Shown here in pieces: positions 1-27,618 of a DNA stretch of 27,618 nt (positions within the stretch are counted from its first letter, which is position 1; each line of letters begins with the position of its first letter). Origin of the DNA: a virus; IMG/VR virus record IMGVR_UViG_3300006057_000002, positions 1 to 27,618 of that record; one strand, given 5' to 3'. Position numbers and translations under genes: made by a program. A model generated the notes under the pieces. The model was not told where the DNA came from and did not search any database. It saw only the letters and a list, made by a program, of their open reading frames with translations.

Positions 1-1240
1 GCGTTGCAGCATCAAGCGCGTCCGCCACAACCGGCGCCGACTCGTCGGGCTGGTCTTCGAGCGCTTCGTCTTCCCACCAGGCTTCCTGCGTGGGCTGGTC
101 CTGAACTGCGGCAGTGTTCGCGCCGACTACGGTGGACTCATCGAGGATGTCCTCGGTCGGGTCTTCGTCGAGCCAGTCGTCTTGGATTGCCCCATTTTGT
201 GGAGCGATGCTGTCTGCGCCTACTGAGGAAGACTCATCGGCAGCATCATCGCCAGCATCATCGCTCCAGTCCCATGCATCTGCTTGAGGCTGGTCGGCAG
301 TAGCGTCAGCGCCAACAGGCGCCGACTCATCGACTGCATCATCGGAAACACCTTCAGCGAAGTCGGGTTCATCCTGCGTCGGCTGGTCCACCAAGATGAC
401 TGAATCAGCGCCGAGTACCGGAGCCTCAAACCACCAAGGCTCGTCATCAAGCTCGGGATCGTCATATGACTCGGTCGGTAGTGCCGGCTGGTCGTCTCCT
501 ACCGGAGCGCTTTGCTCGATGGCTTGGTCGGCTTCATCGGCAAACTCTTCGTAGACCCAGGGGTCGTCTACGACTGATGGCTGGTCATCCCCGACAGGGG
601 CGCTCTCGAGCAACAGCTCGTCTTCGATGTCCTGGAAGTCGGGCGCATCGTCCTGCACCTGATCGGCCACAACGGCAGCATCAGGGGGGAGCGTGTCATC
701 GCTCGGCCAGAGGTCGGCCGCATCGTCCTCGATGGACCATGGCCATGCGTCATCGGCGATCGGGTCTGCATCGAGCGAGTAGGCGTCTTGCTGCCAGTCG
801 TCGGAGACATCATCGTCAGTGGCCCATGGCCATGGGTCATCCTGGGTAGCGTCGAACGGCGGCGCATTGGCCTGCACTGGGCCACTGGAAGACTCCGCAA
901 GATCAGTTGTCGGATCTTCGTAGTCATCGTCCGCCGTGAATGACTCTTGCGCTAGATCGCCTGTGATTGGGGCATCGGCCAAGATGTACTGGCATGTCCC
1001 CTCAATTTCCATCGTGGGGTCGAATTCGCTTGCGTCAGCTTCCCAGTACCAACCGTCTTCGGCTGGTCTATCCGGCTCATTGAACTGCTGGTAGCCGCCA
1101 TCGGAAACGACCGTTTGCCCTGGATCTTCGTCCCACTGCCACTCGCTCTCAAATGCAGCGGCTTGAGGCGCGCTTCTGGATGGCTGCGTGACCCCTTTGA
1201 ATGGCCCACGGTTCTGTGGGCCAGGACGAATTGCCTTCAC
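1..1240 (-). CDS. Acidic Trp-rich repeat protein, partial (C-terminus off left edge)
   Basis: An open minus-strand frame runs from a GTG at 1240-1238 to the window edge without a stop (413 codons). It follows the previous gene's TAG by 12 bases. GTG is the only usual start codon near the beginning; the first in-frame ATG (1012-1010) would remove about 76 residues of similar composition. No clear ribosome binding site is seen. Residues 1-25 are basic and Pro/Gly-rich (PGPQNRGPFKGV). The rest is dominated by Asp and Glu and almost lacks Lys. Units of 29-33 residues start with an ES(A/S)PVGAD-like motif at residues 212, 243, 272, 305, 336, 368 and 400. They often contain DQP and a Trp-x-Trp or Trp-Trp core followed by acidic residues; earlier units are degenerate. 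No family is recognised. A virion surface or tail-associated role is inferred from position; a DNA-mimic role is possible from charge alone. Confidence 0.72.
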   Translation of the reverse strand, partial: MKAIRPGPQNRGPFKGVTQPSRSAPQAAAFESEWQWDEDPGQTVVSDGGYQQFNEPDRPAEDGWYWEADASEFDPTMEIEGTCQYILADAPITGDLAQESFTADDDYEDPTTDLAESSSGPVQANAPPFDATQDDPWPWATDDDVSDDWQQDAYSLDADPIADDAWPWSIEDDAADLWPSDDTLPPDAAVVADQVQDDAPDFQDIEDELLLESAPVGDDQPSVVDDPWVYEEFADEADQAIEQSAPVGDDQPALPTESYDDPELDDEPWWFEAPVLGADSVILVDQPTQDEPDFAEGVSDDAVDESAPVGADATADQPQADAWDWSDDAGDDAADESSSVGADSIAPQNGAIQDDWLDEDPTEDILDESTVVGANTAAVQDQPTQEAWWEDEALEDQPDESAPVVADALDAAT

Positions 1241-1252
1241 GGCGTGCGCCGA

Positions 1253-1804
1253 CTAGTTCAGCGCAATCACTTCAAAGTCATGGACCTGCATTGTTTCTGC
1301 GGTTGATCCTGAGCGCAGCGCCTGCAGGCTCAGAACGTTGCCCGCGACGGTCAGGTCAACAGCGCCAGACACAACCGGAGCTGAGGCCGGGATCAAGAAC
1401 ACTCTCGCAGCGATGACGGCAGACTCGAATGTCGCCTTGCCTGTCACGAACAGGCCGCCTGTTGCGCCAGGAGTGCGGCAGTGAATCGTGAGCTCGGACT
1501 CCCAAGAGATATTGGTCTGACTGGCCACCAGAGTTTGCGCCGCAGAGGCCGCGAGCGACACACCGTTGGCATCGGCACCAGTGCCATACAGCAGGGCCAA
1601 TGTCAGGTTGCCCGGAGTCGCGCCGGTGGTGATACGACCGAATGCACGGATCTTGACCTTCTTACCTGCCCACCAGTAATCCTTGCCCATCGCGGGCAAG
1701 TTCGCGATTGGGTACAGCGCTTTGTTGGTCGCTGCAAGGGTGACTGCGGGAACGTCTGCGATGATAAAAGGCGCCCGAAGGTCGCAGAAAAATTGGCCGT
1801 CCAT
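1253..1804 (-). CDS. Beta-rich putative structural protein (183 aa)
   Basis: The ATG at 1804 is preceded by a good ribosome binding site (AAAGGAG, about 7 bases upstream). The protein is rich in Ala, Gly, Thr and Val with alternating hydrophobic residues, as in all-beta phage virion proteins. It has no signal peptide, no membrane segment and no recognised catalytic motif. The middle (around residues 60-120) reads like a beta-sandwich with GTGADANG and TPGATGG turns. It follows two other beta-rich genes and precedes the acidic repeat protein with only 12 bases to the next GTG, so the two are probably co-translated. A tail-tip, head-fibre or decoration role is inferred from composition and position; the family is not recognised. 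Confidence 0.7.
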   Translation of the reverse strand: MDGQFFCDLRAPFIIADVPAVTLAATNKALYPIANLPAMGKDYWWAGKKVKIRAFGRITTGATPGNLTLALLYGTGADANGVSLAASAAQTLVASQTNISWESELTIHCRTPGATGGLFVTGKATFESAVIAARVFLIPASAPVVSGAVDLTVAGNVLSLQALRSGSTAETMQVHDFEVIALN

Positions 1805-1822
1805 GTGGGGCTCCTTTGGGGG

Positions 1823-2521
1823 TCAGAAGTAGAGGTCGCTGCTTTGAGTGTAGGAGGGCAGTTGTGCAATAGCTGCGGGGGCAATGGCGAGGGTGTAGGT
1901 GATCCAGGCTCGGTCCGAGCCTGAGGTGGTGACGAACACTGCTGTTCCAGTAGTCCCAATGCTGGCCTGCATTTGGTATGCCGCACGTACTGCTGGGTCG
2001 CCACCGCTCGCGCCTGCATTCGCAGTGGTGAAACCGATAGGCGTGTGGCCTGCTGGGTCGCTCATTGTTGCGGCCTGCTCGACGCCGCACAAACGAATGA
2101 CCATCGTATTCGGGACAGTCGTCGATACCGCGGGGCATGTCATTGCAGTCAAGCTGCCGCTTGTAGCGGTGCCTGGAGCGCTTGCAATGTTGATCGGTGT
2201 GGTTGGGCTTGCGCCGCCCAGGCGGAATACCAGGGCCGAACACTCTCCGCTCGCCCATGTGAAGGCTTGCGTCGCTCCCTCGGTTCCCGTTGCAGCCCGA
2301 ACGAAGAGCGCAGTGTCGTTTGTGCCGAATCCGTCTATCGACTCGGTGACACCCGGTGACCATCCGGCAGGAGCACCAGTAGAAACTGATCCACCAGTGT
2401 TGTTGAGCAGGGCACAGAGAAGTTCGCCTGCGACGATGCCTGCAGGCATACCGACTGCACCACCAGTCGTGGCGGTGCCAAACGACGTTGACGCAGCCGT
2501 CCCATTGAGTGTGACGGCCAT
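1823..2521 (-). CDS. Putative virion surface / adhesin-like beta protein (232 aa)
   Basis: The ATG at 2521 gives a 232-residue protein. The upstream sequence has no strong Shine-Dalgarno. The N-terminal half follows a pattern I know from many phage and metagenome proteins: a PAGIVAGELL-like strand, then a PAGW motif, then an aromatic strand (AFTW) and an LVFRLGG strand. Such domains occur in tail-associated or surface-exposed beta-sandwich proteins. Composition is low in charge and high in Gly, Thr, Ala and Ser. It sits 18 bases upstream of the next gene and after a hairpin that may end or stabilise transcripts of the preceding gene. Receptor binding is plausible but is inference only. Confidence 0.68.
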   Translation of the reverse strand: MAVTLNGTAASTSFGTATTGGAVGMPAGIVAGELLCALLNNTGGSVSTGAPAGWSPGVTESIDGFGTNDTALFVRAATGTEGATQAFTWASGECSALVFRLGGASPTTPINIASAPGTATSGSLTAMTCPAVSTTVPNTMVIRLCGVEQAATMSDPAGHTPIGFTTANAGASGGDPAVRAAYQMQASIGTTGTAVFVTTSGSDRAWITYTLAIAPAAIAQLPSYTQSSDLYF

Positions 2522-2548
2522 ATCTAGGCTGCTATTTCAATCGGCACA

Positions 2549-2572
2549 GGGTGGCCCATGTTTGGACCACCC
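2549..2572 (-). terminator. Stem-loop after the 154-aa structural gene
   Basis: A GGGTGG/CCACCC inverted repeat with an extra CC/GG pair and a short loop lies 9 bases past the stop of the gene ending at 2582. No U-tract follows on the minus transcript, so it may serve as a 3' stabiliser or weak terminator rather than a full intrinsic terminator. Confidence 0.4.
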
Positions 2573-2581
2573 CGCTGCGGA

Positions 2582-3046
2582 TTACAGCTCGGCGATTTGC
2601 ATGTTGCCGGTGACGACCGAGGTGCCGCTGATCGTGTACAGCGCGATCGAGCCGGCCGCGACGTTGCCGCCAGGCACGACCAGTGCGTTGTTCAGGTTCG
2701 GGTTGCAGCGCCAGAAGACACGCTGGCCGTTCGCGTTGATCGGGACGTTCTTCAGCAGCGTGCCCTTGATCGGCTGGGTCGAGTAGCTGGCGAAGGCTGT
2801 TCCGGTGAAGGCCGGAATCGAGGTGTTGGCATCGACGGAGACCGGAGTGACGGCGCCGCCGCCCGTGGTACCTGCCGTACCCACACGGTAGATGCCGAAC
2901 TCGTTCGCGCCCGAGCTGGTGCCCATGCCTTGCGCTTCGTACTCCAGCACCAGGAATGAGCGCGTGGCGCCCGAGATGATCGTGAAGATCGGGATCAGCA
3001 GCGTGGCTTCGAGCGTGCCGGAAAAGCGTGCATTGTAGATTTGCAT
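2582..3046 (-). CDS. Putative abundant structural protein (154 aa)
   Basis: The ATG at 3046 is preceded by AGGAG about 9 bases upstream, one of the clearest ribosome binding sites in the window. The protein begins MQIYNARFSG and is an all-beta type chain. It has a Gly/Thr-rich loop around residues 58-70 and few charged residues. It is the first gene after the ejection block and has its own strong translation signal plus a 3' hairpin, which suggests high expression. A head-fibre, decoration or tail-associated role is inferred. No signal peptide, membrane helix or catalytic motif is visible, and the family is not recognised. Confidence 0.72.
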   Translation of the reverse strand: MQIYNARFSGTLEATLLIPIFTIISGATRSFLVLEYEAQGMGTSSGANEFGIYRVGTAGTTGGGAVTPVSVDANTSIPAFTGTAFASYSTQPIKGTLLKNVPINANGQRVFWRCNPNLNNALVVPGGNVAAGSIALYTISGTSVVTGNMQIAEL

Positions 3047-3096
3047 GGTGGAAAACTCCTAGATGGACCCGGACTGAGCCGGAGGGGTGGAAGCGC

Positions 3097-3420
3097 TCAG
3101 TGCGCGGGGAAGGAACTCTGTGCGGGGTGCGTGAAGAAATCGCGCTTGCTCGCGCGCTCGTAGATTTCCAGGTGCCCGCCGTCGCCACCGGACAGCTCGG
3201 CGTAGACCTCGATGGCGTCGCCGTCATCGGACTTGAACCAGTGCTTCAACGCCGAGTAGGGGAACTGCTCGGCGATCGCGCGGCGGTTGCCCAAGGCCGG
3301 ATCGATCTTGGAGACCACGCGGCACATGGGATCGACGCCTTCAGGCATCTTGCTGGGGTCGGGACGGATGACCATGAGCACGCCGGCCCAGGTCGCATTG
3401 GGGTCTCTCTGGATGTTCAT
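3097..3420 (-). CDS. Small protein of unknown function (107 aa)
   Basis: The ATG at 3420 overlaps the stop of the previous gene as ATGA, indicating translational coupling. The protein is soluble and mixed alpha/beta in appearance, with conserved-looking aromatic segments (ATWAGVLMVIRP near the start, LKHWFKSDDGD in the middle, GGHLEIYERASKRDFF near the end). I do not recognise the family. It sits directly after the giant ejection gene and a short coiled protein, so it may be a virion accessory factor or an assembly chaperone; this rests on position only. Confidence 0.65.
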   Translation of the reverse strand: MNIQRDPNATWAGVLMVIRPDPSKMPEGVDPMCRVVSKIDPALGNRRAIAEQFPYSALKHWFKSDDGDAIEVYAELSGGDGGHLEIYERASKRDFFTHPAQSSFPAH

Positions 3421-3812
3421 TGAATCCTCGCGTAAGTGACGCCGACGAAGGTAATTACGCCATCCGCATCATATTTCGGTGTGAAGCTCTGGGGAACCAA
3501 GCCATCCGAGCTGCTTTCCTTCAGGCCGGAAATGGTCTCGAGCATGGTCGCGAGCTGGCGCATGAACCGCTCTTCCTGGGCTGCGAGCATTTTCTCGACA
3601 TCGGCGAGGCTGAAGGACTGCGCCGGCGCAGCGGTTGCAGGAGTATTAAGCGGAACGGGGGGCGGCGGCGCAGCGGCGGCGCGCGCCGGCGTCACGGTGC
3701 GAGGTAGAGCGACCTGGGCGCGCTCGGTGTTGAACGGGCGACCGTCGATGTGCAGCTCCGAGCCGGTGGCCAGCGCATGCCGGCGCAACTGCTCTTCAGT
3801 CATCGGCTTCAT
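3417..3812 (-). CDS. Small Pro/Ala-rich protein with helical core (131 aa)
   Basis: The ATG at 3812 overlaps the stop of the giant gene as ATGA. Residues 1-30 include a short polar helix (TEEQLRRHALATG). Residues 35-65 form a Pro/Ala-rich linker. Residues 66-95 look like an amphipathic helix (SLADVEKMLAAQEERFMRQL), and the C-terminus is beta-like (DADGVITFVGVTYARIQ). The linker contains an RTVTPA segment resembling RTVTRTV segments in the two large ejection proteins upstream. Function is unknown; tight coupling to the giant gene suggests a related virion or chaperone role. Confidence 0.65.
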   Translation of the reverse strand: MKPMTEEQLRRHALATGSELHIDGRPFNTERAQVALPRTVTPARAAAAPPPPVPLNTPATAAPAQSFSLADVEKMLAAQEERFMRQLATMLETISGLKESSSDGLVPQSFTPKYDADGVITFVGVTYARIQ

Positions 3813-6800
3813 GAGTGGGCTCCGATGCAGGTTTTCAGCTCTTCCAGGGCTTTCAGGCGGGTGTCGAGCGCCTGCATGGCCTTACGGGCGTCGGACTTCA
3901 GGCTCGCGGTGCGCGTGGTGCCGGCGATCGGCACGGTGCGCGTCACGGTGCGGCCGGTGAAGGCGGCGTAGTCCTGGGCGAAGGCCTGGGCGTCGGTGAG
4001 GTCCTTCGGCTTGGCGTCCAGCTCGGCCTGCCGCCGCTTGTCGCGCACGACAGCCGGGTCGTTCTCGTCGTAGAGGTGATCCTCGATCGCATCGCCGCGC
4101 TTGGCGCCGTTCTTCACCGCGGTCAGGATCTGGTTGCGGATCGGCGAAGAGTCGGCCGAAACGTCGATTTGCCTTGAAATGCCCGACTCGATGACGCTCT
4201 GCAGGCGCGGCATCAGGTTCTTCTTGGCCGCCGCGCCCAGGATGTGGATTGCCTTGGGCTTGGCATCGCGCAGGAACTGGGTCAGCTCTTCGGGAGTGAC
4301 CGCCTTCTCGTTCGAGGGGATGCCGGCGATGAAGTTGTCCGTTCCAAGCAGCTCGACCACCTTGGCATAGGCCTCGGCCATCGACAGCTCGCCCTTCTGG
4401 ATCGGGATGATGAGCTGCGCCAGGTTGGCCTTGGCCTCGGCCTTGATCCAGGCGCGGTGCTTGGCGATCAGGTCGAGGGAGGCTTGCTGGTCGCCGACGA
4501 CATCGGGCATGACCAGCATGGGCCGGATGTAGTCGGTGTCCTCGGCCTTGTTCGCCTCGTCGATTGCGCTGGTGATGTCATCGTACTTGGCCAGGATGGC
4601 GTCGAAGTCCATCGCCTTGAACTGGCCGACCTTTAGGCCGCGGCGGAAGGCGCCGAAAGCGCCGGAGTCGACAAACACCGCGGCATGGTGGTGCACGATC
4701 GCCGTTGCGAGCGCCTCGATGGCCGGGCCAGAGAGCTCGCCGACATCGACGCCGACTCCAGACAGGTCCAGGCCTCCAGTCGCGCGGCCCGAGGCGATTA
4801 GGTCGCTGATACGCGACATGCCCGAGGCGAAGCGGCGCGTCTTCTTGTAGAGCGCAACGGTCTCGCCAGTATCGAACAGGTCGCCTTCTGGCCCCATGGC
4901 TTTCACACCTGAATCCGGCTGCGCGGCGGCGGCTGGCGCCGGTGCTGGCTCTGCTTTCACTTCCAGGGCTGCAGTCAGCTTCTTCAGGTCGGCCTTTTTC
5001 AGCTCCATCGTGCCGAGCTGGCGCAGCACATCGGTGCGCAGAGTGTCAACCGGCAGGTTGGCTTTCTTGGCCCATGCGATCAGCGCGGGCAGCACCTCGG
5101 CGGCGTCGAAGTCATCTTCGCGCACGTCATTGGCCATCTGCGCGGCCAGGTCTTCGGAGTTGCTGTGCAGCTCGGCCAGTGCACGGTCCTCGGCGCGCAG
5201 CCCGCGCTTGTCTTGCGGGCCGCGTGCCTTCTCGTCGAAGTGCATGCCCTCGACGGCTTTGGCGGCGGCATCGGTCTTACCCCAGCCCCATGCGCGATCG
5301 GGACCGGCCGGGCCCTTGGTGATGGTGACCGGGCTGTCAGCGCTCTTGCTCTTGATGACCCAGGTCTGGCCCTTCTCGCCGACCTTGGTTTCAGCCAGCC
5401 ACGTGCGGGATTCATGCTCGGTGCCGCGGTGGTGCACCAGAGTTTCGCCACGTTGAAGCGCTTCGTGCGCTTCGGCGGCGGTGGCGGGCTGGTCTGTCTC
5501 GCCAGCCTTCGGGGCTACTTCTTGCGGCGCGGCGGCGGGCTTACCTTCTTCGCCGCCTCCTGCACGCTGTACGCGATCGCCACTGCCTGCTTCTGGGGCT
5601 TGCCGGCCTTGATTTCCGTCTTGATGTTCGCCTTGAACGCTTGCGGGCTGGCTGACTTCTTGAGCGGCATGGGGGGCTCCGGTGGGCTTGGCCTCAGGGG
5701 TTGAGGCCTTGCCAGTGCCTGGAGTTTCCCCTGTTCCTGTGTTCGAAGCGGTACTGCTGCTCCCGGCCGCGGTGGTGGCATGGGTCTGGAAATACTTGGT
5801 GCGCCGGCCGAAGGCGCCCGACTTCTTCACGGCATCCAGGGCCTGTGCGTCGGTGGCGTTGCCGGGGATCTTCACCGGGTCGCCGCTCTCAAAGTCTACG
5901 ACCTCGTGCCCGGCATGCCAAGGCGTCAGCGTGCCGTCCTTGTTCGAGCGCAGCTCCAGCGGCCGGGCGCTGCTCGGCATCGTGCCGATCTGCGCGATGA
6001 CGCGCGGGCCTACTGCTCCCGGTGCTTCGGCATTTTCTCGAACAGGTCCAGGCGCTCCGCTGCTGGCCACAGGTTTTCCGGGAGCGTTCTCTCCTGGTTT
6101 TCCGGTGTCAGCAGCCACTCGTCCCACAGTTGGCTCGCTTCCGCCTGGCTCACCACTCCGGCCAGCAGGGCTTGGAGCAGGTTCGGCGGGAGCTGTGCGT
6201 AGGTCAGGCTGTGCGGATTCATCAGCGGCATTCTGCGCCAGCTCGGTGCGGACAACCCATCCACCTTGCACTCTGACAACTTCACCGGCGCCTTCGCGCG
6301 TGGCGCGCGCAGCAGCGCTGCCGCGGGTTCCGTAGGGCTGGCCGTCACCGGTGGTCAGGTCGGAGTCCTGCTGCGGGTGCACTGGCTCGCTCGGTTCACT
6401 GAGTCCGCTCAGATCCTCTTCCGGTGCGGCCGGCGCGCCGGATGTTTCACGTGAAGCAGCTGCTTCAGCGTTCGATTTCGCCAGTTCCTTGATCTTGGCA
6501 TCGATTTCTTTCGGGTCTTCGATCGGGCCGGCGGTCAAGGTCGCTGTGGCGTGCTGTCCAACCGGGCTGGCCACTAGCCCCCGCTTCTGGAATGCATCTG
6601 TGAGTCGAGCCAGGAAGGGGCCGACATCGGCCGCTGGCATGGACTTGGCAGTCTCGACGGCGCGCGCTTCCGCATCCGGGTCGAGTCCGTACTGCGCGGC
6701 CAGCGCCTGGAAAACGCCAATGGTCTTGCTGCGCTGCTTGTCTGGGCTATCGGTCGAAAGCGGCGGGGCGACATGGAAGCCTTGCTGTGCTGCCACCTCG

Positions 6801-8617
6801 TAGGCGGTCGGCTGGCGGCCGGCATCGTAGGTGTTGCGCAGCTGCTGCTCGTCCATCGCCGCCGCGGTGTGTTGGGCATGTTCGCGCGCTTCGGTCGCGT
6901 CTTGCAGCCCGATGCGGATGGCGCGCTCCTGCATCTTCTTGCTGATGTGCCCGGTTCCACCCGCCACTGCCGTCATGATCGCGGTCTGCTTCACCACGTC
7001 GATCATGTCGCTCAAGTATTCATCGAACGTGAGGTTAGGCTTGCCACCGGCCGGGCCGAACTTGTCGTACAGACTCTCCATCGTCTGCGTCAAGCCTTCC
7101 CCACCCTGCTCCTTCAGGCCTTCTTTGAGCCCTTCTTTGAGCGCTGAATGCACTGCGGCCTTGGGGCCTAATCCTTGTGCAAGGATTCCTTTGAATGCCA
7201 AGCGCCCAAGGCTTGGCATAGATATCTTTTCACCGATGAGTTCAGATGCGAAATACGTTGCAGCAGCGGTAGCTGCATCACCGGTGCTGAATCCAGCATT
7301 TCTAGCTTCGGAATATTTGTCACCACCAGCTTGTGCGCTTCCAAGAATCAGCGCGCCCGCCTCTCCAGCAAATCCAGCCCCGAGAAGTGCCGTTCCAAGC
7401 GAGGCAAAAGCGCCCTGAATGTTGTGATCGCCGTTTGGGTTATCCAACGAATGAATTACTTCTGATCCATTGTCGGAGGCCCCTTTCGCAATGGAGGCAA
7501 AGTCTTTGGCATTCGTGGCGTCTGCGCCCATGCGCAACAAATCCCATGCCGTTTTGGCCGCTATGGGACCAATCTGTCGAAGCCCAGCTTGGGCGTCTCT
7601 GATCGTGTCGACGATGTGAAACAGCGGGTCTTGAATGAAGGATGGCTGGGAGTCTCGAACTGCCTTCTGGGCTTTCGCTTCGGCGTTCGCCGCAGTCTCA
7701 TCTGCCGCCCATCTGCTGACGTTCTGATTCGTCTTTTCTTGACCTAGACCCATTGCCAAGCTGCGCCGAGCCGCGATTGCTTGGGGCTGGGTGTTGTCCA
7801 GGATATCGCCATAGGTCGGCGTCGTGTCGGGGAATCTCACCGGGGCCGGTGGAGCGCCAGGGGAACCTGGGGCTGCTGGCGCCTGCGGCATCCCGACAAG
7901 TTGTTTTGCCAGCGCGTCGTCTTGCGGGTTGGTGGCAGCGTTCTCGCGCGTCACCTGCGCCAGTAGGGCCTGGGCCGCGCGCCCACGCACGTTGTTGTCT
8001 TGCGCCATCTCGCGCAGGATCGGCAACCGCTGGGCCTCTGGCATTTGCCCGAAGTCGGCGCGCATCTTGTCGATGTACACCGGGTTGAGCATCGCGTCGT
8101 CCGGCGCGGCGCGGGCATTGTCCAGCACCGATGTCTGCTTGAGGTCGGGTGGTTCCAGAGCGAGTTTCGTGTCGCCGCCAACGAACGGTGTGACGGCGCG
8201 CATCGTGCCACGCCGAGCCTGCGGGCTGGCCCATGGCTGCGCGGGCGTGAGGCCAACAGACTCTGGCGCTGGCGATGCGCTCGAATCATCCGCTGCTACA
8301 CCGCCCAGCCCTTCATCGAACGACTGGACTGGGGCCATTTGCTTGGACTGAGATGCGCGCTGCATCTCATCGGCCGTTGGCCCACCCTGCGCGCTGCGCC
8401 CGCCTTGAACGTTGGAGGGCTGAACCCCGGCCGGCAGGGAGCGCCGGTGGTAGCCGGCGGCGGTCTCGAACTGCGCCCGGGTAGCGTCGAGCTGGTCGGG
8501 TGCGACGTTCGGCGCCACCACCCTCTCGAAGTAGGCTGATCGAACGGTGTCCTTGTCGTCGTCGGAGAGCGCCGCGAAGTCGGGCGAGCTCGAAACGTCT
8601 GACCACTTCTTGACCAT
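3809..8617 (-). CDS. Giant ejection (polyvalent-type) protein with C-terminal TGT/DpdA-like domain (1602 aa)
   Basis: Starts at ATG 8617, three bases after the previous stop. Seen: residues 1-60 form a charged helical start of the kind common in large phage internal proteins. A Pro/Ala/Gln linker follows. Residues 402-431 are a Gly/Ala-rich hydrophobic stretch (GAFASLGTALLGAGFAG), then a tandem GLKEGLKE near 492. Residues 700-1010 are largely low complexity and contain a GGWVVR segment. Residues about 1290-1505 carry motifs in the order of the tRNA-guanine transglycosylase superfamily: VDSGAF (D1317), MPDVVGD (D1372), PIQKGE (Q1407), IAGIPS (G1432), IHILG (H1458) and ADSS (D1489). Known: TGT and DpdA exchange guanine for 7-deazaguanines in tRNA or DNA. 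No Cys cluster for zinc follows. Position last in the ejection block suggests it is packaged and injected. Two out-of-frame genes lie inside it. Confidence 0.85.
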   Translation of the reverse strand: MVKKWSDVSSSPDFAALSDDDKDTVRSAYFERVVAPNVAPDQLDATRAQFETAAGYHRRSLPAGVQPSNVQGGRSAQGGPTADEMQRASQSKQMAPVQSFDEGLGGVAADDSSASPAPESVGLTPAQPWASPQARRGTMRAVTPFVGGDTKLALEPPDLKQTSVLDNARAAPDDAMLNPVYIDKMRADFGQMPEAQRLPILREMAQDNNVRGRAAQALLAQVTRENAATNPQDDALAKQLVGMPQAPAAPGSPGAPPAPVRFPDTTPTYGDILDNTQPQAIAARRSLAMGLGQEKTNQNVSRWAADETAANAEAKAQKAVRDSQPSFIQDPLFHIVDTIRDAQAGLRQIGPIAAKTAWDLLRMGADATNAKDFASIAKGASDNGSEVIHSLDNPNGDHNIQGAFASLGTALLGAGFAGEAGALILGSAQAGGDKYSEARNAGFSTGDAATAAATYFASELIGEKISMPSLGRLAFKGILAQGLGPKAAVHSALKEGLKEGLKEQGGEGLTQTMESLYDKFGPAGGKPNLTFDEYLSDMIDVVKQTAIMTAVAGGTGHISKKMQERAIRIGLQDATEAREHAQHTAAAMDEQQLRNTYDAGRQPTAYEVAAQQGFHVAPPLSTDSPDKQRSKTIGVFQALAAQYGLDPDAEARAVETAKSMPAADVGPFLARLTDAFQKRGLVASPVGQHATATLTAGPIEDPKEIDAKIKELAKSNAEAAASRETSGAPAAPEEDLSGLSEPSEPVHPQQDSDLTTGDGQPYGTRGSAAARATREGAGEVVRVQGGWVVRTELAQNAADESAQPDLRTAPAEPAPSPAGRSGEPGGSEPTVGRVAADTGKPGENAPGKPVASSGAPGPVRENAEAPGAVGPRVIAQIGTMPSSARPLELRSNKDGTLTPWHAGHEVVDFESGDPVKIPGNATDAQALDAVKKSGAFGRRTKYFQTHATTAAGSSSTASNTGTGETPGTGKASTPEAKPTGAPHAAQEVSQPASVQGEHQDGNQGRQAPEAGSGDRVQRAGGGEEGKPAAAPQEVAPKAGETDQPATAAEAHEALQRGETLVHHRGTEHESRTWLAETKVGEKGQTWVIKSKSADSPVTITKGPAGPDRAWGWGKTDAAAKAVEGMHFDEKARGPQDKRGLRAEDRALAELHSNSEDLAAQMANDVREDDFDAAEVLPALIAWAKKANLPVDTLRTDVLRQLGTMELKKADLKKLTAALEVKAEPAPAPAAAAQPDSGVKAMGPEGDLFDTGETVALYKKTRRFASGMSRISDLIASGRATGGLDLSGVGVDVGELSGPAIEALATAIVHHHAAVFVDSGAFGAFRRGLKVGQFKAMDFDAILAKYDDITSAIDEANKAEDTDYIRPMLVMPDVVGDQQASLDLIAKHRAWIKAEAKANLAQLIIPIQKGELSMAEAYAKVVELLGTDNFIAGIPSNEKAVTPEELTQFLRDAKPKAIHILGAAAKKNLMPRLQSVIESGISRQIDVSADSSPIRNQILTAVKNGAKRGDAIEDHLYDENDPAVVRDKRRQAELDAKPKDLTDAQAFAQDYAAFTGRTVTRTVPIAGTTRTASLKSDARKAMQALDTRLKALEELKTCIGAHS
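5515..5670 (-). CDS. Nested out-of-frame small phage protein, MPLKK...AGKPQKQAVAIAYS family (51 aa)
   Basis: An ATG at 5670 opens a 51-codon frame inside the giant gene, on the same strand but in a different reading frame. A GGAG lies about 7 bases upstream. The product starts MPLKKSASPQAF, has a central AGKPQKQAVAIAYS motif and ends in a basic tail (PPPRRKK). I recognise this as a widespread family of tiny basic phage proteins of unknown function, usually 40-60 residues and encoded among structural genes. The giant's own frame over this stretch is low-complexity Gln/Glu/Ala/Gly, so the nested frame carries the recognisable protein. This is a same-strand overprinted gene; expression would need internal initiation. 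The function of the family is unknown to me. Confidence 0.8.
   Translation of the reverse strand: MPLKKSASPQAFKANIKTEIKAGKPQKQAVAIAYSVQEAAKKVSPPPRRKK
6010..6222 (-). CDS. Nested out-of-frame small protein, LPPNLLQALLAG...LWDEWLL (70 aa)
   Basis: A second frame nested in the giant gene, in the same alternative frame as the one at 5515-5670. The likely start is ATG 6222 (MNPHSLTYAQLPP); an ATG three codons earlier (6231) is the alternative. No strong Shine-Dalgarno is seen for either. The protein is a well-balanced helical chain with two amphipathic helices (LPPNLLQALLAGVVSQAEA and SQLWDEWLL), then LPENLWPAAERL. This resembles small phage proteins that I have seen near structural genes but cannot name. 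The giant's frame here (about residues 799-869) is Pro/Gly/Ala/Glu low complexity. That contrast favours a real overprinted gene over a chance frame, but with less certainty than for the downstream one. Confidence 0.62.
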   Translation of the reverse strand: MNPHSLTYAQLPPNLLQALLAGVVSQAEASQLWDEWLLTPENQERTLPENLWPAAERLDLFEKMPKHREQ

Positions 8618-8620
8618 GCG

Positions 8621-10420
8621 TCAGAACCCGAATTTCTTGGCCGCGGCATCCCGCGTCAGGCCGCCCGGCTTCCCGGCAGGCTTGGGCGGCGGAAGGCCAG
8701 GATTGGCCGTTGGGTCTGGTGTGGCATCCAGGCTGTCGGCTTGAGCCTTGCGTGCGTCGATGCGATCGGTGATCGCCTGGAGCCGGCCGGCCAGCCGCTT
8801 GTGCTCGGCAGCGGTTGCCGGGTCTCTGCGGACTGCGCCGCTGGCATTCTCGATGCGCTTGTCGAACGCGGAAAGATCCGCGCGCGCATTCGACTCGTCG
8901 GTGCTGTCGGCCTTGTTCTGGTCGCGCAGCTCCATCGCTTTCTGCTTCCGCTCGGCCAAACTGTCCCCAGGTTTTCCACTGCCCCCGCCGCCCAGGCCGG
9001 AACCGGTGTACTTCCCGGGCTTGATACCAGAGACAACCGCGATCTTTGCAGCCTTTTTTTCTGCTGCGCTCAAGGTGTCATCGGCCTCGATCGCATCGAG
9101 CTTGGACTGCATCTGTGTGGACTGTGGGCCATTTGCCTGACGATTGGCGAAAGAGGCCTTCAACTTGGCTCCATCCTCTTCGCTCATGACGCCTTGCGCC
9201 ACTTGATCGTCGATGGACTTGGCATAGATGTTCAGTTTGTCGGCGGGGTTGATCCTCGGGTTTCCCTGAATCACTCGGCTGCTCGAAACCTCACCACTCG
9301 GGCTCGTTGTTTCTTCAAGCACAGAAGAGCCGGCCGGCATCACAGTGCGCGTCACGGTACGCTTGGCTGGCATGATGCCCAACGTCGCATTCAGGTAGTC
9401 GTCCGGGGTCTGGCCCGGGTTGGCGTAGGCGCCCTGGAGCTTCTGCTGCGCCTCGGGCGTGTTCAACAGGTCGGCCAGGTGCAGGTTGTGCCCGATGAAG
9501 TCCAAACCGTCCTTCATGCTGAAGCGCATGACCTTGGCATCGGGCGAGCTGGTGCGGTCTTCAGTCACCGGTGCGAAGTAGTGGCCGGTTGCACCAGCCG
9601 GCGCACCCTGAGCCTCATCGCTTGTGATGGTTGGGTGCGCGAGGTCTCCGCTGTCGGCACGCTCCTTGCCATCGTTGACCCAGACCTTGAGCATGGGGAT
9701 GTAGTGCGGGTCATCCTTCGGGCTGTTCGGGTCCAGGTGCAGGTCGGCGATCTGGGCGCCGACGATCTTCCCGCCGTGCGGGCTGGGCTGGCCAATGATT
9801 CGCTCGATGCTGGGCTTTTGCAGGAAGTTCAGGCCGGCTACAGCCGCCTTGGTGTCGCCTGACTGCACCCCCTGAATGACCTGCTGCCCGGCCTGTTCGA
9901 TCGGTGACGGGCTTCCATCTTCGCCGCGCTGGAAGTCGCCGAGGGGACGCTGCACCCCCTGCACAACGGTGTTCGCAAAGTCGGTGTCCGACATGCTGGA
10001 CGGGTCGAGCGACCCGTCCGCGAGTTTTTGCTGCGCCTGGGCGTATTGCTGGGTCAGCGCGTCGAGGTCGGCGCCGCCATAAGTCGCGCGGGCCTTCGAG
10101 ATGGTCGCTTGATTGTTGCGCACCGCCGCGGCGAGCACGGCCTTGCGCTCAGGGGTTGGCTGCGTTCCCAGAACTTGGTGGGTCGCGAGCTCACGCTGAA
10201 TGTCGGCGTTGCTCTGCGTCGCGGCATTGATCGAGTCCGAAGTGTCCTGTCGCGTGTTCTGGCGCTCGAGCTGATCCGCCTGCGCCTGGTCAAGACGGTC
10301 CTGGCGCTCGTTGTTGCGAGCCTGCTGCTCCTGCTGGCGCCGCTGGTTGACGACATCCATCCCCAGGCGGAAGCCTGACTCCAGGCCTGTTGCTGCGGCT
10401 TCACCGACTGATCGTGCCAT
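8621..10420 (-). CDS. Internal virion / ejection protein (599 aa)
   Basis: The start chosen is ATG 10420 (MARSVGEAAATG), 10 bases after the previous stop and preceded by GGCAGG. An upstream in-frame start would overlap the preceding gene and add residues unlike the family. Residues 25-75 form a strongly charged Gln/Arg/Glu coiled coil (NQRRQQEQQARNNERQDR). The middle is globular (around 190-350, with DPHYIPMLKVWVNDG). A KRTVTRTVMPAG segment follows, then a Gly-rich linker (SGLGGGGSG), a second charged helical region and a Pro-rich tail ending AAAKKFGF. The arrangement matches podovirus ejection proteins, which are packaged in the capsid and delivered before the DNA. It lies between the small Gly/Ala-rich proteins and the giant protein, like the gp20/gp16 positions in P22. 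That correspondence is by position only. Confidence 0.75.
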   Translation of the reverse strand: MARSVGEAAATGLESGFRLGMDVVNQRRQQEQQARNNERQDRLDQAQADQLERQNTRQDTSDSINAATQSNADIQRELATHQVLGTQPTPERKAVLAAAVRNNQATISKARATYGGADLDALTQQYAQAQQKLADGSLDPSSMSDTDFANTVVQGVQRPLGDFQRGEDGSPSPIEQAGQQVIQGVQSGDTKAAVAGLNFLQKPSIERIIGQPSPHGGKIVGAQIADLHLDPNSPKDDPHYIPMLKVWVNDGKERADSGDLAHPTITSDEAQGAPAGATGHYFAPVTEDRTSSPDAKVMRFSMKDGLDFIGHNLHLADLLNTPEAQQKLQGAYANPGQTPDDYLNATLGIMPAKRTVTRTVMPAGSSVLEETTSPSGEVSSSRVIQGNPRINPADKLNIYAKSIDDQVAQGVMSEEDGAKLKASFANRQANGPQSTQMQSKLDAIEADDTLSAAEKKAAKIAVVSGIKPGKYTGSGLGGGGSGKPGDSLAERKQKAMELRDQNKADSTDESNARADLSAFDKRIENASGAVRRDPATAAEHKRLAGRLQAITDRIDARKAQADSLDATPDPTANPGLPPPKPAGKPGGLTRDAAAKKFGF

Positions 10421-10430
10421 GGTCCTGCCC

Positions 10431-10751
10431 TCAGAAATACTTGCCGGCGATCGCGCCGATTGCGCCACCGATCAGCGCGCCCCATGGGCCGCCAGCGCTG
10501 CCGTACTGCGCACCGATGGCCATGCCAGCACCGGCGCCAACCGTCGAGCCGAGTTGCGAATTCCCGGCCTTGCGCTCGGCCTCGATCTGCTGGTTCTCGA
10601 TGTTGCGCTTCTGCTCTTCGGCCGCGGCGTCGCCGAGCTGGCGAATCGCCTGCTTCTGCTGGCCAGGACCGATGCCGAGCAGGCTGTCGCCGCCCATGCT
10701 GTTGGTGTTCCCGCCCGAACCAGTGCCCAGGCCGTAGGTGCCGATGGTCAT
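10431..10751 (-). CDS. Small ejection-type protein with C-terminal glycine zipper (106 aa)
   Basis: The ATG at 10751 overlaps the previous stop as ATGA, which fixes the start. Residues 1-30 are Gly/Ser/Asn-rich and flexible. Residues 31-65 are a charged helix (QLGDAAAEEQKRNIENQQ). Residues 70-106 form a Gly/Ala repeat with small residues every fourth position (GAGAGMAIG, GALIGGAIGAIAG), a glycine zipper able to insert in or line a membrane. Known: glycine zippers occur in membrane-inserting peptides and in some phage internal proteins. Inferred: this protein helps form the channel across the host envelope, a role like that proposed for the smaller P22 ejection proteins. Confidence 0.75.
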   Translation of the reverse strand: MTIGTYGLGTGSGGNTNSMGGDSLLGIGPGQQKQAIRQLGDAAAEEQKRNIENQQIEAERKAGNSQLGSTVGAGAGMAIGAQYGSAGGPWGALIGGAIGAIAGKYF

Positions 10752-11239
10752 TTCACTGCTCCCAGCCCGAGGGCGTTGATACGGGGGCTCGGGTTGCCGA
10801 TGATGGTCTGCTGGCGGGCGATGGTCTGATCGCGAGCGCTGTTCTGACCCTGGACATCGGCGGCCGAGCGTGCGAGCTTGCTGGTGCGGTCGGACACGGC
10901 CTGCTCTTCTGGCGTCAGGGTCAAGCCCAGGCCGGAGAGGCGGCGCTGATTCGCGCCAGCCTGGCGGTCGAAGGCATCGTTCACGTCGCTTCCGGCTTCG
11001 GTCATCGCGTTGCTGACTACAGTGGGGTCCGTCGCGTACTGGATCAGCTTGTTTTCCTGCGGGACGCCGATCTGCGTCAGGTAGTCGTTCCACTGCTGCC
11101 GCGTGATTGCGGCATAGGTGTCGCTGGCGCTGGTGGTCGAGCCGCTGCTCGAAGATCCGTTCAACCCGAGATTGCCGCGGGTGTAGTCGCGACCGATCTT
11201 GTCCAACGGCTCGTTGTTGATGATGCTGGCGAGACTCAT
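10748..11239 (-). CDS. Small virion/ejection-block protein (163 aa)
   Basis: The ATG at 11239 overlaps the stop of the preceding gene as ATGA. The chain is polar and helix-rich, with a Ser/Gly linker near residues 28-38 and many Gln, Asn and Arg residues. It has no signal peptide or membrane segment. A short YLTQIGVPQ segment and a long C-terminal helix (about residues 85-150, RTSKLARSAADVQGQ) are the main visible features. It belongs to a run of four small coupled genes before the two large ejection proteins. An internal virion role is inferred from position; the family is not recognised. Confidence 0.7.
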   Translation of the reverse strand: MSLASIINNEPLDKIGRDYTRGNLGLNGSSSSGSTTSASDTYAAITRQQWNDYLTQIGVPQENKLIQYATDPTVVSNAMTEAGSDVNDAFDRQAGANQRRLSGLGLTLTPEEQAVSDRTSKLARSAADVQGQNSARDQTIARQQTIIGNPSPRINALGLGAVK

Positions 11240-11877
11240 CGGCCACCTCTCAGGCTGTTGGGGAGCGTTGTTCCTCGGTAGTCGTCAGTGTTGGCTGGCG
11301 GTGGTGTCGTGGCTCCTGTCGGGTTCCACAGGCCTGCGCCGGTGCCGATGATCTTCCCGGCCAGCCCAACATCACCCATTTGGCTTTCCAGGGAATTCTG
11401 GGCATCGGCCTTGGCCTGCGCGCCGCTCATCTGGGCCTGACGCTGCATGCCCTCGATCGCAGTGGCTTTCTCGCCGCGCCCGATCGCAGCGACTGCGCCC
11501 AGGCCTTGAATCGTCGAGTCGCTGACTGCCTGATCGGCGCCAACGGCACCCAGACCGGCCGAGGTCGCCTGATCGTTGCCCATGCCGGTGATCGCCAGCT
11601 TCTGCTTCGAAGTGCCAAGGTTTCCGCTCGCCGCTGTCATCCCGGTGGCTGCTTCGTTGGCGCCGCCGAACTGTGCAGCGGTGTCGGTGGTGGCTAGCGA
11701 GGTTGCGTGGCGGCGCTGGTACGAGTCGGGAGCGCCTGCTGCCTCGGTGTTGGCAGCGAAACGCTTGATGAACGGCGCCCAGCGCGTGTGGAAGTCGGCC
11801 AGCTGCTGCGCACCGATGTCTGCATTCGCGCGCTGCGCCTCGGTCTCCTGGACTTGATTGCTGCCCTTCTTGCCCAT
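11236..11877 (-). CDS. Ala/Gly/Gln-rich virion/ejection-block protein (213 aa)
   Basis: The start chosen is ATG 11877 (MGKKGSNQVQETEAQ). It overlaps the previous stop as TGATG and has GAGGAA about 6 bases upstream; an upstream alternative would sit inside the preceding gene. The N-terminus (residues 20-45) is the most ordered part, with aromatic residues in FHTRWAPFIKRF. The rest is low complexity in Ala, Gly, Thr and Gln (TGMTAASGNLGTSKQ, GLGAVGADQAV) and reads as long repetitive helices. A short Gly-rich hydrophobic segment occurs near 182-195 (GLAGKIIGTGAGLW). This matches small internal virion proteins of podoviruses, many of which are Ala/Gln-rich. The specific role is unknown. Confidence 0.75.
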   Translation of the reverse strand: MGKKGSNQVQETEAQRANADIGAQQLADFHTRWAPFIKRFAANTEAAGAPDSYQRRHATSLATTDTAAQFGGANEAATGMTAASGNLGTSKQKLAITGMGNDQATSAGLGAVGADQAVSDSTIQGLGAVAAIGRGEKATAIEGMQRQAQMSGAQAKADAQNSLESQMGDVGLAGKIIGTGAGLWNPTGATTPPPANTDDYRGTTLPNSLRGGR

Positions 11878-12272
11878 CAGGTGTTCCTCACGAAAAACTC
11901 GCCTTGAAGCGCCCATTCTGGGCCGAGCATTCGCCCCCAGCCTGTTCGGTAGGTCTCGAATGCCAGCTCATCAGCATGGAGGTCCCGCGCAATTTTCAGC
12001 ATGGACGGCTCTTGCCTGATGAATGCGCCTGGTGATCCCGTAGACACCGCGAGCAGCACATTGCAGCGCATTTTCCCACTTTCGAGCCTCACAAGGCCAA
12101 GGACAATGAAGCCGTCCCGGTTGGCCATGCAAAGTGCACGTCCCGCCGAGATGTCGTCGCGGATCGACTGAAGCGATGTCGTTCGCATCCACCGCGCGGC
12201 CCGCGGCGCGAGCATCGACCACAGCACCTCGAAGTCTTCGAAGAGGAAGTCGGTGCCCGCGATGCCGTTCAC
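11877..12272 (-). CDS. GNAT-fold-like phage protein (131 aa)
   Basis: The start preferred is GTG 12272: it forms a GTGA overlap with the preceding stop and has GGGAG 5 bases upstream. A GTG at 12284 would add four residues. The protein has the small acetyltransferase-like pattern seen in many phage structural clusters: an initial helix, then ISAGRALCMANRDGFIVLGLVRL, a central strand, then IARDLHADELAFETYRTGWGRMLG. The last part matches the helix followed by GRPGW-like turn of GNAT-type proteins. Known: podoviruses often carry such a protein between tail and internal virion genes (T7 gp13 is an example of position). No convincing acetyl-CoA loop (Q/RxxGxG/A) is visible, so it may be non-enzymatic. 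Confidence 0.65.
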   Translation of the reverse strand: MNGIAGTDFLFEDFEVLWSMLAPRAARWMRTTSLQSIRDDISAGRALCMANRDGFIVLGLVRLESGKMRCNVLLAVSTGSPGAFIRQEPSMLKIARDLHADELAFETYRTGWGRMLGPEWALQGEFFVRNT

Positions 12273-12745
12273 AGAAGCTCCCACAGCTCAGTGTCGAGCT
12301 GATCGGCCAGGAATGGGTACCAGGGTTCCTGCGAGATCGGAATCACGAGGTCAAGGCTACCGATCGAGAAGATCGGGCTTCCATCATGCCCATCTGCGTA
12401 CTGGATCAGGATGCCGCCAGCACCTGCAATGAGGGTTCGGGTGATGAGGGCACCATCTTTGAGTACGACGAACCCATTGGGCTGGCCAAGAAGCGCAGTG
12501 AGCGCGGCGACATCCGGCGCCGTGTTCAGCACCTTGACCTGCTTGGAGAGCTGCGAGACTTGACTCTGCAAGTCGGCCAGCGTTTGAACGGTCGTGTTGG
12601 CGCCGATCAGCCGGAGCAGGCGGGCCAGCTCAGCTTCGTCAATCTGGAACCGCGCGCGGATGTTGTCGATGGCCTGCTGGACCGCTGCCAGCTCGAGCTG
12701 GCGCGGTGTCGGGATTGCCGGGCTTCCAATGCCGCCAGTAGCCAT
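12269..12745 (-). CDS. Coiled-coil tail fibre / needle-like protein (158 aa)
   Basis: The ATG at 12745 overlaps the nozzle gene's stop as TGATG. Residues 15-80 form a heptad-like coiled coil (QQAIDNIRARFQIDEAELARLLR, then ADLQSQVSQLSKQVKVL). Residues 95-130 carry the motif (NGFVVLKDGALITRTLIAG ... GILIQYADGHDGSPIFSI) that recurs in phage fibre shafts as a trimeric beta-prism segment. The C-terminus ends WELL. In P22 the gene after the nozzle-like gp10 encodes the trimeric tail needle gp26, and this protein holds that position with suitable architecture. A short side fibre is the alternative. No transmembrane segment or enzyme motif is seen. Confidence 0.7.
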   Translation of the reverse strand: MATGGIGSPAIPTPRQLELAAVQQAIDNIRARFQIDEAELARLLRLIGANTTVQTLADLQSQVSQLSKQVKVLNTAPDVAALTALLGQPNGFVVLKDGALITRTLIAGAGGILIQYADGHDGSPIFSIGSLDLVIPISQEPWYPFLADQLDTELWELL

Positions 12746-15072
12746 CAGGTCATCTCGTCAACGCTGGTAGCGACCTGGATGCTTCGAACGCTCGAAGTTC
12801 CGATCAGCTCCATCTCGAAGGAGTCACCCGATGTGGACTCAGGGATGCGGAATGGAAGGTTGCTAGTGATGACGCGCTGGTGGAACTGCACCTTGTCCGA
12901 GATGAACCGTGCGATGACGTTCGTGAAGTCGTTGGCCTCGACCTTGGCGAAGTGGTAGGTCATCGAGTAGGGAACGAGGTTTAGCTTCCCGCGCCACCGA
13001 TACGCCATCTTGTTCGTCGCGTGCGCGTTGAATTCGTAGATCGTTGTCGTGCTGGCAACGACTGCCGTGCTGGCGATGGGCAGCGCACCATCGGTGGGCT
13101 CGCTGTTCACGTCGAGCACAAGGTAGAGCGCATCGCGGATCGGGTTCACGTGCGCAGCGATCGCGTGGTAGGCCAGGCTCATCAGGCCGAAGCCCGACTG
13201 CTTGGCGTCATAGGCATACCCGGCGTTCGGGCTGGCTCCGGTGAACCAGAAGTGCAGCACCCCATCGTGCACGGCCGCGATGATCGAGGTCGGGTCGAGG
13301 GCCTTCCACTGGTCCTTGGTGAAGATCAACTCGGTCGCGTTCTTCACGTTGCCTGCGGACCCCTGACAGACTTGGTATCCATCTGGGGAGGCAAACATGA
13401 CGCCATAGCCGTCCAGGTAGGTCATGCTTTGCTTCGATGTGCAGGACTGAGGCTCACCCGGCTTGCTCATCGAGTAGTTAGCTGGGTCGTTGCCCGTGCA
13501 CGTGTAGACGAAGCTCTTGGTGCCGATGACGATGGTGTTATCGATGTTCGCAATTGCGACGATGTCGGTGTCGGTGGTCCTGCGGTAGCTAAGGGGCCAC
13601 GCAAATGGGTAGCCGGCGACCGACAGGCAGAGCTGGTTGCGGAAAAACCCGGCCATGATGCCATTCGGGAGGTGGATGATGCCCTCCATGATTGGGCTGG
13701 GCAGATCCCACAGCTCGGTCTGCAACACATCGGGGCCGACCTTGTTGTCTGGGAGCGTGTCGACGTAGACGGCCTCGGCGAGCGGTCGCTCGGCGACGAA
13801 CAGCAGCGCCGTTCCTGTGGCACCCGTCACCTCGCGGTAGATTCGCTTCGTCGTGATGCCGTAGAGGGGGTCTGTTCCGACTGGAGCGGTCGTCGGAGTG
13901 GTCACGCTGACCGAAACGCCATCGGGTCGCAGGATCGTCGAGCTCGGATCGCTTGGGGCCGACTCCCAGCCCAGGTCATTGACGAAAGTGTAGACATAGG
14001 CGGTCGCGGTGTTGACCGGCACATAGCCTGCCGATCCGCTCGCAGTCACGTGGTAGGCCGAATAGTAGGTGCGGCCGTATGGCGTCAGGTCGTTGTTCAC
14101 GCCATCGCCGAAGCCGCACATATCTCCATCATCGAAGTTCCCTGTCGCGGTCACAGTGCCGAGGACAGTCGTCCCGTTGAGCACGGTCGCAATGACAGTC
14201 TTGGTCGCGTCGGCGTTCAGCGTGACCTGCACCCTCATGATGTTGTTGACCAGCGGCGCGACGCCTGGGCATGCAACCGAAGCGATCAACGCGCGGCCGT
14301 ATAGGAAGCCCCAATTCGCCGTCTTGTGGATGCCCAGCACGCCGTTGCCGTAGTTCACGCCGACCCCGGCGCCAGCACTCGTGGCGCACACGATCATGCT
14401 GGCTTGACCTTCGAGCGAATAGTCGCCGGCGATCAGGAAATTGCACGTGGCGCTGAAGGCGGTAACTCCAGAGACACCGAAGTTCCGATAGGCCCAGGCC
14501 TCCTGCCCGGGGTTCCGGTTCTCATCGAAGGTCACTCGGTATGAGCCGGTGTCCTGCTCGATGTAGGCAGAGGTCGTGCCGTAGAGGTTGGTGTTTTTGA
14601 TCCACTTCGTGGAGAGCGATGCGTTGTCGTCGAGCGTGTCGATCGAAAACGTGGTCGGGGTCGAATCGACGCCAGGCGCAACACCTGGGGCGCTCACTGG
14701 CGCCGGCACACCGAGCGGTCGAGTTGCTACTGGGTAGGGTTCAGCGCCGGTTGTCGCGAGTGCATAGGTCGTGAAACGCGGGGTCGTGTAGAGCGCCGGG
14801 CACGTCAGGAAGGTCAGGTAGCTTGTGTCTCCTGCGATCAAGCCTCGCGCTACATCGACCTGTTGGGTCCAGGAAAGCCACTTGTCGTTGAGCAGGTAGA
14901 TCGTCTTCGCCGGCCCAGCTGCGAGTACCTTGGTGCTGAGGAACTGCTTCCAGGGCTCGAGGTCACCTGTCTGCATGCGCGCATTGAGCGCGGCCTGGGC
15001 CGATGTGTCGGGCAGGTTGCGTGCTGAGATGCGTGGCGCCTCGCCGCGGAAGGTTTCGATGTCCAGCTTCAT
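12745..15072 (-). CDS. Tail nozzle / hub protein with inserted beta-sandwich (775 aa)
   Basis: The ATG at 15072 lies 9 bases after the previous stop. The N-terminus (FRGEAPRISARNLPDTSAQAALNARMQTGDLEPWK) is the signature opening of podovirus tail-tube nozzle proteins, comparable to P22 gp10 and T7 gp12. These form a beta-propeller-like ring under the adaptor and retain DNA. Propeller-type repeats run from about residue 350 to 690, with YTFVNDLGWESAPSDPS, LPNGIMAGFFRNQLCLS, and FASPDGYQV among the blade strands. Residues about 140-345 look like an inserted jelly-roll domain (LamG-like) not needed for the basic fold. The C-terminus is beta-rich. Location between adaptors and needle-like gene supports the assignment. 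Confidence 0.8.
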   Translation of the reverse strand: MKLDIETFRGEAPRISARNLPDTSAQAALNARMQTGDLEPWKQFLSTKVLAAGPAKTIYLLNDKWLSWTQQVDVARGLIAGDTSYLTFLTCPALYTTPRFTTYALATTGAEPYPVATRPLGVPAPVSAPGVAPGVDSTPTTFSIDTLDDNASLSTKWIKNTNLYGTTSAYIEQDTGSYRVTFDENRNPGQEAWAYRNFGVSGVTAFSATCNFLIAGDYSLEGQASMIVCATSAGAGVGVNYGNGVLGIHKTANWGFLYGRALIASVACPGVAPLVNNIMRVQVTLNADATKTVIATVLNGTTVLGTVTATGNFDDGDMCGFGDGVNNDLTPYGRTYYSAYHVTASGSAGYVPVNTATAYVYTFVNDLGWESAPSDPSSTILRPDGVSVSVTTPTTAPVGTDPLYGITTKRIYREVTGATGTALLFVAERPLAEAVYVDTLPDNKVGPDVLQTELWDLPSPIMEGIIHLPNGIMAGFFRNQLCLSVAGYPFAWPLSYRRTTDTDIVAIANIDNTIVIGTKSFVYTCTGNDPANYSMSKPGEPQSCTSKQSMTYLDGYGVMFASPDGYQVCQGSAGNVKNATELIFTKDQWKALDPTSIIAAVHDGVLHFWFTGASPNAGYAYDAKQSGFGLMSLAYHAIAAHVNPIRDALYLVLDVNSEPTDGALPIASTAVVASTTTIYEFNAHATNKMAYRWRGKLNLVPYSMTYHFAKVEANDFTNVIARFISDKVQFHQRVITSNLPFRIPESTSGDSFEMELIGTSSVRSIQVATSVDEMT

Positions 15073-15081
15073 GCCGAGGCC

Positions 15082-15972
15082 TCAGAAGGTAGGCCAAGGG
15101 GCCGTAGGAATGGCGATTGGACTGACTCCACGCTTCACGCGGTACTGCGCGATGTAGTGCTGCGTGACGAATCCCTGGTTGGTGCAGAACACGTAGGCGC
15201 CATTCAGCGTGGTGTCGTCCATGTTTCCGGCGAAGTTTGCCGTTCCCACAGCGACCCCATTGATTGCCAAGGTGAAAGTCGAGCCGTTGCGGATGAACTG
15301 AATGAAGTCCCACGCACCGCGGTTCAGAAGGACACCGGTGTTCATCTGGAAGCCCCATGCGCCAGGAGAGCTGATGCTGTTGAACGCACCCCATGCGCTC
15401 CAATGTGTTGCATCGGCGAGTCCGGTTCCCAGCAGCAGTGGAGTCGAAGAGCCCTCCGTGATGATGGTCGGCTGGTGGCTGCTGGCGCCTGGCGATGTAT
15501 CGACCCACTGGAAGAACTCGATGCTGAAATTGCGCGAGTCCAGCGTCAGAGGGTCGATGAATCCCCCACCGTAGCCATACTGAACGCTCAAGCCAGCCGA
15601 TGGGCCCGAAGGCGGGATCTTGAGCACTGGCTGCCCGAAGAGCAGATGGTCTGTCGAGACCGAGATGTTGGCCACACCACCACCACCGATGATGTTCCGG
15701 TTGTGGGGCGACAGATCCTTGGTCGTCGAGTTGCCCGACATCAGCAGAAGCACATCGCTGAAGGTCGGGTCGTTCCCGTTTCTCTTGACCGTCACCACAT
15801 GCGAGTTTTCTCCGACACCACGAGTCGCAAGAAGCCCAGAGCCAGTGATGTCAACGACTTGAATGCCGCGGTCACCAAGTGGTACACCGGCATTGCGCAT
15901 CTCGAGGTACTTCGGAAACGCTGACGCTGCACCCTTCGGGTATGTGGACTTGGGGGTGATGGAGAAGGTCAT
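15082..15972 (-). CDS. Tail-associated protein with LamG/concanavalin-like domain (296 aa)
   Basis: The ATG at 15972 overlaps the preceding 70-residue gene as ATGA. Residues 17-65 form a small beta module (FPKYLEMRNAGVPLGDRG ... VVDITGSGLLATRG) similar to the whole of the preceding small protein. Residues about 95-290 follow the concanavalin-like/LamG pattern: RNFSIEFFQWVD, WGFQMNTG, WDFIQFIRNGSTFTLAINGV and a final beta-rich segment ending in Pro. Known: such domains bind glycans or act as structural decorations in phage tails. Inferred: a tail-surface or host-recognition protein. No catalytic residues are apparent. Confidence 0.72.
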   Translation of the reverse strand: MTFSITPKSTYPKGAASAFPKYLEMRNAGVPLGDRGIQVVDITGSGLLATRGVGENSHVVTVKRNGNDPTFSDVLLLMSGNSTTKDLSPHNRNIIGGGGVANISVSTDHLLFGQPVLKIPPSGPSAGLSVQYGYGGGFIDPLTLDSRNFSIEFFQWVDTSPGASSHQPTIITEGSSTPLLLGTGLADATHWSAWGAFNSISSPGAWGFQMNTGVLLNRGAWDFIQFIRNGSTFTLAINGVAVGTANFAGNMDDTTLNGAYVFCTNQGFVTQHYIAQYRVKRGVSPIAIPTAPWPTF

Positions 15973-16181
15973 GCGATCGCCAACGTCACTTTGTTGGCGT
16001 CAACACCCGTCCCGCGCGTAAAGGTGAAGCCGACCCCGACGATGTCGAGCACCGTCGCATCGGGGCCGCCAAGATTCACGCCATTGAAGCGGAACTGGAT
16101 GTACTGCGGCATGTCGCCGGGCGCGACAGGGGGCAGGCCTTGAACGGCAGGAGCAATCGAAAAGGTGGTGTCGATCGACAT
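15969..16181 (-). CDS. Small beta-domain tail protein (70 aa)
   Basis: The ATG at 16181 follows the previous stop by three bases. The protein consists almost only of the module MPQYIQFRFNGVNLGG ... VLDIVGVGFTFTRGTG, then VTLAI. This pattern recurs in phage fibre and tail-attached proteins as a short beta-hairpin domain. It is clearly related to the N-terminal module of the next protein (shared P-x-Y, GV-LG, V-DI-G-G, TRG-G and VT). It may be an attachment domain encoded separately, for example a trimerisation or virion-docking piece. No other feature is visible. Confidence 0.68.
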   Translation of the reverse strand: MSIDTTFSIAPAVQGLPPVAPGDMPQYIQFRFNGVNLGGPDATVLDIVGVGFTFTRGTGVDANKVTLAIA

Positions 16182-16184
16182 GGT

Positions 16185-17084
16185 TCAGATGCTCTGTTTC
16201 TTCGTGCGGACCATGAAAGAGCGCGGGCCGACCGCACCGCTCGGGAGCGCTCCTGCGTTGTATCCAGCATGTGCATCGCTGGTCGCACTGTTGATTGCAG
16301 CCTGGAATCTGGCTTCTCGAAGCGCTGCCTCGGTCTTGTCGATCCAGGGGTTTCCAGGCAGCTTGAGCAGGTAGCCAAGGGCACCATCCTGAAACACGTA
16401 GTCCCAGTTGATGAGCAGGCTGTCGTCGAGGCTGTTTGACCCGCGCCTGGGCTGCAAGATGACGCTCACGGTCAGTGCGTAGGAGGCATCCGGCGTCGGG
16501 TGCACTGCAAACTGACCGTGCGGGACGTACTGGTAGCGGTTGGGGGTATCGCGCAGGTCATTGGCATCCCAGTCGCTCGAAACACTGGGGTTCAGCGGGT
16601 GAGTATCGTTGGCCGCGGCGGCAATGCTGATGGCCTCGATGCCGATGATCTCGTTGTACGTGTCGCTTCCGAGGCTGTAGAGCGGATAGCTGCGGTTCCG
16701 GCCGATGCTGTAGGTCTGACCAGCAAGGGTCGGCCCTCCGTAGACCACCGAGAGCGTCAGATGGGTGTCATCGGTCACGCTCAAGACGGTGTAGGTCACC
16801 GCATTGGGGCCAGTGAAGGTGTCACCAGCCGCCACATTGGACAACCAGGCTGTCCCGATGCCGAGAATGGCCGCGCTGGCATTTGTCACCGTGGCAGTAC
16901 CCGTGGTGTACGGGGAAATGATCGGTGCTGTCGTCGCGCCTGGGATGGTTGCCTTGAACCAGCGGCTCTTATTGCAGAACTTGCGTGCCGCATCGATATA
17001 GGCCTGCACCAGCGTCGTAGTCGGGCAGCTCGGGCAGAACTGGGCGACCGGTGCGATGAGGTCGATGACGGCAACTTGGGTCAT
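16185..17084 (-). CDS. Head-tail adaptor-like protein with beta insertion (299 aa)
   Basis: The start is ATG 17084 (MTQVAVIDLIAPVAQFCPSC), reached after a one-base gap from the preceding stop (TGACATG). An upstream in-frame ATG would overlap the previous gene. Residues 25-45 (LVQAYIDAARKFCNKSRWF) are the helix typical of phage adaptor proteins of the gp4/gp11 type. Residues about 60-125 are a beta-sandwich insertion (TATVTNASAAILGIGTAWL ... DTHLTLSVVYGG) of a kind often found inserted in phage tail proteins. The C-terminal helical region (WDYVFQDGALGYLLKLPG, then ALREARFQAAI) parallels the end of the preceding adaptor. Two adaptor-type proteins in tandem suggest a two-layer connector. Confidence 0.72.
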   Translation of the reverse strand: MTQVAVIDLIAPVAQFCPSCPTTTLVQAYIDAARKFCNKSRWFKATIPGATTAPIISPYTTGTATVTNASAAILGIGTAWLSNVAAGDTFTGPNAVTYTVLSVTDDTHLTLSVVYGGPTLAGQTYSIGRNRSYPLYSLGSDTYNEIIGIEAISIAAAANDTHPLNPSVSSDWDANDLRDTPNRYQYVPHGQFAVHPTPDASYALTVSVILQPRRGSNSLDDSLLINWDYVFQDGALGYLLKLPGNPWIDKTEAALREARFQAAINSATSDAHAGYNAGALPSGAVGPRSFMVRTKKQSI

Positions 17085-17085
17085 G

Positions 17086-17733
17086 TCAGGTTCCTGCTGG
17101 CGTGGTGGACTTCGGCGACACAGCGATTTGCGCCTGGGTGCGCAGTCCAACCATTTTCTGCCACTCAGTGCGGTAGTAGCTGGCTTTGGTCAGGTCCTGG
17201 CGCACGGTGTTCTCGGCGTAGCACTCCCCGAGGATGAAGCACTTGATCGCGTGCTCGTAGATATCAGGGAGGTTGATGACCTGGGCCGTGGCCGTGATCT
17301 GCGGCGGCGTGAAACCGTACAGCATGTTCAAGTTGCCGGTTCCATCGTTGGGTGGGAACACCTCGAAGCGCAGCGGGTCGCGTGAGTCCTGGGTCCATTC
17401 CTGCACCTGGGCTTCTTGGGTTGCGTTCGGCCAGTACCGATTGGCCGAGTCGAGCAGGCCTCGAGGAACCTGCGTGACGCGACGGTTGCTCGCGGTGTTC
17501 TCGTAGGCGTCAAGAACGGCTGTTGAGCCAATCGGGAGGATCTGGTGCGTGCCGGCCGCCATTGCTACGGCTGCGCGCACCGTGTAGGCCTCGGGCTTCA
17601 CGCCGCAGATTGCCCGCTCGGCTTCGCTCATGAGCAGCAGCAGCGTGGCATCGGTCCACGTTACCCCAGGCGATGGGTCGAGCAGGATGCGGCGATCGCT
17701 CGCAATGATCGCGCTGGCCAGGATGGTGCCCAT
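17086..17733 (-). CDS. Head-tail adaptor protein, DUF6682-like (215 aa)
   Basis: The ATG at 17733 follows the previous stop after one base (TGACATG). The chain has the shape of phage adaptor proteins (DUF6682 type, position of P22 gp4 / T7 gp11): a first helix (TWTDATLLLLMSEAERAICG), a short beta part (THQILPIGSTAVLDAYENT), a central FEVFPPNDGTGNLNMLYGF strand pair and a C-terminal helix pair (DIYEHAIKCFILGECYAEN, then SYYRTEWQKMVG). Known: these proteins bind the portal ring and receive the tail nozzle. The assignment rests on pattern and gene order; length is usual for the family. Confidence 0.78.
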   Translation of the reverse strand: MGTILASAIIASDRRILLDPSPGVTWTDATLLLLMSEAERAICGVKPEAYTVRAAVAMAAGTHQILPIGSTAVLDAYENTASNRRVTQVPRGLLDSANRYWPNATQEAQVQEWTQDSRDPLRFEVFPPNDGTGNLNMLYGFTPPQITATAQVINLPDIYEHAIKCFILGECYAENTVRQDLTKASYYRTEWQKMVGLRTQAQIAVSPKSTTPAGT

Positions 17734-17734
17734 G

Positions 17735-18184
17735 TCAGAGCACTCGGGTTTCTTCGTTCGGGTTGGTCGTGTCCTGCGAGCCGGCCTGCGCCGCCAGGAA
17801 GGCCGCGCGCATGTTCTCGGGGTTCAGGCGCGGGTGCAGCTTGTAGCCGCGGGCCTGGGCCTCGGCGCGCACGTCATCGTCGGGCATGGCCGCCAGCTCT
17901 TCGACGGTGAGCGCCTGGCGATTGACGGTGAGCTTCACCACGTCCAGGCCGGCCGCTGCCTGCTCGGCTTCCTTCACGACCTCGGCGCCCGGCCGCGCAG
18001 TGGCGCCGTGCACGATGTAGACATCGGGGTGGTTCCGGTGCATCAGCACCGCGATCGGAGCCGGCACGCGCTTGAGGTCACCCTTTCCGGACCAGACCAC
18101 ACCGGTTCCATAGATTAGGTCGGCATGTCGATCGATGTCGAGCACCAGCTCAACGACAGAGGTTTTTTCGGTTTCATCGTCCAT
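17735..18184 (-). CDS. Small head-completion-type protein, possible LEM/SAP-like C-terminus (149 aa)
   Basis: The start is ATG 18184 (MDDETEKTSVVELVLDID), with AGGAG 8 bases upstream; an upstream in-frame extension lies across the hairpin and head-protein gene and is rejected. The N-terminal half is mixed beta (HADLIYGTGVVW, VYIVHGATARPG). The C-terminal residues about 95-140 (LTVEELAAMPDDDVRAEAQARG, then NPENMRAAFLAAQ) resemble the helix-extended-helix (LEM/SAP-type) motif often found at the end of small head-assembly proteins. It sits between coat-associated genes and the adaptor. A head-completion or connector role is inferred; the family is not firmly recognised. Confidence 0.68.
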   Translation of the reverse strand: MDDETEKTSVVELVLDIDRHADLIYGTGVVWSGKGDLKRVPAPIAVLMHRNHPDVYIVHGATARPGAEVVKEAEQAAAGLDVVKLTVNRQALTVEELAAMPDDDVRAEAQARGYKLHPRLNPENMRAAFLAAQAGSQDTTNPNEETRVL

Positions 18185-18210
18185 GTGTCTTCTCCTGGTG
18201 AAAATGGGGA

Positions 18211-18239
18211 AGGCCCCGGGCCTTGTGGGTCCGGGGCCT
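18211..18239 (-). terminator. Perfect 9-bp stem-loop after the small head protein
   Basis: AGGCCCCGG and its exact complement CCGGGGCCT are separated by 11 bases. The hairpin begins 8 bases after the stop codon of the gene ending at 18247 and ends upstream of the next ribosome binding site. On the minus transcript it is followed by UUCCCCAUUUUC, a poor but present U-rich tail. It probably acts as a partial terminator or 3' stabiliser. Confidence 0.55.
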
Positions 18240-18246
18240 AGGTCGA

Positions 18247-18684
18247 TCAGCTCGGCGAGCCGTTCATGTTCACGCCGGCGATCGCGGTGACGAAGCCACC
18301 GGCCTGCAACGTGCCACCGGTGTTCAGCAGCAGTTGCAAGATCCACTCGACATCGAACTTGATCGGCACGAACCGGCACGTGAGCACGCCACCGGCGCGC
18401 AGCGTGATCTGGCCGGCCGCCGCGAAGTAGCTGTCGTTCGGGGTCAGCGTGTCCACCGACTTGAACTTCAGGTATCCCACGCGGAACAGGCTGGCGGTGG
18501 TCGATTCGACCTGGTCGCAGTTGAGCTGCAGGGTGCAGACCTCCGCGCCGGCCGGAACGCGCCAGCTCATCGTGTCGGCCGCGGCCAGACTTGTCACGGA
18601 CACTCGGTCCCAGATGAACACGGCGCGGCCATCGACGTTCATGATCTTCGGGCGGGCGTAGTTCGCCGCTTGCATGTCAGCCAT
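18247..18684 (-). CDS. Small beta-sandwich head protein, decoration-type (145 aa)
   Basis: The ATG at 18684 has AAGGAG 7 bases upstream. The sequence fits the small beta protein commonly encoded directly after phage coat genes: a short N-terminal arm, LAAADTMSWRVPAGAEVCTLQLNCDQVES, SYFAAAGQITLRAGG and a hydrophobic C-terminal sheet ending GSPS. In that family the VPAGA-turn followed by a strand with D-x-x is characteristic. Known relatives are treated as capsid decoration or stabilisation proteins, though few have been studied. Strong translation signal and flanking stem-loops suggest a high-copy product, which fits a capsid role. Function is otherwise inferred. Confidence 0.7.
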   Translation of the reverse strand: MADMQAANYARPKIMNVDGRAVFIWDRVSVTSLAAADTMSWRVPAGAEVCTLQLNCDQVESTTASLFRVGYLKFKSVDTLTPNDSYFAAAGQITLRAGGVLTCRFVPIKFDVEWILQLLLNTGGTLQAGGFVTAIAGVNMNGSPS

Positions 18685-18717
18685 TTTGGGCTCCTTGGAA
18701 AGTTGAAGGGTTCACGA

Positions 18718-18733
18718 GGGGGCCGAAGCCCCC
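18718..18733 (-). terminator. UUCG-tetraloop stem-loop after the coat gene
   Basis: On the minus transcript this reads GGGGGC-UUCG-GCCCCC, a perfect 6-bp stem closed by the very stable UUCG tetraloop. It begins 8 bases after the coat stop codon. No long U-tract follows, so it may mainly protect coat mRNA from 3' decay or allow partial termination between coat and downstream genes. Confidence 0.65.
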
Positions 18734-18740
18734 ATCAGGA

Positions 18741-20057
18741 TCAGCTCGGACGCTTGCGCACCACGCTGTCGACGACCATGACACCGTAGTCGGTCATCTC
18801 GAGCTGGCCCGATGCGTTCGGCAAGGCCCAGCGCAGTTTGGCTTCGGTGCCCATGAGCTCACCCGCAAACTGAAGGTCACGACCGAAGTTGTCGGTGTTC
18901 TTCTCCAGCAGCGTGTAGGTCTCCTGGGACTGCTTGTTGCCACCCGAGACACAGGCCAGGGCCTGGGCGCCGAGGAACAGCGAGCGAGCAACCTGATGCG
19001 TCGCCGGCAGACCCGCATTCACGACCTGCACCGACTCCGTCGCAGTCAGCCGGTTGGCGACCGTGACGATCTGGGTGTTGTCGTTCGCGTCGAAGCGGAT
19101 CGGGAAATTCATCTTGCGGAGCAGGATGTTGTTCCAGAGCATGACTTCGCCGCTGAACAGCGGGTGAGCCTTCATGTTGCCGTACTCGGCGCGGCGCATC
19201 GCGTCGGTCTCGAACTTCCGGATGTTGTTGTTCGAGGTGTTGTCCTGGATGAAGTTGTCCCAGACCAGTTGGTCCATGAAGAACACACCCTTGATCGGCG
19301 AGTCGCCCGCGGCCGGGTCGTCGGGGATGCGGATCGGGCGCATGCGAACGGGCATTTCCGACCAGATGGCGGCCAGTTCGTCCACCACGGTGAGGCGCAT
19401 CACGTCCGTGGAGAGGATCGAGCCAAGCTGCAGGCCACCCTGGATCAGCGTACCGGCCGACACCACGAAGTGGCGGTTGTAGGTCGGAGCCAGGATCGGG
19501 TTGACCATCAGCGCGGCCAGGCCGGCATCGGCGCCGGCGGCGGTGTTCGCCGGCAAGATCCAGTCGACGCCATCGGACTTGCCGCGCGCGCCGGCCATCT
19601 GGACCAGCGAACGCTGCCAGCGGAACCGCGGCATTGCCTCGGTGAGCTGGTAGATGGCGTTCTTGCGCAGGCTGTGCACCGTGCGCTGTTGGCTCATCTT
19701 GCCGCCCGCCGAGATGGGCAGGGTGGCCATGTTGAGCAACAGCTCCTGGATGCTGTAGTCGAGCGCCGGGCCCATGCCTTCCGCGTTCTGGTCGCCCATG
19801 ATGGCGACGAACTTGGCGATCTGGCCGCAATCGACCTGGACGCGGTCACCCGCGGTCTTGGTCAGCTCGTCCACGCGCAGGATCGGCATGAACTGGGAGG
19901 TCTGCTGCTTCTGCTTGCGCAGCACCTCATCTTCGGTGGGCATCGGGCCCGAAAGGCTGTTCAGCGGAGTCGCTTCGCGGCCGACCATGAACGACAGTGT
20001 TTCCGACCACGATTTCTTCGCGATCTGACTGGTCGTGTTGACGACAGTGGTAGACAT
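18741..20057 (-). CDS. Major capsid protein, N4-gp56/DUF4043-like (438 aa)
   Basis: The ATG at 20057 is preceded by GAGGAA about 9 bases upstream. The N-terminus (TTSQIAKKSWSETLSFMVGREATPLNSL) and the following TAGDRVQVDCG segment fit the DUF4043/N4 gp56-type HK97-fold coat family. Other typical parts are RWQRSLVQMAG, the aromatic GVFFMDQLVWDNF and the C-terminal ETYTLLEKNTDNFGRD. Length is close to P22 coat (430) and to other members. Location after a scaffold-type gene and before a small head protein is as expected. It would form the icosahedral shell. No protease gene is seen nearby, consistent with a scaffold-dependent, protease-free assembly as in P22. Confidence 0.88.
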   Translation of the reverse strand: MSTTVVNTTSQIAKKSWSETLSFMVGREATPLNSLSGPMPTEDEVLRKQKQQTSQFMPILRVDELTKTAGDRVQVDCGQIAKFVAIMGDQNAEGMGPALDYSIQELLLNMATLPISAGGKMSQQRTVHSLRKNAIYQLTEAMPRFRWQRSLVQMAGARGKSDGVDWILPANTAAGADAGLAALMVNPILAPTYNRHFVVSAGTLIQGGLQLGSILSTDVMRLTVVDELAAIWSEMPVRMRPIRIPDDPAAGDSPIKGVFFMDQLVWDNFIQDNTSNNNIRKFETDAMRRAEYGNMKAHPLFSGEVMLWNNILLRKMNFPIRFDANDNTQIVTVANRLTATESVQVVNAGLPATHQVARSLFLGAQALACVSGGNKQSQETYTLLEKNTDNFGRDLQFAGELMGTEAKLRWALPNASGQLEMTDYGVMVVDSVVRKRPS

Positions 20058-20100
20058 TTTTCAGGTTCCTCAGTGGGGTTTGGGTGTTCCCCGCCTCGAA

Positions 20101-20973
20101 TCAGTCCTCGGGCAACTCGGCGAGCAACTGCTCGTTGGTCTTCGTCGCCCAATCGGCTCGTTTCGAGGTCAGGGTGGTAGGGGTTGACTTGCCGCGCACG
20201 TCGCTGACGCTGACCGGTGCAGTCTTGGCGACCTGCTCGATCTTGGCCTTCGCTTCCGCGGCGGTCGGTTTCTTCGAAGTTGAGGCTTCACCGAGTTCGT
20301 CCTTGCGCATCCGGACCACCTCGGCCAGTCGATCGGCCAGGGGCTTGTCCTTCCACTTGGGAGAGCCGCGCAGCAGGTTGTCGATCTGCTTCGCGCGCTC
20401 CCAGTCGCCTTGTGCGTCCTTGGTCGTGCGCCACACACCCAGCTCTGCGAGCGCGGGGGTGTCGTCGATCAGGTCTTGCACGGCATCGGGGATGGGTTCG
20501 GGGGTGAAACTCGATTCGTCGATGGTCTCGGCCGGTGCGGCGCGCTTCTTTAGCGCTTCGTTCTCGGCGAGCACGTCCTTGATGAAGGTGGCGGCATTGG
20601 GAACATAGTTCTCGATGTCGGCCAACTCTTCGGGCTTCAGTCCCTTCGGTTGCTCCGTTGGCACCAGCGCTTTCAGGCGGGCCACTTCGGCTTCCAGGGC
20701 TTCAGCACGTCGAAGCGCGGCGCGTTCTCCTGCGCGCGCTGCCTTGACGATCTTGCGGTCGTGGCTCGGGGCTTCTGCCGCAACGGGCTGGGCCTGTTCG
20801 CCTTCGATTCCTGCCTGTTCTTCGGTGCTGGCGGGTTCCTGCTCGGTCTTCGGCTCTGCGGCGACTGCGGGTGCAGCTGCTGCCTGCTCGATGACCACGG
20901 GCTGGTCCTCCGGCTCCAATTCGGGCGGGTGATTCCTGGCAACGATCTCGTCAAAGCTCAAGGTCTTGTCCAT
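20101..20973 (-). CDS. Scaffolding protein (290 aa)
   Basis: The ATG at 20973 has GGCAGGAG upstream. The chain is highly charged and helical: an acidic, Glu/Gln/Ala-rich first third (residues 17-70), a helix (ARAGERAALRRAEALEAEVARLKAL), a central coiled region (YVPNAATFIKDVLAENEALKKR) and a Lys-rich C-terminus ending in ELPED. Size and composition match P22 gp8-type scaffolds (about 300 residues), and it directly precedes coat. Known: scaffolds co-assemble with coat and leave the procapsid before packaging. The identification rests on composition and gene order rather than on a sequence signature. Confidence 0.78.
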   Translation of the reverse strand: MDKTLSFDEIVARNHPPELEPEDQPVVIEQAAAAPAVAAEPKTEQEPASTEEQAGIEGEQAQPVAAEAPSHDRKIVKAARAGERAALRRAEALEAEVARLKALVPTEQPKGLKPEELADIENYVPNAATFIKDVLAENEALKKRAAPAETIDESSFTPEPIPDAVQDLIDDTPALAELGVWRTTKDAQGDWERAKQIDNLLRGSPKWKDKPLADRLAEVVRMRKDELGEASTSKKPTAAEAKAKIEQVAKTAPVSVSDVRGKSTPTTLTSKRADWATKTNEQLLAELPED

Positions 20974-21166
20974 CTCTCAACTCCTGCCGATACGGTCGGC
21001 TTCCGGGCGTTTTCCACCCTAGACCTGTGAGGTTCACGGCTTCGAGGTGGTCAAGGCCTCAGGCCGGCATCCGCTGGATACACCCCGGTGCGCGCGGCAC
21101 TGCATCGGGGGCTGGTTTCTGAAAAGTGTAGGGCGCTACTGGCCTCTTGCGGTTTGTGGGGCGGGG
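20974..21166. other. Intergenic gap between the esterase-like gene and scaffold
   Basis: About 190 bases with no gene. It holds an imperfect stem-loop at 21083-21110 (outer CCCCG/CGGGG, inner GTGC/GCAC, five-base bulge) and the scaffold ribosome binding site. No clear promoter elements are seen. It is the largest gap inside the otherwise compact operon. Confidence 0.5.
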
Positions 21167-22567
21167 TCAGCGGACGAATGAAGCCAGGGCGGTACAGGCC
21201 GCAGCCATTGCGCTTTCGCCAGCGTCGTTCGGGTGAATGCCATCCGATGTAAGGCCCGCCCCGATTAGCGTCTGACCGTTTCCATCGCTGGCACCCGAGA
21301 ACGCTGCGGACACAGGCAACACATTCGCACCACAGGTCGCGCCAAGCGATGGAAGTGCGGTATTCCAGTCGCGACGAAGCGAATCTGTGCCAAGGTAGTT
21401 CTTGACGCCTGCTGGGGTGGCCGACGCAGGATTCGATGGCGCCCAATCGAGCAACATCACCCGCGGCTTGTTCGCGCGGGTCGCCTGCATGAAGTTGATC
21501 AGCGGAGTGCGGCCCGAGCGCACCGCTGTCGCGTCGATAGTAGTGCTGACGTTGTTCGGAGACCCGCTGGCATAGACGGCAATGTCGATGTATGAGCCGA
21601 GTGCGGTCATTACATCCACAGCCACCTGTCCGTATTCCGAACTGGCGGTTCCGGAGATAGCAAAATCCGAAACGCTGACCTTTGTTGATGAAGCATTGCG
21701 CGCAGCCACGCCGACGAATCCTTCGCCGATGTAGGTCCCACGGCCTTGGGTCAGCGAGTCGCCAAACTTGGCGATGTTCACCACCGCCCCACGGCACCAG
21801 AAGATCACGCCTGCGATTGGGTTGTCTGCAATGTTCGTGGTGCTGGTGAAGCCTGTTGCGGGAGACAGGAACTGACCGATCTGGCGGCGAGACACACGGC
21901 GACCTGTGCCCAGCGGCTTGGTTGCCCAATTCGTCAGCGTCGTGTCGGCGGCATTCGCGCCCCACGATGAGAACACCGTAGAGGCCACACGGGTGAACGT
22001 TCGGATGCAATAGATCGCGCCTGGCAAGCCATCGGTGCGCGGGATCGATTGAACGTTCAGAAGGTCCGAAATCAAGTAGCTGTAGCGACTTGCGCCAGGC
22101 GCGAAGGCGGGCGCTGCGACAACGTTGCTGCCTGAGAACAGGGACCAGCCCGGCTGCGAGTAGGTGCCGCCGTTGAAATTGATGTCGGAGAAATCAGGGC
22201 AGACGGCAAAGCCGCATTGCATGTTCTGTGTGCCTGAAAGCTGGCCGTTCGCCAGTACGATCTGCACGCCGTCGAACTCGAACGGCACTTCGTCGATCAG
22301 ATGGTAAGTGAAGCCGCTCGGGTCATTGGTGATCGTGCCGTAGCGGCCAAAGTACATCTTCAGTGCTTTGGTGCTGCCCTGCTGAGTCGCCGCTACTTGC
22401 GCAGCAGATAGGCCCGTGTCCCCTTTGAGCTTTGATCCGTCCCACGTGAACGTGTCATAAGGCGGCACGTTGCGCACGTAGCTGGTGAACGGCGAGCCGC
22501 CCGACCAGGCGACCAGAAACTGCGTGATCTGTTCGCTTGAAAGAGTCTGGATAGCTTGATTGCTCAT
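21167..22567 (-). CDS. SGNH/GDSL hydrolase, putative virion esterase (466 aa)
   Basis: The ATG at 22567 follows the portal stop by 9 bases. The C-terminal half carries the SGNH blocks in order: FGDSLTQGRG (Ser271, block I), ISGTASSEYG (Gly306, block II), YASGSPNN (Asn338/339, block III) and TSDGIHPNDAG (Asp442, His445, block V). Known: phage SGNH domains deacetylate surface polysaccharides or act as tail-associated esterases. Residues 1-230 are not recognised; they contain beta-rich segments (LKMYFGRYGTITND, FEFDGVQIVLANG) and may be a virion-anchoring or carbohydrate-binding domain. The gene sits between portal and scaffold and looks more AT-rich than its neighbours, suggesting a later insertion. 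No signal peptide is seen. Confidence 0.82.
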   Translation of the reverse strand: MSNQAIQTLSSEQITQFLVAWSGGSPFTSYVRNVPPYDTFTWDGSKLKGDTGLSAAQVAATQQGSTKALKMYFGRYGTITNDPSGFTYHLIDEVPFEFDGVQIVLANGQLSGTQNMQCGFAVCPDFSDINFNGGTYSQPGWSLFSGSNVVAAPAFAPGASRYSYLISDLLNVQSIPRTDGLPGAIYCIRTFTRVASTVFSSWGANAADTTLTNWATKPLGTGRRVSRRQIGQFLSPATGFTSTTNIADNPIAGVIFWCRGAVVNIAKFGDSLTQGRGTYIGEGFVGVAARNASSTKVSVSDFAISGTASSEYGQVAVDVMTALGSYIDIAVYASGSPNNVSTTIDATAVRSGRTPLINFMQATRANKPRVMLLDWAPSNPASATPAGVKNYLGTDSLRRDWNTALPSLGATCGANVLPVSAAFSGASDGNGQTLIGAGLTSDGIHPNDAGESAMAAACTALASFVR

Positions 22568-22576
22568 GGGCTACTT

Positions 22577-24763
22577 TCAGGCTTGCGCGACGGCGTTGGG
22601 CGCCATGCCGGGCTCACTGGCCTGCTGCGCGACGGGCGGCGAGCCGGCAGCTTCGGCCATCGACTCGTCGATCAGTCGCTTGCGTTCGGCCTCGGGGTCT
22701 TTGTACGGGTCGGGCTGGTCGCTGGCGAGGGCCATGGCGTGGCCAATCTCGACGGCCTTGGCGTTGTTCAGCTCGGTCGCGCTCTTGGTGTTCTCGATCT
22801 TGGCGGCTAGCCCTTCCATGGTCAGTGTCTGCATGGCCTGGGCGGCTTGCGCCTGCTGCTGCTTCTCGGCTTCGGCCTGCTGCTGCATCTGGGCCATGTT
22901 CTGCTTGTCGCTGGCCGTGGGGATGTTCAGGGCGCGGCGGATGTCGTCGGCGCGCTCCTGGCGGTCGGGCAGGTCGGTCATCTCGACGAAGCTCGGGGTC
23001 ATGATCGCCGCGGCCTGCGGGCTGGCTTGGGCCAGGGCCTGGATGACGGTCGCGACCTGCTGCTGCTGCATCATGCGATAGCTCGGGGTGCTCGGGACTT
23101 CGCCCAGGCCGACCCGGAGCGCGGCATCTGCCACGCCGTTGATGATGTTGCCATCTTGGTCGAAGTCGTTCAGCACCACCACGCGGCGGCTGGAGCCGGA
23201 GCCGATCTTGCACTGGAGCTGCGCGGCCGAGTGATCCTCGATGAGCTGGTCGAGCAGGATCTCGTGCACAAGCCCACGGGAGTCGCGGTAGTTGTCGTTC
23301 AGGTCGCCCATCGCGACGGCGCCCTGTTCGATGAGCAGGCTGTTGGCGATGCCGCTGGTCACGCCGCTCGCAGCCTGGCCGAGCTGGGAGCCGTAGACCC
23401 CGGGCACGTCCTGGATCAGCTGCTTCGCGTCCTGCATCATGTCGATCTGCTCTTTCTGCATCTCGAGCGCGTTGCCGACCCGGAAGGCGTCCTGGTACTT
23501 GCGGTTGGGGTTGAGCACCACCGTTAGGTCAGGGCGCATGACTGCATCGGCGACCTGGGCGAGCGTGTTGGCCTTCTCGTCCAGCGCATCGTTGTCCACC
23601 GTGATCTGGCGCGCGCGGAGCAGCCAGTTGACGCGGATGCGGCGGGCGTTGTACTCGTCCTGCGGGCCGATCATGCCTTCGACTAGGCCGTAGGGCGTCT
23701 GGTCTTGGTCGTCACGGTAGGCGAAGAACGGCACGTAGGGGAAGACGCGCCGCGCGGTGCCCACGTCTTGCAGGCGGTGCGGCCCGGCGTAGAGCGCGCA
23801 GCGGACTTGGCTGCTGATGGTCCTGGTGATCTGGACCTTCCCGGACATCACGGCGTTGATGTGGGTCTGGTTCTGCTCGTTGAACAGCACGCGGCGGGTG
23901 GGCCCGAGGTGCAGCACGATCGCCTGGGCGGGAACGCGGTACCAGACCTCATACATCTTGATCCGGCGCCGGCCCACGTCGAACCACTCGGTGCGCTGGC
24001 GGTACTTCGCGAAGTTCTTGTAGTCGCTGAAGGCGTTGACCTGGGTCAGCTCGTAGTCGGTGTTGTCGAACTTGAAGTTCATCCACCCGTTAGCCGCGTT
24101 CTGGAGCACCTTGCGGTGCCTGGGCATGGCAGCTTCGAGCTCGTCGAGGTCGGCCCACTCCTTGTGCACCAGCCAGCGGGCATCGCGGAGCAGAGGATCA
24201 AGGGCGGCCCAGTCCCACCAGACTTTGCGGCGGTCGATGACGCGCACGCGGTGCGGGTAGTTCAGCGGGTCCGGGTCGCGATCGACCTTGCACCAGCCCA
24301 GGCCAATGCCGACTTGGCCGGCGTAGGCGCCGCTGACGCCCATGTCCACCTTGGCCTCGCGCCGCGCCTCTTTCATGGCTAGGCTGAGCACGTCGCACAC
24401 GTCCGACTCGTCGTCGTCGTCGGCCTCGATCTTCACGTCCGTGCGGCTCTTGGCCTCTTGGCCGAGGATGCCGCGCACGATGCGGCCGATCAGGTTGGTC
24501 GGTCGAAGGTCCTGCATGCCCTCGGCGCGCAGGGACTGCTCCTGAAGGGGGGTGAACTGCTTCCCGTCGATGTAGCCCGCGGCGAGGTCAGCTTGGTCGC
24601 GCCAGTAGTTGGGCTGGTTGTCGCAGTCGGAGAGCATCCGCTCGAGCGCCGTCAGGTTCCAGCCGTTCGTGGACTCGTCGCGGTCCTGGTCGACGTTGAC
24701 GATGTCGCTCTTGAGCGGCTTCATCGTGCGCGGCTGGTACTCGGTGTCGGGGGTCGCGATCAT
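22577..24763 (-). CDS. Portal protein, P22-like (728 aa)
   Basis: The ATG at 24763 overlaps the terminase stop as ATGA. Length (728) matches P22 portal (725). The N-terminal region has the P22-portal pattern NQPNYWRDQADLAAGYIDGKQF, then LRPTNLIGRIVRGILGQEAKSRTD. The centre has VWWDWAALDPLLRDARW and FAYRDDQDQTPYGLVEGMIGPQ, and a stem-type region (ADAVMRPDLTVVLNPN). Residues about 635-690 are Gln/Ala-rich helices (QMQQQAEAEKQQQAQAAQA), comparable to the barrel extension of P22 portal. Twelve copies would form the DNA entry ring and the packaging sensor. No truncation or frameshift is visible. Confidence 0.92.
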   Translation of the reverse strand: MIATPDTEYQPRTMKPLKSDIVNVDQDRDESTNGWNLTALERMLSDCDNQPNYWRDQADLAAGYIDGKQFTPLQEQSLRAEGMQDLRPTNLIGRIVRGILGQEAKSRTDVKIEADDDDESDVCDVLSLAMKEARREAKVDMGVSGAYAGQVGIGLGWCKVDRDPDPLNYPHRVRVIDRRKVWWDWAALDPLLRDARWLVHKEWADLDELEAAMPRHRKVLQNAANGWMNFKFDNTDYELTQVNAFSDYKNFAKYRQRTEWFDVGRRRIKMYEVWYRVPAQAIVLHLGPTRRVLFNEQNQTHINAVMSGKVQITRTISSQVRCALYAGPHRLQDVGTARRVFPYVPFFAYRDDQDQTPYGLVEGMIGPQDEYNARRIRVNWLLRARQITVDNDALDEKANTLAQVADAVMRPDLTVVLNPNRKYQDAFRVGNALEMQKEQIDMMQDAKQLIQDVPGVYGSQLGQAASGVTSGIANSLLIEQGAVAMGDLNDNYRDSRGLVHEILLDQLIEDHSAAQLQCKIGSGSSRRVVVLNDFDQDGNIINGVADAALRVGLGEVPSTPSYRMMQQQQVATVIQALAQASPQAAAIMTPSFVEMTDLPDRQERADDIRRALNIPTASDKQNMAQMQQQAEAEKQQQAQAAQAMQTLTMEGLAAKIENTKSATELNNAKAVEIGHAMALASDQPDPYKDPEAERKRLIDESMAEAAGSPPVAQQASEPGMAPNAVAQA

Positions 24764-26280
24764 TTGTGTCCCATCTTCAAGCGGAAGGCCGCGTAGTCGG
24801 TTGCTGAAATACGGCTGTCAGACCCCGTGATGATCTGGCCCTCGCCGGCGCCGAGCATCATGTACTGGCCGGCATCGGCCGGATGGCTGTACTTGTCCTT
24901 GTCCGGGATGTCGCGGTGTCGGTCAGTGCCCACTACCTTGATCCGCTTGTAAGCGTATCCGCCCTGGCAGGCTTTGCGCAACGTCTTGGCGTCTGGGTGG
25001 ATGAGCAATCCCGGTTCCCCGTCGATCAGTCGACGCATTGGGCCGCTGAAGGCCTCGATGCGCAGGACGATGTCGTTGTCGCCAGGAGCTGGGACGGCGT
25101 CGATGCCCTTCGAGGCCATGATCTGGAAGGCGGTGCGCTCTTCCACGTCGCCGCCCTGCCGCTGGCCACCGGCCGGGTCGCCGAAGATCCCCATGATCGG
25201 CCAGCCGTTGTAGTGCACGCCGAGGAAACGCTTCAGCTCGTCGGCCATGCGGTGGATGCCGGTGTCCTCGGTCACAATCTCGTGCCGGATGCGCCATTGG
25301 CCGGAGTGCGTGCGCTGGCCGATGATCGCCGCGGGCGTCAGGCCGAAGTCCAGGCCGATGTAGATGCCCAGCTCCTTGATGAGCTCGAACTCGCGGCACA
25401 TGGCCACGTCCTTGTAGTCCGGGTAGACGGGCATGCCGGTCTTCACGAAGCCGTACTCGTTGCCCAGGTTGACCGCGACCCAGTCGGCTTCCTTGCCCTG
25501 CGCGCCGGAGATGTAGTAGTCCGACCCGCCCATCAGGTTGCGCAGGTTCTCGGCCCGCGGGTTCGGGCGCCAGGGTGCGTTGATGCCGTCGCGGATCAGA
25601 CCACCAGGCTGTCGGAAGAACTCCCATCCGGGCGGCCGGGTTTCTTCGGCCATGGCGTAGTACCAGTGGTCGGTGTCGCAGGCGTTGGTGTCGCCGAAGA
25701 TCCCGTGCCACGTTGGGCCGCCGTCGCCCGCGGCCGGGAAGCGGCCGGTGCGCAGGTCGATCATAGACACGATGCCGAAGGGCAACTCCTTGGTCTCGTT
25801 CAGCCACGCCGCGGTGATCTGCATGCCGCGCAGCTTGCGGACATCGTCCTCGCGATCGAGGGCGAGGAAGACCATCTCGGCAACCACGCGGGTCGACTTT
25901 GCGCCTGGTCGAGACGGCGGAAGGTTGAAGTCGAGGAAGTGGCACGGGCTTTCGCGCCCGCCGCCCACGTAGCGCCCGAGCGGCCGGAACATGGCCAGCC
26001 AGTCCTTGACCGTGGTGCCCAGCAGCTCACCGTAGGTGTTGCGCACGGCAACGATGCGGGTCTGGCGCTTGCCTTCGCGGTCAGGCCGCTGGTTGAGCAT
26101 GATCCGGAAGGCCTTCCAGCAGCTCGCGTTGGTCTTGGAGCTGCCCAGCGGGCCCATGATGAACGATCGGCGCGCCTGGGATGTGATGTAGCGCTCGAGC
26201 GTTGGGCCCTGGGCCTTGTAGCTGAACTCCATGCGCCGTTCATTGGCTTCAGCTTCGGGTGGCGCCAGGACTGCGCTCAT
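24760..26280 (-). CDS. terL: Terminase large subunit (506 aa)
   Basis: The ATG at 26280 overlaps the small-subunit stop as TGATG. The N-terminal ATPase has a Walker A-like GPLGSSKT at residues 43-50 (Lys49) and a hydrophobic strand with catalytic Glu (ITAAWLNETKE, Glu162). A coupling segment (HGIFGDTNACDTDHW) follows at about 192-206. The C-terminal RNase H-like nuclease shows IYIGLDFGLTPAAI (Asp311), IMGIFGDPAG (Asp368) and KYSHPADAGQYM (His466, Asp469), the usual metal-binding set. Role: ATP-driven packaging of DNA through the portal and cutting of the concatemer. Length and order are normal for headful-packaging podoviruses, but the packaging type cannot be proved from this sequence. Confidence 0.95.
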   Translation of the reverse strand: MSAVLAPPEAEANERRMEFSYKAQGPTLERYITSQARRSFIMGPLGSSKTNASCWKAFRIMLNQRPDREGKRQTRIVAVRNTYGELLGTTVKDWLAMFRPLGRYVGGGRESPCHFLDFNLPPSRPGAKSTRVVAEMVFLALDREDDVRKLRGMQITAAWLNETKELPFGIVSMIDLRTGRFPAAGDGGPTWHGIFGDTNACDTDHWYYAMAEETRPPGWEFFRQPGGLIRDGINAPWRPNPRAENLRNLMGGSDYYISGAQGKEADWVAVNLGNEYGFVKTGMPVYPDYKDVAMCREFELIKELGIYIGLDFGLTPAAIIGQRTHSGQWRIRHEIVTEDTGIHRMADELKRFLGVHYNGWPIMGIFGDPAGGQRQGGDVEERTAFQIMASKGIDAVPAPGDNDIVLRIEAFSGPMRRLIDGEPGLLIHPDAKTLRKACQGGYAYKRIKVVGTDRHRDIPDKDKYSHPADAGQYMMLGAGEGQIITGSDSRISATDYAAFRLKMGHK

Positions 26281-26987
26281 CAGTATTCGTCCGGTTCGGG
26301 CTGGCCGGCATTCGGTGAGTCCGGGTCGCCCTTGCCTGTGAAATCGCGCACGATGACGGTGTAGCGCTCGCCACCACCACCCTCGGCCGTCAGCCCGAAG
26401 GCCTCCCGCTCCATCGCGATCGCGCGGTACAGCGTGTCGGCCAGGTCTTTCGCCGCCTTGATCCTGGTCGGCAGGCTGTTGACCGTCGCGGCCATGTCGC
26501 GCAGCGCCTGGATGGCTGGCTCTTCCGGGTTGGCCAGCGCGTCGTAGACCATGGCGTACAGCTCGGGCTGGTCGACCATCGGCGCCAGCTCGCGCATCAG
26601 GCCCTTGATGATCGTGCGCAGCGCGGCGATGTCCTTGCGGTGATCAAGGCGCACCAGCGCGAGCTGCTGTGCTCCTGCGTCAACCAGCGCCTTGTCGCTC
26701 AAAACAGGTTGCGCTGTAACCTGTCCTGTAACCACGTCGATGGTCGCGGGTGTAACCTGCGCGCCCGTTCGGGTGACGATGTGATCAGCTGCGTCACGGA
26801 TGGCTGGTCCGAGCTTGCGGACCCATCCATGCTTGTCGGCGTGCTTGAGGATGGCGGCGCGGGAGACTCCGAACTCGGCGCTGATGGCGCTCATGTTGCG
26901 GATGCCGGCACGGAAGTGGGGCTCGATCAGGTGCCAGGGGACTGGCAGGAGCTTTGCCTTTGGGGGCTTCGGTGTGTCTGTTCCCAT
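26280..26987 (-). CDS. terS: Terminase small subunit, DNA-recognition (235 aa)
   Basis: The start chosen is ATG 26987 (MGTDTPKPPKAKLLPVPWHL), because the further upstream in-frame sequence is Pro/Arg-rich and unlike the family; no good ribosome binding site is seen before it. Residues 28-56 form a helix-turn-helix (GIRNMSAISAEFGVSRAAILKHADKHGW is the region), typical for DNA binding by small terminases. Residues 100-195 are helical and probably form the oligomeric ring. The C-terminus is short, Gly-rich and acidic (GLTAEGGGGERYTV, ending EPDEY) and could contact the large subunit. Its own coding DNA holds repeated GGTTACA motifs that could be the packaging recognition site, as the P22 pac site lies inside its small-terminase gene. 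Confidence 0.88.
   Translation of the reverse strand: MGTDTPKPPKAKLLPVPWHLIEPHFRAGIRNMSAISAEFGVSRAAILKHADKHGWVRKLGPAIRDAADHIVTRTGAQVTPATIDVVTGQVTAQPVLSDKALVDAGAQQLALVRLDHRKDIAALRTIIKGLMRELAPMVDQPELYAMVYDALANPEEPAIQALRDMAATVNSLPTRIKAAKDLADTLYRAIAMEREAFGLTAEGGGGERYTVIVRDFTGKGDPDSPNAGQPEPDEY
26704..26759. repeat. Repeated TGTAACC(TG) motifs inside the small terminase gene
   Basis: TGTAACCTG occurs at 26715-26723 and 26751-26759, with TGTAACC at 26727-26733. Starts are 12 and 24 bases apart. The first copy is also half of an inverted repeat, ACAGGTT (26704-26710) with AACCTGT (26718-26724). In the protein this encodes repeated (Q/V)VT tripeptides. A packaging (pac) site is a possibility. Confidence 0.5.
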
Positions 26988-27007
26988 GGGGCCGGAGTGT
27001 ATCCAGG

Positions 27008-27075
27008 CCCCGGGTGTCCGGGGAAATGGGCCCGGCCGGGTTTGAAGCGGCCGGGCTGAAGGGTGGTTTCCCACC
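27008..27075 (-). promoter_or_regulatory. Three consecutive hairpins in the small terminase leader
   Basis: Stem CCCCGG/CCGGGG with a 4-base loop (27008-27023), stem GCCCGGCC/GGCCGGGC with an 11-base loop (27030-27056) and stem GGTGG/CCACC with a 4-base loop (27062-27075). All lie within 90 bases upstream of ATG 26987 on the minus transcript. None is followed by a U-tract. They could damp or regulate read-through into the packaging genes. Confidence 0.45.
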
Positions 27076-27132
27076 AAGGGAGACAGAACGACAACCGCAG
27101 CGGGGAATCCGCTTACCCGCTCGGTGGGCCAA

Positions 27133-27202
27133 TTGTGCCCGAATTCCTCATTCGTGCCCATTCGTGCCCTCGTGTGGGGCTGGGCAGGAGTGGGCACGAA
27201 TG
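27133..27202. repeat. Repeated TTCGTGCCC boxes with a 12-bp inverted partner
   Basis: CATTCGTGCCC occurs at 27149-27159 and 27159-27169, spaced 10 bases. A variant TTGTGCCC is at 27133-27140. The perfect inverse TGGGCACGAATG is at 27191-27202, giving a 12-bp inverted repeat with 27149-27160. Direct and inverted copies at about one helical turn suggest a protein binding array, or a strong RNA stem with a 30-base loop. Confidence 0.5.
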
Positions 27203-27210
27203 GTGATTCG

Positions 27211-27244
27211 GGGCCGGCGCGCGCTGTACTTGCGCGGCCGGCCC
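27211..27244 (-). promoter_or_regulatory. Strong GC-rich hairpin
   Basis: GGGCCGGC (27211-27218) pairs exactly with GCCGGCCC (27237-27244). An inner GCGC/GCGC extends the stem after a one-base bulge. No U-tract follows on either strand. Role unknown. Confidence 0.4.
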
Positions 27245-27414
27245 TTCACTCGCACCGCCATCAGTGGGGAGGCGGCACCCCGGGTTGGGGTGGGGCACCG
27301 GGTTGCGCCCGATGCCCCTGGACTCCTGGCGGCAGCTCCACCTTTACCCCCGTGCGCCGGGCCATCTGCTGCTTCGGTCCTGTTTGGACGCCTGAATCCG
27401 TGAGGCGGATGGTA

Positions 27415-27486
27415 ACCTGGAACGGACCTGGAACGCAACTGGAACGTTCTAGGTCCGTTCTAGGTGCCGTTCTAGGTGTTCGAGGT
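27415..27486. repeat. Inverted array of helically phased 10-bp repeats
   Basis: ACCTGGAACG occurs at 27415-27424 and 27426-27435, with a one-mismatch copy at 27437-27446, at exact 11-base steps. Its near-inverse CGTTCTAGGT follows at 27445-27454, 27456-27465 and 27468-27477, with a degenerate copy ending at 27486. The two halves form an inverted repeat (GAACGGACCTGGAACG with CGTTCTAGGTCCGTTC, one mismatch). Steps of 11-12 bases place each box on one DNA face. This looks like a multi-site target for an oligomeric DNA-binding protein, or a complex terminator after the upstream gene. Confidence 0.7.
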
Positions 27487-27492
27487 TGCCGG

Positions 27493-27618
27493 TTACTTGC
27501 TTCCGGCGCCTACACGATCCGCTACACGCGGTGCTTTGGCAGGGGGCGCGAGGCCCGCCCGGTTCCTCTCATTGCTGAGTGCGGGCCGCTCGGTGGGTTG
27601 TTCGATCAGCGCGAGGTC
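27493..27618 (-). CDS. C-terminal fragment of an upstream gene (41 codons, N-terminus off right edge)
   Basis: Reading the minus strand from the right edge, one frame stays open for 41 codons and ends in TAA at 27495-27493; the other two frames have stops within this stretch. The fragment begins DLALIEQPTERPALSN and ends VADRVGAGSK, a balanced composition that resembles a flexible protein tail. The repeat array begins 7 bases after its stop. Too little is visible to name a family. It could be another late gene or the last gene of an earlier transcription unit. Confidence 0.5.
   Translation of the reverse strand, partial: DLALIEQPTERPALSNERNRAGLAPPAKAPRVADRVGAGSK

Follow-up and report, generated by a model that had tools for sequence, protein, structure and literature searches.

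A DpdA-like barrel domain in giant proteins of phages and in plasmid proteins: a candidate base-exchange enzyme that may accompany invading DNA

The late operon of the uncultivated virus record IMGVR_UViG_3300006057_000002, here referred to as the window and analysed over its full length of 27,618 bases, ends in an ORF for a 1602-aa protein whose C-terminal part carries motifs reminiscent of enzymes that exchange bases in nucleic acids. A preliminary description of this DNA had seen in it a domain like that of tRNA-guanine transglycosylase (TGT) or of its relative DpdA, placed on a protein ejected into the host. Phage DpdA is known to exchange bases on DNA (PMC6884629). The locus thus raises the questions to which of these enzymes the domain is related, in which other elements it occurs, and whether it could enter a cell together with the DNA on which it might act.

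The giant gene and its surroundings

The late operon runs on the minus strand through the small and large terminase subunits, the portal, the major head protein and virion proteins to an internal virion protein, a phrog_611 protein, a glycine-zipper protein, a 615-aa protein and the 1602-aa ORF (Table 1), which starts 3 bases past the stop of the gene upstream. The head protein is nearest to those of Achromobacter phage CF418P1 and Pseudomonas phage F116, both of which possess giant genes immediately ahead of lysis. The phrog_594 protein of 271 aa ends in its glycine zipper, a membrane-insertion-like feature that fits an ejection protein. Within the giant protein itself, the recognised parts are the DpdA-like domain and a glycine-rich segment, which recurs in L034, the nearest relative, again within a giant protein (E 5e-9); a second recognised domain was not found.

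Table 1. Features of the window discussed in the text, in order of transcription.
Feature	Position	Strand	Remarks
Portal protein	22577..24763	-	phrog_156
Major head protein	18741..20057	-	phrog_334; related to Pseudomonas phage F116
Internal virion protein	12745..15072	-	phrog_511, E 2e-111
271-aa glycine-zipper protein	10431..11246	-	phrog_594
615-aa protein, function unassigned	8621..10468	-	directly upstream of giant ORF
Giant late-operon ORF, 1602 aa	3809..8617	-	ATG start
Glycine-rich hydrophobic segment, residues ~398-559	6941..7426	-	match to L034 giant protein
Low-complexity linker, residues ~601-1200	5018..6817	-	rich in A/P/E/G/S/T/Q
DpdA-like (beta-alpha)8 barrel domain, residues ~1257-1515	4073..4849	-	AlphaFold2 model and profile match to DpdA
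D1317 (VDSGAF), end of strand 3	4667..4669	-	pairs with 9g DpdA D72 and bacterial TGT D89
D1372 (MPDVVGD), after strand 4	4502..4504	-	pairs with 9g DpdA D114
Q1407 (PIQKGE), after strand 5	4397..4399	-	pairs with 9g DpdA H141; with TGT Gln at low confidence
G1432 (IAGIPS), strand 6	4322..4324	-	pairs with 9g DpdA G166
H1458 (IHILG), strand 7	4244..4246	-	pairs with 9g DpdA H196
D1489 (ADSS), strand 8, predicted nucleophile	4151..4153	-	pairs with 9g DpdA D215 and nt-1 DpdA2 D266

A barrel domain between DpdA and DpdA2

The six motifs listed in Table 1 each occur in one copy and at the residues at which they had been reported. The interval 4098-4750 that had been proposed for the domain begins too late and omits the first two strands of the barrel, which extends from about residue 1257 (window position ~4849). 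A TIM-barrel fold, whose absence from a predicted structure would have spoken against the proposal, was indeed predicted: the AlphaFold2 model of the domain, built from 49 sequences (pLDDT 94.3, pTM 0.91), is a (βα)8 barrel with strands at 21-24, 46-51, 73-77, 127-129, 161-165, 190-194, 216-220 and 245-250 in domain numbering, i.e., window residue minus 1240. Strands 3 to 8 carry the motifs at their C-terminal ends. A control model of 9g DpdA (pLDDT 90.1) displays D72, D114, H141, H196 and D215 in equivalent places, and strand-by-strand comparison of both models assigns all six motifs to the same strands, 3-8, in the same order.

Profile comparisons point in the same direction. The window domain matches phrog_887 (E 4.5e-5), the group of phage DpdA, which is labelled queuine tRNA-ribosyltransferase; of 12 family members, 10 match it likewise. 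With hhalign, the family reached Prob 95-97 against DpdA profiles, and global alignment with a profile of diverse DpdA (Prob 96.6, E 6.8e-10) spans all 290 residues and eight strands, pairing D77-D72, D132-D114, Q167-H141, G192-G166, H218-H196, G221-G199 and D249-D215, whereas all control profiles stayed below 1, the reversed DpdA profile and ten shuffled ones giving Prob 0.2 or less. The proposed kinship with DpdA was thereby borne out, and the domain is almost certainly DpdA-related. Compared with 9g DpdA (YP_009032326; phrog_887), it has the (beta-alpha)8 barrel in common, neither shows a conserved zinc cluster, and D72, D114, H196, G199 and D215 correspond to D1317, D1372, H1458, G1461 and D1489; in contrast, 9g DpdA is a stand-alone gene of ~317 aa, usually adjoining preQ0 synthesis genes, shares about 20% identity, and has His after strand 5 where the window domain has Gln.

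The second form, DpdA2 of Vibrio phage nt-1 (YP_008125322), matches the family in its C-terminal half (E 3e-5; E 3e-4 to 2e-3 under other column rules). As DpdA and DpdA2 barely match each other (E 0.048) while the family matches both, it was placed between them. DpdA2 has the same motif order, and its VHMLG...DSST is especially close to IHILG...DSSP of the window domain at the HxLG and DSS ends, but it is a 464-aa protein within a preQ0 gene cluster, and its DSGGLQ and FDEIP resemble TGT. In the fold search among viral models an ART-PolyVal protein came first (rmsd 1.9 at 30% identity) and R9TGF0 of nt-1 third; with 464 aa the latter has exactly the length of DpdA2 and, from phage and length, we infer it to be that protein. 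His196 is conserved in DpdA, and DpdA2 was described as possessing no His at this position (PMC6884629); in nt-1 DpdA2 (L108:11913-13307), however, the His of VHMLG pairs with that of the family's HILG.

A kinship specifically with canonical tRNA-acting TGT was not supported. Superfamily membership, the DSG loop and the order Asp-Asp-Gln-Gly-Asp are shared, but TGT possesses a zinc site and a Pfam match, both absent from the window domain: the Pfam scan of 12 members yielded no match to PF01702, and hhalign gave Prob 2.2 for the family against canonical TGT (3 for the diverse DpdA set). In the PDB fold search with Foldseek, TGT was absent from the top 50 matches of the window domain, whereas the 9g DpdA model, as a positive control, retrieved TGTs at ranks 1-29, so that the barrel lies further from TGT than DpdA does. 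The zinc-type Cys cluster had correctly been reported as missing: C1597 is the sole Cys past residue 1240, and a CxCxxC...H site past the barrel was not found in the window protein. A lost activity, considered earlier as one reading of this, does not follow, since the phage DpdA alignment has no conserved cluster either. The domain is a divergent sister of DpdA rather than a TGT, and we lean towards regarding it as a new divergent subfamily which, within the tRNA-guanine-transglycosylase superfamily, belongs to the branch of phage DpdA.

Conservation was followed over 84 distinct homologous domains. D1317 is kept in 83/83 and D1372 in 84/84, figures that are partly circular because both residues belonged to the search patterns, while H1458, which pairs with DpdA His196, G1461 and D1489 lie outside these patterns and are each present in all 82 members having the column. 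The position of Q1407 holds Q in 72/84, P in 10/84 and H in 2/84. Of the three residues whose conservation had been named as decisive, D1317 and D1489 are thus invariant and the Gln is not. A subgroup of phages (L021, L022, L024-L027, L030, L032, L035) has Pro rather than the base-binding Gln at this place behind strand 5; a different base or substrate may be the reason. Overall, motif conservation is far beyond chance.

Homologues in phages and plasmids

The family comprises 84 distinct homologues from phage contigs and plasmids of Pseudomonadota. Scanning viral sequences with the window domain as a single sequence found no relatives, and an alignment query was required, which retrieved 52 viral and 25 bacterial loci, the latter all from Pseudomonadota. 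By tblastn with the isolated domain, plasmid relatives were found in 46 records, down to E 4e-71, among them LPD1 proteins from Cupriavidus, about 2,200 aa long, and a DUF6884 fusion; stand-alone relatives of 256-406 aa occur in Pseudomonas, Alteromonas, Azonexus and Microvirga. The maximum-likelihood tree requires 8 changes between phage and plasmid (7-8 in bootstrap trees), of which the starred branches alone force 6, so the domain travels as a module between phages and plasmids, with at least six switches.

In a collection of isolated phages tblastn found no carrier, and its matches at E 0.3-10 (tail fibre, Propionibacterium) were put down to chance. Used as sequence queries against the PDB, the window domain, A1, A2 and A3 gave no meaningful match. 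Database matches to a manganese pyrophosphatase and a short tail fibre (E 0.05-0.6) were likewise rejected as chance. Pfam, including its LPD families, NCBIfam and PADLOC had no match for the domain. No published description of this combination was found in the open-access literature. The DpdA-like domain in giant phage proteins and in plasmid proteins is real, widespread and apparently undescribed.

In viral relatives the domain usually lies within ORFs of 2,000-6,500 aa, together with LPD38, ddrB-ParB, a ResIII or Strawberry-notch-type helicase, a small methyltransferase, ART-PolyVal, RadC or InPase, and in plasmid relatives it lies in LPD1 proteins. Such proteins resemble the polyvalent proteins (Iyer et al. 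2017, PMC5512222) and P1 DarB / DdrB, which are also giant, multi-domain and late; homologues of the domain are fused to LPD38, ddrB-ParB, ART-PolyVal, InPase, RadC and LPD1, whereas the window protein has no such recognised partner. The main text of the polyvalent-protein survey mentions neither TGT, queuine, deazaguanine nor DpdA (PMC5512222). BRC systems with TGT (PMC12839542) likewise place an enzyme of this superfamily in a phage-host conflict, but there it belongs to a host defence operon and here to a putatively delivered protein of the invader.

InPase, a polyvalent-type inorganic pyrophosphatase, was detected in 11/89 loci and in 10 of them in one protein with the domain, in either order (L020, L033, L038, L040, L044, L045, L046, L049, L050, L052); a functional link between both is possible. 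PAPS-reductase-like (PP-loop) genes lie near the domain or are fused to it in 11/89 loci of phages and plasmids (L005, L006, L009, L037, L038, L040, L051, L081, L082, L084, L088). As related phages such as JC1 carry a PAPS reductase gene, too (PMC9144972), these genes may belong to the background of such elements and were kept as a lead rather than as a clue to a pathway. A Cupriavidus plasmid protein (L003:5851-7599) combines the domain with a C-terminal DUF6884, and on a Pseudomonas aeruginosa plasmid a stand-alone homologue (L008:5968-7655) is directly followed by a phosphoribosyltransferase gene.

Predicted activity, delivery and alternatives

From these sequence relationships, the domain is predicted with good confidence to exchange bases, and, with less assurance, to act on DNA; the likelihoods expressed here for kinship with DpdA, base exchange, action on DNA and delivery are judgements rather than computed values. 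The invader's own DNA is the likely substrate, since DNA is the target of the closest relatives that have been characterised and since fusions to anti-restriction-type domains occur in phages and plasmids alike. In the proposed mechanism D1489 would attack C1' of guanosine to form a covalent glycosyl-enzyme, D1317 would serve as general acid/base, and D1372, Q1407 and G1432 would bind guanine as it leaves and the 7-deazaguanine that is to replace it; this new base would be preQ0 made by the host, or a relative of preQ0. The roles given to these five residues are those known in general from TGT.

In agreement with the preliminary description, a scan of window proteins with PHROGs found no 7-deazaguanine synthesis genes, nor did 45 related viral records, many of which are fragments, yield a QueC or PTPS/QueD family. 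The missing linkage to preQ0 genes, which is usual for DpdA though not universal, counts against the assignment but does not disqualify it, since 76 phages possess DpdA without synthesis genes, and 9g DpdA alone puts preQ0 made by its E. coli host into plasmid DNA (PMC6884629). Taken together, these observations make a host-supplied 7-deazaguanine the best mechanism. That a DpdA-type domain on a giant protein, be it delivered or late-acting, exchanges host-made 7-deazaguanine into the DNA of the invader is the reading we favour, with some reserve.

Most likely, the giant late protein is packaged in the virion and enters together with the DNA. Its ejection into the host is suggested by operon position, by analogy with phage JC1 and by the precedent of P1. 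The giant ORF lies in a late operon ahead of lysis, as in the F116/933W/Bcep22 class, and this operon includes an internal virion protein. The podovirus JC1, a relative of F116 and 933W, encodes its giant protein gp69 before the lysis module, and 51 unique peptides of gp69 were detected in CsCl-purified virions (PMC9144972); gp69 is a positional analogue of the window protein rather than a recognised homologue. The Dar proteins of P1 enter with the DNA and shield it from type I restriction (PMC12810830). By these analogies an enzyme delivered with the DNA appears probable. The full proposal, an undescribed class of base-exchange enzymes that travel with phage or plasmid DNA and swap guanine in it, or in host tRNA, for a host-made 7-deazaguanine just after entry, is more tentative, and we would put it at clearly less than an even chance. 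Presence, conservation, predicted fold, homology to DpdA, domain company and phage-plasmid exchange are established by the analysis, whereas activity, substrate, base, packaging and an anti-restriction purpose are what we infer from them.

Action at entry has to be weighed against action late in the producing cell, where progeny DNA would be modified before or during packaging and the enzyme at most be carried along. The location in a late structural operon corresponds to a time of abundant DNA, and characterised DpdA phages modify their progeny DNA inside the producing cell (PMC6884629). Yet fusions to co-injected Dar- or polyvalent-type domains and the plasmid LPD1 proteins suggest work at entry, and a plain DpdA phage gene would need no carrier of 1,600 to 6,500 residues; exclusively late action is thus rather unlikely. 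Less likely still is a DpdA-like barrel that leaves DNA untouched and works instead on tRNA of the host or on nucleotide pools, as a hydrolase, in base salvage or in counter-signalling. Its ancestry in the TGT superfamily would agree with this, and nucleotide chemistry is hinted at by the InPase fusions, the PAPS-reductase-like neighbours and the phosphoribosyltransferase gene adjoining a plasmid homologue, but every profile test puts the family nearer to DNA-acting DpdA than to tRNA-acting TGT, PUA and zinc modules are absent, and the PAPS reductase genes may be mere background, given that of JC1.

An unrelated TIM-barrel enzyme with merely DpdA-like DSGAF and PDVVGD loops is very improbable: aldolases and other compact barrels lead the PDB fold search and, when aligned locally, the profiles of the family and of 9g-type DpdA match over strands 3-5 only, but the global alignment pairs all motifs over eight strands, and FBP aldolase and DeoC, the generic barrels of Foldseek's choice, were ruled out by hhalign profiles with Prob <1. 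A catalytically dead relic, retained as a nucleic-acid-binding or structural module, might be read from the varying Gln position and has the least chance, as the catalytic Asp and His are invariant over 82 members with identity down to about 25%.

The favoured exchange of host-made 7-deazaguanine into invading DNA lends itself to study, since the ~260-aa homologues that stand alone on Pseudomonas plasmids allow a direct test of the activity. If true, it would provide the invader with a host-made 7-deazaguanine without need of synthesis genes of its own. In the phage 7-deazaguanine systems known so far, progeny DNA is modified within the producing cell; a delivered domain of the DpdA family would extend base modification to the stage of entry and link polyvalent proteins with the 7-deazaguanines of DNA.
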